Source: Runella sp.
GTDB taxonomy: Bacteria; Bacteroidota; Bacteroidia; Cytophagales; Spirosomataceae
Length of the DNA stretch: 64,000 nt
Reading direction: 5' to 3'
Assembly: GCF_027484545.1 (NCBI RefSeq)
Contig: NZ_JAIXST010000151.1
Coordinates: 1 to 64,000, forward strand
The notes under the pieces are model-generated. The model searched no databases. It was not told where the DNA came from and worked only from the letters and a program-made list of their open reading frames with translations. A program made the position numbers and the translations under genes. This document shows positions 1 to 64,000 of the stretch, in pieces (position 1 is the stretch's first letter; every line of letters starts with the position of its first letter).

Positions 1-2
1 AA

Positions 3-182
3 GTAGTTCTAAGTCGAGCTTGGAAGGCAAAAGGAAGGGAGAGTCCATTCTTCAAAATTACAACCCAAACCCTGACTTTCACCAAATGTGACGATGAACC
101 ACGTTCACGCCATTTTACAGGATATGCTATGTCAATGAAAAATTTGGAAGAATTATTGGCAACTTTATCGCAATCCCGATAG
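3..182 (+). CDS. C-terminal fragment of an unidentified protein (runs off the left edge)
   Basis: An open frame enters from the left edge and stops with TAG at 180-182, giving 59 residues. The composition looks coding, with a charged helix-like C-terminus (MKNLEELLATL). I do not recognise the family. The stop codon lies inside a perfect palindrome (173-192), so the natural C-terminus may have been altered by that repeat. The start is outside the window, and the gene could be intact or a remnant. Confidence 0.4.
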   Translation, partial: VVLSRAWKAKGRESPFFKITTQTLTFTKCDDEPRSRHFTGYAMSMKNLEELLATLSQSR

Positions 183-192
183 ATATCGGGAT
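173..192. repeat. 20-bp palindrome ATCCCGA-type
   Basis: ATCCCGAT, a four-base spacer AGAT, then ATCGGGAT: a perfect 8-bp inverted repeat. It overlaps the stop of the left-edge frame and precedes the remnant frame that follows. A relative with the same ATCCCGA/TCGGGAT arms lies inside the XRE-regulator gene at 32974-32992, which suggests a dispersed palindromic mini-repeat rather than a dedicated terminator. No T-tract follows. Confidence 0.6.
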
Positions 193-193
193 C

Positions 194-328
194 GTTTTCA
201 AAACATCTGTCCAAACTAAAGTGCAGATAAAGAAGCTAAAACCGCATATTGACCAAAGACTGCCAAACGCAAAATGGAATTTTGACCTTGAAGACATCGA
301 TAAAATTAACAGACATGGCACTTATTAA
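194..328 (+). pseudogene. Remnant of a small HMA-like protein
   Basis: Frame 194-328 encodes about 44 residues of the pattern VFKTSV...KLKPHID..LP.AKWNFDLEDIDKI. This resembles small Bacteroidota proteins that look like heavy-metal-associated domains (a ferredoxin-like fold with a characteristic WNFDLEDxDxIL segment). No ATG, GTG or TTG sits where the family would start. The C-terminus is cut off and runs into the start of the VOC gene (ATG at 315). The palindrome at 173-192 sits exactly where the start should be. I read it as a decayed gene; family membership is from memory of the motif and is uncertain. Confidence 0.35.
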
Positions 329-743
329 TCCTTACATTCACTTCAACGGAAATGCCGAAGAAGCATTCACCTTTTACAAATCAGTATTTGGCGGAGAATT
401 TACAAAAATGCTGCGTTACAAAGACCTGTCAAGCCCTGACTATCCGATACCTGAAAATGATGCCAATCGTTTGATGCACATTGCCTTGCCCATTGGCAAA
501 AGTAATTCGTTAATAGGTAGTGACGTTATGGAAATGATGGGATGGGTAACGGAAAACGATAACAGAAACACCATCTCCATCAGTGCAGAGAGTCGTGAAG
601 AAGCTGATAGATTATTCAACGGGCTTTCCGAAGGCGGTGCAGTTGAAATGCCCATTACCGACGGTCCTTTCGGTTCTTACTTTGGAATGTTTGCCGACAA
701 ATTTGGTGTTCAATGGATGGTGGACTTTACCCCAAACCGTTAG
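315..743 (+). CDS. VOC-fold (PhnB/glyoxalase-like) protein
   Basis: 142 residues. The N-terminal PYIHFNGNAEEAFTFYKSVFGG and the C-terminal DKFGVQWMVDF are typical of the PhnB-like branch of the vicinal-oxygen-chelate superfamily, annotated in databases variously as glyoxalase/bleomycin resistance or 3-demethylubiquinone methyltransferase-like. Substrate and function are unknown for most members. The start at ATG 315 is chosen because the conserved ALINPYIHF begins there; an upstream in-frame start at 249 would only add sequence belonging to the neighbouring remnant. The product is cytoplasmic with no signal peptide. It is a single gene, convergent with the outer-membrane protein gene at 909-1442. 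Confidence 0.85.
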   Translation: MALINPYIHFNGNAEEAFTFYKSVFGGEFTKMLRYKDLSSPDYPIPENDANRLMHIALPIGKSNSLIGSDVMEMMGWVTENDNRNTISISAESREEADRLFNGLSEGGAVEMPITDGPFGSYFGMFADKFGVQWMVDFTPNR

Positions 744-908
744 TCAGAAAGCTAAAGGGCCGAACAAACGGATAATGGCAGACAACAATGGACAACGACT
801 GTTTGAGTTTTTGTTCGCTCAAAAGTAATTTACGTCTCCTCCAGGCGAAGGGGCAAAAGCCATGAAACAGTAAAAGTGAAGGTTGAACCGGTACTGTGAG
901 TACGATTT

Positions 909-1442
909 TTAAAAATTAAACCGTACTCCCAAACTTACCTGCGGATGCAGAAAAAAAGGTTTTGATATTAATTCCACATAAAGGCCTGTTTCTAAAAATA
1001 GCGATAGCGGACTGCTGTCAACAAAATATTCGGCTCCAGCTAAACCTGTGCCTCCCAATGAAATCTTATCGTCAGATTCGTTTTGCCCAGGAGCATTTTT
1101 CGATTCGAAATAATAGCGTCGAGAGTTGATTTGTCCGCCAAATCCGTAATAAACTCGCACTTGCTCTTTCTTGAATAAAGCTGTATGCCATAGATAGTTA
1201 GCACGAAGAGAGAAGCCGGCATTTTGATAATAACCTTTTCCGTATTTACGGTCGCGGCCATAAAACAACCCGTACGTACCCACCGACACATCAAAGGCTT
1301 TGTTGTCTCCAAAATATTTTCGTGCGTTGATACCGGAAGGCTCGCCTAATTGAAATCCGATGGCCCAGTTGTTATATTGCGCAAACAAAGGGAAAAGAGA
1401 AAAGGCAGAAAGCAAGACGGTTAAAAAAAGCTTATTTTTCAT
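909..1442 (-). CDS. Small outer-membrane beta-barrel protein
   Basis: 177 residues. A clear signal peptide (MKNKLFLTVLLSAFSLFPLFA, cleavage after Ala-Gln or thereabouts) is followed by alternating aromatic/polar strands (GTYGLFYGRD, GFSLRANYLW, RVYYGFGGQINSRRYY). It ends in a terminal aromatic strand, VSLGVRFNF, as in outer-membrane porin-like barrels. ATG 1442 is preferred over a longer frame because it begins the signal peptide. It lies 55 bases after hisC on the same strand and may be the last gene of the his transcript, but nothing ties it functionally to histidine. No specific family is recognised. Confidence 0.75.
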   Translation of the reverse strand: MKNKLFLTVLLSAFSLFPLFAQYNNWAIGFQLGEPSGINARKYFGDNKAFDVSVGTYGLFYGRDRKYGKGYYQNAGFSLRANYLWHTALFKKEQVRVYYGFGGQINSRRYYFESKNAPGQNESDDKISLGGTGLAGAEYFVDSSPLSLFLETGLYVELISKPFFLHPQVSLGVRFNF

Positions 1443-1497
1443 ATCAAGTGGGTTTGATTTATCTACATGACAACTCCGGGCGTTGAATCCCTTATTT

Positions 1498-2556
1498 TTA
1501 GGCCAAAATGGCAAACGCTTTCAAGGCGTCTACTAAAATTTTGTTCTCTTCTGCGGTGCCTACCGTTAGACGCAAACAGCCCTCGCAAAGTATCACTTTT
1601 GAACGATCTCGAACAATGATTTTTTCTTCTAATAAATACTTCATCACGGGCACGGCATCCTCAAATTGAACCAACAAAAAGTTGGAATCCGAAGGATATA
1701 TCTTTTGAACTAACGGCAAGGTAGCCAAATTCGTACGCAAACGCTCACGCTCCGCCAAAATATGGCTTACCATGCTGTTCTTGGTTTCCACATGGTCGAG
1801 CGCTTCCAACAGCAACTGCTGAGTGGCACCGCTGAGGTTGTAAGGCGGCTTGATTTTGTTCAATACTTTGATGATTTCTTCCGAAGCAAAACATATCCCC
1901 AATCGCAAAGAAGCCAATCCCCACGCTTTGGAAAAGGTTTGTAAGACCACCAAATTGGGAAAATGGTCCAATTCAGTAACAAACGAAGGCTCATCGGCAA
2001 AATCAATATAAGCCTCATCCACCACAACCAACCCGCTGAAATTGTTCAGGATTTTAATAATCGCGTCTCGTTGCAACAGATTTCCGCTGGGATTATTAGG
2101 CGAGCAGACCCAGACGATTTTTGTTTGAGGAGTGATGCCTGCCAATACCTTCTCCGTATCAATCTGAAAGTCAGGGGTGAGCGGTACTCGAACTACAGGC
2201 ACATCGTTGATATCGGCGCTTACCTGATACATGCCGTAGGTAGGCGGCATGAGCAGCATAGTATCTTTTTGGGGCGTACAGGTAGCACGGACCAACAGGT
2301 CAATGGGTTCATCGGAGCCGTTGCCCAGGAAAATCTGCAAAGGACGCACGCCTTTAATGGGGGCAAGTTTTTCTTTGATGGTCCACTGATAGGGGTCCGG
2401 ATACCGATTCCAATGCTGACCGTTTACGCTTAGATAGGGATTTTCGTTGGCATCCAAAAAGACACCTTCTTTGCCCGTATATTCATCCCGCGCCGAGGAA
2501 TACGGCACCAAATTTAAAATGTGTGGACGGAGGATTTTAGTTAAATCGAAAGTCAT
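1498..2556 (-). CDS. hisC: Histidinol-phosphate aminotransferase
   Basis: 352 residues, the normal length for HisC. It is a class-I/II PLP-dependent aminotransferase that converts imidazole-acetol phosphate and glutamate to histidinol phosphate in histidine biosynthesis. Visible motifs are LDANENPY near residue 35, WVCSPNNPSGN near 149, VVDEAYIDF near 178, and the PLP lysine in QTFSKAWG (Lys210). ATG 2556 is chosen because it opens TFDLTKILRPHI, the usual HisC N-terminus. Its ATG overlaps the ptuB stop in an ATGA arrangement, so translation is probably coupled to the nuclease gene, which is unusual for a biosynthetic enzyme. It is the last his gene visible in the operon. Confidence 0.93.
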   Translation of the reverse strand: MTFDLTKILRPHILNLVPYSSARDEYTGKEGVFLDANENPYLSVNGQHWNRYPDPYQWTIKEKLAPIKGVRPLQIFLGNGSDEPIDLLVRATCTPQKDTMLLMPPTYGMYQVSADINDVPVVRVPLTPDFQIDTEKVLAGITPQTKIVWVCSPNNPSGNLLQRDAIIKILNNFSGLVVVDEAYIDFADEPSFVTELDHFPNLVVLQTFSKAWGLASLRLGICFASEEIIKVLNKIKPPYNLSGATQQLLLEALDHVETKNSMVSHILAERERLRTNLATLPLVQKIYPSDSNFLLVQFEDAVPVMKYLLEEKIIVRDRSKVILCEGCLRLTVGTAEENKILVDALKAFAILA

Positions 2557-3230
2557 TGTGGTAAAAATTGGGAGAATTCTTTTAATAGAGTGTTGTTCTC
2601 TTGAACTATACAAATCTTGAATGCAGTAAAGGCTGATTGAGGACTTAATTTTCTGCGGATTCGTTGCTTTATTTCATTTTTCTCGTATTCCAGATACGTA
2701 TCATCAAAATAATCACTTAATAGAACTCCAAAATCTCTAATTTCTTCAATTAATTTTTGCCTGATATTAGCCCCTTCTATCTCCTTATGATTGGTAGATC
2801 CATTGTATATCATTTGGAGTAACATGACTGTATTTTGAATAATTGGCTCATCAAAACGAGCGGTTATTTTGGCTTCTTCAAAAGGAAATGGTTTTATTTC
2901 AAATCGAATCATTTCTAAAATTTTATGCTTTGGATCTGTGCAATTGAGTATTAAGTCAAATTCTTTTTTCGCCAACTTTGTATTATTACAGTGCCCGCTT
3001 GACCAAAACAGATTGTTCCAATCAAATTTTAAATCTTTATTGCCTTTGTGCGGCTTAAAATGCTCTATATTAATTGTACTAATCCCCTTTTCTTCGCAGA
3101 GATAACATTTGTTGTGAAAATCGTTTTTGAGTCTTAGCTCAACATCATCGCAAGCATAACTGCCATCTTTTTTAGATTTCTCAATTTCTAAGCATTTAGG
3201 CTCGGGTTGAGAACGAACAATATTAATCAT
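2553..3230 (-). CDS. ptuB: PtuB-like HNH endonuclease of a Septu-type defence pair
   Basis: 225 residues. The central HNH-type motif is CYLCEE (Cys42, Cys45), then NIEHFKPHKG (His57, His61), then FDWNNLFWSSGHCNNTK (Asn72/73, His80-Cys81-Asn82). It matches the HNH proteins paired with an AAA ATPase in Septu and in the effector module of retron Ec78. In those systems the ATPase and nuclease form a complex that cleaves nucleic acid on phage infection. Its ATG overlaps the ptuA stop (TAATG) and its stop overlaps the hisC start (ATGA). No reverse transcriptase is nearby, so plain Septu is the better reading. Family assignment is strong; anti-phage activity here is inferred. Confidence 0.82.
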   Translation of the reverse strand: MINIVRSQPEPKCLEIEKSKKDGSYACDDVELRLKNDFHNKCYLCEEKGISTINIEHFKPHKGNKDLKFDWNNLFWSSGHCNNTKLAKKEFDLILNCTDPKHKILEMIRFEIKPFPFEEAKITARFDEPIIQNTVMLLQMIYNGSTNHKEIEGANIRQKLIEEIRDFGVLLSDYFDDTYLEYEKNEIKQRIRRKLSPQSAFTAFKICIVQENNTLLKEFSQFLPQ

Positions 3231-4411
3231 TAGGCCAATTTTGCTAATTTTATTTGTTGGATTTTAACTTGCAATTCAGGAGCTAAAAATTTAGGTAGTT
3301 CTTCAAAATACTTTTCAAGGAAATATAGTTTATCCGATTCATCATCATTTAAAACATCTTTTCCCATCAAGATCTCATATTCAGAAACTTGTCCTTTTAA
3401 TTTCTCGGAGTATTTATCTTGCTCAAAATAACCTTCAATAATTCCATCTGCTGAATAACCTGACAAATCACTTATCCCTATTTGCTGTTTTTCCAAATCA
3501 TAAATCACTGCATTATCAATCGAACTCAACACAAAAGGCGAATGTGTAGTAACAATGAATTGAATTTTTGGAAAGAAAGAAGTGAGAAAAGGAAGTATTT
3601 TCTTTTGTAAATCTATGTGTAAATGCGTTTCGATTTCGTCGATGAGAACAATACCTTGGAGGTCATACACTTGAGATGATTTATTTTCCATTCTCATAAT
3701 GAGTTCTGAGACTATATCTAATATTGCAGCATAACCATCAGATAAATCAGTTAAATCAAACGAATCTCGATCTGGCAATTTTATTAGAAAATTGTAATTA
3801 AACCCTTTGCGGTCAAAACTCGTTTTTAAATTTGGCTCTCCAAAAATATCTTTCAATAAGTCCTCAAACTTTGTAAACCAAGTATCAATTTGACGAACCT
3901 TTTCGTAATCGTTTTCTTCGTGTGCAAATGATTTTTCTGTTCTTAAATAAACTAAGTAATCTAAAAAGATTCTATTTGCTGTTTCATGTTGGTGATAATA
4001 ATCATTAATATTTATTTTCTTTATGGATTCTGAGCGATGATATTCAGGTTTACGTTTTGCCTTAAAGAAAGCAATAACAAATTCTTCTTTTGTTACTTTT
4101 TCTGGAAGTAATTCTACTTTATTGAAATAAAAAAAAGCATCCTCATTATCGTTAATATTAGTGCCGTATTGGATAATATCTTCTATTTTATCTGTATTAC
4201 CTGAATCTATTTCATTCTGAACAAATTGCAAATTCGATAAATATATTAAATATAAACGTTCATTCAGCGCCTCCAAAATACTCGTCTTTCCACTCCCGTT
4301 CTTCCCCGTTAAAATCAAATGCTTACGCTCAGTTTCGGATAATGGAATTTCGAGATTCTCCAAATGGCGAACCTTGTTGATGCGGAGTTTGGTGACAAAT
4401 ATCTCTTCCAT
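3230..4411 (-). CDS. ptuA: PtuA-like AAA/ABC-type ATPase of a Septu-type defence pair
   Basis: 393 residues. The N-terminal LRINKVRHLENLEI strand and Walker A GKNGSGKTS (residues 36-44), a serine-aspartate-rich LTDLSDGYAAILDI signature-like region, Walker B IVLIDEIETHLH and the switch histidine in FIVTTHSPFVLSS place it in the RecF/SMC-like AAA_15/AAA_21 group. Paired with a downstream HNH gene it fits PtuA. It sits between hisD and hisC. A 96-base gap separates it from hisD, and a weak -7-like TATACTTG (4425-4432, minus strand) lies just before it, so some independent transcription is possible. The A+T content looks higher than in the flanking his genes, which would suit transfer, but this was judged by eye only. 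Confidence 0.82.
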   Translation of the reverse strand: MEEIFVTKLRINKVRHLENLEIPLSETERKHLILTGKNGSGKTSILEALNERLYLIYLSNLQFVQNEIDSGNTDKIEDIIQYGTNINDNEDAFFYFNKVELLPEKVTKEEFVIAFFKAKRKPEYHRSESIKKININDYYHQHETANRIFLDYLVYLRTEKSFAHEENDYEKVRQIDTWFTKFEDLLKDIFGEPNLKTSFDRKGFNYNFLIKLPDRDSFDLTDLSDGYAAILDIVSELIMRMENKSSQVYDLQGIVLIDEIETHLHIDLQKKILPFLTSFFPKIQFIVTTHSPFVLSSIDNAVIYDLEKQQIGISDLSGYSADGIIEGYFEQDKYSEKLKGQVSEYEILMGKDVLNDDESDKLYFLEKYFEELPKFLAPELQVKIQQIKLAKLA

Positions 4412-4449
4412 AGCGCTATTTATTCAAGTATATTGCAATTTACTACGCT

Positions 4450-4502
4450 CGTTTGCATTTGCAATGCGAACGCGGCGAGAAGGGCGTTTCAAACGCCCTT
4501 CT
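4450..4502. repeat. Two consecutive hairpins between hisD and ptuA
   Basis: 4450-4472 forms CGTTTGCATT / AATGCGAACG around a 3-base loop, with one G-T type mismatch. 4478-4502 is a perfect 12-bp inverted repeat, AGAAGGGCGTTT, C, AAACGCCCTTCT. Read on the minus (operon) strand neither is followed by a T-run, so they are more likely a mobile palindrome pair, or an mRNA-processing or partial-termination structure, than a full terminator. They fill most of the only sizeable gap in the operon. Confidence 0.6.
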
Positions 4503-4507
4503 TAAAA

Positions 4508-5776
4508 TTATTTCAAACTGCTCAAACGCAAACTCACGGCTCGCTTGTGGGCATGGAGAGATTCTGCTTCGGCCATGGCTTCTACCGTGGGACCCAAGGC
4601 TTTAAGACCTTCGGGGGTGATGTGTTGCACCGTAATTTTCTTTACAAAACTATCCAACGATACGCCGCTGTACGCCCGAGCGTGGCCGTTGGTCGGCAAG
4701 GTGTGATTTGTTCCCGAAGCATAATCGCCGCAGGATTCGGGAGTGTAATTTCCTAAGAAAATAGACCCGGCGTTGATGATTTTTTCACTGATTTCTTCGG
4801 CGTTATCTACGCTTAAAATCAAGTGCTCGGCCGCGTATTCGTTCAATAAATCAATGGCTTCGGCTTCATTTTCTACCAAAATGGCCTTGCTGTTTTCAAT
4901 GGCTTTTCGGGCCAATTCCCTGCGCGGCAGATTTTCCAATTGGGTGGTAAGCGTAATGTTAACCGATGCAATGAATTTTTTGTCCGTCGAAACCAACAGC
5001 ACTTGGCTATCGGCTCCGTGTTCGGCCTGTGACAATAAATCGGCAGCGACAAACGACGGAATGGCGGTACTGTCGGCATAAATCGCCACTTCCGACGGCC
5101 CCGCCGGCATGTCAATGGCGACTCCTTCTTTGGCCAAAAGCATCTTGGCTGCCGTTACGTATTGGTTGCCCGGTCCAAAAATTTTATACACTTTCGGAAC
5201 GGACTCGGTTCCGTACGCCATGGCCGCAATCGCTTGTGCGCCACCTACTCTGAATAGCTTGGTAACACCCACCAACTGCGCGGCGTACAAAATCGCTGGG
5301 TGGTCGCTGGGGGTACAAAGCACAACTTCTTTGCAACCCGCCAACTGTGCCGGGACACCCAACATCAAAACCGTACTGAAAAGCGGTGCGGAACCTCCCG
5401 GAATGTATAATCCCACTTTCTCAATCCCCACGCTGCGCCGCCAACAGGTGACACCTGACATCGTTTCCACTTTCTCCACTGGTTGGTACTGGGTTTCGTG
5501 AAATTTACGAATATTGGCATACGCCTGCCGAATGGCTGCTTTCAGTTCTTCTGTCAATTTGGATTCTGCGGCCTCTACAACTGCTTTTGGCATCGAAATC
5601 TCAACGAGTTCGGTTTTGTCAAATTTCAACGCAAGTGCTCGCAATGCAGCATCTCCTTCTTTTTGCACTTTGGCAAGAATAGGAGCGACGTCTTTTTCGA
5701 TGTTTGCAATGCTTTGCGTAGGTCGAGCCAGTAATTTTGGCCATTCACTGCGACTGGGGTAGGGTATAATTTGCAT
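4508..5776 (-). CDS. hisD: Histidinol dehydrogenase
   Basis: 422 residues, full length. It is a zinc-dependent enzyme that makes the last two oxidations from histidinol to histidine with NAD. Recognisable family blocks are GLYIPGGSAPLFSTVLMLG, RVGGAQAIAAMAYGT, KIFGPGNQYVTAAK, IDMPAGPSEVAI, LLSQAEHGADSQ and the C-terminal SCGDYASGTNHTLPT. The zinc and catalytic residues of the family fall in the AEHG and GTNH segments. The start ATG at 5776 lies only 7 bases after the antitoxin stop, so it is in the same transcript as hisG and the toxin-antitoxin pair. Confidence 0.95.
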   Translation of the reverse strand: MQIIPYPSRSEWPKLLARPTQSIANIEKDVAPILAKVQKEGDAALRALALKFDKTELVEISMPKAVVEAAESKLTEELKAAIRQAYANIRKFHETQYQPVEKVETMSGVTCWRRSVGIEKVGLYIPGGSAPLFSTVLMLGVPAQLAGCKEVVLCTPSDHPAILYAAQLVGVTKLFRVGGAQAIAAMAYGTESVPKVYKIFGPGNQYVTAAKMLLAKEGVAIDMPAGPSEVAIYADSTAIPSFVAADLLSQAEHGADSQVLLVSTDKKFIASVNITLTTQLENLPRRELARKAIENSKAILVENEAEAIDLLNEYAAEHLILSVDNAEEISEKIINAGSIFLGNYTPESCGDYASGTNHTLPTNGHARAYSGVSLDSFVKKITVQHITPEGLKALGPTVEAMAEAESLHAHKRAVSLRLSSLK

Positions 5777-5783
5777 AATTAGC

Positions 5784-5993
5784 TTAAAAGAGACCTAATT
5801 CTTTTTTCATTTCTTCGTGAGAAACCCATTCCTTATTCTCCCGTTTTACCTTTTGTAAGTAAAGAAAATCCGTCAAATCTTCCACTGAATCAAAACCTCG
5901 AAGTAACTCTTCTAACGAAGCATAATCTTTGTAGGAAATAACCGCGAATTTAGGTTGATCATCCTCTTTTATGATTTGGGCTTGTAGTGTCAT
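5784..5993 (-). CDS. Antitoxin of a RelE-type toxin-antitoxin pair
   Basis: 69 residues, beginning MTLQAQIIKEDDQPKFAVISYKDY. The 'datapoint for a beta-strand then YKDYxxLEELL' pattern and the acidic C-terminal half resemble Phd/YefM-like or RelB-like antitoxins of Bacteroidota. It would bind and neutralise the toxin encoded directly upstream and probably autoregulates. It overlaps the toxin stop by four bases (ATGA), and the order is toxin first. It sits 7 bases before hisD. The antitoxin assignment rests mostly on partner and size. Confidence 0.75.
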   Translation of the reverse strand: MTLQAQIIKEDDQPKFAVISYKDYASLEELLRGFDSVEDLTDFLYLQKVKRENKEWVSHEEMKKELGLF

Positions 5994-6250
5994 TGGTATA
6001 TGTCTTTACGATGTCCAACATCTATCACATCAATAATTTTAAGTGTATCTTCCCTATCAAATAATACCCGATAGTTTCCAACTCTTAAACGATAACTGGA
6101 TACAAAGTTATGAAGTGTTTTAACATTTGTTTTTAACTCAGGGGCTTCGGCAAGCTGCTCAATGGCCTCAATAATGCTCAAAACATCGGACTTAGGAAAA
6201 TCCTTCAAACTTTTTACTGCTTTTTTTGTATACCTGATCCGGTAAGCCAT
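5990..6250 (-). CDS. RelE/ParE-family toxin
   Basis: 86 residues, with the hallmark arrangement of RelE-like mRNA interferases: MAYRIRYTKKAVKSLKDFPK at the N-terminus, a helical middle, then SSYRLRVGNYRVLFDRED and a C-terminal VIDVGHRKDIYQ. In RelE the basic and aromatic residues in the YRLRVGNYRVLF and HRKDIY segments act in ribosome-dependent mRNA cleavage; ParE relatives poison gyrase, and sequence alone does not decide between them, though GHRKDIY favours RelE. It begins 10 bases after hisG and overlaps its antitoxin. It is embedded in the his operon in the same orientation. Confidence 0.85.
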   Translation of the reverse strand: MAYRIRYTKKAVKSLKDFPKSDVLSIIEAIEQLAEAPELKTNVKTLHNFVSSYRLRVGNYRVLFDREDTLKIIDVIDVGHRKDIYQ

Positions 6251-6260
6251 ACCTAAAGTA

Positions 6261-7115
6261 TCAATAAATCATCTTCTCAATCGGAATCACCAAAATTCCT
6301 TCGGCACCGGCTTCGCGGATTTTTTCAATATTGGTCCAAAAATCATTTTCATTGATGACCGAATGAAGCGATACCCAACCTTCCGTTACCAAAGGTAACA
6401 CGGTCGGTGCTTTCATGCCGGGAATGTATTGCATGATTTTTTCAACCGCATCGGCAGGGCAATTGAGCAGGATGTATTTGTTGTTTTGGGCTGCCTGCAC
6501 CGCTTTGATGCGGAACATGACTTTGTCGAGCAACACTGCTTTTTCTTCGCTCAAATTGGGAGCAGCTATCAAGATAGCTTCCGAGCGATAAATCACTTCC
6601 ACTTCTTTCAATCCATTGCTCAACAGCGTACTTCCCGAACTGACAATGTCACAAACGGCATCGGCCAATCCAATACTGGGAGCGATTTCGACTGAGCCGC
6701 TGATTTCGTGAATATCGGCTTCTACGCCGTTCTCTTTTAGGTAATTGCCCAAAATGCGCGGATAGGAAGTAGCGATGCCGCGACCATGAAGGTCCTGTAC
6801 GCCATTCCATTGGGTGCCACGAGGAATAGCCAACGACAAGCGGCACTTTGAAAACCCTAATTTATGCACGACAGTCACTTCACGACCCGTTTCTACGTAC
6901 ACATTTTCGCCCACGATTCCCAAGTCGGCCACGCCGTCTTCTACGTAGCCCGGAATGTCGTCATCGCGTAAGAATAAAAATTCGGCGGGGAAATTGGCGG
7001 AAATAGATTTTAGTTTACCGGAAGAACTGCTGTCAAATTGAATACCGCATTCTTTGAATAATTTGATGGAATCATCGCTGAGACGTCCTGATTTTTGAAT
7101 GGCAATGCGTAACAT
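6261..7115 (-). CDS. hisG: ATP phosphoribosyltransferase (long form)
   Basis: 284 residues, the length of the long HisG form that carries its own C-terminal histidine-binding regulatory domain and needs no HisZ. It catalyses the first step of histidine biosynthesis, joining ATP and PRPP. Visible blocks are MLRIAIQKSGRLSDDS, FLRDDDIPGYVEDGVADLGIVGEN, RIATSYPRILGNYLKENG-type PRPP-loop sequence, and EISGSVEIAPSIGLADAVCDIVSSGSTL. ATG 7115 is chosen at the conserved N-terminus; the longer frame adds unrelated residues from the leader. It is the first enzyme gene of the operon and lies behind a His-rich leader peptide (7236-7298). Confidence 0.95.
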   Translation of the reverse strand: MLRIAIQKSGRLSDDSIKLFKECGIQFDSSSSGKLKSISANFPAEFLFLRDDDIPGYVEDGVADLGIVGENVYVETGREVTVVHKLGFSKCRLSLAIPRGTQWNGVQDLHGRGIATSYPRILGNYLKENGVEADIHEISGSVEIAPSIGLADAVCDIVSSGSTLLSNGLKEVEVIYRSEAILIAAPNLSEEKAVLLDKVMFRIKAVQAAQNNKYILLNCPADAVEKIMQYIPGMKAPTVLPLVTEGWVSLHSVINENDFWTNIEKIREAGAEGILVIPIEKMIY

Positions 7116-7190
7116 GAATTTGGAGTGAGGGGTGAAAAGTGAGTAGTGACACTGAGTCACTGCACGCTTAAAAGTATAAGTAAGTTTAAT

Positions 7191-7258
7191 GAAAACGCAT
7201 GAGCTGCATCAGTAAATCACGCGAAGGAAAAGTATCTACGCTCGCCCGCAGGCGTGAT
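7191..7258 (-). promoter_or_regulatory. Attenuator-like leader structures of the his operon
   Basis: On the transcript three segments compete. A (7252-7258, ATCACGC) lies in the last His codons and the next codon. B (7216-7223, CGCGTGAT) is complementary to A over seven bases. C (7196-7202, TCATGCG) pairs with B over seven positions including one wobble and is followed by TTTTCATT (7195 downward). A:B and B:C exclude each other, as in classic attenuators. The T-run makes B:C look like the terminator, which would invert the classic logic unless another pairing exists. A further hairpin (AGTGAC/GTCACT, 7145-7161) lies closer to hisG. Confidence 0.5.
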
Positions 7259-7298
7259 GGTGGTGATGTCGAAAAAAAGCGTAGTTCTGTGTTTTCAC
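7236..7298 (-). CDS. hisL: His operon leader peptide with five consecutive histidine codons
   Basis: A 20-codon frame with a GTG start (7298-7296) and a TAG stop (7238-7236) encodes MKTQNYAFFRHHHHHACGRA. The five His codons CAT CAC CAC CAT CAC are consecutive (7268-7254). It begins about 25 bases after a good Bacteroidota promoter and ends 120 bases before hisG. Runs of the regulatory amino acid in a short leader frame are the signature of transcription attenuation sensed by ribosome stalling on uncharged tRNA. There is no strong Shine-Dalgarno, as is usual in this phylum. The frame is seen directly; the regulation is inferred. Confidence 0.8.
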   Translation of the reverse strand: MKTQNYAFFRHHHHHACGRA

Positions 7299-7322
7299 GA
7301 AGAATTGTACAAATTGATGCTG

Positions 7323-7353
7323 CAAATGTAGGGGAGCCACGCAGGATTGTCAA
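7323..7353 (-). promoter_or_regulatory. Promoter of the his operon
   Basis: On the minus strand TTGACA (7353-7348), a 17-base spacer and TACATTTG (7330-7323) match the Bacteroidota -33 TTG / -7 TAnnTTTG pattern exactly. Transcription would start about 5-7 bases downstream, near 7317, leaving a leader of roughly 200 bases before hisG that contains the His leader peptide. Confidence 0.7.
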
Positions 7354-7377
7354 GGATTTGTACAAAAAAAGCAGAAT

Positions 7378-8358
7378 TTACCCTAAAACAACCCCCAAAT
7401 TCAGTTTTTGGGCTTTTCGGACCAGATAGCTTGCTACGGCTAAATCCTGAGCGGCATTGCCGACGGATTTAAAAACTGTTATTTCACCCGAAGAGGCACG
7501 TCCTGGTTTTGTTCCCAATACAATTTCTCCCAATTCAGCAAAAATAGAATCAGCTTCAAAAAGCCCTTCCTGAATGGGTAAAACTACATCGCCTGCTTCG
7601 GCTAACGCAGCGCTCCGTTGGTCAACTACTATTTTAGCGCTTTGCATGGTAAGTCCTGGAATTTCGCGGGCATCCGAACGATAAGAGCCAACGCCGTTGA
7701 TATGAACGCCTTTTTTTAGGTATTGATGTTCAAAAACGGGAACGTTGGAGGTAGTAGCCGTGCAAATAATGTCGGCTTCGAGCAGTTGTTTGGGCTGAGA
7801 GGCAGCTTCCACGTTAATGCCCAATGTATTTTGCATTTCGATACAAAATGCCTCGGCCTTGGCCGTATTTTTTCCAAAAACCAATACTTTTTCCAGCGAA
7901 CGAACTGCCGCGACTCCTTTTACTTGAGTTCGTGCCTGCGCACCGGTTCCAAAAACAGCCAGAACACTTGCGTCTTTTCGTGCCAACAAATCAGTTGCTA
8001 ATCCGGACGCAGCGCCCGTCCGCAAAGCCGTTAAGTATTCTGCATCCAAGAGTGCCAACGGTTGCCCGTTTGTTCCGTCCATGATTAGCATCAGCCCGTG
8101 AATCAATGGAAGGTTTTGGATAGGGTTATCTCGAAAAATAGTCACCATTTTCAAACCCACCGCTTCTGTGGATGGCAGGTACACTGGCATAAACAAGGTT
8201 TGGGCATTTTGCTCCGGTTGCGGCAAATTGACCCGCAAAGGCACCACCGCCTCCCCCGACGAAAGACTCCGAAAAGCATCTTTCATCAGTTCGATGGCTT
8301 CCGACATGGTAAGAGCTTCTTCAACAACTTGGCGAGAGAAATAACGGAGAGTTTCCAT
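7378..8358 (-). CDS. Ornithine-cyclodeaminase-family enzyme, probable delta1-pyrroline-2-carboxylate reductase
   Basis: 326 residues of the OCD/mu-crystallin family. It has the substrate-binding N-terminal part (PLRVNLPQPEQ, LFMPVYLPS), KMVTIFRDNP, LLDAEYLTALRTGAASGLAT, and the Rossmann glycine motif VFGTGAQARTQ, then GVGSYRSDAREIP and VVDQRSAALAEAGDV. Family members reduce cyclic imino acids or deaminate ornithine. The adjacent gene 45 bases upstream is a trans-3-hydroxy-L-proline dehydratase whose product is delta1-pyrroline-2-carboxylate, so reduction to L-proline (LhpI-type) is the best assignment. ATG 8358 (METLRYFS) is preferred to a start 12 bases earlier. The stop at 7378 lies just upstream of the his promoter. 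Confidence 0.8.
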   Translation of the reverse strand: METLRYFSRQVVEEALTMSEAIELMKDAFRSLSSGEAVVPLRVNLPQPEQNAQTLFMPVYLPSTEAVGLKMVTIFRDNPIQNLPLIHGLMLIMDGTNGQPLALLDAEYLTALRTGAASGLATDLLARKDASVLAVFGTGAQARTQVKGVAAVRSLEKVLVFGKNTAKAEAFCIEMQNTLGINVEAASQPKQLLEADIICTATTSNVPVFEHQYLKKGVHINGVGSYRSDAREIPGLTMQSAKIVVDQRSAALAEAGDVVLPIQEGLFEADSIFAELGEIVLGTKPGRASSGEITVFKSVGNAAQDLAVASYLVRKAQKLNLGVVLG

Positions 8359-8403
8359 TGGATAGAACACTGATTTTTAAGATTCTTATGATTGGTTAAG
8401 CCG

Positions 8404-9459
8404 TTACCTCAGAAAAAATCCCTTTCCCAACTCGTCGTCGGGGTCGAGTAAAAAAGTGTTTTTCCCACAAATATGGGCATTGCCTTCTACTTCGGGAACG
8501 ATGGCTTCGTGTGGACCAAACGTAGTTATTGATTTGACCGAAGCTACGAATTTACTGCCAACAATACTCTCAATCACCATCGGTTGCCCCACCGCTAATT
8601 CTCCGCGTGCATGATGCAACGCTACCCGCCCGCTTACGCCCGTTCCTGTGGGGCTTCGGTCCACTTCGCCGTCGGCAAAAATGCAGACATTACGGCTGTC
8701 AGTGCCTTCAGAATGTCCTTTACCGTAAAATATAGTTCCGTAAAGAAAACTTAAATCCGGCTCAAACGGATGAACAATTTCAAATTGCTCCATAACCGCG
8801 TTTTTGATGGCCATTCCTTTTTCAATCAACGTGCGGTAATCGGCCATGGTCATCCCAATTCCTAATTTATTCGCATCCACGTAAGCATAAAAAGCCCCGC
8901 CGTAGACCACATCAAACAGCACATCTCCCAAGCCTTCTACAAATAGGATTTGGTCTTTGAGCAGTACAAATGAAGGAACATTTTCAAATTTGACGGATTG
9001 AACACAGCCGTTATTGATGTTGGCGAATGCTGTAATTAAACCGGCAGGTGCATCAATCCGGACTGTAGTGACGGGTTCCATTGGCTGAATCAAACCTAAT
9101 TCAACGGCTACTTTGGTAACTGCGATAATTCCGTGACCACACATGGAGCTGTAGCCTTCATTATGCAGGAAAATGACCCCAAAATCTGCGTTTTCGGTCA
9201 CGGGTTCGGTAAGGATACAACCGTACATATCGGCATGACCGCGCGGCTCCCACATCAACGCTTTCCGCAGGTAATCAAGGTTGTTTTTCAAGAAAGCGCG
9301 ACGTTCCAAAATTGTTTTTCCTTCAATAACGGGCAGCCCACTCGTAATAATTCGCAAAGGTTCGCCGCCCGTGTGAGCATCAATCGCGGTGATTTGGAGC
9401 CAATGAGGAGGTGGATTCCAAAGATTTAGGGAAGCGAGGCGTTCAGAAAAAGAAATCAT
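8404..9459 (-). CDS. trans-3-hydroxy-L-proline dehydratase (proline-racemase fold)
   Basis: 351 residues of the proline racemase superfamily. The first catalytic Cys is present in SSMCGHGI (Cys107). The second catalytic position, Cys in proline racemase and hydroxyproline epimerase (SPCGTG), is Thr271 in RSPTGTGVSGR. Cys plus Thr is the known signature of trans-3-hydroxy-L-proline dehydratase (human C14orf149/L3HYPDH), which forms delta1-pyrroline-2-carboxylate. The other family blocks IDAHTGGEPLRI and MWEPRGHADMYG are intact. It is followed on the same strand by the probable reductase that would complete conversion to L-proline. It diverges from the Gly/Tyr-rich secreted protein at 9541. Confidence 0.88.
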   Translation of the reverse strand: MISFSERLASLNLWNPPPHWLQITAIDAHTGGEPLRIITSGLPVIEGKTILERRAFLKNNLDYLRKALMWEPRGHADMYGCILTEPVTENADFGVIFLHNEGYSSMCGHGIIAVTKVAVELGLIQPMEPVTTVRIDAPAGLITAFANINNGCVQSVKFENVPSFVLLKDQILFVEGLGDVLFDVVYGGAFYAYVDANKLGIGMTMADYRTLIEKGMAIKNAVMEQFEIVHPFEPDLSFLYGTIFYGKGHSEGTDSRNVCIFADGEVDRSPTGTGVSGRVALHHARGELAVGQPMVIESIVGSKFVASVKSITTFGPHEAIVPEVEGNAHICGKNTFLLDPDDELGKGFFLR

Positions 9460-9485
9460 AAAAATAATCCTGTGTTGTACTATTT

Positions 9486-9514
9486 TTGAAAGTGAGTCGA
9501 AATAACTAAATTTC
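9486..9514 (+). promoter_or_regulatory. Possible promoter for the Gly/Tyr-rich secreted protein gene
   Basis: TTG (9486-9488), 18 bases, then TAAATTTC (9507-9514), one base off the TAnnTTTG consensus, 27 bases before the ATG at 9541. It is in the divergent gap with the hydroxyproline dehydratase gene. Weak evidence. Confidence 0.35.
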
Positions 9515-9540
9515 GGACACTTTCCTAAAAAACGTACAAG

Positions 9541-10011
9541 ATGAAAATAGGTATTTTACCATTTAGCGTATTCATAACTCTTTTAATAAGCTATCAGTCA
9601 ATGGCTCAATATGGGGGCTACGGCGGTGGCTATGGCGGCTACGGTGGTGGATACGGTCGTAACAGTGCGATGAACCAACTCCCTCAAACACCCAAAAAGC
9701 CACCTACCTCTGATCAAATTGCGGAAGAACAAACCAAGTGGATGAACAAAAAATTGAAGCTTACGGAAGATCAGGCAATATCCATAGAAATGGCCAATTT
9801 GGACCATGCTTTACAGTTGAGCGATTACCAAGAGGCATTTATGAAAACCCACGCTAACATACGCCCGACACCGCAGGAAATTCAACAGATCAGAACGACC
9901 GTTGATAAATGGCAGGCAGACAAAGACGCTAAATTTCAGACCATTCTGACTCCTGAACAGTGGGAAATTTACCAAAAGAAAAAGAAAGGGATGCCCCATA
10001 CGACTCAATAA
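9541..10011 (+). CDS. Secreted protein with a Gly-Tyr repeat and a Spy/CpxP-like helical region
   Basis: 156 residues. The signal peptide (MKIGILPFSVFITLLISYQSMA) is followed by a low-complexity Gly-Gly-Tyr segment (residues 23-39, YGGYGGGYGG repeated). An alpha-helical region follows with LKLTEDQAISIEMANLDHAL and FQTILTPEQWEIYQKKKK, the paired LTxxQ-like pattern of periplasmic Spy/CpxP-type or Bacteroidota 'LTEDQ' proteins. These relatives are envelope-stress chaperones or sensors; function here is unknown. It stands alone, convergent with the D-amino-acid dehydrogenase gene 9 bases downstream. Confidence 0.7.
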   Translation: MKIGILPFSVFITLLISYQSMAQYGGYGGGYGGYGGGYGRNSAMNQLPQTPKKPPTSDQIAEEQTKWMNKKLKLTEDQAISIEMANLDHALQLSDYQEAFMKTHANIRPTPQEIQQIRTTVDKWQADKDAKFQTILTPEQWEIYQKKKKGMPHTTQ

Positions 10012-10020
10012 AGGCCTGAT

Positions 10021-11268
10021 TTACGTAAACCGCAATGGATTAAAAGCATTGATATTCATTGCGGGGATTTTACCGGTCACTACCTCTGAAACGAGTTTAC
10101 CCGTGGCTGGCCCCAGACTGACTCCCATCATGCCGTGTCCCGTGGCGAGAGTGACGTTATCAAACCCTTTGACCCTTCCAATGTAGGGCAGGCCGTCGGG
10201 AGAACAGGGGCGCAGGCCGCTCCATACTTTTTCTTTTTCAGGCAGAGCCACTTCGATTTCGGGGTAATAATTGTTAATGCCCTGCACTATCCCCCTGACC
10301 CGGTTCATGTTGACGGTCAAATCCGTTCCGGCCACTTCCAGCGTACCGGCAAAGCGCAAATCACCACCCATAGGAGTAGCGGTGGCACGCGCTTCGAGCA
10401 TAATGGCAGGGACTTCAATGTTGTTTTTTACGTTTTTAAGCATAAAACTGTACCCTTTTCCTCCCTGTAAAGGCAACGAAATGCCCAGTTTCTCCGTTAA
10501 AATCGGAGACCAGGCACCGGCAGCAATGATAAGTTCTTCGGTTTCATGTTTGCTGTTTGCCGTTTGAACCGCCGTTATTTTATTACCTTTTCTCTCAAAG
10601 CCAATGACTTCTTCGTTTTCCAGTACGTTGACACCTTGCTTTTTTAAGTAAGCCAACAGGTTTTTAATCAACAAATTAGGAGTAATATGAGCATCGCCAG
10701 GGTAATACACGCCTCCTCTTACATCTACGCGTATGTGAGGTTCGAGGGCTTGTACCTGTTGGCCGTTCAGAATTTCTGCAACTACGCCCGCACGGTTAGC
10801 CAAATGAGCTTCTTCGGCCATTTCGTGTTCGGTGTCGGCATTTTTATACAGCATCAACAATCCGCGCTCGTGCCAGCCAAAATCGACCTCTCCCGAGGCT
10901 GCTAATTCTTGAAACAACGTTTTACTCAACAGACTGATGTCCCGTAAAATAGGAATGGAGCGCTGTACGTGTTCTTCGGTCGAATGTTTCCAAAACAACA
11001 TCCCCCAACGCATCAAATCTAAACTCAATCGTGGTTTTACGTAAAATGGACTGGTGGATTTGAGCATCCATTGTAGGCCTTTGGAAATCATTCCTGGTTG
11101 AGCCAAGGGTACGATGTGGCTCGGAACAATCATCCCCGCGTTTCCAAAAGAACAGCCGTCAGAAAAATTGCCTTGTTCAATAATAGTGACCTGATGCCCT
11201 GCTTTTTGAAGGTAATAAGCCGAAAACAGGCCGCTTACGCCACCTCCGATGATTGTAACTGAGTTCAT
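10021..11268 (-). CDS. FAD-dependent D-amino-acid dehydrogenase (possibly acting on D-hydroxyproline)
   Basis: 415 residues of the DAO/DadA family. It has the N-terminal dinucleotide-binding motif VTIIGGGVSGLFSAYYL (Gly8-Gly9-Gly10-x-x-Gly13), CSFGNAGMIVPSHIVPLAQPGM, a central oxidase fold, and the C-terminal FAD segment WSGLRPCSPDGLPYIGR ... ATGHGMMGVSLGPATG. It oxidises a D-amino acid to an imino acid and passes electrons to a quinone or oxygen. The neighbouring 3-hydroxyproline genes and the 2-oxoglutarate-semialdehyde dehydrogenase elsewhere in the window suggest cis-4-hydroxy-D-proline as a possible substrate, but no epimerase or deaminase for that route is visible here. Confidence 0.82.
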   Translation of the reverse strand: MNSVTIIGGGVSGLFSAYYLQKAGHQVTIIEQGNFSDGCSFGNAGMIVPSHIVPLAQPGMISKGLQWMLKSTSPFYVKPRLSLDLMRWGMLFWKHSTEEHVQRSIPILRDISLLSKTLFQELAASGEVDFGWHERGLLMLYKNADTEHEMAEEAHLANRAGVVAEILNGQQVQALEPHIRVDVRGGVYYPGDAHITPNLLIKNLLAYLKKQGVNVLENEEVIGFERKGNKITAVQTANSKHETEELIIAAGAWSPILTEKLGISLPLQGGKGYSFMLKNVKNNIEVPAIMLEARATATPMGGDLRFAGTLEVAGTDLTVNMNRVRGIVQGINNYYPEIEVALPEKEKVWSGLRPCSPDGLPYIGRVKGFDNVTLATGHGMMGVSLGPATGKLVSEVVTGKIPAMNINAFNPLRFT

Positions 11269-11303
11269 TCTTTTTGTTAGTTGGGATGTCGAATTTTCGG
11301 GGT

Positions 11304-11311
11304 CAAAGTTA
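11304..11311 (-). promoter_or_regulatory. -7 element for the D-amino-acid dehydrogenase gene
   Basis: Minus strand TAACTTTG matches TAnnTTTG exactly, 36 bases before the ATG at 11268. No clear TTG is found 20 bases further upstream, so only half of the promoter is supported. Confidence 0.4.
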
Positions 11312-11396
11312 CAACGCTCCTCGGGAGTTTCGGTAGGCTATTTTTGATGAATTTTGATAAAATATTGACTTATCCTAAAGGAGTTATTTTATAAAA

Positions 11397-12149
11397 TTGC
11401 TTGCCTTGTTCAGATTTGTCGTATTTTTTGCTAAACAGGGCAACAGATTTCCGATTGTCATTGAAAAAACGAAACCGTATCTCGACGCTGTTAAAGTAGT
11501 TTCCAACGATAAAGAATTGCCCATTCGAGTTGTTTTGGATGTTAGAGCAGGTCATGCGTTGATGTTGAACACCTCCATCAATAATTTACAACTTCCCCAA
11601 AAAGTAGTAAAAGCACAGTTGGGCGTAGGATTGGCAGGGGTTATTAACGGCCACATTGGGCGTGTGCCTAAAGTGCGCATTGGTAATTATGAACTGACCG
11701 ACGTACTGACCACTTTTTCCGACAGCAGTGCATTTGGGGTGAAAATCACCGATCAATTTCCCCAAAGAGACAGCAATTTAGGAGGGGAGTTGTTGAGCCG
11801 TTTTAAGGTGACTTTCAATTACGAAGCGGGCTATATCGTCTTAAAACCTAACAAAAGACGATTTAAAGATGCTTTTGAACACGATATGAGCGGAATGGAC
11901 GTGCGAGCTAAGGGAAATGGTTTTCGGCAATATTTTGTGGCCAATGTGGTCGAAAATTCACCGGCGTTTCTGGCAGGGTTGCAGGAAGGGGATGAGTTGC
12001 TTTTTATCAACAATGAATCGGTGGAAGAACTCGCGCTGTCAGAACTGTATCAACGGTTTCAGCGCAAAGAAGGAAAAGAAATGCACGTGGTTGTGCGCAG
12101 TAACGGGCGGTTGGTATCGGCCGATTTTGTGTTGAAACGTTTTATTTGA
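11397..12149 (+). pseudogene. N-terminally truncated aspartyl-protease-like/PDZ protein
   Basis: About 250 residues are open from a TTG at 11397; an in-frame TAA at 11376 closes the frame upstream. Residues 18-160 match the second half of Bacteroidota retropepsin-like proteins, including GLAGVINGHIGRVPKVRIG and NLGGELLSRFKVTFNYE. Residues 160-250 form a PDZ domain (NVVENSPAFLAGLQEGDELLFINN). The family normally has a signal peptide, a first protease-like half and a D-T/S-G catalytic motif. Here the whole N-terminal half is missing and the expected DTGA reads DVRA (VVLDVRAGH). A 5' deletion with loss of the active site is the simplest reading. Confidence 0.7.
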
Positions 12150-12169
12150 AAATCAATGGAAAGAAACCC

Positions 12170-14170
12170 TTAACGCATTAAATACACGGTTCCTCGTTTT
12201 TTATCTGTTTTGCCATTTAAATAACGCAATCCAATCAAGAACGAGTAAGGGCCATCTGCGGCTATTTTATCCTCGTACATACCGTCCCAAAGGGGAGTAT
12301 CCACTGACATATCTTTGCCGGAATGAATTGGCTCACCCCATCTGTTGAATACAATAAATTGCTCAATTCGCTCTAAACAGCCGCAAAAAACTTTGAAAGT
12401 GTCGTTTTGTTTATCTCCATTTGGTGTAAAAACGTCCGGAAAGAAAAATGGGCAAGGTTTTACCGTCACTTTAATCGGAATACTCCTCTCGCATGACGTA
12501 CCCTTATTGTAGGTAATGGTATAAGTAATATCATCCAGTGGTTTTACCATGATATCGGGGCAATTTATACACCCCACAGTAGGCAACCAATCATACGAAA
12601 AATCACCTGCGACGTTGGGCTTCCCGGTCAGCAAAACACTATCTCCCAACATCAAAGAATATTGGGTCTTTTTGATGAATTCTTTATCGGGAAGTGGTTC
12701 AAAAACTGTGAGATGAACGGTAACAAGGCTATCACAATCACGGGGACGCTTGACTCCTACGAGATGTACTCCACTTTTCTTCAAAGCTGTATTACCAACC
12801 ATGAGGCTGTCTCCTTGGCAAATGGATTTTGAGATACCTATTCTTGGTAAAAGGCGTACACTAAGGTCAATTGTCGTAACACTGTCACAAAGGTTTGCTC
12901 GTTTTATTCGCCTTGTATAGACCCCTCCGTGCTTTATTGCTGTATCGCCCAGCATGTAAGTTTCTTCTTCACACATCGTTACCTTAGCGGCATATCGCGT
13001 GAGTGCTACAACCATTAGCGTAGTATTCACAATGCTGTCACATTGGTTTATCCTTTTTAAGGTATCACTGTAAACCCCTGATTTGTTGTAGGTACGGCTT
13101 CCTACTTTCACTACATCTCCTTCACATATCGTTAATTTTTGGTTTAAGAGTCCTCTTGAGTTTACTTTTAGGTGAACCGTAACGATAGAATCACAGTAAC
13201 CCGCACGGGGTATCCTTACGTAGGTGGTTTCGCTTTTTGTCGCCCTGATTGTTTGTCCTGAAAGCTTTAAAATATCGCCTTCGCAAGCGGTAAAAGGATA
13301 AGACACCACTTGCACATCCGTAGCAGGGTTGAACTCAAACCGTATTTCGCAATTTTCGTCTAAGCTTGAAAAAGGCTTTACCTTCACAAATACCGCACTA
13401 TTTTTATTGAATTTAGTCTTGATTTGGTTAGTCTTTTGGCCATTAAACCACTCATAAGCAGCAAAACCATCGGGCGCTTTGAGGATGATGGTAGAATCTT
13501 CCTGACAATATACTCCCGTTCTGATTTCTGACTTGATGAGCTCCGCGTCAAAATAGGCATAGCCCCAATGCCCACCTTCTGTACAGTCTTGCGCACGGAT
13601 GGAAATGGTAATTTTTTTGCCAATATATTGGCGCAAATCAATGCTGCCTGTAGTCCAGTCTCGATAAATAAGGTTACTTTTTTCTTTAAATCCCGGGATT
13701 CCGCGCCCCGCAGCTACTTCATAAAATCCGCAGGGAGCCTTCTCTCCATCTATCTGTACAAGAATCGAAAAAGCAGGTTGTTTGAAAGTAGGATGACCGG
13801 GGTCTTGCAACACAACGGCAAACTTGTACTGAAAAAGGCTTTTTTCCTGCGTAGCAACAAATGTGGTACTGATCTTATCATAATAAGAACCCGTTGAAGA
13901 GTTTCCGATACGGGCTGAATAGCTACTCCCGGCCGCCACCGTGGCAATGCCAACTCTGGGATCCGGTCCGTCTGCCGCAGAAGTGATTTTATGCCCCATA
14001 TTAAGCGTACCTGCTCTTTCATTACGAAACAGCGTTACAAATCCATTTTCATGCACATTTCCATATGATAAAGTCCATCCTTCAAATGTACCGCGTTCAA
14101 AACCGATGTTGTCTTGAGCCAGTGCGGCACACGAGGTCAAAACTGTCAAGAGCCAAGGAAGCGTTTTCAT
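12170..14170 (-). CDS. Secreted multidomain protein with type-B (gliding-associated) C-terminal domain
   Basis: 666 residues. A signal peptide ends at ALAQ, residue 19. The N-terminal part (20-220) looks like a lectin- or jelly-roll-type domain (GFERGTFEGWTLSYGN). From about 293 to 488 there are four tandem repeats of roughly 50 residues built on CEGD...G......SG.Y......CDSIV.V.L.V. The C-terminus carries CPFFFPDVFTPNGDKQNDTFKVF, FNRWGEPIHSG and LWDGMYEDKIAADGPYSF, the CHU_C/type-B sorting domain recognised by the type IX secretion system. Export to the surface or medium is expected. It is the last gene of a 12-gene leftward envelope run; partner and ligand are unknown. Confidence 0.85.
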   Translation of the reverse strand: MKTLPWLLTVLTSCAALAQDNIGFERGTFEGWTLSYGNVHENGFVTLFRNERAGTLNMGHKITSAADGPDPRVGIATVAAGSSYSARIGNSSTGSYYDKISTTFVATQEKSLFQYKFAVVLQDPGHPTFKQPAFSILVQIDGEKAPCGFYEVAAGRGIPGFKEKSNLIYRDWTTGSIDLRQYIGKKITISIRAQDCTEGGHWGYAYFDAELIKSEIRTGVYCQEDSTIILKAPDGFAAYEWFNGQKTNQIKTKFNKNSAVFVKVKPFSSLDENCEIRFEFNPATDVQVVSYPFTACEGDILKLSGQTIRATKSETTYVRIPRAGYCDSIVTVHLKVNSRGLLNQKLTICEGDVVKVGSRTYNKSGVYSDTLKRINQCDSIVNTTLMVVALTRYAAKVTMCEEETYMLGDTAIKHGGVYTRRIKRANLCDSVTTIDLSVRLLPRIGISKSICQGDSLMVGNTALKKSGVHLVGVKRPRDCDSLVTVHLTVFEPLPDKEFIKKTQYSLMLGDSVLLTGKPNVAGDFSYDWLPTVGCINCPDIMVKPLDDITYTITYNKGTSCERSIPIKVTVKPCPFFFPDVFTPNGDKQNDTFKVFCGCLERIEQFIVFNRWGEPIHSGKDMSVDTPLWDGMYEDKIAADGPYSFLIGLRYLNGKTDKKRGTVYLMR

Positions 14171-14231
14171 ACGTAATTAGTTAAATTCCAACACAATGAT
14201 AAAGCCAAGAGCGTACTTCAAAGGGCTTTTT

Positions 14232-14260
14232 CTTAGGACTGATTAAATTGGAGTCCTAAG
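14232..14260. terminator. Hairpin between the 710-residue and 666-residue genes
   Basis: CTTAGGACT (14232-14240) and AGTCCTAAG (14252-14260) form a 9-bp stem. A T6 run follows on the plus strand only; on the minus (coding) strand it is an A-flanked hairpin just after the stop at 14265. It may reduce readthrough into the downstream gene, but a minus-strand intrinsic terminator is not convincing. Confidence 0.4.
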
Positions 14261-14264
14261 TTTT

Positions 14265-16397
14265 TTAATTTCGTGGATAGCGGGTCATATGGCACGTGTC
14301 AGTATATCCAGAAAACCAAACCAGCCATTTACCTTCGTATTTTACAAAAGTTCCCAGATTAATTTTACTGGAAAATTCTTTGTTTTGATAGGTGAATTCC
14401 ACAAAAACAGCAGGAATTGTCTTTGAAGGATCCACTTTGCTCCCGCCCATTGGCCTGAGATTGTAGGTCATTAGACCATACAGTAGGGAAGACCAGTTAG
14501 AAATTCCCTGTTGAGACAAACATTCACGGTGTTGGTCAAAACGCAGTAGCGATAAATAATCCTCTTCTACCCCATTGTCAGGGTGCATACAACGCATCCA
14601 TGTCTTTTTATCATTATTCTTGAGGGCTTGCAACAGAATTTTTGCCAGTTCTTCAGGCGAGTTCGCTCCTAACAGACTCCCGCTTCTTACATAAGAAATG
14701 TTCTCGTTTTCATCGTCGTTCTCTTTCCCTTGAGTCTTTCTTTCAAGTGCAGTTTTTGACGCGTAAGAAACCCAATCGCCAAATCTTGGAGGCATCGTAT
14801 ATCTATCATTACTTTTAAAATCTGGACTTTCAGAAAATAAGAAGACCTGATTGTTATCTAAAATGCCTACATAAAGTATATCAGACTTGTGGTCAATTAA
14901 CAACGCGGATTCATATCCTTCGCAGTTCTTTGTACGACAGGCGCTAATAAAAGTGTAATCATTTTCGGTCCGAATAGGTGTTTCCTTTTGAAAGTAACTC
15001 ACAAACTTTTTAAATAATGATTCTCCAATCAGCCTTTTGATTCGTACAGGCAAGGAATATTTTTCCAATAAGCCGACTTCAGCGGGATATTTATTTTGAT
15101 ACCGTTCAATATAAGATAGCTTCTCACCCACAGGATTTATACTCGCTGTGGGTTCTTTAGTTTGAAAAACAGAGGGTGTTACAACTTGTTTGAACAAACC
15201 GCTATATTCTGCATTAATTAGGTGTTTAATCAGAGTATAGGGGATTTTAATACTCCATATTCCTTCCGAAAAAGATTTGGCTTCGTAGTTATTATAAATA
15301 AAATCAAGCGAGTTGTTGATCGTAGTAAAGTTGAGTGCCAATTCAAAGCGACATTTGTCAAACAGATAATTGTTGCAAAGCGAAGCGGTAGGGCTTAGTT
15401 TTTCGGTTTGGCGAAATACGCGTTCGGCGACTTGACGCAGTTCAGCATGACCACCTGCTATCAGAATCTCTTCCAATTTCAAGAATTGTTGACTGTTACG
15501 GTCATAAATGTGGTAAACTTCTCCATATTGAGCATGAGCAGCCCCGTCGTTGTCTTCGCTCCAATCAGCTTTAAAAAAAACAAATCGCGCATTTTGCCTG
15601 ATGACTTTGATAGTGAGCGAGTAGCCTTGATTAAAACCTGATAATCCAAAATCTTCACCTTTGTAGTCAGAGGGGGTGTGTTCTGCCATATAAGCATCCG
15701 CTGCCGCTTCAAAAGATGTTTTTTTGATAAATTTATTTCTCAAAATGGCATTCAATCGCTCATCGTTAAACACGGGATATTCATAACTTACCGTGACAGC
15801 CCCTAATCCCTTTCCCGCTTTTTTGCTTTTTAGTTTGTGTTCCCGCTCCGCTTTGCGCATGGTGTAGGTAAGACCATTTGTAGTAGTAGCGGGAGTAGGC
15901 GGCAAAGAGCGGGTACTTGCTTTTTCCACTTCCACCAATTGCGTTTTTTTACCAATACTTTGGGTTGTACTGGTGGCTTCTATCTTAATTTTACTCAACT
16001 CTGCTACCCCTTCGAGAATAGATAAAGTATCAACGTGAATGGCTTCGTTACTCCTGTCTTGGCCGGTAGCAACCCGTAAATTCAACTCAAATCGCACCAA
16101 GTATTTCCCCGTTGCGCTTTTTCCTTGCACGGGTGCGGCCAATAGTGCCTGCTTGATGGATTGGTCAAACCCTAACTCACGGTAGCCGCAGGCCGCCTCT
16201 ACTTTTGTCACTTTGCCGTCGGGGCTTACTTCAAAAAAAGCGTGGGCTCGGTCAGATACACCTTGCTGAATCGCCGCCTCGGGATAGCGTACGTTTTCGA
16301 GCAGGTATTTGCGGAAAGCATAATCGGTTTTGAGGGATTGACCAATTGCTTCAGAAAATAATAAAAGCAATAGGGCTAAAACAAGTACTGGTTTCAT
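14265..16397 (-). CDS. Periplasmic protein with TonB_C-like and DUF3298/RsiV-like regions
   Basis: 710 residues. The signal peptide ends at EAIGQ, residue 20. Residues 25-110 (YLLENVRYPEAAIQQGVSDRAHAFFEVSPDGKV.KVEA) have the fold signature of TonB C-terminal domains, here without a transmembrane helix or proline bridge. Residues 200-400 resemble the DUF4163/DUF3298 pair of RsiV and other lysozyme-binding or surface proteins (VSYEYPVFNDERLN, YGEVYHIYDRNSQQFLKLEEIL). The C-terminal 300 residues are not recognised. It lies 18 bases downstream of a DUF4190-like gene in the same run. Function unknown. Confidence 0.7.
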   Translation of the reverse strand: MKPVLVLALLLLLFSEAIGQSLKTDYAFRKYLLENVRYPEAAIQQGVSDRAHAFFEVSPDGKVTKVEAACGYRELGFDQSIKQALLAAPVQGKSATGKYLVRFELNLRVATGQDRSNEAIHVDTLSILEGVAELSKIKIEATSTTQSIGKKTQLVEVEKASTRSLPPTPATTTNGLTYTMRKAEREHKLKSKKAGKGLGAVTVSYEYPVFNDERLNAILRNKFIKKTSFEAAADAYMAEHTPSDYKGEDFGLSGFNQGYSLTIKVIRQNARFVFFKADWSEDNDGAAHAQYGEVYHIYDRNSQQFLKLEEILIAGGHAELRQVAERVFRQTEKLSPTASLCNNYLFDKCRFELALNFTTINNSLDFIYNNYEAKSFSEGIWSIKIPYTLIKHLINAEYSGLFKQVVTPSVFQTKEPTASINPVGEKLSYIERYQNKYPAEVGLLEKYSLPVRIKRLIGESLFKKFVSYFQKETPIRTENDYTFISACRTKNCEGYESALLIDHKSDILYVGILDNNQVFLFSESPDFKSNDRYTMPPRFGDWVSYASKTALERKTQGKENDDENENISYVRSGSLLGANSPEELAKILLQALKNNDKKTWMRCMHPDNGVEEDYLSLLRFDQHRECLSQQGISNWSSLLYGLMTYNLRPMGGSKVDPSKTIPAVFVEFTYQNKEFSSKINLGTFVKYEGKWLVWFSGYTDTCHMTRYPRN

Positions 16398-16415
16398 AAG
16401 ATATTCTCTTAGAAT

Positions 16416-16649
16416 TTATAAGAGTGCAATTATTATGATTGCAAAAATTGCGGTAATGAGAAGTGTGACAAAACCTAAGGCAATGCCTGTAATAGACCAT
16501 CCCCGACCTGTGCCATTACCTTCACTTACCTGTTTTTTTCCAATAAATCCAAGAATGATGGAAGCTGCGGCGAATAAAATGCCAAGCACGATTGTTAACA
16601 AAAAAAGAACTACGCTCAAAATCCCAAAAATTCCTGCGAGTAACGCCAT
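16416..16649 (-). CDS. Small two-helix membrane protein (DUF4190-like)
   Basis: 77 residues with two long hydrophobic stretches (residues 2-32 and 52-77) joined by the short polar loop GKKQVSEGNGTGRGWSITG. Small Gly-Ala-rich pairs of helices around a GRGxxxTGIALG motif are typical of DUF4190. Role unknown. It starts 15 bases after the preceding lipoprotein gene and ends 18 bases before the TonB_C/DUF3298-like gene, so they are likely cotranscribed. Confidence 0.75.
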   Translation of the reverse strand: MALLAGIFGILSVVLFLLTIVLGILFAAASIILGFIGKKQVSEGNGTGRGWSITGIALGFVTLLITAIFAIIIIALL

Positions 16650-16664
16650 CGTGTTGACAGAGTC

Positions 16665-17036
16665 TCATTGAAGACGTTTTCCAGTAGTGGCTTTTTGTAT
16701 CTTTCTGGCAATAATCTTCTTTGCTGTTTTTTCTTTGAAGGAAGGTTTTTTATTGATTTTGGGTTCTGTTTTTATTGCTTCCGGATAGTAAGCTGGTTGA
16801 TTAGCAGAAGTGAAAGCGACTGGAACATTCTCTGTACTGCTTGCTATAAGTACAGGGGTATCATACTCAGCGTTTTTTTGATCATTTTTGGCATAAGTTA
16901 CCTGTTTTTCTGGTAATGAAGCCTTTGCATTCACATAATGAAAGGTCGGAGCAGGAATTTGTTTCACGTAGTTGTGCTTTTGACAGCCAAATAGTAAAAG
17001 AAATACACCGATGGAAAGTGTTTGTAAATTTTTCAC
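16665..17036 (-). CDS. Small lipoprotein, unknown
   Basis: 123 residues. The signal peptide carries the lipobox LLLFGC (Cys18). The mature part is disordered-looking and rich in Lys, Pro and Thr, with a very basic C-terminus (KTAKKIIARKIQKATTGKR) and no recognisable domain. The basic tail might contact peptidoglycan or nucleic acid, but this is only composition. It forms a compact group with the downstream DUF4190-like gene. Confidence 0.65.
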   Translation of the reverse strand: MKNLQTLSIGVFLLLFGCQKHNYVKQIPAPTFHYVNAKASLPEKQVTYAKNDQKNAEYDTPVLIASSTENVPVAFTSANQPAYYPEAIKTEPKINKKPSFKEKTAKKIIARKIQKATTGKRLQ

Positions 17037-17095
17037 AACTTTAGGTTTAAAATTAAGTAAATGGTTGATTTTTAGCTATTTGTAGAATTCGACTG

Positions 17096-18160
17096 TTACT
17101 TCACATTGTTACGCAGTGAAAAATCATAGAGTTTCAACGACGAGGTGAATTCGCTTCCTTTGTTGTAGAAAAACGCGTATTCTCCCGCTGCAATTTCCTG
17201 ATCGAAATAAATCTTATAGAGCGTATTGCTGATTTTTTTGAATCGAAACGGCACTGTCCCTTCCGAAAAACCCGAAGAACTGCTTACAGACGTTTCGCGG
17301 CCAATCACAAACTCGCGCCCACGGTTGTTAGGCTTGACGCGCATCAGCGTGAAGTCATTGGGACTGGCTACCCCGTCAAAGATAGATTCTGCCACTTCGT
17401 TCATATTTTTGCGCGTTGTGCCGCTAAACACAAAATAAAACACCGGGCGGTTGTCTTCAATGATAAAATTGGCGCTCGGATTCGCTAACCCTACGCGTTG
17501 CGAAGTTCCTGACAGCCCTTTGGTAGCGGAATTGGCCACCGCTTCACCTAATCCCCCCGATTTGGTTTGATTGGTGGTGGTAGGCTCCAGTTCTTCGTAT
17601 TTAGGTAGATTGTTTTTGTACTCTTCATAATAAAGACCGGGGTCGCCAAACTTCCCACGGACAGGCACGGGAAAATCAGGGTGTGGGGCGAGTACTCCTG
17701 CAATCAGGTTCGGATTGTTGCTTTGCAGCGTAGCCCGTTTGGGGACCATCATCACTTTTACTAACTGATCAGGTACTTTGGCCGTTTTAAGACCAATGAG
17801 GGCTTCCGTCGTCAGGCTAAAGTCTGATTCTGAATACTGGATTTTTTTGGTAATCACCTCCCGCGACACCCCTCCTAAGTGCAGATCAATGATGTCTTGA
17901 TTGCGCAAAATGGGTAACGGGGAGGAGGCCAGCATCATCGCATCAACCACTGCATCGGGCACTCGCGATTTTGTCAAATCAATGATACCCTTCGTAGTCA
18001 TGTCAAAGCGAGCGGGGCTGAATTTGATTTTGTCTAAAATCAAATCGCGCGAAATTTTGGCCGTTACCATTGAAATTACGCTCTGGTTGTTGATGGTTTC
18101 CTGTGCGGTAGCAGTGAAAACAGACAAAGCGAAAAGAAGTAAAAAAACAGGCAGTTTCAT
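17096..18160 (-). CDS. Secreted protein with two tandem helical repeats
   Basis: 354 residues. ATG 18160 opens a signal peptide (MKLPVFLLLFALSVFTATAQ), so longer upstream starts are rejected. Residues 26-75 and 84-133 are two copies of a 50-residue module: (I)I.(M/L)...(I/G)(S).(D/E)(L/V)I..KI..S...F..TT..(L/I)I.L....VPD..V..MM. This module occurs in other secreted Bacteroidota proteins of unknown function. The C-terminal half (250-354) looks beta-rich (NFIIEDNRPVFYFVFSGTT, PFRFKKISNTLYKIYFDQE). It is part of the envelope cluster; substrate and partner unknown. Confidence 0.7.
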   Translation of the reverse strand: MKLPVFLLLFALSVFTATAQETINNQSVISMVTAKISRDLILDKIKFSPARFDMTTKGIIDLTKSRVPDAVVDAMMLASSPLPILRNQDIIDLHLGGVSREVITKKIQYSESDFSLTTEALIGLKTAKVPDQLVKVMMVPKRATLQSNNPNLIAGVLAPHPDFPVPVRGKFGDPGLYYEEYKNNLPKYEELEPTTTNQTKSGGLGEAVANSATKGLSGTSQRVGLANPSANFIIEDNRPVFYFVFSGTTRKNMNEVAESIFDGVASPNDFTLMRVKPNNRGREFVIGRETSVSSSSGFSEGTVPFRFKKISNTLYKIYFDQEIAAGEYAFFYNKGSEFTSSLKLYDFSLRNNVK

Positions 18161-18221
18161 AATAAAAAGAATGGTTAGGTGATATGTTTTAGGGTCGAAA
18201 ATCAGAAATCGAAGAACGGTA

Positions 18222-19736
18222 TCAGTCGGGCACTTTCTTGGTATTGTTGGCAATACTGACCAGGGCGCGCAGCATTTCGGCCAAAAAGCGGGTAAAAATA
18301 ATGATGGCAAAACCTACGAGTGGCCACACAAAAATGAATAAAAAGCTACCGCCCGTCAGAAAACCGATGCCCATACTGCGGCCTAAATAATTACTTTCAC
18401 TACCGAGTAAAACAGCAGTGATGATTGAAATCCCCGTACCGGCGATAGCAATGTAAGTACCCGTTGATTCGCCGGCGGTCTGGATATAGTGGGAAAACAC
18501 GGGGGTAGCTATAAAGTCATCGCCTTGAAGGGTGGTAGCCAACACTTTGTCTTTTCTATCCCACCAAAGTTGAAAGATGATCCATGAAGTGAAAGACATG
18601 AGTGCCAATACGAGCAAAAAAGCAAGGGTAAACTTGAACGGCATATCGAAAATGTTATTTTTTAAGCCAACAAAAAGCAGTACCACCGGCAACAGTAATA
18701 TGGAAATGGCATTGAGGGCATAGAACCAGTAAAAAGGCTTTCTGAAAAAATTCCCGCTGTCAATATAATCAAGATATGGCCGGATGAAATGAAAGAAAAA
18801 AGAGTGTTTCGTTTCAGTCGTTTCCATTAAGTTTTCGATGGACTCGCCCGCTTGCTGAAAACCCTCCGGCGAGATGTTTAACTGACTGACTGTGGCTTTG
18901 AGTTGGAAGGCCGTTTCCTTTAGGCCGGAGGCCGCATCCTGTAAATTGGAAAAATCGGGCATTTGCGCCGATAACGCCACGCGGTTCTGTCGTACTTCAT
19001 GCGGATGAAGAAGCACTAAATAGGCCAAGGCCAATAAGGACAAAAGGTGCAGATAAAAGCCGAATTTGATAAAGTCAAAAACCCCCGGCGCAGGCGGTAG
19101 CGGCGGGGCAGCCGAAGGAATCAGTTGGCCGAGTGTACCGGATGTGGTTTTGAGGGCTGTCTCCAGTTTTGAAACGGCGGAAAATAAACTGTCATCTCCC
19201 AAAAAACCAATGAGTGATAGACCCAACAGAGCCACAAATGTCCACAAAGCCGCGTTCCAGGGAAGCCCTAACGCAAACACCACCATCAGAATAACAGCCC
19301 CTGCCATGTGCAGTATTCCTAAATCAGCATTTGCCAGTTTAAATTGGGTCATGGGAACGGAGAAACCGGCCATACCGGAATAATTCAAATCACCGTAGGG
19401 AATAAACAAACTGACCAGCAACAGCACCGAGGCAATCACGCCCGGTAGGTTGTGAATGAATTTGGTGGTAGCATATCCCTGATTTTTCGGCGGTGAGTCA
19501 AAAGGATGCGGGCGTAGTGATTCTGCGGAAGGAACAGAAACCGTAGGAGGGGCTGTTCCAATTACCACAATTTCTTTGGCCGAATTGCCCTGCGCCAAAA
19601 AATCAATTTCCTGTCCAATAGCGGGGACTATGCCGCCAAAACAATCCGCTTTGGAAAAATAGTAGCGATTGTTGTCGGCACCCCGGATAAATCCGGCATC
19701 TTGGGTGGGGTCATAAAAGAGGAGTGTTCCCTGCAT
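18222..19736 (-). CDS. Multi-pass membrane protein with an N-terminal cold-shock-like domain
   Basis: 504 residues. Residues 1-60 (GTLLFYDPTQDAGFIRG, RYYFSKADCFGG, PAIGQEIDFLAQG, AKEIVVIG) have the OB-fold pattern of cold-shock domains: a G-x-L-x-x-Y start, GFI, a YYF strand and a final A-x-x-I strand. A linker follows. There are about eight hydrophobic segments: near 95-112, 140-158, 160-178, 230-250, 355-375, 382-402, 440-460 and 470-495. A soluble helical region (265-330, LKETAFQLKATVSQL) lies between. ATG 19736 is taken because earlier starts run into the ompA-like gene. An inner-membrane role is likely; such a fusion is unusual and the function is unknown. Confidence 0.7.
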   Translation of the reverse strand: MQGTLLFYDPTQDAGFIRGADNNRYYFSKADCFGGIVPAIGQEIDFLAQGNSAKEIVVIGTAPPTVSVPSAESLRPHPFDSPPKNQGYATTKFIHNLPGVIASVLLLVSLFIPYGDLNYSGMAGFSVPMTQFKLANADLGILHMAGAVILMVVFALGLPWNAALWTFVALLGLSLIGFLGDDSLFSAVSKLETALKTTSGTLGQLIPSAAPPLPPAPGVFDFIKFGFYLHLLSLLALAYLVLLHPHEVRQNRVALSAQMPDFSNLQDAASGLKETAFQLKATVSQLNISPEGFQQAGESIENLMETTETKHSFFFHFIRPYLDYIDSGNFFRKPFYWFYALNAISILLLPVVLLFVGLKNNIFDMPFKFTLAFLLVLALMSFTSWIIFQLWWDRKDKVLATTLQGDDFIATPVFSHYIQTAGESTGTYIAIAGTGISIITAVLLGSESNYLGRSMGIGFLTGGSFLFIFVWPLVGFAIIIFTRFLAEMLRALVSIANNTKKVPD

Positions 19737-19758
19737 GGTTCGAGGTTTAAAGAATAAA

Positions 19759-21060
19759 TTATCCTTTGGTAATGACCATTTCAACGCGTCGATTGCGCTC
19801 GCAGGGGCTGGGGCACACCAAGCGCGTGTCGCCGTAGCCTTTCACCTCAATGCGTGTTCCGCTGATACCTTTTACTATCAAATATTCCCGCACGGCATTG
19901 ACCCGCTCGCGGGAAAGTTGCAGGTTTTTAGCAGCATCGCCGATTTTGTCGGTATGCCCTTCCAGAAGAATAGACACGTTGGGGTTTTGGCGCATCCATT
20001 GGACGACTTCGTCCAGTTCGGCGTTGGATTGCGGGAGTAAGTCGGCTTTGGTCAGTTCAAAATAAACCGATAGATTGATGGGGATATTGAGTGACCTACC
20101 GGCAAATTTGCCGCTCTCAGGAGCAGATTGCTGTACCGGCGGCGGATTAGGGGCAGGTTTGGGAGCGGGCGGACTTGAACGGGTCGTAGGCGATGTGCGA
20201 CGGGGTGCGCGTGCTCGTTTGGTGCTTCCCAGCAGATTAAATCCTAACCGGGCGGTGAGATTGAAAACCGCATTGCTATAGCTTACCCTATTTTCGCCGA
20301 CAATGCGATTATTGGACACGAATGTATGCAGCTCGCTGAAAATGATCGGATTAATAATAGGCAAGTGGACAGACAAGGATAACTCTAGGGGAAACTGCTC
20401 AGCTGTTATACCAATCTCGGGAGTAATCAACCAATTATAGGGAGGAACATTATCGGACATTTTAATAATGGTACCGCTGCCATTATCTATATATCGAATC
20501 TCGGAACGGTCGGGCAGTGAAACAGAATTAGTACCTCGTAAATATCGAAATCGTTGTGTCCTAATCGCACCCACTCTTACAAATAATTGCATAGTACTCG
20601 TTCGTTCTACATTCCAATAACGCCCCACAGAAGCACTCACCCCCGTAGAACGCAGGTGCCGGCGGATGCTCGGTGTACAGGCCACCGGAATATAAAAGTT
20701 TCGGTTGGAAGGGTAGTTGAGCGTAAAGGTCTGGGCCTGTATCGATGCGTTGACAAATAACATCCAACCGGCCGTTTGATAACGATTGGACAAGCGATAC
20801 ATCAGCCCTGCGCCATAATGATTATTGACTCCCTTACAATCTACCAAGTTGCCTCTACTGTCATAACATTCAGGGTCTTCGATATTCTCCGGAATCAGGG
20901 TATAGCCCCCCCCAATGACTCGCACCTGCGGTAGGCTGAGGGTGTTGTTTACGCCATACATCCCCAAAACAGAGAACATCCCCCGCCGTGGAACGGTCGT
21001 TTGACCGTAAGTGAGCAGCGAATGAAGCAATAGTAAGGTAAATGTGAGTTTGCGGTTCAT
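19759..21060 (-). CDS. OmpA-family outer-membrane protein with N-terminal barrel
   Basis: 433 residues. After a signal peptide ending near LLTYGQ there is a beta-barrel-like N-terminal half, then a Pro-rich linker (residues 285-305, SSPPAPKPAPNPPPVQ). The C-terminal OmpA domain (330-433) follows, with VYFELTKADLLPQSNAELDEV, ILLEGHTDKIGDAAKNLQLSRERVNAV and GYGDTR. That domain binds the diaminopimelate of peptidoglycan through conserved Asp and Arg residues. It anchors the outer membrane to the wall. It is followed 22 bases later by the cold-shock/membrane protein gene and preceded 9 bases by a large lipoprotein gene. Confidence 0.88.
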   Translation of the reverse strand: MNRKLTFTLLLLHSLLTYGQTTVPRRGMFSVLGMYGVNNTLSLPQVRVIGGGYTLIPENIEDPECYDSRGNLVDCKGVNNHYGAGLMYRLSNRYQTAGWMLFVNASIQAQTFTLNYPSNRNFYIPVACTPSIRRHLRSTGVSASVGRYWNVERTSTMQLFVRVGAIRTQRFRYLRGTNSVSLPDRSEIRYIDNGSGTIIKMSDNVPPYNWLITPEIGITAEQFPLELSLSVHLPIINPIIFSELHTFVSNNRIVGENRVSYSNAVFNLTARLGFNLLGSTKRARAPRRTSPTTRSSPPAPKPAPNPPPVQQSAPESGKFAGRSLNIPINLSVYFELTKADLLPQSNAELDEVVQWMRQNPNVSILLEGHTDKIGDAAKNLQLSRERVNAVREYLIVKGISGTRIEVKGYGDTRLVCPSPCERNRRVEMVITKG

Positions 21061-21069
21061 GGGTAAAGG

Positions 21070-22824
21070 TTATTTCTTCTTATACATATACACATCACAA
21101 GTGGGCTTATATTTAAAACCTACAGCCTCATACGCTTCGTGGGTGAAGACATCTAATATGGCATGAGCGCGGGGATCTTCATCCGGATTTTTGTAATCGT
21201 ACGTCCCCATCGTATTGTCACCGTAGGTATTTATCAACTTCTTGGTAGTACGACTGTAAGCACATTGAGAATTTTTGACATCATCACTTTTACCTCTGAA
21301 CAAATAATGACCTCCATGAAAACAATCAGCGGTAAATGCATTTTCCAAAAAACCATAGTCCCACACATTTCCTTCTTCATCTTTTACCTCTCCTTTTTTA
21401 ATCGTTGGCACTTCAGGCATTACTTCCGGGCAGCGGTTACAGTAGTTTCGATCTTCATGTTGCTTGCGACTCATTGTAACGATATTAACCAAAAAATGGC
21501 CTGTGTTGTCAGAAGGGTTTTGGTCATTAATTTCAAACTCAATGATACCATCTCGGTCAGCAATGAAATAATTTCCATATTCTTCATCCAGATTGTAATT
21601 ATCAATAACTGCTTGAGTCCCACTGCACTTTTTGCCATTGGACATTAAACTATAATTGTCAGCAGCAATAAGCCTTCCGTTAAACCGCATCAGCAGTTGG
21701 CCAAACCGATAATCAGCGTACTTCTTCCAAGCTGAAGTGTAGGTAAAATAGACACTTCCCGGATCGCTTAATACTTTCGTGATATCAAACCCCTTATTTG
21801 TTCCATTACCATTCACTGAAGTGCCGTGTTTTTTGTCAACCAATACCAAACTTTCTGTCCCAAAAAATACAAACTCACCTGCCTTTACACGAATACTGGT
21901 AGTAAACTTACCATCAAGATTTGCCGCTATCAGTCGGGATGTGTTTAAATCGTTTAATGTTATTGTATCACACCCACCCGTACAGCCCTCCTCCGGGCAA
22001 TCCACTTGAATATCCCAGAGCGTTTCACCTTCGCAGCCCGACATATAAATCTCCAATTCACGGCTTTTTGCGGGATCATAATTCACGGTAAGCGTGCCTG
22101 TGCCTGGCACATAACCGGCAGCTCGGTCAAAACAAGCTTTACTTGAAACCGGCGGTCCAGGCTTGGTATCGGTAGAGGCTACCCACTGACCATTGTAGCG
22201 AATGTCCAACCGGTCGGGCAGGTTATACATTTGGTAATGGATTCGCACCTTACCGGCTTTATTTCCCAATACCAGCGTTTTTTGGTGCAAACCGCGTGAG
22301 CCGTTGGCTTTGTAGGGTTCGTCAGCACTGCAAATGTTTTGACTGGAGGTAATCTCCGTATCCATCTGAATGGCGTTGGAGGTTCGGCCGTTGCGGTCGT
22401 AAGCAGCATATACCAAAATCGTATTTCCATCCAACACATTCTTCGGAAAATTGACCGAAAATACGTAGGTATCGGTGGTTAATTGACCACCCGAAGCGGC
22501 CAAATTCCAATGGTTGTCGGCCCCCTTTACCTGTAGATAAATCCCGGCAACGGGCAGTGTACTGCTGAATACAAACGGCACGTATAGTGAAGCACCTTTG
22601 GTGGCACTGGCCGATGGTTGTGCCTTCGTAATTCGAAACGAAGTACTGACATTCAGGGGCATATCTCCACCTTTGTTGGTGCCGTCTATGCGCAGGGAGC
22701 GGCTAAACCCGCTGGGGTCTTTGGCTGGGTCAATAGGCTTTTCGTAAGGTAGTCGCACATCATTCGTTTTGCACGATAAAAGGCAACTCAGTACCACAAG
22801 ACAGATGCGTGAGATAGATTTCAT
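21070..22824 (-). CDS. Large lipoprotein, unknown
   Basis: 584 residues. The lipobox LSCLLSC gives a lipidated Cys near residue 18. The mature protein is beta-rich with many Gly/Asn turns and a Cys-rich block (CPEEGCTGGCD), then YADYRFGQLLMRFNGRL and a C-terminal Cys/Tyr block (YCNRCPEVMPEVPTIKKG). The first 100 residues look like an Ig-like domain (VPFVFSSTLPVAGIYLQVKG). No known family is recognised. Its start overlaps the stop of the upstream barrel gene by four bases (ATGA), so the two are probably translated as a pair, perhaps a surface lipoprotein with its barrel. Confidence 0.6.
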   Translation of the reverse strand: MKSISRICLVVLSCLLSCKTNDVRLPYEKPIDPAKDPSGFSRSLRIDGTNKGGDMPLNVSTSFRITKAQPSASATKGASLYVPFVFSSTLPVAGIYLQVKGADNHWNLAASGGQLTTDTYVFSVNFPKNVLDGNTILVYAAYDRNGRTSNAIQMDTEITSSQNICSADEPYKANGSRGLHQKTLVLGNKAGKVRIHYQMYNLPDRLDIRYNGQWVASTDTKPGPPVSSKACFDRAAGYVPGTGTLTVNYDPAKSRELEIYMSGCEGETLWDIQVDCPEEGCTGGCDTITLNDLNTSRLIAANLDGKFTTSIRVKAGEFVFFGTESLVLVDKKHGTSVNGNGTNKGFDITKVLSDPGSVYFTYTSAWKKYADYRFGQLLMRFNGRLIAADNYSLMSNGKKCSGTQAVIDNYNLDEEYGNYFIADRDGIIEFEINDQNPSDNTGHFLVNIVTMSRKQHEDRNYCNRCPEVMPEVPTIKKGEVKDEEGNVWDYGFLENAFTADCFHGGHYLFRGKSDDVKNSQCAYSRTTKKLINTYGDNTMGTYDYKNPDEDPRAHAILDVFTHEAYEAVGFKYKPTCDVYMYKKK

Positions 22825-23870
22825 AATCTGGAAGGAAGATTTATGCTGTAAAGAATTCCCAAATGAACTACCGCGTTTTTTACCTGACTTCCAGTATTGA
22901 ATAGATTGTACGTAGCCTGTGTGTTTAGCCGTACATGCCAGTGAGGCTGGAAGCTATACAACACACTCATTTGAGCGGAAGGAACTATTTTGGTCGTAGA
23001 TTCCCACAACGGATACTCATCTCGCTCTTTTGGCGTACTTTCTTCGCGGTCTGTTTTTCCGTTTGTAGTTACCTTGTATTGACTTTTTGCAATTTGTTTG
23101 GCATTATGGTCCGAAAAAGCCGCAGCAATACCTATTCCGAGTCCCCATTGCCATTTTCGACTGATTTGCCAATTGATTTCTGCAGGCACGTCTAGCACAT
23201 CAATTCGGTACTGATTTTTGGTTGTCAGACGGGTATCATACTGGACTTCGGGGTGACGGTAATTGTCCTGTCGCGTATAGGTGAGTCCCCGCTGCGTGTA
23301 AAGTATGCCCGTCGTAAACCGAAACGAAGGGTTGAGTCGGATGCTTACCAGCAAACCCGTATGCAGCGTGAAACGCGGCCAAATACTGCCTTTGAAGCGG
23401 TGCGCCGAATCACCGCTCGGTTGCTGTAGTTGTTTGCGGAGGGTATCTATCTCCCGTCCAAACGGATAAGCTGCACTCGGGCCTACTATGCCGTATAGGG
23501 TTACTTTCGGCATAGTAGCAGTGCCAGCATATTGCTTTTTCTGCTTTGTTTTGTTCACAGAAATTTGCTGTTGAGGTGATGGCGATGGAGGAATGGCTGT
23601 AGCAGGCGCAGCCACCGCAGCAGCCTGCTGACTTCTTTCGATTCGCTCTACTGCAATACGCCGAATGGCACGCACCTTGTTGGGTGCATCGGTGAGGAGC
23701 CGATAGCTGATTTCCTGGCTGTTTTCCGATAAAATCGTACACTCAATCACCGCCTTATCGGTGCGGTAAATGAAATCTGGTTTACTGACTTTAGGTATTG
23801 CCGGCGATTGAGCTATACTTACGCGGGTTGCCAATAGAGAAAACAGTAGGAGCAGTAGATAGTTTTTCAT
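22821..23870 (-). CDS. Outer-membrane barrel protein with a periplasmic N-terminal domain
   Basis: 349 residues. A signal peptide ends at SIAQ (21). A small N-terminal domain (28-85, DFIYRTDKAVIECTILSENSQEISYR) resembles the short beta-domain found before PorT-like barrels in Bacteroidota. An Ala/Pro/Gln linker follows, then a 230-residue barrel (TLYGIVGPSAAYPFG ... LRLNTQATYNLF ... VHLGILYSINLPSRL) with alternating strands. It overlaps the large lipoprotein gene by four bases. Confidence 0.7.
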   Translation of the reverse strand: MKNYLLLLLFSLLATRVSIAQSPAIPKVSKPDFIYRTDKAVIECTILSENSQEISYRLLTDAPNKVRAIRRIAVERIERSQQAAAVAAPATAIPPSPSPQQQISVNKTKQKKQYAGTATMPKVTLYGIVGPSAAYPFGREIDTLRKQLQQPSGDSAHRFKGSIWPRFTLHTGLLVSIRLNPSFRFTTGILYTQRGLTYTRQDNYRHPEVQYDTRLTTKNQYRIDVLDVPAEINWQISRKWQWGLGIGIAAAFSDHNAKQIAKSQYKVTTNGKTDREESTPKERDEYPLWESTTKIVPSAQMSVLYSFQPHWHVRLNTQATYNLFNTGSQVKNAVVHLGILYSINLPSRL

Positions 23871-23892
23871 TTGTTATAGTGTGTTAAGCTAC

Positions 23893-24270
23893 CTACACAA
23901 AACTCGGCCCGCCGGCCTTCCGCAAAGCCACCGATAAGCGTTGCATAAATTCTTTAGCGTGGTCAAATGAATTACCTCCTGAGAATTTAACCTTATGGAT
24001 GGGATACTGTAAATCATCCATTTCGATAAGGACTGTACCCGTCCGAAGCCATCGTTCCCCCTTAGGTTGATGCGTTTCCGAGCGAATACCTGTCACTTGA
24101 CTGACTGGGTAAGTACGCCCATTGATAGTAATTTGCCCTGCTGAAAAGTTTACACTAACACCGTTTTGAGCGAATGTATTTTCGTCTAACGTGACGGTAG
24201 GTTTGGGCTGATGGTTTTTGAAAAGAATGATGATGAAAACAAGGACGACGATAAAGATTAAGGCTTCCAT
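23893..24270 (-). CDS. Small membrane-anchored protein, unknown
   Basis: 125 residues. One N-terminal hydrophobic helix (MEALIFIVVLVFIIILF, no cleavage site evident) is followed by a soluble beta-rich domain (SVNFSAGQITINGRTYPVSQVTGIRSE, TVLIEMDDLQYPIHKVKFSGG) and a short C-terminal helix. The layout resembles pleckstrin-like or DUF6232-type domains that sit under the membrane, but I cannot assign it. It starts 74 bases after a lipoprotein gene and ends 22 bases before the barrel gene. Confidence 0.6.
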   Translation of the reverse strand: MEALIFIVVLVFIIILFKNHQPKPTVTLDENTFAQNGVSVNFSAGQITINGRTYPVSQVTGIRSETHQPKGERWLRTGTVLIEMDDLQYPIHKVKFSGGNSFDHAKEFMQRLSVALRKAGGPSFV

Positions 24271-24344
24271 TGGAGTAGTGGTTGGGTCTAAATTGAAATG
24301 GGATTTAACTGACGGTCAAATTGTTATATAGACAAGATGAGAGT

Positions 24345-24839
24345 TCATTGCTTATCATATTTAATTCTGAATTTACCATTTGTGACCGAAACCTTTGTAC
24401 GCTTGGTTGTATTACAATTATCAAAATATGCAGTATTCCCTAAAGCTTCAAAGGAGAATTCACCCTCAATGATATTTTCACTATCATTAAATTTTGTAAC
24501 AGTTAATATACCTGGGTTGGTATCTCTTGTCCAGTATCTGTCTAACAGGCAATTGCCTAAATACAAGGCTTCTCCATTACCAAGAATAGTAGGTGAGGTT
24601 GTAGTAAAATCGAATAAGTCAAACGTAATTCCGTCAAGGTTAAAATCTTTACCGGCAGTTGCTTCAATCTTCAATTCACGAAATCGTGAATAATAATTTG
24701 CTTTTATTGTAGCTGCTTTAAAATCTACTCCATTTGCTTTCCATGTCATAAAAAACTCTTTATCGACTGATTCATTTTTAGAACAGCCGCTTACAATACA
24801 AAAGGCAATTAACGTGATAAACACTAAAATTTTATTCAT
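24345..24839 (-). CDS. Lipoprotein, DUF6252-like
   Basis: 164 residues with lipobox IVSGC (Cys19). FMTWKANGVDFKAATIKA at the start of the mature part, and the beta-rich FSFEALG ... KVSVTNGKFRIKYDK at the end, are typical of a Bacteroidota lipoprotein family in which 'WxANGxxFxA' opens a small beta-sandwich (DUF6252 or similar). Function is unknown; outer-membrane attachment is inferred from the lipobox. Confidence 0.65.
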   Translation of the reverse strand: MNKILVFITLIAFCIVSGCSKNESVDKEFFMTWKANGVDFKAATIKANYYSRFRELKIEATAGKDFNLDGITFDLFDFTTTSPTILGNGEALYLGNCLLDRYWTRDTNPGILTVTKFNDSENIIEGEFSFEALGNTAYFDNCNTTKRTKVSVTNGKFRIKYDKQ

Positions 24840-24919
24840 AGCTACAAGAGTTTAAAAGTGAAAAATGGTTTTAGCAACAAATTGAAAACTGATCTCATTT
24901 TTAGGTAAATAACTCGTTA

Positions 24920-25651
24920 TCATTTCACCGCAAAGAAATACGCCGCCCGAATCCCCACGGTAATGTGTCGCCCATAGTAATCAGAAGAATTGGCCGGTAT
25001 GGGTACCCAATTAGAGAGTGAAGGCTGCAAGTTGATAGAAAGCTCCAAGATTTGCTCTCCGACCGACCATTGTTTGGCAATGTTCAGATTGGCACTCACG
25101 TCAAACGGTTTGACGGTATCCACCAAAGGGTCATTGCCGATATTGAGCTTTTCTGAATTAGTGTCTGATTCTCCACCTCCCGTAATCAAAACAAATGATT
25201 TAGCACTCACAGCCACTCCGATACTTGGGCCTATACGTACTTTTACTCCGCTTTTCCCCAGCCCTACCCCCACCAAAAGAGGTATTTCCAAATACGTAAT
25301 GTTCGTTTTGGCAGATAGCTTACCTGTCACAGATGTACCCCATACACTGCTGAACTTAGTCACCATTTTGGCGCCGCGAAGATTCATCAACAGGCCGGTT
25401 TGAAAACTTAGCCAATCATTTGGCGAATACTCCAGTAGCGCACCCGTTTGGGCACGTATCACAGGCATGAAGACAGTCGTTCCTCTAATTCCTGCGGCCT
25501 GATACAATGCATTGGAGTAATCGTTCTGAGTAGCTTTTGATAGCCCCGGATAGCTGCCGTTGAGGCCGACAATCGGCGCAATTTTGACTTCCTGCGCCAA
25601 GGAGACGAGGCTGAAGATTGTTACTAACGAGAGAAGTAAGAGGTTTTTCAT
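24920..25651 (-). CDS. PorT-like outer-membrane beta-barrel protein
   Basis: 243 residues. Signal peptide MKNLLLLSLVTIFSLVSLAQ. The barrel has EVKIAPIVGLNGSYPGL, FQTGLLMNLRGAKM, NITYLEIPLLVGVG, VRIGPSIGVAVSAK and a terminal HITVGIRAAYFFAVK. The Y-L-E-I-P-x-L strand is characteristic of PorT/outer_membrane_beta-barrel-2 proteins. The gene is the first of the leftward envelope run and faces the two-component genes across a 406-base gap. Confidence 0.8.
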   Translation of the reverse strand: MKNLLLLSLVTIFSLVSLAQEVKIAPIVGLNGSYPGLSKATQNDYSNALYQAAGIRGTTVFMPVIRAQTGALLEYSPNDWLSFQTGLLMNLRGAKMVTKFSSVWGTSVTGKLSAKTNITYLEIPLLVGVGLGKSGVKVRIGPSIGVAVSAKSFVLITGGGESDTNSEKLNIGNDPLVDTVKPFDVSANLNIAKQWSVGEQILELSINLQPSLSNWVPIPANSSDYYGRHITVGIRAAYFFAVK

Positions 25652-26057
25652 GATTTTTATTGTTTTATATGCTTCAACAAGTCAAAACTAACCGCCTCTC
25701 CTTCCTCCCACAACCACCCTTGAGTATTCGCTGGGTTTGGGTAAGTAAGTGCCCCATTTGCCGTTGTAAGCGTTTTTTAAAGCCACGGACACACTGTTAA
25801 AGAGGACGATGACTCTAAAGTAAAAAACATCATATTGTGACGGCGGAAGAACTTCCCAACAGCGCTATATTATTTCCGAAAAGGGGGGATTTATTTCCGA
25901 ATCGAATGAGTCCGGAAAAACTTTTGTAAAATCAAGGTTGAGTGGCGTTGTAACGGTAAAAATTTTTCAAATAAGAGTGGCTTACTATTGCTTCGGATTG
26001 CTTAAATTTACTCAAACCTTGTCAGAGGTTCTGTTTCTTCCCTTAACACAAAGCCTT
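25652..26057. other. Divergent intergenic region between the envelope run and the two-component genes
   Basis: About 400 bases with no convincing coding frame. It should hold promoters for both directions. TAAATTTA (26006-26013, plus strand) is a near-match to the -7 consensus about 45 bases before the kinase start. Two related TTTCCG-containing segments (25874-25917) form a loose inverted repeat with TCCGGAAA and could be an operator. Nothing stronger was found. Confidence 0.35.
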
Positions 26058-27806
26058 ATGACTCGATTCTTCTTTCTCTTGGTGGTTGTCTGCCTTCGGG
26101 CATTTGCTGTAAATGCCCAAACCGCTAATAAGCCTATAAACCCCAAAAGCCCCTACGGACGACTGCTTGAAACCCAAAAGGAGTACGAAGCCGCCATGAA
26201 AAAGGGGGACTCATTAGAAGTAGCCGAGATGTGCTATATTATGGGGAAGCGGTATATTGGTCTTAAAGATTATACAAAAGCCCAGCAGTGGTTTTTAAGA
26301 GCATTGCGTATCAGAGAGCCGCTGGGTCTGTCGGAAGACATCGGGAAAATATATATACAAATGACCGGATTCCCCGTCCATTCGCCGCTTTCGGCTACCG
26401 CCTTACACTATCAATATGTAGCCTATCTCAATTTCCGGGCGGGCAAATCGCTACGCAGTCAAATGGAAGCCAACAAACTGTTAAGTCATTTTCATGTAGA
26501 TACTTGGAAACTTGGCCGGCCACTTCCTTATTCTACCTCTATAGGTTCATTAGACAGTGCCGTTTATTATGCGGAGCGGTATCTCCACTTCGCAAAAATT
26601 GAAGCTGATTCCTTTAACGTTGGGGCTTCTTACGGTCTTTTAGGCTACCTATGGAAGTTGAAAAACAACCCACATAAAAGCAATGAATATCGGCAAAAAG
26701 AACTGGAAATATTCACCAAAGCAAAACTGGTGAATAATATTATGGGTCTTTACATGGGTATAGGGGAAGATTGGTTGAAACAAAATAAACCTTCATTAGC
26801 CAAGCCGTGGCTGGATAAGGCATCTGCTTTGTCCGGAAGCGTTTCAGATCATACCTTGGATGAACTGTTGACGAAGGTATATGGTCTTTATTATGAACAA
26901 ACTGGACAATGGGACAAGGCGTTTCGGTATCAAAAGAAAAATCTGGAACTGAAAACCCGGGAGTTTGATATACAATTGAGCCAAGTCGTTCAAAATTTAA
27001 TTTTGCTGGATGAGTACGAAAAAAAGAAAGCACAGTTTGCCGCGCAGCAAAAAGAAATGGCGTTGCAAAAAAAACTCAGCATCGTCATCGCTTTCATGTT
27101 TTTAGGTGCTGCCTTATCGGGGTTCTTGTTTTATTTGTTGTTTGCCAAATACAGAAAGATAAGCCGGCACAATGCGCTGCTGGTGCGGGAGCAAAGCCAC
27201 CGCACAAAAAACAACCTGCAATCCGTTTTTGACTTGTTGAACCTGCAACTCTACCAACTCACCGACCCCATAGCGGTGAAAGCCTTGGAAGAAAGCCTGA
27301 TGCGCGTAGAGGCCATGTTATTGGTGCACCAAAGGCTGTATCAGGGCAGTAAGTTGATGGAGGTCAATCTTCAAAAATACCTCCCTGACCTGATAAAGAG
27401 TGTGTTGAGAAGCTATCATTTGGAGGCCACCGACCTCGTTTGTAAAATAGACCCGATTTGGCTTCATACCGACAAAGCCATTCCGTTGGGCTTGATTGTC
27501 AACGAACTGACGACCAATGCCTGCAAGTATGCCTTGACGGACAATCCCCGTCCGGTACTCAAAGCAAGCTGTTTTTTGAAGGGTGGGAAGGTCATGCTTC
27601 ATTTTTCAGACAACGGCCTTGGGTTTGTCCCCCATCCGCTTCAAGACTCCTTCGGTCTGAACCTGATCGGTATGCTGACCGACAAACTGAATGCTGACGG
27701 AAAATTCAGCAAAAACAAGGGTTGTTGCTTTGCATTATCTTTTGAGCATAAAATAACACCAGTGGTGGATAAAGGAGAACAAACGTTAGAAAATCAACTT
27801 ACTTAG
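26058..27806 (+). CDS. TPR-sensor histidine kinase (HisKA_2 type)
   Basis: 582 residues. ATG 26058 opens the signal-like helix RFFFLLVVVCLRAFAVNA; earlier in-frame starts lack support. The periplasmic part to residue 330 is TPR-like helical repeats (YIGLKDYTKAQQWFLRALRI, YYEQTGQWDKAFRYQKKNLE). A transmembrane helix lies at about 340-362. The kinase core has EQSHRTKNNLQ with His381 as the phospho-acceptor, then a HATPase with IPLGLIVNELTTNACKYA and SDNGLGF. This type usually pairs with a LytTR or ANTAR-type regulator; the response regulator gene begins 4 bases later. The signal is unknown. Confidence 0.88.
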   Translation: MTRFFFLLVVVCLRAFAVNAQTANKPINPKSPYGRLLETQKEYEAAMKKGDSLEVAEMCYIMGKRYIGLKDYTKAQQWFLRALRIREPLGLSEDIGKIYIQMTGFPVHSPLSATALHYQYVAYLNFRAGKSLRSQMEANKLLSHFHVDTWKLGRPLPYSTSIGSLDSAVYYAERYLHFAKIEADSFNVGASYGLLGYLWKLKNNPHKSNEYRQKELEIFTKAKLVNNIMGLYMGIGEDWLKQNKPSLAKPWLDKASALSGSVSDHTLDELLTKVYGLYYEQTGQWDKAFRYQKKNLELKTREFDIQLSQVVQNLILLDEYEKKKAQFAAQQKEMALQKKLSIVIAFMFLGAALSGFLFYLLFAKYRKISRHNALLVREQSHRTKNNLQSVFDLLNLQLYQLTDPIAVKALEESLMRVEAMLLVHQRLYQGSKLMEVNLQKYLPDLIKSVLRSYHLEATDLVCKIDPIWLHTDKAIPLGLIVNELTTNACKYALTDNPRPVLKASCFLKGGKVMLHFSDNGLGFVPHPLQDSFGLNLIGMLTDKLNADGKFSKNKGCCFALSFEHKITPVVDKGEQTLENQLT

Positions 27807-27810
27807 CGTG

Positions 27811-28572
27811 ATGGAACCCGGAAAAAATGTGCTGGTGGTGGAAGACGACCGCCTGCTTGCAGAAAACATCAAACAAACCCTTAAAAAAGAAGGGTTTTCC
27901 GTTTCGGGCGTAGCGAGAAATTTGAAAGAGGCGGTCGACATTATGAAACGAAACGTGATTGACATTGCGTTGATTGACATTCAACTCGACGGCCCCGAGG
28001 ATGGGGTAGCTACGGCTACTGAGTTGCTTCGGATTAAATGGATACCTATCATTTATATTACCGCCCATACTCCCCTCGAAATGGACGAGCGAATGAAGAA
28101 AACGCTGCCGGCGGCGTTTTTGGAAAAACCGTTGCGAGTAAGGGAATTAGCGGTACAGATTGAACTGGCCCTTCATAATTTCGGGGTGGGGAATCTGCCT
28201 TCCGCCTATCAACTTCCATCAGAACAACTGTTTCTGCCGGCAGACAAAGGCCATATCGGCGTGAAAATCAGGGAGATTCTGTATCTCAAAGCAGATCGGG
28301 TGTATTCCCAATTGTTTTTATCCGAAAAAGAGTTTTCCAGAATTTATCCCGGAAGGACGTATGGGCACGTGCTCATTTTATCCAATATGGGGAGTGTTTT
28401 TCGTCGGTTGCCCGCTGATTTTTATCTCTTGTCGCGTTCGCTGGTCATTAATCTAAATCATTTAGCCCGCGTTGATTCCAATCGGCTTTTTATGCAACAG
28501 CACGAAATCCCCATCCCCGAAGGAAGACGCAAGGATTTAATAGACCGCCTCGCAGTGGTAAAAAGCCAATAA
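27811..28572 (+). CDS. LytTR-family response regulator (first pair)
   Basis: 253 residues. The receiver domain has acidic EDD at 11-13, phospho-acceptor Asp56 in ALIDIQLDG, Thr/Ala in YITAH and Lys in FLEKPL. The C-terminal LytTR DNA-binding domain (150-253) is present (IREILYLKADRVYSQLFL, PADFYLLSRSLVINLNHLARVDSN). The usual F-x-R-x-H-R/Q-S motif of LytTR reads FYLLSRSLVIN here, a slightly divergent form. A GTG lies one codon upstream; ATG 27811 is preferred. It starts 4 bases after the kinase stop, so it is its cognate partner. Confidence 0.88.
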   Translation: MEPGKNVLVVEDDRLLAENIKQTLKKEGFSVSGVARNLKEAVDIMKRNVIDIALIDIQLDGPEDGVATATELLRIKWIPIIYITAHTPLEMDERMKKTLPAAFLEKPLRVRELAVQIELALHNFGVGNLPSAYQLPSEQLFLPADKGHIGVKIREILYLKADRVYSQLFLSEKEFSRIYPGRTYGHVLILSNMGSVFRRLPADFYLLSRSLVINLNHLARVDSNRLFMQQHEIPIPEGRRKDLIDRLAVVKSQ

Positions 28573-28583
28573 ACCCCTTTTAT

Positions 28584-30455
28584 ATGCCTATTTTTATACT
28601 GTTTGCAGTGACATTCTGCCTGATTTCGACCATATCAGTGGCACAATCCCCCTCGGAAATGGTAGATTCTCTTAAAAAAGAAGTACAAAAGCACCCTGCG
28701 CAAGATTCGCTGCAGGTCAATCGATTATTGACAATAGCCGATGGTTTAGCATACACTGAGCTTGATGAGGCCATGCAATACGCCAACCAAGCGGCGGAAT
28801 TAGCCGAGAAGTTGCAATTGTATGGGGGACAGGCAGGCGCACAACGACAGAAAGCTGTCATTTATATGAACAAAGGGGATTACCTCAATGCCATTGATGC
28901 CTGTCATCGAGCGCTTCAATTATCTGATAAATTGTTTGAAAGAATCAAAGACGACAAAGGCCAAAGCCTGTTTAATGCTACAATCTACAATGCCTTAGGG
29001 GCAATCTATTTAGATATTGAGCAACTTGATAAGGCGATTGATAACTTTTCAAAATTGGTAACCATCGCCCATAGATTGAACGAGCCCCGAGAAGAAGCCG
29101 TAGGTTTAGGTAATATCGGAGAAGCCTATACACGCAAAGGAGCGTACAGGAAAGCCATTGCGTATTTCGATAAGGCGGTGACAATTGCTCAAAAAAGCAA
29201 CGACTATTTAGTGTTGGCTTTTGTACTCGGCAACAAGGGGGTAGCCTTAAATTTCTTGGAGAAATACACGTCGGCTCTACCCGTATTTGAGGAAAGTATT
29301 AAAAACGCTGACCAAGTAAATGATGTCCGATTCAAAACCATATCAATAGCAGGGTTAGCACAGTGTTATTTTCATTTTAATCAATACGACCTGTCGGAGA
29401 AATACGCAAAAAGTGCCTATGAATTGGCCAAGCCAATGGGCTTGATACAACAGCAAAGAGACGCTGCCAAGGTGTTGAGCATGATTTACGAGAAGCAAAA
29501 TAAAAGTATGCCTGCTCTATCTTATTTTAAAGAATCGGTCACCTTGAATGATAGCCTCATCAGCAAGGCGAAACAACTTGAACTGACGCGCCGGGATATG
29601 AAGTTTGAGCAGGAACAACGGGAAATAATACTTAATGCCGAAATCAAACAAAAACAAACCGAACGCAACGCTGTGTTGGGTATCGGAGCCATTTTGTTGG
29701 TAGCCGTAGCAGTAAGTGCCTTTTTTTATAAAAGTAAGCGCGATGCGGATTTAGCGACTTTGATTGCTTTTCAAAAGCAACAAGAAGCTGAATATCAAGC
29801 ACGTTTTGCCGAATATCAGGCTTTGGTACTGGAAATTGAAAACAAAGTATTACGGGCGCAGATGAACCCCCATTTTATTTTTAATGCGTTAAATTCCATA
29901 AGCAGTTATATCACCAAGAATGACTCGGAAAATGCGAACGAATATTTGGCAAAGTTTGCGGAACTGATGCGCCTTGTTTTAGAAAATTCGGACGAGAAGT
30001 TAGTGTTACTGAACGAAGATTTAAAAGCATTGAGGCTTTACATGCAGTTGGAGACACTCCGCCTTCCGGGGAAATTCAGCTTCGAGATAACGGTTGACAA
30101 AAACATTGATTCTGACGAATTGTTGTTTCCGCCACTTATCCTTCAACCTTTGGTTGAAAATAGTATTTGGCACGGAATCGCCAATAAAGAAGGGACAGGG
30201 AAGATAAAAATAGTAATCAGTAAAGAAGGAGAGAAAATGTACTGTGCGGTAGAAGATAACGGGATAGGCCGTAAGAAAGCGGCCTCTTTGCGTTCTCCCG
30301 TACAATTGGGGAGAAAATCAATGGGAATTGAACTGACAAAAAAACGAATTGCCATTTACGACAACACGCAGAACCCTGAAAATACTATATCCTACACAGA
30401 TTTAGAAGAAGGTACCAGAGCAGAGATTAAACTCCCGCTAACACTCCAATTTTAA
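28584..30455 (+). CDS. TPR-sensor histidine kinase (LytS/His_kinase type)
   Basis: 623 residues. A signal-like N-terminus (FILFAVTFCLISTISVAQ) is followed by about seven TPR units (for example AIYLDIEQLDKAIDNFSKLV, KGAYRKAIAYFDKAVTIAQ). A transmembrane helix lies at about 362-382 and a coiled coil follows (QEAEYQARFAEYQALVLEIE). The His_kinase block LRAQMNPHFIFNALNS carries His430, and the ATPase has PPLILQPLVENSIWHG and EDNGIG. This is the LytS-like architecture paired with LytTR regulators; its regulator follows 4 bases on. It follows the first pair by 11 bases, so all four genes may form one transcript. Confidence 0.9.
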   Translation: MPIFILFAVTFCLISTISVAQSPSEMVDSLKKEVQKHPAQDSLQVNRLLTIADGLAYTELDEAMQYANQAAELAEKLQLYGGQAGAQRQKAVIYMNKGDYLNAIDACHRALQLSDKLFERIKDDKGQSLFNATIYNALGAIYLDIEQLDKAIDNFSKLVTIAHRLNEPREEAVGLGNIGEAYTRKGAYRKAIAYFDKAVTIAQKSNDYLVLAFVLGNKGVALNFLEKYTSALPVFEESIKNADQVNDVRFKTISIAGLAQCYFHFNQYDLSEKYAKSAYELAKPMGLIQQQRDAAKVLSMIYEKQNKSMPALSYFKESVTLNDSLISKAKQLELTRRDMKFEQEQREIILNAEIKQKQTERNAVLGIGAILLVAVAVSAFFYKSKRDADLATLIAFQKQQEAEYQARFAEYQALVLEIENKVLRAQMNPHFIFNALNSISSYITKNDSENANEYLAKFAELMRLVLENSDEKLVLLNEDLKALRLYMQLETLRLPGKFSFEITVDKNIDSDELLFPPLILQPLVENSIWHGIANKEGTGKIKIVISKEGEKMYCAVEDNGIGRKKAASLRSPVQLGRKSMGIELTKKRIAIYDNTQNPENTISYTDLEEGTRAEIKLPLTLQF

Positions 30456-30459
30456 ACTT

Positions 30460-31212
30460 ATGATAAGGGCAATTATTGTAGACGATGAACGACATTGTAT
30501 AGAGCAACTCAGCTATCTACTGGCCAGACATTGCGCTGAAAGCGTCAATTTAATGGGTGCCTTTGAGTCCGTAGAAGAAGGCGCACAGGCTATCCGTCAA
30601 CTTAAACCTGAGTTGATATTTCTGGATGTGCAAATCAAAGGCAAAACAGGATTTGATTTGCTAGAAGAATTTTCTGAAATCAACTTTGAAGTGATTTTCA
30701 TTACAGCTTATGAAAAGTATGCCCTTCTGGCATTTAAGTTCAGTGCGGTTGATTATTTATTAAAGCCTGTTCAGGGAGAGTATTTAGAGAAAGCAGTTGA
30801 AAAACTACAACATAAGTTTTTACTCAGGGATACTGCAAAAGCCAATGTTGAAGCTCTTCTTTTTAATATGCAAAGTAAGTCTTTCAAGTCTAGGCGTTTG
30901 GCAATTCCAAATATAAAGGGATTTGAAATGATTGAGATTGACGACATAATTTACTGCGAAGCAGACAACCGTTATACTGATATTTTTTTTAAAAGTAAAC
31001 CAAAAATTACCTCTACAAGACTTTTGAAAGAGTATGAAGAGCAGCTATCCTATTACGATTTTTTCAGGGTTCACCAGTCGTATTTAGTCAGTTTCAAATA
31101 CGTAGCAAGCTATAATAGTAAAGCTGGTATTGTTAAAATGACAAATGACAAAGAAATTGATGTTTCTTTGAGAAAGCGAAAGGAATTTAACGACTGGATA
31201 GAGGCACATTGA
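30460..31212 (+). CDS. LytTR-family response regulator (second pair)
   Basis: 250 residues. The receiver has VDDE (7-10), phospho-acceptor Asp56 in LIFLDVQIKG, FITAYEKYA and DYLLKPV. The LytTR domain has IIYCEADNRYTDIFF and the canonical FFRVHQSYLVSFKYV. It is a transcription factor for targets that cannot be read from this window; the divergent envelope genes are the obvious candidates by position. It ends 146 bases before the LolD-like gene. Confidence 0.92.
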   Translation: MIRAIIVDDERHCIEQLSYLLARHCAESVNLMGAFESVEEGAQAIRQLKPELIFLDVQIKGKTGFDLLEEFSEINFEVIFITAYEKYALLAFKFSAVDYLLKPVQGEYLEKAVEKLQHKFLLRDTAKANVEALLFNMQSKSFKSRRLAIPNIKGFEMIEIDDIIYCEADNRYTDIFFKSKPKITSTRLLKEYEEQLSYYDFFRVHQSYLVSFKYVASYNSKAGIVKMTNDKEIDVSLRKRKEFNDWIEAH

Positions 31213-31358
31213 TAAAGTGCCAAAAACAATGGAATTACTGCACCGGAGGACGGCGCACGACTCGTAAACTTTAAAATTTACCTTACCGACATTTCGCTCC
31301 CTTTGTCTAAGTCCCTGACTTTTCCAATCTTTGTCTTTTCAACTTCAACTCAGTAAGA

Positions 31359-32015
31359 ATGCTCAAAGCCCGCCAAATTGTCCGTAACTACGGAAGTTTA
31401 CCCGTTTTAAAAGGAATTGATTTAGAAATAGCCAAGGGCGAATTAGTGACTATCGTTGGTGCTTCGGGAGCAGGGAAAAGTACATTGCTGCATATTTTAG
31501 GCACACTCGACCGCCCCGATGCCGGGCAGGTATTTATCGGTGATACGGATGTGTTTGCCCTCAAAGAGAAAGACTTAGCGACTTTTCGTAACCAAAAAAT
31601 CGGGTTTGTTTTTCAGTTCCATAATCTTTTGCCCGAATTTACGGCACTCGAAAATGTGTGTATGCCGGGCTTTATTGGAGTCAGAATTCAGGAGTCAGAA
31701 GTAAGGAGAAAAGGAGGGGAGCTTTTGAAAATGTTGGGATTGAAAGACCGCCTCAATCACTTGCCGTCGCAACTTTCGGGGGGAGAGCAACAACGGGTGG
31801 CAGTTGCAAGAGCTTTAATTAATGACCCTGCCATCATTTTTGCCGATGAGCCCAGCGGAAACTTAGATTCTCGCAATGCCGAAGATCTTCACCAACTTTT
31901 TTTTCGCCTGCGAAATGAACTCCATCAAACTTTCGTGATTGTAACGCACAACGAACACTTAGCCGCCTTGGCCGACCGAAAACTGGAAATGGTGGATGGG
32001 GGGATTAGTTTATAA
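31359..32015 (+). CDS. lolD: LolD-like ABC transporter ATPase
   Basis: 218 residues. Walker A is GASGAGKST (34-42), the Q-loop is [18 protein letters not shown], the signature is [15 protein letters not shown], Walker B is [13 protein letters not shown] and the switch is VIVTHN. F-x-F-Q-x-H-x-L-L-P-E-F and EPSGNLDS are typical of LolD, the ATPase that drives lipoprotein release from the inner membrane, and of MacB relatives. No permease gene is adjacent. Residues 106-118 ([13 protein letters not shown]) are encoded by a short direct repeat (31677-31700) and differ from the usual sequence at this place, so an in-frame insertion is likely. Confidence 0.82.
31677..31700 (+). repeat. 10-bp direct repeat inside lolD
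   Basis: GGAGTCAGAA occurs at 31677-31686 and 31691-31700, separated by TTCA, and is followed by a purine-rich AAGTAAGGAG. It encodes residues 106-114 in a loop after the Q-loop. The pattern looks like slippage or a small inserted intergenic-type repeat kept in frame. Confidence 0.5.
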
Positions 32016-32037
32016 GTTTGCAGTTTATACGTTTAGG

Positions 32038-32078
32038 GTTTACAGTTTACGGTTTAGAGATAACGGTAAACTGTAAAC
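32038..32078. terminator. Bidirectional terminator between lolD and the XRE gene
   Basis: GTTTACAGTTTAC (32038-32050) and GTAAACTGTAAAC (32066-32078) are perfect 13-bp arms, extended inward by GTT/AAC after one mismatch. They lie between two convergent genes. The sequence just before (32031-32048) is repeated at 50551-50568, so the hairpin is built from a dispersed repeat. Confidence 0.65.
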
Positions 32079-32096
32079 TTAAAAACAGTAAACTAA

Positions 32097-33593
32097 TTAG
32101 TGCTCTCCGCTCAACTGCATCATGGCTTTTCGAATGGCTTCGTTTTTGTGCTTGCGTTGAAGTACCGTTGGGGCGGCCATGCGCTCTTTGCAGTCGAAAG
32201 ACGGGCAGCGTTCGCAGGTTTCATTTACTTCGCGTTGGGGGATTTCAGAAGCGTTCAGAAATTTAATTTTAGCCCGCACATTATCGTCCAATCGAATTCC
32301 CATCGATACACTTACGTTCAGATTAGGCGTTGGCGACATGGGTTTGGCAAAAGACACCACAAAATACTTGTCTTGGGTATCCATGTAGTGCGAAACCTGG
32401 GTCCGGCAAAGCGTATGGGCATACTGTCCTTTTTCCTGTAATTCAGCCAATTCCTGTAAAATCGTCAACGCAACCCAACGGCGACAGTAATGTTCATCGC
32501 GCACGGTATGCGGGTTGTGCTTGCGTGCGATGTGCATTTCTTTGGTCAAATCGAATCGATTTTGTCCCGCAAAATTATTGAAACGTAAAAAGAACAATTG
32601 GCTTATGCCGAAATACTTAGGTAAGATATTGCTCAGGCGATAGCAGAAAGATTCGGGAGTACTGTTAAAATAGGCAATCATATTGACCAATGCTTCGCCG
32701 TCAAAATGAGGTTGCTCAAAAAACGCAGCTAATTTTTTCGCTAAAATAGGGCCTTTGATGATAATTGCACTGGCAAAATAAGATGCTTTGTAGTTGTTGA
32801 GAAGTTGTTCAAAGGATTCGGCCTCCACCAAATGCGTGGTGTTCAGGCGATTTTTGAGCTTCATGTATTGATACCCCAGCTCGCGTCCGTAAATAAATGC
32901 GCGTTGGTTGGCGTCCAACTGTGGGCTTATTAACAGCCGTAGTTTATCGCTTCTCTGAACCAATAACGACCGAATCCCGACGAGTTCGGGATATTTCTTT
33001 TCGTCTATGAACTGTATTTCGTAGGGATAATTTTTGACCAACAAATCAGCCAGGTACTTATCATCCAAAATCACTTCTTCGGGGACTTCGTAGTGCGCCA
33101 AAAACTGCTCGGCTTCCTGCTCTAAATCCTCAAAATAGTTGTCGTACATCTCCTGATACGTTCGCAACGCCGAGAAGTAAAACTGCTCGACTGACATGTT
33201 GTAATTTCGGGCAATTTCAATCAGGGTGCCGATAAAGGCACTGAGTTTGGTAGGAGCATCCGACAGCATTTCCAGCAAATCGGCAGGATCTATACCAAAT
33301 AAATCAAGCGGAAGTTCGGTTAGGATATTGGATTGCAATAATTCTGAAATAGGCTCTAATTTTTTGCTTAGTTTTATCGAGACCAATGAATCATACTCTA
33401 CATCAAAAGCCCTCGCAAGGGCGATAATTTTGTCAGATTTTGGATATTTTTTCCCTTTTTCAATTTCGTTGATATAGGAGATAGAAAGCCCAGTTAGCTG
33501 AGACAAGTCACTGAGAGAAAGAGACTTGTCAAGGCGAAGTTGTTTGAGTTTAAGCCCGAAAACGAGGCGGATATTGTCTTGGTTAAGTGGCAC
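32097..33593 (-). CDS. XRE-family regulator of the RamB/ScfR type
   Basis: 498 residues from a GTG start. The N-terminal helix-turn-helix (residues 9-63) has LKQLRLDKSLSLSDLSQLTGLSISYINEIEKGKKYP. The long middle part (160-420) contains an IrrE/DUF2083-like region with FIYGRELGYQYMKL. The C-terminus has a Cys cluster, CERCPSFDCKERMAAP, characteristic of short-chain fatty-acid or propionate/acetate regulators. Relatives sense acyl-CoA status and control acetate or propionate use. Targets here are unknown. Codons 201-207 lie in an ATCCCGA/TCGGGAT palindrome. An imperfect dyad (33670-33696) upstream might be its own operator. Confidence 0.82.
   Translation of the reverse strand: MPLNQDNIRLVFGLKLKQLRLDKSLSLSDLSQLTGLSISYINEIEKGKKYPKSDKIIALARAFDVEYDSLVSIKLSKKLEPISELLQSNILTELPLDLFGIDPADLLEMLSDAPTKLSAFIGTLIEIARNYNMSVEQFYFSALRTYQEMYDNYFEDLEQEAEQFLAHYEVPEEVILDDKYLADLLVKNYPYEIQFIDEKKYPELVGIRSLLVQRSDKLRLLISPQLDANQRAFIYGRELGYQYMKLKNRLNTTHLVEAESFEQLLNNYKASYFASAIIIKGPILAKKLAAFFEQPHFDGEALVNMIAYFNSTPESFCYRLSNILPKYFGISQLFFLRFNNFAGQNRFDLTKEMHIARKHNPHTVRDEHYCRRWVALTILQELAELQEKGQYAHTLCRTQVSHYMDTQDKYFVVSFAKPMSPTPNLNVSVSMGIRLDDNVRAKIKFLNASEIPQREVNETCERCPSFDCKERMAAPTVLQRKHKNEAIRKAMMQLSGEH
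32974..32992. repeat. ATCCCGA/TCGGGAT palindrome inside the XRE regulator gene
   Basis: ATCCCGA, CGAGT, TCGGGAT: 7-bp perfect arms with a five-base centre, encoding PELVGIR within the regulator. It shares its arms with the palindrome at 173-192, which suggests two members of one family. Confidence 0.5.
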
Positions 33594-33698
33594 TTTTGAG
33601 AATTGTAAGTTAGGGTTTTTGAACTGGAATGGATATGAATTCTATTTCAATAGGATGATAAAGGTAAAATTAGTACTTTTTCCTAAAAACGTAGTATT

Positions 33699-36600
33699 TT
33701 AAACGTGTTTCCCATATCCTCCTCCTCCCGGAGTTTCAATGCAAAGACGGTCGCCTGCTTCTACCATGATACTGCAAATTCCGCTTAGTGTTTCGGCGGA
33801 GCCATCGCTTCGAGTAAGTGTCTGACGTCCTATAAGTCCGTTTTCACCTCCCTGCAACCCATACGGAGAAACCACACGGTGTTGGGTAATGAGCGTGACA
33901 CGGAGCGGAGCCAGAAACTCAACGTGCCGTACGACGCCATCGCCGCCTTGCCACTGGCCTTGGCCGCCCGAATTTTTTCTCACCGAAAATTCGCGTAAAC
34001 GGACGGGATATCGGCGTTCCAATTCTTCGGGGTCGGTAATGCGCGTATTGGTCATGTGTTGGTGGACTGCCGACCGACCGTTAGCGCCTTCGCTTGCACC
34101 CGTGCCGCCGCAGATGGTTTCGTAGTAGCCAAAGCCGGTACTGCCGAACAAAAAATTGTTCATCGTTCCCTGACTGCACGCGGCCAACCCAAAGGCTTTC
34201 AATAATGTATCTACCAATCGCTGACTTACTTCGGTATTGCCGCCTACTACAGCAGGGCATTGCGTGGCGTCATCGCTGAAAACAGGATGCAGAAAACTGT
34301 CGTCGGGCAAAATGACTTTTACGCCCTGCATCAAACCTTCGTTAAGTGGAATGTTTTGATTGACCAACAATCGTAACACGTACAAAATGGCGCTGTAAAT
34401 GATGGATATATTGGCATTGAGATTGTTGGGATGGCGAGAGGATGTGCCCGTAAAATCGAAAACTAAATCCGATAGAGACCGGTTTATGGATACGTTTATT
34501 TCATATCCGTCATCAAGCGATTCATTGGCGGTAAATGTTTGATTTTGAAAAGGTTTAAGCACTTCCTGCAATGCTTCAAAAGCACTGTTTTTCAGCAGTT
34601 GCATGTATAGATGTACTTTTGTCAGGCCATGCTGAGCAACTAAGCTTTGCAGAGCACTTTCTCCCGAGCGCAGGGACGCTAACGCCGCGTTGATGTCGGC
34701 GATGTTTTCGGTGAGAGCACGAGTTGGATAAGGGCCTTGGGTAAACAATTCTTTCATTGTTTCCCATTGCATTTCGCCGTTTTTGACCAAATAAGTTGGT
34801 AAAATGACCACGCCTTCTTCGGTTAAAGAAGTAGCGTCGGGCGGCATAGAGCCTGGCGTTCGACCGCCGATTTCGGCGTGGTGAGCGCGGTTGATAACGT
34901 AGCCAATGAGTTCATTTTCGGGAGTAAAAACGCCTGAAAGTAACGTTACATCGGGCAAATGCGAACCGCCATATTTGGGATGATTGGTAATAATGACATC
35001 TCCGACTTCAATTGCGATTTTCTCGCGTACGAGCCGCGCACATACGCCCAGACTTCCCAAGTGCACGGGGATATGGGGGGCATTGACCAACAATTCGGCA
35101 TCTGAATCCAGTAAGGCACACGAAAAATCCAGTCGCTCTTTGACGTTGACGGAAAAAGCGGTACGCTGTAATTGCGCGCCCATTTCTTCGGCAATCGCCA
35201 TAAAACGATTGGTAAAAAGCTCTAATTCGATGGTTTGGTTTTGTGTTTTTGAGGAGCGAGTGCCGCCCCAGTGCAAATCCGGAACAGCGTCGCGCAAATC
35301 ACGACCGGTAAATTCCACTACGGCATCTAAAGTGGGTGTGATCACCACTTGCCAGCCTTCGGGAATGAAACTTGTAGAAGAGGGATTGAGCAACACCGCA
35401 GGCCCATTAAAATAATCTCCCGCACCAAGTTGGCTCCAATCATAAACCTTACAGGTTTCCGAAAACCTGTAAGGTTTGGCTTCTTGCTGCGGACTGTAAA
35501 GCGGAACGCCGCCCGCCGTAAACTGTAAAGCGGAACGCCGCCCGCCGTAAACTGCCTTTTCTGCAATAATTACCTTTAAACTCTCTACTTCGATCACCAG
35601 ATTGTCGGGACAGTAACCGAAAATCTGACGGTATTTTTCGTAAAATGCAGTTTGTAAGTCATTCCATTGGTACTCACTTTTCCAGGAAACTTCAATGGTG
35701 CTTTCCTGTCCTTTGAAGCGGAGATAAAACAAAACAAGATTGTTTTTATCGTCAAATTCAGTGACGCCTTCCTCCGAAAGCAAGTTTTTACCTTCGGTTA
35801 TCAGAGTAGAAAGGAGGGGTTCAAAAGCACTTTCAAATTCGGTAAACGGTTTTAAGATTTGCCTGGAAACAATGCGTTGAGCACGCGCCTGCCCCATACC
35901 GAAAGCACTCAATAAACCGGCATCATAGGGTAAAATAACAGTATTAATCCCCAGAATTTCGGCCAGTTGGCAGCCGTGCAAACCTCCCGCTCCTCCAAAA
36001 GTAAGCAAAGGATATTCTTTTGGGTCAAAGCCTTTGGTAACCGAAATGCGTCGAATGGCCTCGGCCATTTTTTCGTTGGCAATTTGCTCAAAACCACGTA
36101 ACAACTCCATTACTGGAAGCTGGTGTTGAGTTTGCGTAAAAATTTGAGTTTGAATGGTGGCTAATGCTTCCTGTGCTTTCTCAAGTCGAACCGGAATTCC
36201 GAAACGGGAAGTATCTAACTTACCCAAGAGCAAATTGACGTCAGTGATGGTAAGCGGACCGCCTCCGCCATAACAGGCCGGACCTGGATTGGCTCCCGCG
36301 CTTTCAGGTCCGACGCGCAGTTTATGACCGTCAAAATAGCAAATGGAACCTCCTCCTGCTGCCACGGTTTCAATGGCAAGCGTTGGGTTATGAAGTTCAA
36401 TTCCTTCGATTCTTGTGATAAATTCTAAATCCAATTTCCCGTCAAAACGGGCCGTATCGGTACTGGTGCCGCCCATGTCGAAAGTCAGACAGCGCTCAAA
36501 ACCAAGACGTTGAGCAATGGCTGCCGCACCTACCATGCCACCCGCAGGGCCACTTAACAAGCTGTCCTTGGCAGAAAAAGCAGCGGCACTTACTAATCCA

Positions 36601-37580
36601 CCAGCACTCGTCATGACTTTTACAACCCCATCCGTTTTTTTTAATAAGTCCTCCTTCACAGGGGTAGATTTAGACGATCTGCTGCGCGGTGGGGTTTGAA
36701 AGGAACGGGTGATATTGGTGAGATAATCGGATAGAATGGGCTGCAAATACGCATTGACCAACGCCGTTTGGGTCCGTTTGAGGTAGTTAATACCCGCGTA
36801 TAGTTCCGCAGAGCTGCTTATGTATTCGTGTCCCTGTTCTTGGAAACAGTGCTGAAGTTGTTGTTCGTGAATAGGGTTCAAATAACTGTGCAACAGCGAA
36901 ATAGCTATCGAATTGTCTTTGGGTTGAGTTAGTTTGGTTACATCAAGGGGCTGTAACACGTGCCCCGCAGCGTCCAAGCGTTCTTCTATTTCTACCACTT
37001 CATTGTACAAAAGAGTAGGTTCTGGAATGGCGAGTTGAAATAAATTGGGCCGTTGTTGGGTGCCGATGCGGAGTAAATCTTTGAAGCCTTGGGTAACAAA
37101 CAGCGTCACTTTGGCTCCTTTTCGTTCCAAAAGTGCATTCGTTCCTTTCGTAGTGCCAAGGCGCATGGAAAGCGGTGGAAATGCAGCTGAAAGAAGGGTT
37201 TCAGTGACAATACGCGTAGCCAGCACAGGTGCTTCTTCGTGCGTAGTGATTTCAAAGTCAACTTCTTCTGAATATGCGTCCGACGGTTTTGAACCGTCAG
37301 ACGCATATAAATCATGCGCTAAAATCAATGTATTTCCCTGAACATCGGCAATCTTGATGAACTCATTTTGACCAACCACCCGAAAAGAAAACCCTTTGAC
37401 AAGTTCAGTGTCGAATGCCCACGAAGTAATAATTTGGAAAGTAGTTGGCGAGATTTTTTTTGCAATTCTACCCCTTAAAAAACTACTGCTGAGTACTTTG
37501 GTGCGTTTGAGTTCGCCCGAAGGGCTGAGCGCCAAACAATCAGTAAAAGTACCACCTGTATCAATCCAAATTTGCCACAT
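33699..37580 (-). CDS. 5-oxoprolinase (ATP-hydrolysing), fused HyuA-HyuB form
   Basis: 1293 residues, matching the full-length fused enzyme that opens 5-oxo-L-proline to glutamate with ATP. The N-terminal hydantoinase-A half has WIDTGGTFTDCLA (residues 5-17), RLGTTKGTNALLERKG, LTFDMGGTSTDTA and FGGAGGLHGCQLAE. The hydantoinase-B half from about 750 has FVNVKERLDFSCALLD-like sequence, APHIPVHLGSLG, NHPKYGGSHLPDVT and a C-terminal ETPGGGGYG. Between the halves (residues 676-712) the frame is built from a 29-bp tandem duplication and a palindrome. A second palindrome encodes residues 91-103. The enzyme is probably active, but these insertions deserve attention. It links to glutamate and proline metabolism. 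Confidence 0.88.
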   Translation of the reverse strand: MWQIWIDTGGTFTDCLALSPSGELKRTKVLSSSFLRGRIAKKISPTTFQIITSWAFDTELVKGFSFRVVGQNEFIKIADVQGNTLILAHDLYASDGSKPSDAYSEEVDFEITTHEEAPVLATRIVTETLLSAAFPPLSMRLGTTKGTNALLERKGAKVTLFVTQGFKDLLRIGTQQRPNLFQLAIPEPTLLYNEVVEIEERLDAAGHVLQPLDVTKLTQPKDNSIAISLLHSYLNPIHEQQLQHCFQEQGHEYISSSAELYAGINYLKRTQTALVNAYLQPILSDYLTNITRSFQTPPRSRSSKSTPVKEDLLKKTDGVVKVMTSAGGLVSAAAFSAKDSLLSGPAGGMVGAAAIAQRLGFERCLTFDMGGTSTDTARFDGKLDLEFITRIEGIELHNPTLAIETVAAGGGSICYFDGHKLRVGPESAGANPGPACYGGGGPLTITDVNLLLGKLDTSRFGIPVRLEKAQEALATIQTQIFTQTQHQLPVMELLRGFEQIANEKMAEAIRRISVTKGFDPKEYPLLTFGGAGGLHGCQLAEILGINTVILPYDAGLLSAFGMGQARAQRIVSRQILKPFTEFESAFEPLLSTLITEGKNLLSEEGVTEFDDKNNLVLFYLRFKGQESTIEVSWKSEYQWNDLQTAFYEKYRQIFGYCPDNLVIEVESLKVIIAEKAVYGGRRSALQFTAGGVPLYSPQQEAKPYRFSETCKVYDWSQLGAGDYFNGPAVLLNPSSTSFIPEGWQVVITPTLDAVVEFTGRDLRDAVPDLHWGGTRSSKTQNQTIELELFTNRFMAIAEEMGAQLQRTAFSVNVKERLDFSCALLDSDAELLVNAPHIPVHLGSLGVCARLVREKIAIEVGDVIITNHPKYGGSHLPDVTLLSGVFTPENELIGYVINRAHHAEIGGRTPGSMPPDATSLTEEGVVILPTYLVKNGEMQWETMKELFTQGPYPTRALTENIADINAALASLRSGESALQSLVAQHGLTKVHLYMQLLKNSAFEALQEVLKPFQNQTFTANESLDDGYEINVSINRSLSDLVFDFTGTSSRHPNNLNANISIIYSAILYVLRLLVNQNIPLNEGLMQGVKVILPDDSFLHPVFSDDATQCPAVVGGNTEVSQRLVDTLLKAFGLAACSQGTMNNFLFGSTGFGYYETICGGTGASEGANGRSAVHQHMTNTRITDPEELERRYPVRLREFSVRKNSGGQGQWQGGDGVVRHVEFLAPLRVTLITQHRVVSPYGLQGGENGLIGRQTLTRSDGSAETLSGICSIMVEAGDRLCIETPGGGGYGKHV
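35444..35477. repeat. 15-bp perfect palindrome inside the 5-oxoprolinase gene
   Basis: AAACCTTACAGGTTT (35444-35458), spacer CCGA, AAACCTGTAAGGTTT (35463-35477). It encodes KPYRFSETCKV (residues about 701-712) in the linker between the two hydantoinase halves. Its symmetry and position suggest an inserted repeat element rather than selected protein sequence. Confidence 0.7.
35493..35554. repeat. 29-bp tandem duplication inside the 5-oxoprolinase gene
   Basis: Two exact copies of a 29-base unit (35493-35521 and 35522-35550) start ACTGTAAAGCGGAACG, with a 4-base partial third copy. Because 29 is not a multiple of 3, the copies are read in different frames, giving VYGGRRSALQ and FTAGGVPLYS, yet the gene stays open on both sides. 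Confidence 0.85.
37272..37308. repeat. 17-bp near-perfect palindrome inside the 5-oxoprolinase gene
   Basis: ATATGCGTCCGACGGTT (37272-37288), TTG, AACCGTCAGACGCATAT (37292-37308): 16 of 17 positions pair. It encodes YASDGSKPSDAYS (about residues 91-103) near the N-terminus. Same style as the other coding-embedded palindromes but a different sequence. Confidence 0.7.
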
Positions 37581-37709
37581 AAGTATTAATTGTGAATGAC
37601 GGGGCCGCCCGTGCGGTGATTAATTTTTTAATTGCCAATCGCTAAATGTAAACTGAATAGTGTTTATGCGTGGCGTTTAAAGCAAAGTGAGAAAGCACTG
37701 AAGTAAATA

Positions 37710-37759
37710 AAAAACGCAGATTTACACGGATTTTTGAATCTATGCAAATCTGCGTTTTT
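37710..37759 (-). terminator. Intrinsic terminator after gldF
   Basis: AAAAACGCAGATTT (37710-37723) and AAATCTGCGTTTTT (37746-37759) form a 14-bp stem. Read on the minus strand it follows the gldF stop by 12 bases and ends in TTTTTTATTT. The same stem also reads as a T-run hairpin on the plus strand. Confidence 0.7.
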
Positions 37760-37771
37760 AAGATTTTAAAT

Positions 37772-38500
37772 TTATTGTCGCCTTCCTGCAATTCGGTTTT
37801 GGGTAAACCACAAAAACAAACCCGTCACGCTGAGAAGATAGACTACATTGCGGGAATCTATCAAACCGCGCCCTAAATCGGCGTATTGTTGGTCCAGCGA
37901 AATCCAAGAAAGAGGATAAGCAAATTCACCCCAAAAATCCAGGCGAGCGACTGCCCCAATGCCTGCAAAAAGCAAAAAGCACACAAATACCGCAAGTACA
38001 AAGGCCACAATTTGGTTGTCGCTTAATGACGAAGCCCATAACCCTACCGCCACAAAAACCGCCCCCAACAGCAACAGGCCGATATAGGACCCAAATACAG
38101 CTCCTGTATCAATGTTTCCGACGGGGTTGCCAAGTTGGTAAACGGTATAGTAATAAAGAAGGGTAGGGGCGAGGGTAAGTACAACAAGAGCCCAATCGGC
38201 CAGAAACTTTCCGACAACCAATCCCCAATCACTCAGAGGTTTTGTGAGCAGCAATTCAATGGTACCATTCCGTACTTCTTCGGCCAACGACCGCATTGTA
38301 ATGGCGGGAATCAGGAAAAGCAATACAAAAGGCGTTAAATTGAAAAAAGCGCCTAAATCAGCATAACCGTAGTTTAGAACGTTGGTGTCGGGGAAAACCC
38401 AAATCAAAAGCCCTACGGCCGTCAAAAAAACGGCCATCACAATGTAGGCCGTTAAAGAACTGAAAAAGGAGTTGATTTCTTTGTTGAAAATAGCAAACAT
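37772..38500 (-). CDS. gldF: GldF-like ABC-2 permease
   Basis: 242 residues. ATG 38500 (MFAIFNKEINSFFSSL) is the conserved GldF start; an upstream ATG adds unrelated sequence. Six hydrophobic helices; SLAEEVRNGTIELLLTKPLSDWGLVVGKF is typical of GldF, the permease of the gliding-motility ABC transporter associated with GldA and GldG. GldG is usually the next gene but is absent: a terminator follows directly. Lying 38 bases after a DUF4199 gene, it may be expressed with it. Involvement in gliding depends on the rest of the genome. Confidence 0.85.
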   Translation of the reverse strand: MFAIFNKEINSFFSSLTAYIVMAVFLTAVGLLIWVFPDTNVLNYGYADLGAFFNLTPFVLLFLIPAITMRSLAEEVRNGTIELLLTKPLSDWGLVVGKFLADWALVVLTLAPTLLYYYTVYQLGNPVGNIDTGAVFGSYIGLLLLGAVFVAVGLWASSLSDNQIVAFVLAVFVCFLLFAGIGAVARLDFWGEFAYPLSWISLDQQYADLGRGLIDSRNVVYLLSVTGLFLWFTQNRIAGRRQ

Positions 38501-38538
38501 AAAACAATGGACTGTTGACTGTAAACGGTGGACTTGCA

Positions 38539-39057
38539 TTATTCTAACTCAAACGGTTTATCCTTCTTCATAATTGCGGAAATGATGAGAGAAACAACGA
38601 AACCAATAATAATGGACATAATAATTCCAATGACAAAGGTGATACCGGGACTTGTAAATTTGGCGGTCATCTCCATTGCCGCTTCGATTTGTGCATCGTC
38701 CATGCCTCTGTTTTCCAATTGTTCCCGCGACTTATCTAAAATTTGCTGCTGAATCGTCGAATCAATAAATTCGTTGTAAATGTATCCGTAAGTACCTGAA
38801 ATAAATCCCGAAATACCTGTTAAAAGTGTTCCGATTCCCAGACCTTGTCCGTAGGTCATAAAGCCTCCGTTAGCAGTGCGAAACTCTTTCATAGCCAAGA
38901 CAATTGCTACGATGGGAATGATGAGTCCCAAAGAAGAAATGCCCTGATTGGTCATTTGGCCGGTGACGTACAAAACAGTTAAAAAGACAATGGAGGCTAC
39001 CCCTGAAATAAGACCCCATTTAAGAGAGGCACGAGCTGTAGTAAGTTGTTGTTCCAT
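38539..39057 (-). CDS. DUF4199 membrane protein
   Basis: 172 residues. ATG 39057 (MEQQLTTARASLKWGLISG) is the usual DUF4199 start. Four hydrophobic helices (about 12-34, 38-55, 68-92, 135-160), with the motif MTYGQGLGIGTLLTGISGFISGTYGYIYNEFID typical of the family (position 70-100) and a helical region after it. DUF4199 proteins of Bacteroidota are of unknown function. TACCTTTA lies about 20 bases upstream as a possible -7 element. Confidence 0.82.
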   Translation of the reverse strand: MEQQLTTARASLKWGLISGVASIVFLTVLYVTGQMTNQGISSLGLIIPIVAIVLAMKEFRTANGGFMTYGQGLGIGTLLTGISGFISGTYGYIYNEFIDSTIQQQILDKSREQLENRGMDDAQIEAAMEMTAKFTSPGITFVIGIIMSIIIGFVVSLIISAIMKKDKPFELE

Positions 39058-39261
39058 ACGAATGAAGTTAAAAGGTTGATAGTTGGGGTAAAGGTAAAAA
39101 TCCCGCAGGAATAAGTGAAAATTTATAGATGAATGGTCTAAACTTAAATGTGAAAGATTTAAAATTTCTCCGTGAAATACATTAATGCACAGCAAAATAG
39201 GACGTAAACGGAAAACGGGCCCGCTCGCGCGGTATAAAACTCTAAACCGACAACTGTTTTA

Positions 39262-39993
39262 CTACACTTTCCGTTTGAGTTCAAAATGTTGGCCCAAATA
39301 GAGTCGTCGCACCTGAGGGTCGGCGGCAAGTTCTTCGGGAGTACCTTGTTTAAGGATTTTTCCTTCAAATAATAGGTAGGCACGGTCTGTAATGGAGAGC
39401 GTTTCGGATACATTGTGGTCAGTAATGAGAATTCCGATGTTTCTGTATTTCAATTTTGCCACAATCGTTTGAATATCTTCTACGGCAATGGGGTCAACTC
39501 CTGCAAAGGGCTCGTCCAATAAAATGAATTTGGGGTCAACGGCCAAGCATCGAGCGATTTCCGTGCGTCGCCGTTCTCCGCCTGACAGTACCATCCCTTT
39601 GTTTTTGCGAACATGATTCAGGCTGAATTCTTCCATCAATTCCTCGCATTTGGCTTTCTGTTCGGCTTTCGATAAATCAGTCATTTCCAACACGGCAATG
39701 ATGTTTTCTTCTACCGTCAGTGAGCGAAAAATGGAAGCTTCCTGTGCCAAATAGCCGATACCCAATCGGGCTCGCTTGTACATGGGTAGGTCAGTAATGT
39801 CCTTGTCGTCCATGTAAACGTGGCCGCTGTTGGGTTTTACCAGCCCGGTGGCCATATAGAAGGAAGTTGTTTTGCCGGCACCGTTAGGGCCGAGCAGCCC
39901 TACAATTTCGCCTTGCCCTACTTGATAACTTACGTGGTCATTGACCAGTCGTGAGCCGTATTTTTTGATTAAATTTTCAGTTCTTAAAATCAC
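39262..39993 (-). CDS. lptB: LPS export ABC transporter ATPase
   Basis: 243 residues. Walker A is GPNGAGKTT (35-43), followed by [14 protein letters not shown]. Then come [60 protein letters not shown] and TDHNVSETL. The EASIFRxLTVEENI and [11 protein letters not shown] sequences are diagnostic of LptB, which powers lipopolysaccharide transport with LptF/G. It follows the hicA gene by 19 bases, so its expression may depend on readthrough through the toxin-antitoxin genes. A CCGC/GCGG hairpin with a GCGA loop lies about 40 bases after the stop. Confidence 0.93.
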
Positions 39994-40012
39994 AATATTG
40001 CTTGATTTTTAC

Positions 40013-40216
40013 CTATAAATCGTCTCTTTCTATGCCGCATTCCTTGAGAATTCTGTAGAATAGCCCTTTTCCTAAATCCTTTCGTCCATGTATAGGTATC
40101 GGAACTGACTTTTTGAGAAGATCATTTTTGTAAATATGATGACTGCCTTTAATTCTGTCAAGATGCCATCCGTTTTCTTCCAACACTTTAATGATTTCTT
40201 TGGCATTGTACCCCAT
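40013..40216 (-). CDS. hicA: HicA-family mRNA interferase toxin
   Basis: 67 residues. KEIIKVLEENGWHLDRIKGSHHIY, then VPIPIHGRKDLGKGLFYRILKECG is the complete HicA double-stranded-RNA-binding-like fold. The catalytic His is in GSHHIY (His26/27). It cleaves mRNA independently of the ribosome in known members. It starts 2 bases after the hicB stop, in antitoxin-first order, and 19 bases before lptB. Confidence 0.92.
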   Translation of the reverse strand: MGYNAKEIIKVLEENGWHLDRIKGSHHIYKNDLLKKSVPIPIHGRKDLGKGLFYRILKECGIERDDL

Positions 40217-40218
40217 AA

Positions 40219-40512
40219 TTAAACAGCGACAGAGTGAAAATGACCGGTATTACGTTCAATGGGGATGATTGTCTCAATTTTTGTTTTTTGCTGTTGTAAT
40301 ATTGCATTGTCATCAGGAATAGGATATCCGTTTTCCGATCGAGATTCGATGATACCTTCAATAGCCTCTTTTACCATTTCTATTGCTTCTTCCAGCGTTT
40401 CTCCGTAGGTAATACATGGGCTTAAGGTAGGGACTTCCGCTACATAAAACCCTTCGCTGTCATCTTTGGTAATAATTATTTTATACAACCTTGGCTTTTC
40501 CATGTCGTTCAT
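40219..40512 (-). CDS. hicB: HicB-family antitoxin
   Basis: 97 residues. YKIIITKDDSEGFYVAEVPTLSPCITYGETLEEAIEMVKEAIEGII is the partial RNase H-like fold of HicB. The C-terminal part is short, without an obvious ribbon-helix-helix or HTH DNA-binding domain, so autoregulation may be weak. It neutralises the HicA toxin encoded immediately downstream. It begins 12 bases after the recJ stop, embedding the pair between recJ and lptB. ATG at 40503 is an alternative start. Confidence 0.9.
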   Translation of the reverse strand: MNDMEKPRLYKIIITKDDSEGFYVAEVPTLSPCITYGETLEEAIEMVKEAIEGIIESRSENGYPIPDDNAILQQQKTKIETIIPIERNTGHFHSVAV

Positions 40513-40524
40513 TTTTTAATGAAA

Positions 40525-42249
40525 TTAGTCTTCCCACTTCAAATCTTTCAAATACAGTTGTAACGTTGTCTTGTCCCGAAACGTATTTTCTTCGATGGTA
40601 TAGGCAATAGAAAATGGTTGTCCCTTGACCAATTTTGGATAAAACTCGGCCATGCCAAAACCAATAGCGGTAAAAGGAGTGCTTCCCGGAGATGTTGTCT
40701 GAAATACCTCGAATTTGAGGTGTTTTTCCTTCATAATGGTAGGCGTGCCGCTCATTCTGACGTTATGGCTTGCAAAAATAGGAGTCATGTTTTCGGGGCC
40801 GAAAGGTGCCATTTGCTTCAGAATATTGTAAAATCGTCCCGTGATGGCATTCAAATCCAAATCCATATCAATGTCTACTAACGGAGTAAGTTGTTCGGGT
40901 AAAAGCCGTTGGCTGACTATCTCATTAAACCGTACCCGAAAGGCCGCTACATTGTCTACCGGTAACGAAAGCCCTGCGGCGAAGGTATGACCGCCAAATT
41001 GTTCCAATAAATCGGAACACGCCTCAATCGCTTCATACACATCAAATCCCGGTACCGACCGCGCCGACCCAGCCGCTTTTCCGTGTGAGTTGGTCAAAAT
41101 AATGGTTGGGCGATAAAAATGTTCAATGCACCGACTCGCTACAATCCCCACTACGCCCTTGTGCCAATCTTCTTTGTAAAGGACCGTGCTGCTGGCATTC
41201 AGCAACCAATTGTCGTCCCGAATCATGTTCAGGGCTTCGTCGGTAATACTCGTGTCAAAAGTGCGGCGGTCGCTGTTGTGTTTGTTGATTTCTTGGGCAA
41301 AATCCTCTGCTTCGGCCTTGTCCTGGCAGAGTAACAGGCGAACGGCCTCTTTGGCGTGGGCAATGCGCCCGGCAGCGTTGATACGGGGAGCCAGTCCAAA
41401 AACTACATTGGTAATGTCAAGTTCGTTGCGCAGTCCGGCGATTTCGATAAGGGCGTTTAAACCTACCCGTTTGCGCTTATTGAGTTCTTTGAGTCCGAAA
41501 GCAGCCAATATTCGATTTTCCCCTGTAATGTGTACGATGTCGGCAGCGATACTGACTACCAACAAATCCAGCTGTTCCATGAGCTCCGTTTCCTCACCAA
41601 AACCCTGCTGACAAAGTGCCTGCAACAACTTGAAGCCTACGCCGCATCCAGTCAATTCTTTATAAGGATAGGGGCAGGCTTCGCGTTTGGGGTCGAGCAC
41701 TGCTACCGCAGGAGGAAGGTTACTGTCGGGACGGTGGTGATCGCAGATGATAAAATCAATACCGCGTCGCTTGGCTTCAGCCACTTTGTCGGCCGATTTG
41801 ATACCGCAGTCAAGGGTCACGATGAGTGTAAAACCATTGGCTTCGGCGTAGTCAATTCCTTGAGAAGATACTCCGTACCCTTCGATATAGCGATCCGGAA
41901 TGTAGTATTCAAGGCGGGAATAATATTTTTTTAAAAATCCATAAAATACAGATACTGAGGTGGCTCCATCTACGTCATAGTCCCCGTAGATGATAATTTT
42001 TTCCTGTTTTTCAAAGGCTTGCAATAGCCTTTCCACGGCCTTGTCCATGTCTTTCATCAGGAAAGGATTGTGGAGTTGTTCGAGAGAAGGCCGAAAGAAA
42101 GCTTTGGCTTCTTCAAAATTATTAATTCCCCGTTGCAAGAGAAGTTGCCCTAAAAATGGATTAACATTAATGGATTTGGCAAGGGCATTCGCTTGTTCTT
42201 GTTGCTGTTGAGAAAGGGTTTTGCGGTATGTCCAACGTTTGGTATTCAT
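40525..42249 (-). CDS. recJ: Single-stranded-DNA-specific exonuclease RecJ
   Basis: 574 residues. ATG 42249 (MNTKRWTYRKTLSQ) is chosen as the usual RecJ start. It has the DHH-family motifs YGDYDVDGATS (88-98), VTLDCGIKS and the DHH itself (170-172, CDHHRPDSN), then the DHHA1 part with GGHTFAAGLSL. The OB-fold C-terminus (KHLKFEV) is present. RecJ degrades 5' single-stranded ends in RecF-pathway recombination and repair. A TTACTTTGC element 9-17 bases upstream is a possible -7 box with a very short leader. It heads a run recJ-hicB-hicA-lptB. Confidence 0.94.
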   Translation of the reverse strand: MNTKRWTYRKTLSQQQQEQANALAKSINVNPFLGQLLLQRGINNFEEAKAFFRPSLEQLHNPFLMKDMDKAVERLLQAFEKQEKIIIYGDYDVDGATSVSVFYGFLKKYYSRLEYYIPDRYIEGYGVSSQGIDYAEANGFTLIVTLDCGIKSADKVAEAKRRGIDFIICDHHRPDSNLPPAVAVLDPKREACPYPYKELTGCGVGFKLLQALCQQGFGEETELMEQLDLLVVSIAADIVHITGENRILAAFGLKELNKRKRVGLNALIEIAGLRNELDITNVVFGLAPRINAAGRIAHAKEAVRLLLCQDKAEAEDFAQEINKHNSDRRTFDTSITDEALNMIRDDNWLLNASSTVLYKEDWHKGVVGIVASRCIEHFYRPTIILTNSHGKAAGSARSVPGFDVYEAIEACSDLLEQFGGHTFAAGLSLPVDNVAAFRVRFNEIVSQRLLPEQLTPLVDIDMDLDLNAITGRFYNILKQMAPFGPENMTPIFASHNVRMSGTPTIMKEKHLKFEVFQTTSPGSTPFTAIGFGMAEFYPKLVKGQPFSIAYTIEENTFRDKTTLQLYLKDLKWED

Positions 42250-42549
42250 ATTTTGCAAAGTAACGAAAATCCGGGCAAATCCGTTAAATTCGTGTGGGCA
42301 GTGTTGTTCGTATTTAGATTTTTTAACGTAATATTGCCCAAATAACAAAGGATTTTTACTTTTGTTCTATAATGAATCCTAACTTCAAAAAACAGCTTGC
42401 CCGTTTGGCCTACCTGCGTAGTGCCTGTTCCTTTGTGCCTTAATTTTCCTTCTTTTTGTAACCCTGTAAGGGGCTAATTCCCTGTAATAAAGCCGCTTTT
42501 TTGCTTTAATTCATCTATTATTTTTACTTCCAAAAATCAACAAATTACC
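42250..42549. other. Divergent intergenic region recJ / saccharopine-dehydrogenase-like gene
   Basis: 300 bases with no coding frame I trust. The minus strand carries the recJ -7 candidate near 42258-42266. The plus strand has an AT-rich stretch with TATTTTTA and TACTTCCA near 42515-42535 that could serve the dehydrogenase-like gene. A CCCTGTAA/TTACAGGG-type short repeat (42465-42488) is visible. Nothing else found. Confidence 0.3.
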
Positions 42550-43611
42550 ATGCAAAATGTATTAGTCATTGGCTTGGGTAAGGTGGGATCATTGGTAGCC
42601 ACTTTACTTAGCAAACAGTTTAAAGTCAAGGGTTTGGATAAACGAAAGTCCTCTAATCCATTGCCTTTTGAAATCCTTGAAGGTGACGTAACCGACGAGG
42701 CTTTTATTGAAAAATCATTGGTTGGTTTCGACGCTGTGGTGTCGTGTATGCCGTATAATTTAAATCTGCCTATTGCGCGGGCTGCTTACCAACTCGGCAT
42801 TCATTATTTTGACCTTACCGAAGACGTACCTACTACTGCGGCTATTCGAATCATGGCCGAAACGCACCGGGGCGTGATGGCGCCTCAATGCGGTTTGGCG
42901 CCGGGATTGATTGGAATTGTCGGAGCCGATTTGGCTAAACGATTTGATAAACTTCGTGACATTGAATTGCGAGTGGGGGCCTTGCCGTGTTATCCCAACG
43001 GGTTGTTGGGCTATTCGTTTACGTGGTCGCCAGCAGGGGTTATCAATGAATACATCAACGATGCGGAGGTGATTCACAACGGTGAGCAGAAAATGGTTTC
43101 TTCGCTTGATGGCATCGAAGTAATTAACATTGAAGGGCAGGAATTTGAGGCATTCAGTACATCGGGAGGGTTAGGAACCATGTGCGAAACCTATCTCGGA
43201 AAAGTGGATACGTTAAATTACAAAACCATTCGCTATCCCGGTCACGCCAAACTGATGCGGTTCCTGTTATATGAATTGATTTTGAAAAATCGACGCGAAC
43301 AGTTGGAAGAAATTCTTACTGCGGCCAAGCCCCCCGTTAAAGAAGATGTCGTGTATGTGTATGCGGTAGTGGAAGGTTGGCAAGCCGACGGACTGGCGCG
43401 GGAAGAATTTTATCGTGCTTATCACCCACGCATGATAGACGGACAACATTGGCGTGCTATCTCTTGGACTACTGCTGCTTCCATTGCCGCCGTGGTGGAA
43501 ATGGTCGCCGCAGGTACTCTTCCCCAACAAGGTTTTCTCAAACAGGAAGAGATTCCTTTTGAGGCATTTTTAGCCACAGAAAACGGGGCTTTTTTCAGAA
43601 CAAATAATTGA
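42550..43611 (+). CDS. Saccharopine dehydrogenase-family protein
   Basis: 353 residues. N-terminal NAD(P)-binding Rossmann fold with VLVIGLGKVGSLVATLL (Gly8-x-Gly10-x-x-Gly13), GFDAVVSCMPYNLNLPIARAA, YFDLTEDV and the family block MAPQCGLAPGLIGIVGADLAK. Members of this group include saccharopine and lysine-6-dehydrogenases and carboxynorspermidine synthases; GLAPGL is shared by all. The substrate cannot be told from sequence. Single gene, convergent with rhamnose mutarotase 28 bases downstream. Confidence 0.82.
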   Translation: MQNVLVIGLGKVGSLVATLLSKQFKVKGLDKRKSSNPLPFEILEGDVTDEAFIEKSLVGFDAVVSCMPYNLNLPIARAAYQLGIHYFDLTEDVPTTAAIRIMAETHRGVMAPQCGLAPGLIGIVGADLAKRFDKLRDIELRVGALPCYPNGLLGYSFTWSPAGVINEYINDAEVIHNGEQKMVSSLDGIEVINIEGQEFEAFSTSGGLGTMCETYLGKVDTLNYKTIRYPGHAKLMRFLLYELILKNRREQLEEILTAAKPPVKEDVVYVYAVVEGWQADGLAREEFYRAYHPRMIDGQHWRAISWTTAASIAAVVEMVAAGTLPQQGFLKQEEIPFEAFLATENGAFFRTNN

Positions 43612-43639
43612 AAACGTAGAGGGAGGGCAGGCCCTCCCT

Positions 43640-43972
43640 CTACACAAGAGTAAATATCTTTTTCATCAACATCCATTTTTCGCCTTCTTTGGCCATCGGA
43701 AGAGCCTGTTGGTAGTTCCACATCAGGTTTTCCCATTCCTGTACGTTGGGGTCGGCTGCATCAGCGGCGGCTTTTTCTTCAAATGAAAAATCATCGGTGG
43801 TTTCCATAATCATAAACAACCGATTGCCAATTCGGTAGATTTCCATGTTGGTAATTCCCGAATCGGTGATGCTTTTTTCTATTTCTGGCTGAAGTTTTAC
43901 GTGGTATTTTTCGTATTCAGCAATGAGCGTTGGGTCGTCTTTCAGGTCAAGGGCAAGGCAATAGCGGAGCAT
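43640..43972 (-). CDS. L-rhamnose mutarotase family protein
   Basis: 110 residues, the family length. It has YCLALDLKDDPTLIAEYEKYHVKLQPEIEKSI, GITNMEIYRIGNRLFMIMETTDDFSFE and C-terminal QALPMAKEGEKWMLMKKIF. The fold is a ferredoxin-like dimer that interconverts alpha- and beta-L-rhamnose. The conserved Tyr and His of the family fall in EYEKYH, and the Trp near the end in EKW. No rhamnose catabolic gene is adjacent, so a fucose- or other-sugar-specific role is possible. Confidence 0.88.
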   Translation of the reverse strand: MLRYCLALDLKDDPTLIAEYEKYHVKLQPEIEKSITDSGITNMEIYRIGNRLFMIMETTDDFSFEEKAAADAADPNVQEWENLMWNYQQALPMAKEGEKWMLMKKIFTLV

Positions 43973-44134
43973 GAATTCTAATGGTTTTGGTAAATACGTT
44001 ATCTAAAAAAGCACCAAATAGATTTTCCTTACTTTTGTTTTCGTTCTTCAATACAAAAATCTTAAACCATTAAGGGATTAAGTGAATTGAGTTCTCAATG
44101 AATCTTCACTTCTTAATGGTTGACATAAGCTGTT

Positions 44135-44539
44135 TTATTCAGGTAAAGCCTTAAAAAATTCATTTACAAATGGTCTCATGCTTTTTGTAATATTGTCCGT
44201 AAAGAAATTTATAAGCAATCCCTGTGGCTTTTGGAGTAGCTTCATATAGGTTAATAATTGGGCTTCATGAACGGGTAAGAGATTTTCAATCGCTTTTAAT
44301 TCCACTACAATACAATTATTGACCAACAAGTCTAATCGCAAGTCAACATCCATTATTAACTGGTCATAGACGACAGGTACGTTCATTTGCTGTTTGACTA
44401 TACATCCGTTTTTTTCTAATTCATATTTCAGGCATTTTTCATAAACACTTTCAAGTAAACCCGGACCTAATGATTTATGAACTCGTATGGCCGCGCCTAT
44501 AATTTCGCAGGAAAGTTGGGTAACTTGTTTTTTAGTCAT
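44135..44539 (-). CDS. GxxExxY family protein
   Basis: 134 residues. The name-giving motif GLLESVY (Gly27, Glu30, Tyr33) follows RVHKSLGPG. A core with DLRLDLLVNNCIVVELKAIENLLPVHEAQLLTYMKLLQKPQGLLINF resembles a PD-(D/E)xK nuclease: Asp near 80, and Glu-x-Lys in VELKA. Function is not established in the family; it is widespread in Bacteroidota and often near mobile or surface genes. It lies 73 bases after hypE on the same strand, with no obvious link to hydrogenase maturation. Confidence 0.88.
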   Translation of the reverse strand: MTKKQVTQLSCEIIGAAIRVHKSLGPGLLESVYEKCLKYELEKNGCIVKQQMNVPVVYDQLIMDVDLRLDLLVNNCIVVELKAIENLLPVHEAQLLTYMKLLQKPQGLLINFFTDNITKSMRPFVNEFFKALPE

Positions 44540-44612
44540 TGTTGGGGGAAATTTAAATGAATATCAACAAGAGATTGAGACTCATTTCATCTTCAATGGT
44601 AATGACGAAACC

Positions 44613-45665
44613 CTAACAAATCCTTGGCAATTGCTCCCCTACTAACATATTGACAACGCGCTTGCCGCCAATTCTGCTTTGCCAAACCACCTGTTTGGGA
44701 TGCTCAACAGTTACTTCTCCGATGATAGCTGCATTTTCACCGGGAGGAAGTTGCCGTAATTTGCTCAGAAAATCATCCGCAATCGCAGACGAAACAAAGG
44801 CGATAAATACACCTTCATTGGCCACATAGAGCGGATCCAAGCCCAATAATTCGCACGCGCCGTAGACCTCGTCAATGACCGGAATGTCTTTTTGGTGAAT
44901 AGCCATGCCCAATCGGGCATCACGCGCAATTTCGTTGAGTGTGGTAGCTACTCCGCCTCGCGTGGGGTCGCGGAAGAGGTGAATATCAGTGCCAAATTCG
45001 TCCAAAAGTGCCTTGACTGTATGATTCAAACGGGTGGTATCGCTTTCAATGGAAGTTTCAAAATCCAACCCTTCCCGCACCGACATGATAGCAATACCGT
45101 GCGTCGCGATGTTTCCGCTTACAATGATTTTATCGCCCGATTTTAGATTATTGGCGGAGATATTGGCTTTGGGGTGTACCTGCCCAATGCCCGATGTGTT
45201 AATGAAAATTTTGTCACCTTTACCGCGCTCTACGACTTTGGTATCGCCCGTGACAATCTGAACGTCGGCTTTTTCGGCGGCGGTTTTGATGGAAACCAAA
45301 ATCTCCCAAAATTCAGGCATGGTTAACCCTTCTTCCAGAATAAAACTAAGGGAAAGGTATTTGGGAATAGCGCCGCACATGGCCAAGTCATTAACGGTGC
45401 CGTTGACGGCTAATTCACCGATGTTTCCTCCTGGAAAAAATACGGGAGAGACGACGTAACTGTCTGTTGAAAAAGCCAATTGTCCTGATAATTCAAAGAC
45501 GGCTCCGTCGTGGTGTTCGTCCAATAAAGGATTTTTGAGTAAATTAAATACGCCTGATTCAAGCAATTGATGGGTCAATATTCCGCCACTGCCGTGCCCT
45601 AACGTAATGACGTCAAAATCCAATTTGGGCATGGGACAGGAAAGATTAACAATGGAGTTTTTCAT
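44613..45665 (-). CDS. hypE: Hydrogenase maturation factor HypE
   Basis: 350 residues. It has ITLGHGSGGILTHQLLE near the start, VVERGKGDKIFINTSGIG, DPTRGGVATTLNEIA and the invariant C-terminal EQLPRIC. The terminal Cys350 receives the carbamoyl group from HypF and is dehydrated to thiocyanate, giving the cyanide ligands of [NiFe] hydrogenase. ATP-binding residues of the PurM-like fold are in place. ATG 45665 is preferred to an upstream TTG. It follows hypD by 12 bases in the order hypF-hypD-hypE. Confidence 0.95.
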   Translation of the reverse strand: MKNSIVNLSCPMPKLDFDVITLGHGSGGILTHQLLESGVFNLLKNPLLDEHHDGAVFELSGQLAFSTDSYVVSPVFFPGGNIGELAVNGTVNDLAMCGAIPKYLSLSFILEEGLTMPEFWEILVSIKTAAEKADVQIVTGDTKVVERGKGDKIFINTSGIGQVHPKANISANNLKSGDKIIVSGNIATHGIAIMSVREGLDFETSIESDTTRLNHTVKALLDEFGTDIHLFRDPTRGGVATTLNEIARDARLGMAIHQKDIPVIDEVYGACELLGLDPLYVANEGVFIAFVSSAIADDFLSKLRQLPPGENAAIIGEVTVEHPKQVVWQSRIGGKRVVNMLVGEQLPRIC

Positions 45666-45677
45666 GGAAAGCAATGA

Positions 45678-46780
45678 TTAAATTTCGACTTCTTCTACAG
45701 TTTCGGCAAAATGATAGTAGGCTGCACAGGCTCCTTCGGAAGAAACCATTGGGGCTTCCAACGGATTAAGCGGTGTACAGGCTTTACCAAATTGGGAACA
45801 CTCAAACGGCTTTTTGATGCCTTTCAATACTTGCCCCGCAATGCAATCGGCGCATTCAAGGGCTTTGGGTATGTTGACGGAGAATTTTTTATTGGCGTTA
45901 TATTCCGCTAATTCCCCTTTTACGCCCCAGCCGCTCATCGGGATAGTGCCTATGCCGCGCCATTCGCGATCTTCGGTTTCAAAAACCTGCCGAATCACTT
46001 TTTGAGCTTCCGGATTTCCTTCCGATTTGACCACGCGGCTGTACTGATTTTCGAGTTTGTATTCGCCTTTTTCCAGTTGGCGCACGACCATCAAAATTCC
46101 CTGCAATAAGTCAACGGGTTCAAAACCGGTGACGACCATCGGAATTTTATAGTTCTGAACAATAGGTTCGTATTTGCTGATTCCCATGATGGTACAGACA
46201 TGGCCCGCAGCCAAAAATCCCTGAATTTGAGCCTCTTCATCGTTGATAACGGCTTCCATAGCGGGAGGTACCAAGACGTGCGATGCCAAAATGGAATAGT
46301 TTTTTAACCCCAAACGCTGCGCATGAATGACGGAAAGAGCATTAGCAGGGGCAGTAGTTTCAAAGCCTACGGCAAAAAAACCACCTCACGGTCCGGGTTT
46401 TGTTGGGCCACTTTGACGGCTTCGAGCGGAGAATACAGAATCCGAATATCAGCACCGTTGGCCTTGGCTTCAAGCAGGCTTCGTTGTGAGCCAAGAACGC
46501 GTATCATGTCGCCGTACGAGCATAGAATCACTCCTTTTTCTTCTGCCAAATACGGCGCTTTATCAATGAGATTTAACGGAGTAACACATACCGGGCAGCC
46601 GGGGCCATGCACCATTCGGATGAATTTGGGGAGGATATTGAGGATACCGTTTTTAACCAAACTGTGCGTTTGTCCTTCGCAAACTTCCATGATTGTCCAC
46701 GGGCGTGTCGTAATTTTGTGTAATTCGTTGATGTATTGCTCAACGATTTCGGGGTTGCGGAATTCAGATAAATATTTCAT
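45678..46780 (-). pseudogene. hypD: Hydrogenase maturation factor HypD, interrupted by a one-base frameshift
   Basis: Two frames together give the whole protein. 46367-46780 encodes the N-terminal 137 residues, including VCEGQTHSLVKNG and GPGCPVCVTP with the iron-binding Cys pair, ending EVVFLP-stop. The other frame (from about 46373 down to 45678) continues AVGFETTAPA, GFEPVDLLQGILM and the 4Fe-4S-type Cys block. The frames meet at a run of seven A (46374-46380); one more base would restore EVVFFAVGFETT and a 367-residue HypD. HypD passes the Fe(CN)2CO group with HypC. The break is either a real inactivation, slippage-controlled expression, or a sequencing or assembly error in a homopolymer. 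Confidence 0.85.
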
Positions 46781-46832
46781 GTTTTATCTTTACCATTAAG
46801 AAGTTAAGATTCATTAAGACGTTATAGCACGC

Positions 46833-49181
46833 TTATCTGTTAATGTTGCGGGAGAACGTATTTATTTTCCAACATGCCCACTGTCCAAAGGAACTGTTTT
46901 CATCGTTAGGAGAGAGTTGGCGGTGAAAATAAAGTTCAAATTCTGCGGAAGCATGGAGGTCGATTAAATCTACCAAAAGTGTATTTTGAAATACGCCGCC
47001 GCTGAATCCTATTCTTTTGATATTCAGTTTTTTAGCAATGTTTTTTATGTAAATGGCCAACGAATAATGAAATTTAGCGGCGATATACTCTACGGACTTT
47101 TGAGCCAAAATATCCATCACAATTTCCTTCATTAATGTTTGGGTTGGTATTTCATTTTCCCAACTTCTATGTCCTAAATAACTCGTTTGAAAAATGCTTC
47201 CGTGGTATTTGACATAGTGCTTGGCGCTGCTTTCCAGCCGAATAGCCGCTTCGCCTTCGTAGCTGATTTGGTCGGCTAAACCCAAGAGCGAGGCCACTGC
47301 ATCGAAGAGCCGCCCTACGCTGGAGGTTTGGAGCGAAGAAGTGTTGCCCAAGGATTCGGTTATCATTTTTCGATATAATTTCCATTCGGTTGGGCTAAAT
47401 TTTTTCGCTAAAATGGCCTCCGCTTCGATAATAGTGGCACAAGCAGCCAAGGCTGAAATTCGGGGTTGACGGGGCATTTTATCACCCAAAATGAACGGGA
47501 AATAATCGAAATGACTCTCCCGTGAGAATTTGTAGTTTTGGTAAACAAAGAACTCGCCTCCCCAGATATTTCCGTCAGTGCCCAATCCCGTTCCGTCCCA
47601 AATCACACCCAAAATCGGCTCAGAGGAATGAATTAAATTGTTTTCGGCAAGCACAGCTCCAAAATGCGCTTGGTGGTGTTGGATAGCCAGAACAGGAACG
47701 TTCCATCGCGCCGTTAGGTCTTTTCCCAATTGGGTAGAAAAATACTGCGGATGGCTGTCTGTTACAATTTGTGTTGGTTTAACCTCAAAAAGTGAAAGAA
47801 ACCGGTTGAGGGTTTGGCGATAACTTTCCTGCGTATCATAACTTTCCAAATCACCTAAATATTGACTGACGTACAGGTTCTTTTGGTGCGTGAGGGTAAA
47901 CGTACTTTTCATGTCAGCGCCCATGGCCAACACTGAATCTTGCGGTATGTCTAAGCTCGGATGGGTAAATGTGGGCGCAATTCCCCGTGAACGGCGGAGG
48001 ATAATGGACCTGTTTTTTGAGAAAGTAACCACGCTGTCGTCTTGAGGTACCACAATTTCGCGGTTGTTTGTCACTATCCAATCCGCAATGGTACCAAGCT
48101 CATTGAGGGCTTTTTCGTCCGAAAAAATGATGGGTGAATGACTTACATTGCCGCTTGTGGCTACGACTGGTTTGCCAAATTTGCTCAGTAAAAGAGCGTA
48201 TAAAGGTGTGTACGGTAACATAACACCTAATTGAGGCAAATGAGGCGCTATCTCGTCTTTTGCTAAACCCGACGCCAATTTCTCTTTTACATCTGCCAAT
48301 ACAATCGGACTTTCGGGACTGTTGAGTTGATTTAAAATAGAATCGGTCAGGTACACATCTTGGCTGAGTACTTCCGCATCGGGGTACATCAAGGCAAAAG
48401 GTTTGCTCGGGCGGCACTTGCGTTGTCGTAAGGTTTTTATCACTTCCGACTGAGTAGCATCGCAGGTGAGCAGGTAGCCGCCAACGCCTTTAATGGCCAC
48501 GATTTCACCTCTTTGCCAAGCGCGCACCACTCGGTCTATAATCCAATGATTGTCATTGAGTTGCGAAGAAAATTGCGTTTTGGGGCTGAACAATTGCATC
48601 GTGATGCTGCAATTGTCGCAGGAAATGGTTTGGGCAAAATAACGTTTGTCCGTCGGCGTATTGTATTCGCTTTGGCATTCTGGGCACATCTCAAACGAGT
48701 GCATGGAGGTGTTGGGCCGGTCGTAAGGGAGTTTTTGAATCACCGAATACCGAGGCCCGCACAGCGTACACGTAATAAAAGAGTAACCGAATCGCCGATT
48801 GTTGGGGTCAAACAATTCATTTTTGCAACTTTCGCAAAGGGCAAAATCGGGACTTAAAAGCAAATTGGCTACGCCGGTTTCGTTGCTTTCCCGAATGGAA
48901 AATACCTCAAAAGACTTGGCCTTTACCTTCTCAAAATGATGATGTGTGATACGTGCCAAGGAGGGCGGATGCTGAATGAGGTGTTGGTAGAAATTGGAAA
49001 TCACCTCTTCATTACCTGACACTTCAATATGTATACCGTCGAGTGAATTGTTGACCCAACCCGTTAGTTTCAGCAAATTGGCCAATTGATACACGAACGG
49101 TCGAAACCCCACTCCCTGTACTTGCCCGGAAATGTGAATTTTGAACGTAGAAAGAGGGACGGATGAAACAGATTCGTGCAT
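46833..49181 (-). CDS. hypF: Carbamoyltransferase HypF
   Basis: 782 residues. ATG 49181 (MHESVSSVPL) is likely. Domains in order: acylphosphatase-like (12-95, QVQGVGFRPFVYQLA), two zinc fingers (CESCKNEL, CTLCGPRY, CPECQSEY, CDNC), YrdC-like (about 205-385, GVGGYLLTCDATQ, PSKPFAL) and a Kae1-like C-terminal half (AIQHHQAHFGAVLAEN, GTGLGTDGNIWGGEF, GFSGGVFQN). It makes carbamoyl-adenylate from carbamoyl phosphate and transfers it to HypE. A TATCTTTG element at 49198-49205 (minus) could be its -7 box. It starts the hypF-hypD-hypE run; hypA, hypB and hypC are not in the window. Confidence 0.95.
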   Translation of the reverse strand: MHESVSSVPLSTFKIHISGQVQGVGFRPFVYQLANLLKLTGWVNNSLDGIHIEVSGNEEVISNFYQHLIQHPPSLARITHHHFEKVKAKSFEVFSIRESNETGVANLLLSPDFALCESCKNELFDPNNRRFGYSFITCTLCGPRYSVIQKLPYDRPNTSMHSFEMCPECQSEYNTPTDKRYFAQTISCDNCSITMQLFSPKTQFSSQLNDNHWIIDRVVRAWQRGEIVAIKGVGGYLLTCDATQSEVIKTLRQRKCRPSKPFALMYPDAEVLSQDVYLTDSILNQLNSPESPIVLADVKEKLASGLAKDEIAPHLPQLGVMLPYTPLYALLLSKFGKPVVATSGNVSHSPIIFSDEKALNELGTIADWIVTNNREIVVPQDDSVVTFSKNRSIILRRSRGIAPTFTHPSLDIPQDSVLAMGADMKSTFTLTHQKNLYVSQYLGDLESYDTQESYRQTLNRFLSLFEVKPTQIVTDSHPQYFSTQLGKDLTARWNVPVLAIQHHQAHFGAVLAENNLIHSSEPILGVIWDGTGLGTDGNIWGGEFFVYQNYKFSRESHFDYFPFILGDKMPRQPRISALAACATIIEAEAILAKKFSPTEWKLYRKMITESLGNTSSLQTSSVGRLFDAVASLLGLADQISYEGEAAIRLESSAKHYVKYHGSIFQTSYLGHRSWENEIPTQTLMKEIVMDILAQKSVEYIAAKFHYSLAIYIKNIAKKLNIKRIGFSGGVFQNTLLVDLIDLHASAEFELYFHRQLSPNDENSSFGQWACWKINTFSRNINR

Positions 49182-49222
49182 GATCATTTGGGAAAACCAA
49201 AGATATTCTGCTATCAAAGAAG

Positions 49223-49282
49223 AATAAAAGACAAAAGTCAGGTTTAAAAAATAGTTGCCAAATCTGATTTTTGTCTTTTATT
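49223..49282. repeat. Long imperfect hairpin upstream of hypF
   Basis: AATAAAAGACAAAA (49223-49236) pairs perfectly with TTTTGTCTTTTATT (49269-49282), with an inner TCAG/CTGA (49238-49241, 49264-49267). Being symmetrical it could terminate transcription in either direction; on the minus strand it separates the DUF937 gene from hypF. Confidence 0.55.
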
Positions 49283-49390
49283 GAAAAATATTGCTTGATT
49301 TTCAGTTCAATGGATTATTGAGCGCTTGAGTTTTTTGCTGTGTTATTGAGCGCATCGATATTTCTGCCCTTGGGAAGTTTATAAATAAAA

Positions 49391-49419
49391 AACAGGAAGA
49401 CAAATAGTGCCTTCCTGTT
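49391..49419 (-). terminator. Intrinsic terminator of the DUF937-like gene
   Basis: AACAGGAAG (49391-49399) and CTTCCTGTT (49411-49419): a 9-bp stem, 11-base loop. On the minus strand it ends in TTTTTTATTT, 23 bases after the stop at 49443. Confidence 0.8.
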
Positions 49420-49442
49420 TTAAATATGAAGTTATTGGTTGA

Positions 49443-50033
49443 TTATCTACCGAAAAGGCCACCCAACATACCGCCTAAGCCACCGCCGCCGGAGTTGCCG
49501 CCACCGCCAAGTAAACTACCGCCGATACGCATTACATCGTTCATGTCCAATTTGCCATCAGCCATGGCATAGCCGATTTGATTGAAGTCAAAACCGCCTT
49601 GTTGTTGAGTCTGTTGAGCTTGACCGCCACCCAGCAAAGAACCCATAATTCCACCGAAATCCATGCTATTGTCGTTCGGATTGCTGGTTTTAGAGATCAT
49701 AGAACCCAATACTCCGGGCAATACCTGAGCGATGATATTACCGGCAGCACTGTTTGAAAGACCAAATTTTTCCATCAAACTTCCAATTGCATTTTGGGCA
49801 ATACCCGCTACGATAGGATTATTCATCAAGCTGCCACCCTGACCGCTCTGTCCGGATAAAAGTCCCATTAAGCCGCCAACGTTACCACCTTGTGCTTCGT
49901 TTTGCAGACCACCCATCACCGATTGCAAAACGGTTTGCATAGCATCATTGTTATGTTGGTTGGGGATTGCAGGATTTTTTACAATAGCCTCTTGTGAATG
50001 ATCTTGGATAAGACCCATTAATTGCTCTAACAT
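49443..50033 (-). CDS. DUF937/YidB-like protein
   Basis: 196 residues, Gly-, Gln- and Ser-rich. The central part (VAGIAQNAIGSLMEKFGLSNSAAGNIIAQVLPGVLGSM, about 75-115) is the DUF937 helical core. N- and C-terminal Gly-rich tails (GGGGNSGGGGLGGMLGGLFGR) follow it. The C-terminal 'DGKLDMNDVMRIGG' resembles a calcium- or dockerin-like loop. No signal peptide. Function unknown in the family. Divergent from the NuiA-like gene across only 50 bases. Confidence 0.75.
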   Translation of the reverse strand: MLEQLMGLIQDHSQEAIVKNPAIPNQHNNDAMQTVLQSVMGGLQNEAQGGNVGGLMGLLSGQSGQGGSLMNNPIVAGIAQNAIGSLMEKFGLSNSAAGNIIAQVLPGVLGSMISKTSNPNDNSMDFGGIMGSLLGGGQAQQTQQQGGFDFNQIGYAMADGKLDMNDVMRIGGSLLGGGGNSGGGGLGGMLGGLFGR

Positions 50034-50083
50034 TGTCTTGAAAATTTTTTTAAGTTTGGTTCAAATTTAGAAATAATTTTAAG

Positions 50084-50539
50084 ATGGAAAACAATCAAGA
50101 GGAGAATCTTACAAGCCCCAATCAAATTGATTCCGGCATTGAGACGAAATGGCTTGGAGAAGTCACAAATTTGTTAAAAAATTTATTATACCCCAGCGAA
50201 TCCGACGAGCCAATTGAATGGATTAATTTTAAGTCGTCCGGGTCACCTCCTTGGACCATCAGTGATTTAGAATTTTATCAAGGCCTTCCTCCGAATGTGG
50301 CTGTGGAAGAAATTACCGCAGAGGATTTTTGGGAGCCCGTTACCACAATGGAAGATTGGTACGGAGAAGATGAGAAGGCCCAAACGACAAAATTTCTGGA
50401 ATTAAAATCCATATTGGAAGCTCATTTAAAAAACTTTCAAGGGTTTAGAGCCGGCCAAACAGAAGTTGATTTGTACTTGCTGGGACAACTCAATGAAAAA
50501 GAATGGGGAGGTTTAAAAACTAAGTTGGTTGAGACTTAA
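50084..50539 (+). CDS. Nuclease A inhibitor-like protein
   Basis: 151 residues. LKNLLYPSESDEPIEWINF opens the NuiA fold; later come VAVEEITAEDFWEP, W..(E)..AQTTKFLELKSILEAHLKNFQGFRAGQTEVDLYLLGQLNEKEWGGLKTKLVET. The pattern L-L-Y-P-S-E-S-D ... E-V-D-x-Y-x-x-G ... G-L-K-T-K-x-V-E-T is that of the NuiA family. The Nostoc/Anabaena member binds and blocks the secreted sugar-nonspecific nuclease NucA. A matching nuclease is not visible in this window. Cytoplasmic, no signal peptide. Confidence 0.88.
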   Translation: MENNQEENLTSPNQIDSGIETKWLGEVTNLLKNLLYPSESDEPIEWINFKSSGSPPWTISDLEFYQGLPPNVAVEEITAEDFWEPVTTMEDWYGEDEKAQTTKFLELKSILEAHLKNFQGFRAGQTEVDLYLLGQLNEKEWGGLKTKLVET

Positions 50540-50550
50540 AACAGTTTGTA

Positions 50551-50568
50551 GTTTAGGGTTTACAGTTT
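50551..50568. repeat. Dispersed GTTTAGGGTTTACAGTTT repeat (copy 2)
   Basis: The 18-base GTTTAGGGTTTACAGTTT occurs exactly at 32031-32048 and here. The surroundings (ACAGTTTGTAGTTTA before and after) are built of the same TTTACAGTTT-type words. A related GTAAACGGTGGAC word lies at 38521-38533 and, inverted, at 50580-50592. These look like an intergenic short-repeat family. Confidence 0.6.
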
Positions 50569-50635
50569 GTAGTTTATTGTCCACCGTTTACGTTAAATAC
50601 GTAGAGTTTTTAACAAGACAGAATCCGTGTCCATT

Positions 50636-52114
50636 ATGTATCAAGATTCCACATCCACCCAAATTAATGAAGCGATGCAGCGGGCTTACGCTGCGTTTTT
50701 AGAATATCGCCGTAAAAGCGGACAGGAGAAGGCCACGTTTATCAGAACTATAGCCGACGAAATTGAAGCACTCGGCGAAGTCGTCATCGAAACGGCTATG
50801 CGCGAAACTCACCTGCCTGCTGCCCGCCTCTTAGGAGAGCGCGGACGTACGTGCAACCAACTCCGCAACATTGCTGAGGTAGTGGCCGAAGGCTCGTGGT
50901 TAGAGGCGACCATCGACACCGCCCTGCCCGACCGTCAGCCGTTGCCTAAACCTGATATTCGCAATCTATTGGTGCCGATTGGGCCCGTGGTGGTATTTGG
51001 CGCGAGCAATTTCCCTTTTGCCTATTCAACTGCTGGTGTTGACCCCGCTGCCGCGTGGGGTGCAGGCTGTCCCGTAGTGTTGAAAGCCCATCCCGCTCAT
51101 CCCGAAACTTCTGAAATGGTAGCGGGCGCTATTTTGAAAGCAGTTGAAAAAACAGGAATGCCCGCGGGTGTTTTTGAACACATTCACGGTGCTGATTTTG
51201 AAGTAGGGAAAGCGCTGGTAATGCACCCCAAAACAGCGGCAGTGGGCTTTACAGGGTCGTTTGGAGGAGGAAAAGCATTGTTCGATTTGGCCAATCAGCG
51301 GCCCGTACCGATTCCTGTTTTTGCTGAAATGGGAAGTACCAATCCCGTGTTTTTATTGCCCGACGCGCTCGACAAAGAAGCTGAAAAATACGCCAAAATG
51401 TATGCAAGCTCAATTACGGGCGGTATGGGTCAGTTTTGTACCAAACCGGGTCTTCTTATCGGGATAGAGGGGGCCAGCTTAGAAACTTTTAGTGCTATTT
51501 TGGCCGCAGAAATACGTCAGATTCAACCCGTTGCGATGCTGCATCCGGGCATCGCCAAAGCATTCAGAACCAAACGGGATGATGTTTTAGGCCAAGAAAA
51601 TGTAACTGTAGAAGCAGAAACTGTATTGAGCTACGGCCAAGACGACGGAATTCCTTCAGTAGCGTCGGTGACAGCGGCTCAGTTTGTTCAAAACCCTGCC
51701 TTGCATCAAGAGGTTTTCGGGCCGTTTTCGTTACTTATCAAATGCCGGGATAAAGCGGAAATGCAGGAAATTGTCGAGCATTTGGAAGGGCAACTAACGT
51801 GTACCGTTATTGGTACAGAAGCAGACCTTTCGGAAGCGGCCGATTTACTGTCAGCCATCAGTTTGTTGTGCGGGCGTTTGCTGCTCAATGGCGTACCTAC
51901 GGGCGTAGAAGTATGTGCGGCTATGCAGCACGGAGGGCCGTTTCCTGCCAGTACCGATGGTCGTTTTGGCTCGGTGGGCCCGCACGCCATTAAGCGATTT
52001 GTGCGGCCTTTGGCTTTCCAAAATTTTACCAATTACTTGCTCCCTGATGAGTTGAAAGACGGAAATCCATTGGGAATTTGGCGGATGGTGAATGGACAAT
52101 TGGGGAAGGCCTAA
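50636..52114 (+). CDS. Aldehyde dehydrogenase, probable 2-oxoglutarate semialdehyde dehydrogenase
   Basis: 492 residues. ATG 50636 (MYQDSTSTQINEAMQRAY) is preferred over a GTG three codons upstream. ALDH blocks: VVVFGASNFPFAYSTAG, VVLKAHPAHPETSE, GFTGSFGGGKAL, the general-base Glu in VFAEMGSTNPVF and the catalytic Cys in GGMGQFCTKPG. The long form with 'AGVDPAAAWGAGCPV' and 'FCTKPGLL' is typical of alpha-ketoglutaric semialdehyde dehydrogenases of the pentose, glucarate and hydroxyproline routes. In this window it fits the last step of 4-hydroxyproline breakdown alongside the D-amino-acid dehydrogenase. Cofactor NAD or NADP is uncertain. Confidence 0.85.
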   Translation: MYQDSTSTQINEAMQRAYAAFLEYRRKSGQEKATFIRTIADEIEALGEVVIETAMRETHLPAARLLGERGRTCNQLRNIAEVVAEGSWLEATIDTALPDRQPLPKPDIRNLLVPIGPVVVFGASNFPFAYSTAGVDPAAAWGAGCPVVLKAHPAHPETSEMVAGAILKAVEKTGMPAGVFEHIHGADFEVGKALVMHPKTAAVGFTGSFGGGKALFDLANQRPVPIPVFAEMGSTNPVFLLPDALDKEAEKYAKMYASSITGGMGQFCTKPGLLIGIEGASLETFSAILAAEIRQIQPVAMLHPGIAKAFRTKRDDVLGQENVTVEAETVLSYGQDDGIPSVASVTAAQFVQNPALHQEVFGPFSLLIKCRDKAEMQEIVEHLEGQLTCTVIGTEADLSEAADLLSAISLLCGRLLLNGVPTGVEVCAAMQHGGPFPASTDGRFGSVGPHAIKRFVRPLAFQNFTNYLLPDELKDGNPLGIWRMVNGQLGKA

Positions 52115-52566
52115 AAATCAATTATATCTTTAAAGCCCCGAATTTTGATTTTATCTGATATAGTCCCGTTTTTAAACGGAGTTAAATCAAAGCAAAAAGC
52201 CTTGTAATCCAGTCGTTTGCACCAATCATTAGTAGTAAATACCACACGCCCCTCAAAATAAGGGGCGGTGGTATCTTCACGGAGATTATTATCTATGTAC
52301 AATTCAAAAGTATGATTAGGGTCGCAGCCACCGCCGTAAGCAAAAGTAAGCGAGAGAGTGTTGCCTAACACTTTTGCTTCCTGAATACTGAACAGTTCGG
52401 CACTTGTTAAGGCGTCAAGATTGTTCGTGATTTTTACTGAAGAGCACTCACCTTCGGTTGCCGCAGAAATGTCGTCTTGTTGGCAACTCCCCAGCATAAT
52501 AATTAAGATGAGTGATAAGAGCGAGTAAGTTTTCACGGCTGTTTTTCTATTGTTTTTCAAAAACAT
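52111..52566 (-). CDS. Small lipoprotein, unknown
   Basis: 151 residues. Signal peptide with lipobox MLGSC (Cys28). The mature domain (CSSVKITNNLDALTSAELFSI, LSLTFAYGGGCDPNHTFELYID, RLDYKAFCFDLTPFK, KIKIRGFKDIIDF) is a small beta-sandwich with three or four Cys that could form disulfides. This 'AYGGGC.(P/K)HxFEL' arrangement recurs in Bacteroidota lipoproteins of unknown function. It is convergent with the aldehyde dehydrogenase gene, overlapping its stop by four bases. Confidence 0.65.
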   Translation of the reverse strand: MFLKNNRKTAVKTYSLLSLILIIMLGSCQQDDISAATEGECSSVKITNNLDALTSAELFSIQEAKVLGNTLSLTFAYGGGCDPNHTFELYIDNNLREDTTAPYFEGRVVFTTNDWCKRLDYKAFCFDLTPFKNGTISDKIKIRGFKDIIDF

Positions 52567-52916
52567 AATCTCCGGAACCGAAAGGGTTCAAGATTAAACG
52601 TTTATCGGTAAGTGACATAAGCTTGGATAACTGCCCATCGCTTGAAGTTATATATCCTGACCATTGTTAGAATTGATTTTCATCTTCAATGACGCAATTT
52701 TGGGGTCATTGGTTGGAAAATCACGATACTAATCTGTTTCTACCGGAAAACAAAAAAGGCAGAAAATGACGCAAAGTTTGAAATGAGATGTTCCTGCAAC
52801 CGTTCAATAAATTTTCTTACCGTTCTTGTTCCCTTTTCTTACCTTCATCCATTAAGCGTTGAAAAGACCTTTTCATTCCCTTATTTTCGTTTCACATTTA
52901 AACCTTAACTACTCAC
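52567..52916. other. Gene-free stretch before the slipin gene
   Basis: 350 bases without a credible frame. It should hold promoters for the lipoprotein gene (minus) and the slipin gene (plus). TACCTTCA (52841-52848), about 70 bases before the slipin start, loosely resembles a -7 element. No repeats of note. Confidence 0.25.
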
Positions 52917-53822
52917 ATGATACCTGTTATTGTAATTCTCGTTTTGGCATTGTTGCTCGTTTGGATGACCGTTAAAGTAGTGCCTCAACAAACGGCTTTT
53001 GTAGTCGAAAGACTTGGAAAATTTTATGGGGTGTTGCAGCCCGGTATTAACTGGGTGATTCCTTTTTTAGATCGTGTGGCTTACAAACACAGCTTAAAAG
53101 AAAAAGCGATTGACATTCCGGAGCAAATCTGCATTACCCGCGATAACGTACAGGTGCGTGTGGACGGAGTTCTCTTCCTGCAAGTGATTGATGCACAGAG
53201 AGCTTCCTACGGAATTGGAGATTATATTTTTGGAGTAACACAATTGGCCCAAACTACGATGCGTTCGGAAATGGGTAAAATTGATCTGGATAAAACGTTT
53301 GAAGAACGGACCACGGTCAATCAGGCGGTAGTACACGCAATTGACGAAGCCGCGATTGGCTGGGGCGTAAAAATGTTGCGTTATGAGATCAAAAACATTA
53401 CACCGCCGCAGAGTGTATTGCACGCAATGGAAAAACAAATGCAGGCAGAACGTGAACGTCGGGCGTTGATTTTGCAGTCGGATGGGGAAAAAATGGCCGC
53501 TGTCAACGTCGCCGAAGGGCAAAAACAAAAAGTGGTATTGGAATCGGAAGCGTTGAAAACGCGCCAAATCAACGAGGCCGAAGGACAGGCAGAGGCGATT
53601 AAGTCGGTAGCGGAAGCTACTGCCGAAGGGATTCGGTTGGTAGCGGCGGCAATTCAGGAAAAAGGAGGGATGGATGCCGTTCAACTCAAAGTGGCCGAGC
53701 AACTGGTACAACAGTTTGGAAACTTAGCAAAAAGCACGAATACAATGATTTTGCCAGCCAATTTTGGAGATATGTCTTCGATGATTGCCACGGCAATGAG
53801 TGTAGTAAAACAGCAAAAATAA
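52917..53822 (+). CDS. SPFH/stomatin-like protein (paraslipin, QmcA type)
   Basis: 301 residues. One N-terminal membrane helix (VIVILVLALLLVWMTV), then the SPFH/band-7 domain (about 22-190: VPQQTAFVVERLGKFYGVLQPGINWVIPF, ITRDNVQVRVDGVLFLQV, AQTTMRSEMGKIDLDK). A long Glu/Ala-rich coiled coil (190-260) and a C-terminal hydrophobic stretch follow. Such proteins form membrane oligomers that organise microdomains and act with NfeD and FtsH-type proteases. It is followed by an nfeD gene 1 base downstream, the classic slipin/NfeD pair. Confidence 0.93.
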   Translation: MIPVIVILVLALLLVWMTVKVVPQQTAFVVERLGKFYGVLQPGINWVIPFLDRVAYKHSLKEKAIDIPEQICITRDNVQVRVDGVLFLQVIDAQRASYGIGDYIFGVTQLAQTTMRSEMGKIDLDKTFEERTTVNQAVVHAIDEAAIGWGVKMLRYEIKNITPPQSVLHAMEKQMQAERERRALILQSDGEKMAAVNVAEGQKQKVVLESEALKTRQINEAEGQAEAIKSVAEATAEGIRLVAAAIQEKGGMDAVQLKVAEQLVQQFGNLAKSTNTMILPANFGDMSSMIATAMSVVKQQK

Positions 53823-53823
53823 A

Positions 53824-54255
53824 ATGGAAATTTCACCTACCCAACTTTGGATTATTATTGGAGCGGCAATGCTTATTGCTGAGCTCCTTTCCGTATCGTT
53901 TGTGTTTGCTTTTTTAAGTTTGGGCGCCTTAGTGACGGCTATATTAACTTGGATGGGTATCCTTCCTGCCATCAGTGCGCAGCTCCTTTGCTTTTCGATT
54001 GTATCCGTAGCGTCTTTGTTTGGGTTGCGTAAACCGCTTAAAGCCTTGATAAAAAGGGATAAATCCCTTGAATATTCAGAATACGTAGGTGATAAAGCCA
54101 CCGTGGTGAAGGCAATTCCGTTACAGGGAGAAGGTCGGATTTTTTATCGAGGCACCGAATGGATTGCAATAGCTAAAGACGGTCAGGAAATCCACAAAGG
54201 CACGCAAGTGATTATCAAAGAATTGGACGGCATTAAGCTGATAGTTGGAGAATAG
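53824..54255 (+). CDS. NfeD-like membrane protein
   Basis: 143 residues. Two or three hydrophobic helices (8-25, 28-48, 50-70: IIIGAAMLIAELLSVSFVFAFLSLG, TAILTWMGILPAISAQLLCFSIVSVASL) followed by the C-terminal OB-fold domain (GDKATVVKAIPLQGEGRIFYRGTEWIAIA). This is the short NfeD form without the protease domain. It partners the slipin encoded directly upstream and is cotranscribed with it; a strong terminator follows at 54280. Confidence 0.92.
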   Translation: MEISPTQLWIIIGAAMLIAELLSVSFVFAFLSLGALVTAILTWMGILPAISAQLLCFSIVSVASLFGLRKPLKALIKRDKSLEYSEYVGDKATVVKAIPLQGEGRIFYRGTEWIAIAKDGQEIHKGTQVIIKELDGIKLIVGE

Positions 54256-54279
54256 AAAGAGTTTTTGATCAATAATTTT

Positions 54280-54316
54280 AAACGGCCTTGTTATTGGAAT
54301 AATAGCAGGGCTGTTT
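54280..54316 (+). terminator. Intrinsic terminator after nfeD
   Basis: Arms 54280-54295 (AAACGGCCTTGTTATT) and 54301-54316 (AATAGCAGGGCTGTTT) pair at all 16 positions with three wobbles, followed by AATTTTATAT. 25 bases after the nfeD stop. Confidence 0.8.
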
Positions 54317-54686
54317 AATTTTATATATTCTTTAACCATGTATTTTAAGTGCTAATGCATAATGAATCCTCGTGAAGCGGTTAATGAATGTTTGTGGTTC
54401 GCTGCTATGAGTATTCATTATTTCTTTAAAATCAATGAATTACGTCAAAAAACATCATAAAGATTTTGTTCTGTTACTAATTACATTGTTAATTAAGTAA
54501 CCACTGCGAGGAACTGCTTGAAAATTAAAGTTAATCATTTGTTAATCAATAATTTGAATATTAAAAAATGCCACAGTAATTATCAAATACCTTGATATGA
54601 AAACGGAAACTGTTTATGACAATTTTTAGGCAGAGAGTTTTGGGTAACATCTTTTATGACTTTTGTTGATGATAGTTCTCCCTAAC
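54317..54686. other. AT-rich gene-free stretch before the sulfatase
   Basis: About 370 bases, strongly AT-rich, with stops in all frames. Several TTAATC/GATTAA words (54527-54550) could be regulator sites, but no defined dyad was found. Together with 54687-54794 it forms a 540-base upstream region for the sulfatase, long for this genome and suggestive of a regulated or recently joined locus. Confidence 0.25.
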
Positions 54687-54745
54687 AAAGAGGGCATTTC
54701 AGTTTTGTAGTTATCTTGCGTGTGATACAAAAGTATGCCCTCTTT
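54687..54745. repeat. Two-tier inverted repeat upstream of the sulfatase
   Basis: Outer arms AAAGAGGGCAT (54687-54697) and ATGCCCTCTTT (54735-54745) are perfect over 11 bases. Inner arms TTTTGTA (54703-54709) and TACAAAA (54726-54732) nest inside. ATTTTT follows on the plus strand. Ending 50 bases before the sulfatase ATG, it may be a 5'-leader hairpin, a terminator for an upstream transcript or an operator. Confidence 0.55.
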
Positions 54746-54794
54746 ATTTTTCGCCCGCAAAACACTTTTGACCATTACCAAATTTCTTTATTCA

Positions 54795-56756
54795 ATGAAA
54801 AAATTACCTATTCATTTATTTCTCTATTGCCTATTCGCTTTTGGAGCGTATGCACAAAAAAGACCTAATGTAGTCTTGATTTTCCCAGATAATTTAGGAA
54901 TTGGCGAAATCGGATCTTATGGCGGCGTGCGCGGAGTGCCAACGCCTAATATTGACCAAATTGGAAAAGAGGGCATTCGATTGACCAATTTCAATGTCGA
55001 ATATTCATGTACACCTTCACGAGCAAGTATCCTGACGGGGCGATATGCTACGCGCACGGGCGAAACCTACGGGGAGGGATTGACTCATTGGGAGGTAACC
55101 ATTGCTGAAGGTTTACGTTCGGTGGGCTATGCTACAGCCCTGTTTGGCAAATGGGATTTAGGTGGCGATGACGATTGGCTCGGCAAACGTGAACCTACAC
55201 AACAAGGCTTCGATGAATGGTACGGAATCCCGACTACAAGCCACTGGTCGCAGTTTACTTCATTTGAAGGTTTTAGTGCTACAAAAGTGCCTGTGCCATA
55301 CATTTGGGAGGGGATTGATGGTAAAACTTCTCAAAAAGTCAAGCCTTTTGATTTGCAAACAAGGCGTACGCTTGATCGTGAAGCAGCCGAACGGGCCGTT
55401 CGTTTTATGGAAACCAATGTACAAAAAAATAAACCGTTTTTTCTGTATTATCCCATGACTCAACTGCATTTTCCTGGCTTGCCACATCCCGACAAGGCTG
55501 GCACAACAGGGGCTGGAGATATGGGTGATTCGATGGCTGATGTTGATTTTAATACTGGAATTATTCTCAATGCCCTAAAAAAATTAGGCATCGAAAAAAA
55601 TACATTGGTGATATGGTGTTCGGATAATGGTGCGGAATTACGGAGACCTTGGAGAGGTAGCACTGGGGCTTGGCGAGGGTATTACAATTCGGCAATGGAA
55701 GGTGGAATTCGTACGCCTTGTGTGATTCGTTGGCCAGAACGCATCAAAGCAGGACAAGTTTCAAACGAAATGGTACACGAAATGGATTTGTTTCCTACCA
55801 TTGCGGCGGCGGTGGGTAGTCCTGAAATTATACCTACTGATAGAGCCATTGATGGTGTCAATCAGTTGGGGTTTTTAGAGGCAAAACAAATTAATTCTAA
55901 CCGTGAAAGTGCTATTTTTATGAATTCGACAGGCAAAGTGATGGCTGTAAAATGGAAAGATTGGAAGTTTTGGTACTATTTCAAAACAGAAGTGCCAGAC
56001 CCAAATCCTGATAATTTGGTACGACTTTTTGAGTTACGAGCCGACCCTGCCGAAGAAACCGATATGAAAGATTATTATCCTTGGGTTGTTAGTAAAATGG
56101 ATAAAATAGTGAAAGAGTATGAAACTTCACTCATCAAATACCCCCGTGTGCCTGCTTATCAAGCAGATCCTTACACGCCACCGTCGGTAGGTTTGGGTAA
56201 GGCGGTCGAGGTGTATGCACGTACCGATAGGGCAGCCTTGCCCAACCGTACAGAAGCTATTGCAAATCCTGATTTTACGGGTGCTTGGTCAACTACAGTT
56301 TTAGACACACGTTCGCCATTAATAACAACCGAAAGATCAGTCGTGCCAACTTTGGGGAGTGGATGGGGCGATAAAATAGATATTCGCCAAAAAGATGATT
56401 TGCTTTTGGTTGAAAAAGTCTTTTTTACACCACGAGATTTGCAGCCATTAATTCGCCTAAAATATGCTTTGAACGGGTCAAAAACAGAGAATAATGTCAA
56501 TTTAGGACATTCTGACAATATGGCCACTTCCATCTGTAAATGGGAAAATAATCGCTTAGTGATAACAACTATTTATTCATATTTAGACTCAAAAACAAAG
56601 CAAAAGCAGGAGTCAAAAGTAGTTCAAACGATGTGGTTATCAGCAGCCACAGCCGCACCTTGGGAGCCTGTTTTGATAGTAGAAACCAACCGTGAAGCGG
56701 TTGCAGAAGGATTAAGTGCTATCAACAGAACTGTTTATACGCGTGGGTATCGGTAG
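54795..56756 (+). CDS. Secreted arylsulfatase-family protein with an extra C-terminal beta domain
   Basis: 653 residues. ATG 54795 opens a signal peptide (KKLPIHLFLYCLFAFGAYA). The sulfatase domain (24-490) has VVLIFPDNLGIGEIGSYG (metal-binding Asp), the formylglycine site CTPSRASILTGR with Cys72, ALFGKWDLGG, and WCSDNGAELRRPWRGS. After about 495 an unrelated module begins (NPDFTGAWSTTVLDTR, DKIDIRQKDDLLLVEKVFF, SICKWENNRLVITTIY), a small beta domain of the 'F-x-G-x-W ... K-W-x-x-N-x-L-V-I-T-T' type. The enzyme would need a formylglycine-generating or anaerobic maturase encoded elsewhere. It is convergent with the SusCD genes. Substrate unknown. Confidence 0.88.
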   Translation: MKKLPIHLFLYCLFAFGAYAQKRPNVVLIFPDNLGIGEIGSYGGVRGVPTPNIDQIGKEGIRLTNFNVEYSCTPSRASILTGRYATRTGETYGEGLTHWEVTIAEGLRSVGYATALFGKWDLGGDDDWLGKREPTQQGFDEWYGIPTTSHWSQFTSFEGFSATKVPVPYIWEGIDGKTSQKVKPFDLQTRRTLDREAAERAVRFMETNVQKNKPFFLYYPMTQLHFPGLPHPDKAGTTGAGDMGDSMADVDFNTGIILNALKKLGIEKNTLVIWCSDNGAELRRPWRGSTGAWRGYYNSAMEGGIRTPCVIRWPERIKAGQVSNEMVHEMDLFPTIAAAVGSPEIIPTDRAIDGVNQLGFLEAKQINSNRESAIFMNSTGKVMAVKWKDWKFWYYFKTEVPDPNPDNLVRLFELRADPAEETDMKDYYPWVVSKMDKIVKEYETSLIKYPRVPAYQADPYTPPSVGLGKAVEVYARTDRAALPNRTEAIANPDFTGAWSTTVLDTRSPLITTERSVVPTLGSGWGDKIDIRQKDDLLLVEKVFFTPRDLQPLIRLKYALNGSKTENNVNLGHSDNMATSICKWENNRLVITTIYSYLDSKTKQKQESKVVQTMWLSAATAAPWEPVLIVETNREAVAEGLSAINRTVYTRGYR

Positions 56757-56768
56757 CAATAAATTTGA

Positions 56769-56819
56769 AAATGTGCTAATTTGAAAATAAATAGTTTTAG
56801 TTTTCAAATTAGCACATTT
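56769..56819. terminator. Bidirectional terminator between sulfatase and lipoprotein genes
   Basis: AAATGTGCTAATTTGAAAA (56769-56787) and TTTTCAAATTAGCACATTT (56801-56819) form a perfect 19-bp stem with a 13-base loop between convergent genes, 12 bases after the sulfatase stop. Confidence 0.8.
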
Positions 56820-56833
56820 ATCTATTCATAATT

Positions 56834-57463
56834 TTACTTTAAAGGCTGATAAATCGTAGCCTTTGTATCTACTCTAATAACTAATCGGCAATCGCCTGCT
56901 TGACCACGAGTCTCGTCGCAAATGCCATCTTGGAAGGCATCAAAACGGCGGCCATCTTGGGTATTGACCACAAACTTCACCTGAAAAGTATCGCCTGAAC
57001 GGATCGACGACAACTGAATCCCGCAGGCTTGGGCAGCTTGGGCAGCTGTGATAGTAACAGTAGAGGGTAATGTCTCGACGGTGCGCAACAGACGGTCACC
57101 GGGGGTAGCCAGACGGCTTGGCAATGCGGCATAGGCTGCATTGGGATATGCACAATTAACACCTACACCACAAGTGGTCATACCTGCGCTTAGTGTGACA
57201 CGCGGGTTGTTGAAACCAATCCATAAATCGATTGATTTTACGGGTACGCCACGCCCAAAATCTTCCCCTTTGAGGTTGAATTCAAAATCAGCAGTAGCCA
57301 AGTTGCTGAAATTAAAGAAGGATTTATTGCGATTTACTTCCGCAATAGCTACTGCACCATCGGCAGCTACTGGAATAGCGTCTTTGGTTTGGCAAGACTC
57401 AGCAACGGTAATAATACCGCCTGTTGAGACCAATAAAAACAGATATATGAGTGTTCTTTTCAT
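56834..57463 (-). CDS. Lipoprotein of the SusCD locus, unknown
   Basis: 209 residues. The signal peptide has a probable lipobox AESC (Cys24). The mature part is beta-rich with paired Cys (MTTCGVGVNCAYPNA, ICDETRGQAGDC) and a C-terminal FQVKFVVNTQDGRRFDAF ... LVIRVDTKATIYQPL. It lies 93 bases after susD on the same strand, the position of accessory surface glycan-binding lipoproteins in Sus-type loci. No family recognised; binding of the locus substrate is a guess from position. Confidence 0.65.
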   Translation of the reverse strand: MKRTLIYLFLLVSTGGIITVAESCQTKDAIPVAADGAVAIAEVNRNKSFFNFSNLATADFEFNLKGEDFGRGVPVKSIDLWIGFNNPRVTLSAGMTTCGVGVNCAYPNAAYAALPSRLATPGDRLLRTVETLPSTVTITAAQAAQACGIQLSSIRSGDTFQVKFVVNTQDGRRFDAFQDGICDETRGQAGDCRLVIRVDTKATIYQPLK

Positions 57464-57504
57464 TTTTAAGTTTGATTATGAATGACGTTTGACTTTAGAC
57501 GTTT

Positions 57505-57540
57505 GACGTTGGATATTATCGTTGTCTAACATCCAACGTC
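57505..57540. repeat. Hairpin after susD built from GACGTTTGAC words
   Basis: GACGTTGGAT (57505-57514) and ATCCAACGTC (57531-57540) pair perfectly. Upstream, GACGTTTGAC (57484-57493) and GACGTTTGAC-like words repeat in tandem. Located between susD and the downstream lipoprotein gene, where it may lower downstream expression. Confidence 0.55.
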
Positions 57541-57556
57541 AAGAGTCAAAATAGAT

Positions 57557-59140
57557 TTACAAATCCCAAAAAACTGGAGTAACAAAGTTGTTTTGGGCGG
57601 GTGCATTGGGGTTGGCCGTTAACTCGCGTGTTGAGTACAAAAACCGCAATGGAAACGGATTGACAGGCGAAAGAGGAACACTAAGCGTAGGCGAGCCTGT
57701 TCTGCGATAATCGTTGTACGCTTCTATACCATTACCCACGGTGGCGATATATTTTTGAGTCATAATAAAATCGAGGCGTGCAGCGGGAGTTGTGAGGGCA
57801 TCATATTGTGTAAGAATCCTTGCCAAAAAAGCATCTATAGTAGCCTGTGGAATAGCAGGCCCTGAATTTCCAGCCGAAAAGCTACTGACAGCTTGTAGAT
57901 GCTGTACGACTCCATCACGCAGGTACGTTCGTGCATTACCTGTTGTACCGAGTGTAAGCGCAGATTCAGCCAAGATAAAATTGGTCATGTAGTTCGTAAG
58001 CATCGGAAAAATACCAGCACCTGTTCCATCGGTAGTTCCAACAATACGGTGAACACCTGGTGTGGTTGCACCTGTATTGGTCAAAAACTGAAAAGTAGTT
58101 GGTAAATTACGAATCGTGTTATTGTCGTAGATGCCTCCATACGGATAGATACCAAAGGTAGCACGATTGGCTTGATCGGCTGGCTGGCCTGTGGGGTCGC
58201 CTGCAAAACGGCCACCGTAACCATTACCCGTTGAAGTGAAATTTACACCAGCGTTAGCATTTTGACGATAAATGTAATAACGCAAACGCAAATCATCAAG
58301 ATTGTAAAGGCGTTCCATAAAACCTTGATCCATATAGAAATCTTTGGTAGCACGGTATTCGCTGATATGTGTCGGATGGCGGGTTTGAGGCGTCTCGGTT
58401 GTTCCAAAGCGAAAAACCCAGTCTTGCGTGCCAGTTGTAATGAGCTGATTGCCAGCAATGAGAGCGTTGATGTCCTTAATCACCCTATCACGCTCATTTG
58501 GAACGAGGCGAATTTGGTTCAACATTTTTAATTTGAGCGTATTGGCCGCACGAACCCAAAGCGTGCGGTCGCCGCGATAAAACAAATCAACAGTTCCTGG
58601 CGAAATGTATGGGTTGCGATTTAGATCGGCAATACCTTCGTCAATCAATCTGAAAAGGTCTTTGTAAATATCAGCACCTTTATCAAACTTAGGGTTAAGG
58701 TTAGCTTCGCCTTGGGATGCATCAGTATAAGGCACATCGCCCCACAAGTCCACCATAATGCTATAAATATAAGCCTTCTCGATTTTGGCCATGCCTACAT
58801 ACCCAAAACTCTTATCCTCTGTACCATTTTTGATGATGATTTCGAGGTCATTGAGCGCTTGTGAATAAAGGTTGTTCCAAGCGGTTTGGAAAGTAGCACC
58901 CGTATAGTCGTAACGGCCTAAGCCGAGAATGTAGGCGTGTTGCATCGCAACAGATGCTGCTCGGTTGAGGGCACTACCAGCAATGTTGACCCCTAATGAA
59001 ACCTGTGTAGCAGGAAGCAGCAGCTCTAAGACAGGTTTTGATGGGTTGTTGGGGTCGGTATTTACATTCAAAAATTGGTCACAACTACTCATCACAAACA
59101 GAGAAGTAGCCAACAGAAATACATTTTTTATCTTTTTCAT
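57557..59140 (-). CDS. SusD/RagB-family outer-membrane lipoprotein
   Basis: 527 residues. Lipobox FVMSSC (Cys20), then NVNTDPNNPSKP, the opening of the SusD-like_2 subgroup, and a TPR-containing body (AKIEKAYIYSIMVDLWGDVPYTDASQGEANLNP; DLFRLIDEGIADLNRNP; RLVPNERDRVIKDINALI). It caps the SusC barrel and binds the ligand at the surface. It is 18 bases after susC. This subgroup is often found with peptide-, glycan- or amino-sugar-related loci rather than starch. Substrate unknown. Confidence 0.93.
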   Translation of the reverse strand: MKKIKNVFLLATSLFVMSSCDQFLNVNTDPNNPSKPVLELLLPATQVSLGVNIAGSALNRAASVAMQHAYILGLGRYDYTGATFQTAWNNLYSQALNDLEIIIKNGTEDKSFGYVGMAKIEKAYIYSIMVDLWGDVPYTDASQGEANLNPKFDKGADIYKDLFRLIDEGIADLNRNPYISPGTVDLFYRGDRTLWVRAANTLKLKMLNQIRLVPNERDRVIKDINALIAGNQLITTGTQDWVFRFGTTETPQTRHPTHISEYRATKDFYMDQGFMERLYNLDDLRLRYYIYRQNANAGVNFTSTGNGYGGRFAGDPTGQPADQANRATFGIYPYGGIYDNNTIRNLPTTFQFLTNTGATTPGVHRIVGTTDGTGAGIFPMLTNYMTNFILAESALTLGTTGNARTYLRDGVVQHLQAVSSFSAGNSGPAIPQATIDAFLARILTQYDALTTPAARLDFIMTQKYIATVGNGIEAYNDYRRTGSPTLSVPLSPVNPFPLRFLYSTRELTANPNAPAQNNFVTPVFWDL

Positions 59141-59158
59141 CTTGAAATGCTTTTGAGG

Positions 59159-62100
59159 TTAGAACGTTACTCTGAGATTGACACCGAAACGGCGAGTAGT
59201 AGGAACAGACACCAATTCAAATCCTTGTGCATTGCCTACACCGAGCGAGTTTACTTCGGGGTCGAGGTTCATGTATTTAGGGAAATTGGGAGCATTGAAC
59301 CACAAATTACGACCACTCAATGAGATACTTGCCGAGCCAAAAGGTGTTTTAGTCAACCATTTCGCAGGGATTTGGTAGGCCATTGAAACCTCGCGTAAGC
59401 GAATCACACTCGCATCCCACACTCGAAACTCATCAGCAGTACCTTGACTACCCGAAAATGAACCTGTTCCAAAGAAAAATTCATTGACCGAAATTGGAAT
59501 GTTGTTGGGTTGCTTTTTACCATCAGCCGTTAAGATTGGCAAGCGGGTTGTAGCATCGCCCAGCACACCATAAGGCACAAAAACCCGATTACGGTCTTCG
59601 GTATCGCGGGTTGTTCCGCGACTAAGCATCTCAGCCATCGAAACCGAAAGTAAATCGCCCCCATCACGGTAGTCTAACAACGCACTGAGTGAGAAGCCTT
59701 TGAACGAAATACTATTGGTCACACCAATAAAGAAGCGAGGGTTGGGGTCGCCAACGGGTGCTTGGCGGTCGGCGATAATGGCTTTTCCTGTACGATTATT
59801 GACCAATAAGTTGCCTTCGTCATCACGTACATATACATCGCCACGAATCAAACCATAAGACCGCCCCACTACGTGCATACTACTGATGGAGGTCGTAACA
59901 CCACTGTAAGTAAGCTCTTGCGGGCCGCCAAGATCCAACACTACATTGCGGTTGCGTGTCAGTGTCGTATAAATATTCCACTTGAATCCATTGGAAAGCT
60001 GTACGGGGGTCAGGTCTAACCCCAACTCTATCCCACGGTTGCGGACACTTCCCAGATTGACCACTCGTGTCGTATAACCTGACGACGGGGGTACGTCAAC
60101 CGTGAAAATTTGGTCGCTACTTATTTTGTTGTACCAAGCAAAGTCTATACCTACGCGGTTGTTGAAGAGTTTCATCTCCGTTCCAACCTCAAACTCAGTG
60201 ATTTTCTCGGGTTGTAAAGTGCTGCTACCGAGGCGGTTGCCTTGTGTCATGATGTTGACACCATTAAAAGGAGTCCCTGTGTCAATTGGTGCTGAGTTAG
60301 CGATGGTTGGGTTGATACTAAATATCGTTTGCGTTTGGTAAGCACTGGCCTCGTTGCCTACTTGTGTCAGACCCGCACGCAACTTCCAAAAACCAATACC
60401 ACTTGACTTCAATTGAAATAAGTCAGAGAGCACTATTGAGCCATTGACACCACCATAATAGTAGCTGCGATTGCCTTTGGGCAAAGTCGAAGAGATGTCA
60501 TTGCGACCCACCAAGTTGACAAAAAAGATGTCTTTGTGCGAAAGCTGTATGTCAGCAAAGTGAGCGATGAAACGTTGCTTGACCAAGCCACCACCAATGG
60601 CTTGCTGCACACGAGTATTGTCTAAGTCATTGATACCAGGCACGATGATACCATCGCCGAAAACAGCCTGACGGTCGGTAACGCGCTGGTTGGCGTTTTG
60701 TCCCAAAATCACACGTAAGTTAGAGTTAGCAGAGAGATCACGGTTGATAGTTGCCAAAAACGTCCAATCTAACTCTTGTCGGTAAATATTGTCATCGGTG
60801 ATATTGCCATTTGGGAAAATATCGCCCCCTCGTCCATTTACACTGCGGCGGCGGTCGTTGTAACCATTAAAACCTACCGTTGCTTGTAGATTGAGCCAAG
60901 AAGTAGCGTCAATGCCCGCCGTAAACTTACCAAAATAGCGGTCCACCTTGCTCGTAAAAGGCGAACTCTCAACCGACCAATAAGGATTGTCAATACCCAC
61001 ACGGTCGTAGATGCTTGCCCCTGTGATGGGGTTACGGTAGGGGTAGTTTGTCAAGTCATAGCTTGTAGGTGTCCACGGTAAAACCTCAATAGCCGATGGC
61101 CCCGACCCAATACTTGAAGACATCTGAGGCGAGTCTTGGTTGGTACTCACGTAGTTGATAGTACCGTTGATATACAGCCCGTTGTCGAGGGTGGCTTGCC
61201 CTCCCAAGTTGATACTGGTGCGATTGATACTGTTGAAAGGTACAATGCCTTTATTGTCCATGCGAGATATACCTGCCGAGATACTGGCTTTTTCGCCCCC
61301 ACCTTGAATACTGATGGCGTTTTCATAGACATGGCCACGTTTATAGAAATTGTCGTAGTTGGCTTGCCCAAACGGTTCGTATTTCACTCTTTTACTGGCC
61401 AATTCTGGAAAAATCGCCCCAAAGCGACTACCCAATGGGTGCGGAATGGAGTCAATGGCCGAATACGGCGCGCCCCAAGATCCAAATACTCCCAAGCGAG
61501 TATCGCCCTCAGTACCCTGCCCGTAAGTGGTTTGGAATTCGGGGGAACTTGCAATTTTTTCAGTAGAGTAAGAAGTGTTATAAGATACTTCTAACCCTTT
61601 TTTGCTTTTTATTTTTCCGTTTTTGGTTGTGATGATAATGGCACCATTGGCGGCCCGCGAGCCGTACAAAGCTGCCGCTGCTGCTCCTTTGAGTACTGTC
61701 ATTGACTCAATATTGTTAGGGTCAAGGTCAAAGGCACGGTTAGTAAAGGTTGAACCCGCCGAAAATCCACCATCGGTATTGAAAGAAGAGTTGTCAAAGG
61801 GTACGCCATCCACCACAAAAAGTGGTTGATTGTTGTTAGAAAGCGAGGAGTTGCCTCGAATCGTGATGTTGGTAGCGCCACCTGCCGCACCGCCAGAGCC
61901 TTGGATATTCACACCAGCTACTTTTCCTGACAAAGCACGTAGCGGGTCAGGCTCTGATACCTGTTGGAGTTGGCTACTTTTGATGGTACTCACCGCGTAA
62001 CCAAGTGCTTTTTTCTCGCGCTGAATCCCCGCAGCAGTGACGACCACTTCCGATAGTTGCTTGGTATCTACGCTCAACTTCGCATCAATGGTCGAGGAGT

Positions 62101-62362
62101 TGCCAATGTTAATTTCTTGGGCAGAATAACCCACAAAAGAAAAAATCAAGGCTTGGGCCGATTGGGGAGCAGAGATTTGATAGTTTCCCTGCGCATCGGT
62201 CACGGTACCGTTGGTAGTCCCTTTGACTACTACTGATACGCCAGGCAGGGGGGCGCTGTCTTCTGCTCCAATTACCTTGCCTCGAATCATTTTTTGTTGG
62301 GCATAGGCTGTTGTTAGGCTGTAAACGAACAAACCTAAACTTAAAAGTATTCGTTTTCTCAT
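59159..62362 (-). CDS. SusC/RagA-family TonB-dependent receptor
   Basis: 1067 residues. Signal peptide (KRILLSLGLFVYSLTTAYAQ). A carboxypeptidase-D-regulatory-like domain (25-105, GKVIGAEDSAPLPGVSVVVKGT) is followed by a plug (TNITIRGNSSLSNNNQPLFVVDGVPFDNSSFN, ESMTVLKGAAAAALYGSRAANGAIIITTK). The 22-strand barrel ends in RRFGVNLRVTF. It imports the bound substrate using TonB energy with its SusD partner. No anti-sigma/sigma pair is adjacent and there is no STN domain, so regulation is by other means. Divergent from the M20 gene, sharing a 184-base gap. Confidence 0.95.
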   Translation of the reverse strand: MRKRILLSLGLFVYSLTTAYAQQKMIRGKVIGAEDSAPLPGVSVVVKGTTNGTVTDAQGNYQISAPQSAQALIFSFVGYSAQEINIGNSSTIDAKLSVDTKQLSEVVVTAAGIQREKKALGYAVSTIKSSQLQQVSEPDPLRALSGKVAGVNIQGSGGAAGGATNITIRGNSSLSNNNQPLFVVDGVPFDNSSFNTDGGFSAGSTFTNRAFDLDPNNIESMTVLKGAAAAALYGSRAANGAIIITTKNGKIKSKKGLEVSYNTSYSTEKIASSPEFQTTYGQGTEGDTRLGVFGSWGAPYSAIDSIPHPLGSRFGAIFPELASKRVKYEPFGQANYDNFYKRGHVYENAISIQGGGEKASISAGISRMDNKGIVPFNSINRTSINLGGQATLDNGLYINGTINYVSTNQDSPQMSSSIGSGPSAIEVLPWTPTSYDLTNYPYRNPITGASIYDRVGIDNPYWSVESSPFTSKVDRYFGKFTAGIDATSWLNLQATVGFNGYNDRRRSVNGRGGDIFPNGNITDDNIYRQELDWTFLATINRDLSANSNLRVILGQNANQRVTDRQAVFGDGIIVPGINDLDNTRVQQAIGGGLVKQRFIAHFADIQLSHKDIFFVNLVGRNDISSTLPKGNRSYYYGGVNGSIVLSDLFQLKSSGIGFWKLRAGLTQVGNEASAYQTQTIFSINPTIANSAPIDTGTPFNGVNIMTQGNRLGSSTLQPEKITEFEVGTEMKLFNNRVGIDFAWYNKISSDQIFTVDVPPSSGYTTRVVNLGSVRNRGIELGLDLTPVQLSNGFKWNIYTTLTRNRNVVLDLGGPQELTYSGVTTSISSMHVVGRSYGLIRGDVYVRDDEGNLLVNNRTGKAIIADRQAPVGDPNPRFFIGVTNSISFKGFSLSALLDYRDGGDLLSVSMAEMLSRGTTRDTEDRNRVFVPYGVLGDATTRLPILTADGKKQPNNIPISVNEFFFGTGSFSGSQGTADEFRVWDASVIRLREVSMAYQIPAKWLTKTPFGSASISLSGRNLWFNAPNFPKYMNLDPEVNSLGVGNAQGFELVSVPTTRRFGVNLRVTF

Positions 62363-62546
62363 AGAAAATAAGGGAGTTAAATGATGAAGAGTAATACAAC
62401 AAAGAAAATAATAATCTTTAACTAAAACTCAAATCTGAAAAATTTGTTCTAACAAAAAAAAGAAGATGTTTAGAACTATATTCGGTTTTTGTTATTTTTT
62501 CCAAAATTTTGTTTTTGTCCAATCAACCCCAAAAAATATTAAAACT

Positions 62547-63968
62547 ATGAAAAATGCCTTTTTTGTTTTTTGTTGCCTAATGTCATCTCTCAACTATGCT
62601 CAAGACCCCAAAAGCAAGGTTATGAACGAATTGAACAACAAAGAGATGTTTTATGGCAATTTGGCCAAGCAGATTTGGAATTTTGCCGAAGTGGGTTACC
62701 AGGAGCATAAAAGCTCGGCTTTGCTGCAAGAGCAAATGAAAAAGGAAGGTTTTAAGGTAGAAGCTGGCGTGGCTGACATTCCAACAAGCTTTGTAGCTAC
62801 TTTTGGTGAGGGAAAGCCCATAATTGGCATTTTGGGCGAGTTTGATGCCTTGCCAGGTGTATCACAAGATTCTATACCAGAAAAAAAATCGGTTGGGGGT
62901 ATTGCAGGACATGCCTGTGGGCATCATTTATTTGGTGTGGGTTCTATGGCAACAGCCATAGCTGTTAAAAATTGGTTACAAAATACTGGTCAAAGGGGGA
63001 CAATTCGGTTTTATGGTACTCCTGCCGAAGAAGGTGGCAGCGGCAAAGTCTATATGGTACGTGCGGGGCTTTTCAACGATGTAGATGCGGTGATTCATTG
63101 GCATCCCGCCGACAGGAACTCGGCCAACGCAGCGTCTTCATTAGCCAACAAATCGGCCAAATTTAGGTTTTATGGCATATCTGCCCACGCTGCTGGTGCA
63201 CCAGACCGAGGACGCTCGGCGTTGGATGGTGTAGAAGTAATGAACTACGCCATCAACATGATGCGTGAACATATACCTTCGGCTACGCGTATTCATTATG
63301 TAATAACCGACGGTGGCAAGGCTCCTAACGTTGTGCCGGACTTTGCAGAGGTTTATTACTATGTACGCCACCCTAATCGTAATTATGTGAAGTCTATCTG
63401 GGAGCGTGTTCAGAAAGCCGCCCAAGGTGCAGCTATGGCCACAGGCACTACTGTTGAGGAAGAAGTGATTGGAGGCGTATATGAACTTTTGCCCAACGAA
63501 GTACTCGGTAGGCTCATGCACAGCAACATGCAAAAAGTAGGTGGCTACAAAATGGATTCAAAAGAATTGGCATTTGCCAACACAATAATGAAAACCCAAG
63601 GTATGGCTGATAGCGACGTATCGGCCACCGAAAAGATTGACCCATTCTCCGACGAACGCCCTGGCGCAGGCTCTACTGATGTAGGTGACGTAAGTTGGGC
63701 TGTGCCAACGGTTTCGTGCCGCTCGGCTACTTGGGTGCCTGGTACCCCCTCCCATAGCTGGCAGGCTGTGGCGGCAGGCGGTACGAGTATTGGGCGGAAA
63801 GGTATGATGATTGCTGCCAAAACCATGACCTCCACGGCCATTGACTTGTTTTCGAACCCTAAAATTATTGCGGATGCCAAAGCAGAGTTTGACAAGCGTC
63901 GGGGCGAAAATTTTAAATATGATGCCTTGCTCGGCAATCGTAAACCAGCTCTGAACTACCGAGACTGA
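62547..63968 (+). CDS. Secreted M20-family amidohydrolase
   Basis: 473 residues. ATG 62547 opens a signal peptide (KNAFFVFCCLMSSLNYAQ); an earlier in-frame ATG at 62466 lacks this. M20/AbgB-type blocks: ILGEFDALPGVSQDS, HACGHHLFGVGSMATAIAV (metal-binding His), YGTPAEEGGSGKVYMVRAG (Glu-Glu), DAVIHWHPAD, SAHAAGAPDRGRSALDGVE, and the C-terminal PGTPSHSWQAVAAG. The family removes acyl or aminobenzoyl groups from amino acids (AbgB-like). Export to the periplasm, next to SusCD and a sulfatase, suggests processing of an imported amide or N-acyl conjugate. Confidence 0.92.
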   Translation: MKNAFFVFCCLMSSLNYAQDPKSKVMNELNNKEMFYGNLAKQIWNFAEVGYQEHKSSALLQEQMKKEGFKVEAGVADIPTSFVATFGEGKPIIGILGEFDALPGVSQDSIPEKKSVGGIAGHACGHHLFGVGSMATAIAVKNWLQNTGQRGTIRFYGTPAEEGGSGKVYMVRAGLFNDVDAVIHWHPADRNSANAASSLANKSAKFRFYGISAHAAGAPDRGRSALDGVEVMNYAINMMREHIPSATRIHYVITDGGKAPNVVPDFAEVYYYVRHPNRNYVKSIWERVQKAAQGAAMATGTTVEEEVIGGVYELLPNEVLGRLMHSNMQKVGGYKMDSKELAFANTIMKTQGMADSDVSATEKIDPFSDERPGAGSTDVGDVSWAVPTVSCRSATWVPGTPSHSWQAVAAGGTSIGRKGMMIAAKTMTSTAIDLFSNPKIIADAKAEFDKRRGENFKYDALLGNRKPALNYRD

Positions 63969-64000
63969 GGCCTTTGTCAACAAAAAAGCGTAAGCCTATG

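What the first reader, a model, noticed from the sequence alone, without database searches (positions are those of the whole stretch)
5784..6250. RelE-type toxin-antitoxin pair sits between hisG and hisD with almost no spacing
The toxin begins 10 bases after hisG, overlaps the antitoxin by ATGA, and the antitoxin ends 7 bases before hisD. The pair therefore has no room for a private promoter or terminator and must share the his transcript. The order toxin-then-antitoxin is less common for RelBE. The toxin's expression would rise with his operon transcription, the opposite of what a self-contained addiction module needs.
Basis: partly seen in the sequence, partly recalled or inferred. Interest (0 to 1): 0.7.

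Follow-up and report, generated by a model that had tools for sequence, protein, structure and literature searches.

The report
Toxin-antitoxin pair inside histidine operon
A foreign-looking toxin-antitoxin gene pair sits without a recognisable promoter of its own inside the histidine-making operon of a Runella bacterium, and many related bacteria keep toxin-antitoxin or anti-phage genes in the same operon, some of them inherited along with it.

Summary
In detail: on the minus strand, hisG - 10 nt - RelE-fold toxin (86 aa) - ATGA overlap - antitoxin (69 aa) - 7 nt - hisD. The genome is a Runella (Spirosomataceae). The pair is AT-rich, absent from the 12 other Runella genomes searched, and has no Bacteroidota-type consensus promoter; the only one found lies before a hisL-like leader (five His codons) upstream of hisG. 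The antitoxin weakly resembles Phd/YefM without its first ~21 profile positions, so classical self-repression is unlikely. Close relatives are also toxin-first; two sit 3-11 nt behind ftsY.

The wider pattern matters more. In the family, TA or Septu genes or remnants were found between hisD and hisC in 36 of 107 genomes, every match in the his sense, against none at trpD-trpC. His-operon RES toxins form one clade among 54 and track hisD: long-term residents. One Runella-clade MAG carries three TA-like modules plus Septu in one his locus; this window has Septu between hisD and hisC.

Toxicity and co-transcription remain untested.

The parts
7323..7354 (-). putative his promoter, CTTG-N20-TACATTTG (Bacteroidota type)
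   Evidence: only consensus hit on the minus strand between 7420 and 5650; aligned in congeners
7236..7298 (-). hisL-like leader ORF, GTG start, MKTQNYAFFRHHHHHACGRA, five consecutive His codons (7268-7254)
   Evidence: a His-codon run in such an ORF in 8 of the 13 Runella genomes examined, window included
6261..7115 (-). hisG, ATP phosphoribosyltransferase
   Evidence: TIGR00070, PF01634
5990..6250 (-). RelE-fold toxin, 86 aa
   Evidence: PF05016 1.3e-11, TIGR02385 1.3e-7; Foldseek best 1wmi_A 1.3e-6
5784..5993 (-). antitoxin, 69 aa, weakly Phd/YefM-like without the first ~21 profile positions
   Evidence: PF02604 positions 27-52 only, E 0.018 (below cut-off); homologue in G098 2.9e-4; AlphaFold2 model
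4508..5776 (-). hisD, histidinol dehydrogenase
   Evidence: TIGR00069 1.2e-151
3230..4411 (-). Septu PtuA-like ATPase
   Evidence: PADLOC PDLC00268 1.1e-108
2553..3230 (-). Septu PtuB-like HNH protein; stop overlaps the hisC start as ATGA
   Evidence: PADLOC PDLC00331 5.1e-59; sequence
1498..2556 (-). hisC, histidinol-phosphate aminotransferase
   Evidence: TIGR01141 1.6e-104

Best explanation
A horizontally acquired, strain-specific type II toxin-antitoxin module lives as a promoterless passenger in the his operon. Shown from sequence: the arrangement hisG-toxin-antitoxin-hisD with 10 nt, -4 nt and 7 nt junctions; a RelE-family toxin; a small acidic antitoxin that aligns, weakly, only to the part of Phd/YefM after the start of its DNA-binding region; low G+C; absence from congeners; no consensus promoter nearer than the one before the hisL-like leader. 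Inferred: the pair is transcribed from the his promoter and its amount follows a his attenuator, so it is higher when charged tRNA-His is scarce. The toxin:antitoxin ratio is fixed by translational coupling at ATGA and not by a self-binding operator. The toxin is an mRNA interferase held off by the antitoxin. Because the antitoxin probably cannot repress its own transcription in the classical way, the host operon is the regulator. The pair persists as maintenance or defence cargo in an operon family that has long carried such cargo.
For: Junctions. Toxin family and fold: (top solved relatives are archaeal and bacterial RelE: 1wmi, 2khe, 9g12, 3bpq, 3g5o). R54, R56, R61, H80, R81, K82 and Y85 are among the residues invariant in the five toxins aligned. 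Promoter scan. hisL-like leader. G+C: toxin 35.2%, antitoxin 34.8%, hisG 46.3%, hisD 49.9%, hisC 46.0%; GC3 30-31% against 52%. No match at E 1e-12 in 12 of 12 other Runella genomes. Antitoxin matches PF02604 only from profile position 27 on, in 3 of 3 homologues scanned, and its model shows three helices and a low-confidence start. Same tight coupling elsewhere: toxin ATG 3 nt (G098) and 11 nt (G038) behind the stop of ftsY (ftsY confirmed by TIGR00064). Toxin gene before antitoxin in the four other close relatives with both frames intact and in 10 of 10 more distant loci with a toxin match longer than 60 residues.
Against: No transcript, toxicity or neutralisation data. Two close relatives (G135, G087) lie 78 and 74 nt behind the upstream gene, where a private promoter would fit. 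Promoter scans by consensus miss weak or alternative-sigma promoters. The Phd/YefM matches of the antitoxin are below Pfam's cut-off, so the 'missing DNA-binding part' rests on weak alignments (E 0.018, 2.9e-4, 0.003) and on a model of medium confidence (pLDDT 72.8, six sequences). The only other Runella-clade genome with a TA-like pair at hisG-hisD (G124) has no hisL-like leader, so the site does not require the attenuator. Two more distant toxin relatives in the family (G088, G144; 44-47% identical) are antitoxin-first with a different partner, so toxin-first goes with this antitoxin type, not with the toxin family.
Confidence: 0.6

Rival explanations
1. In-operon defence island (not exclusive of the best explanation): the his operon of Spirosomataceae is a preferred address for TA and anti-phage modules, and the RelE pair is one more anti-phage cargo, kept because steady his-operon transcription gives constitutive low expression.
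For: Septu between hisD and hisC in the same operon; TA, Septu or remnants in 36 of 107 hisD-hisC gaps and TA-like pairs in 2 of 146 hisG-hisD gaps of the family; four modules in G124; none found at trpD-trpC.
Against: No phage data; several VapC-like copies are broken (G089, G126, G142) or reduced to remnants. RES and PIN modules are not shown to defend. Only one other operon junction was surveyed.
Confidence: 0.5
2. Domesticated stress switch: the pair has been recruited so that histidine starvation (de-attenuated his operon) changes growth through the toxin.
For: A hisL-like leader lies upstream, so dose should follow histidine supply.
Against: The pair was found at his in one genome only, has foreign base composition, toxin and antitoxin should rise together, and the antitoxin is not richer in His than the toxin (1 against 2 residues).
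Confidence: 0.1
3. Ordinary autoregulated relBE-type locus with a promoter hidden in the hisG 3' end.
For: Type II pairs are commonly self-regulated (PMC4803016, PMC11980606, passages); relatives in G135 and G087 have room for a promoter.
Against: No consensus promoter in hisG, and none with one mismatch in the -7 box plus a full TTTG; the antitoxin appears to lack the start of the DNA-binding region.
Confidence: 0.2
4. Neutral, decaying insertion: the toxin is inactive and the pair is on its way out.
For: Other modules in these operons decay to scars (ptuB-like ends before hisC in L025, L026, L019, L066, judged by eye) or to broken VapC-like genes; one close relative of this very toxin is broken (G126).
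Against: Both frames are intact and the ATGA coupling is kept; the toxin keeps the positions that are invariant across its relatives, although it was itself one of the five rows of that alignment.
Confidence: 0.15

Closest known systems
RelBE / ParE-RelE superfamily (PF05016, TIGR02385), archaeal RelBE of Pyrococcus horikoshii (1wmi)
   Same: toxin fold and sequence family; small acidic antitoxin encoded next to it with overlapping genes
   Different: toxin gene first, where PF05016 pairs are listed as antitoxin first (PMC11980606 Table 1); antitoxin not RelB-like by any library hit; no private promoter seen; host operon is his
Phd/YefM antitoxins (PF02604)
   Same: stretch 6-32 aligns to profile 27-52 in the window protein, 6-38 to 27-58 in the G098 homologue
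   Different: score below Pfam's cut-off; [quoted passage not shown]
Tripartite TA systems such as PaaR-PaaA-ParE, whose regulation lies in a third gene
   Same: regulation outside the antitoxin (idea recalled; the systems are named in the PMC4803016 passages)
   Different: no third TA gene here; the host operon's promoter would do the job
Xre-RES (ParST / MbcTA-like) modules of the same family's his operons
   Same: TA module inside the his operon, sense strand
   Different: other toxin family, hisD-hisC junction, inherited with the operon
Septu (PtuAB)
   Same: second cargo in this window's his operon
   Different: anti-phage ATPase plus HNH pair, not a TA pair; one Septu cleaves tRNA-Tyr (PMC13096335, passages)

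Membership tests
type II TA, RelE/ParE superfamily | toxin belongs to a RelE/ParE family | tested here: met
   PF05016 45.3 bits against a cut-off of 23; TIGR02385 32 against 27.9
type II TA, RelE/ParE superfamily | BECR (RelE) fold | tested here: met
   AlphaFold2 model pLDDT 74.6; Foldseek 21 matches at E 0.001 or better, the best eight RelE toxins
type II TA, RelE/ParE superfamily | adjacent, co-oriented small protein antitoxin | tested here: met
   ATGA overlap; pair kept in five other genomes of the family, one with a broken toxin
type II TA, RelE/ParE superfamily | antitoxin-first order typical of PF05016 | tested here: not met
   toxin first here and in the close relatives and in 10 of 10 distant loci with a toxin match over 60 residues; order listed in PMC11980606. 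A typical trait, not an obligatory one
type II TA, RelE/ParE superfamily | autoregulated own promoter | tested here: inconclusive
   none by consensus; not measured
type II TA, RelE/ParE superfamily | toxin inhibits growth and antitoxin rescues | not testable with these tools
   needs expression
Phd/YefM antitoxin | score over the PF02604 cut-off and complete N-terminal DNA-binding domain | tested here: not met
   15.2 bits against 29.8; profile 27-52 only
his operon under leader-peptide attenuation | leader ORF with a run of His codons between promoter and hisG | tested here: met
   five His codons
his operon under leader-peptide attenuation | alternative terminator and antiterminator hairpins that respond to charged tRNA-His | tested here: inconclusive
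   a hairpin CTACGC...GCGTAG round the His codons is in the minimum-energy fold of 7 of 9 leader stretches; no terminator test was made
Septu | adjacent PtuA ATPase and PtuB HNH protein | tested here: met
   PADLOC 1.1e-108 and 5.1e-59

The most novel reading that the evidence does not exclude
The his operon of Spirosomataceae is an in-operon defence island: TA modules and Septu are taken in between hisG, hisD and hisC, use the his promoter instead of their own, and some (Xre-RES; PIN untested) have been inherited with hisD since early in the family. Their dose is thereby tied to histidine supply. The RES toxin may have a direct metabolic tie: RES-fold toxins deplete NAD+ or inactivate PRPP synthetase (PMC12204516, passages), and HisD uses NAD+ while HisG uses PRPP (recalled). 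The RelE pair belongs to a subfamily that has given up self-regulation to ride on housekeeping operons (his, ftsY).
Probability: 0.35. Interest if true: 0.8.

Novelty: new variant of a known kind. Interest (0 to 1): 0.6.

Why it matters
Chromosomal TA modules are usually thought of as self-contained and self-regulated. Here is a clade in which TA and anti-phage modules sit inside one named biosynthetic operon, in its sense, some of them inherited with it, and in one case with an antitoxin that appears to lack the start of the DNA-binding region. It gives a testable system for whether a metabolic operon can act as the regulator of a TA module, and whether a TA module protects an operon from loss. 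My searches for the arrangement in print found nothing: searches returned no paper; others (15 of 24 listed; 1; 10 of 42 listed) were seen mainly as listings. The library holds open-licence PMC papers only, no preprints.

Tried and rejected
Recent plasmid origin: no match for toxin (E 1e-10) or antitoxin (E 1e-4) in PLSDB. RNA families: no Rfam match at gathering threshold in window 1-12000, so the leader is not a catalogued RNA. Phylum-wide his habit: outside the family only 1 of 76 collinear hisD-hisC pairs has a gap over 450 bp (G155), and that gap holds a gene whose sequence looks like an acetyltransferase (my reading, not scanned). Repeated independent insertion of RES modules: rejected in favour of one old lineage. 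Antitoxin in solved structures: no relevant hit. Starvation-coded imbalance: the antitoxin is not His-rich. Not done: a tree of the PIN toxins, dN/dS, junctions other than trpD-trpC as control, a fold search with the antitoxin model, a test of the leader for a terminator.

Full report
CHECK. The finding is exact, except that it does not say that all genes lie on the minus strand. The order is promoter, leader ORF, hisG, toxin, antitoxin, hisD, PtuA, PtuB, hisC. Toxin and antitoxin are intact and overlap as ATGA; the spacers are 10 and 7 nt.

WHAT THE PAIR IS. The toxin is a PF05016 member named RelE/StbE by NCBIfam. A profile of five family members finds six distinct solved sequences at E 0.001, all RelE or RelE-like, best P. 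horikoshii 1wmi, and the predicted model (pLDDT 74.6) matches the same structures. The antitoxin has no hit at 1e-3 in three libraries. With a loose limit it and two homologues match PF02604 (Phd/YefM) weakly, each from profile position 27 onward while starting at protein position 6 (E 0.018, 2.9e-4, 0.003; cut-off not reached). About 21 N-terminal positions are therefore missing, and no earlier ATG, GTG or TTG is in frame. Phd/YefM proteins bind DNA through their N-terminal domain (PMC4803016, passage), so ordinary self-repression is unlikely. The model of the antitoxin shows three helices and a low-confidence start (pLDDT 72.8 overall, under 50 for residues 1-10).

ORDER AND RELATIVES. Five genomes of the family carry close relatives (toxin 52-58% identical; antitoxin 49-53%), all toxin first; in one of them (G126) the toxin is broken. 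In G098 and G038 the toxin starts 3 and 11 nt after the stop of ftsY, and in G126 the broken toxin lies behind ftsY as well (all three ftsY genes over the TIGR00064 cut-off). In G135 and G087 the distance to the upstream gene is 78 and 74 nt. Against a wider claim: two more distant toxin relatives, G088 and G144, have a different antitoxin in front of the toxin. A profile of the antitoxin finds 17 of 395 Bacteroidota genomes, the window's own included. Of 19 loci fetched besides the window's, tblastn with the toxin finds a toxin match in 11; in the 10 with a match longer than 60 residues (two of them from one genome) I read it on the antitoxin's strand and before it from the coordinates. Toxin-first is thus the habit of pairs with this antitoxin and not an accident of the his site, although PF05016 pairs are listed as antitoxin first in PMC11980606 (section 5 read).

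ORIGIN. G+C is 35% in both genes against 46-50% in hisG, hisD and hisC. None of the 12 other Runella genomes has a match at E 1e-12. In 11 of these 12, hisG and hisD are 31-157 bp apart; the twelfth, G124, has a 564 bp gap with a different TA-like pair (distances between match ends, stop codon included).

PROMOTER AND LEADER. On the his strand from 7420 to 5650 the only TAnnTTTG box with a TTTG-like element 17-23 nt upstream is at 7330, before the leader; allowing one mismatch in the -7 box with a full TTTG gave nothing. The leader ORF has five consecutive His codons. Of the 13 Runella genomes examined, 8 have a run of four or more His codons in such an ORF and 5 do not (G095, G124, G129, G075, G111). 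In 7 of 9 leader stretches folded, the minimum-energy fold holds a hairpin round the His codons (one of the other two is cut short; two of the nine come from the same genome). A terminator switch was not tested.

THE OPERON AS A HARBOUR. I measured gaps in 150 genomes of the family. hisG-hisD: 146 pairs on one contig and strand; 131 gaps of at most 165 bp, 15 of 326-1071 bp. The 15 hold the RelE pair (window), a ParE-type pair (G124), Uma2 genes (5), a 101-aa protein of no Pfam family (4, one of them split), a 134-135-aa or a ~205-aa protein of no Pfam family or both (3), and nothing recognised (G066). hisD-hisC: 107 pairs; 43 gaps of 450-12,000 bp and 4 larger. I scanned the DNA of 51 of the 107 gaps, the 43 among them; the 56 not scanned (45 of at most 141 bp, 7 of 157-192 bp, 4 over 12 kb) count as none. 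Genes matching reference TA or Septu proteins are in 36 of 107: PIN toxin and/or its presumed partner in 20 (intact, broken or remnant), RES in 16 (14 with Xre partner), both in 3, Septu in 3. All 140 reference matches, Uma2 and other cargo included, were on the his sense strand. In G124 (contig of 8,159 bp, L086) the order is hisG, 71-aa protein without family, ParE, hisD, Xre/ParS, RES, DUF6364 protein, PIN, PtuA, PtuB, then the start of hisC at the contig end: three TA-like modules and Septu. It is a MAG of about 570 contigs, but these genes are on one contig.

CONTROLS. At trpD-trpC, 122 pairs lie on one contig and strand, 3 of them far apart. Of 24 enlarged gaps (211-1,343 bp) I fetched 20: 18 carry a Uma2 gene and none matches a TA or Septu reference. 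That test used the reference proteins from his operons, so a TA pair of another family could be missed, and short gaps were not scanned. Fisher's test on 36/107 against 0/119 gives 5e-14, but genomes are related, so this overstates the strength, and only one control junction was examined. Uma2 itself is thus not his-specific. Outside the family, 1 of 76 collinear hisD-hisC pairs has a gap over 450 bp (G155), with an acetyltransferase-like gene by my reading.

AGE. A tree of 54 RES proteins (16 from his operons, 38 others that I picked from the truncated list, spread over genera, six of them from genomes that also have a his copy) puts the his copies on one side of one branch, support 97/93, in 98% of bootstrap trees (the broken G126 copy was left out). 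In 21 named loci, all with RES between hisD and hisC, RES identity follows hisD identity (Mantel r 0.874, 0 of 2000 permutations as high); 17 of the 21 are Dyadobacter. RES has therefore mostly been inherited with the operon. By contrast the RelE pair is a newcomer seen in one genome. Septu was probably lost repeatedly in Runella: in G050, G063, G119 and G086 a short stretch resembling the ptuB end remains before hisC (by eye).

HOW IT MOST LIKELY WORKS. See Best explanation. Falling transcription would be the risky state if the antitoxin is short-lived, as is usual for type II pairs (recalled, not shown here).

PAPERS. PMC11980606: passages and the whole of section 5. PMC4803016, PMC11573002, PMC13096335, PMC12204516: passages only. 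All others: search listings. PMC11573002 (Dyadobacter) mentions only a HigA-HigB system. Searches returned no paper; no listing pointed to TA or defence genes in a his operon, but most listed papers were not opened and searches list only part of their hits.

Noticed in passing
window 2553-4411 (-): A Septu PtuAB pair sits between hisD and hisC; ptuB overlaps hisC as ATGA. Relatives G031 and G103 have it too; G050, G063, G119 and G086 keep only a short ptuB-like remnant, judged by eye.
   Followed up: partly
L086 (G124) 150-5647 (-): One his locus of a Runella-clade MAG holds ParE, RES and PIN type TA-like modules plus Septu.
   Followed up: partly
L187 (own genome G000, C52:15812-16488); L189-L192 and L194-L206: Uma2-family genes sit between trpD and trpC in this genome and 17 others of the 20 fetched, sense strand; Uma2 genes also sit in his operons of other genera of the family.
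   Followed up: partly
L023, L024, L086 PtuA; window 3230-4411: The first ~45 residues of PtuA look nearly identical between Runella species while the whole proteins are only 47-53% identical, which suggests exchange by recombination.
   Followed up: no
window 7236-7298 (-): hisL-like leader peptide with five His codons, present in one part of Runella (8 of 13 genomes) and not found in the rest; no Rfam family matches.
   Followed up: partly
G089, G126, G142, G091, G116, G148, G004 at hisD-hisC: PIN toxin genes broken or lost while all or parts of the presumed antitoxin remain.
   Followed up: no
L010 1475-1777 (+) and relatives in G027, G085, G102: A 101-aa protein of no Pfam family between hisG and hisD in four genomes of one genus.
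   Followed up: no
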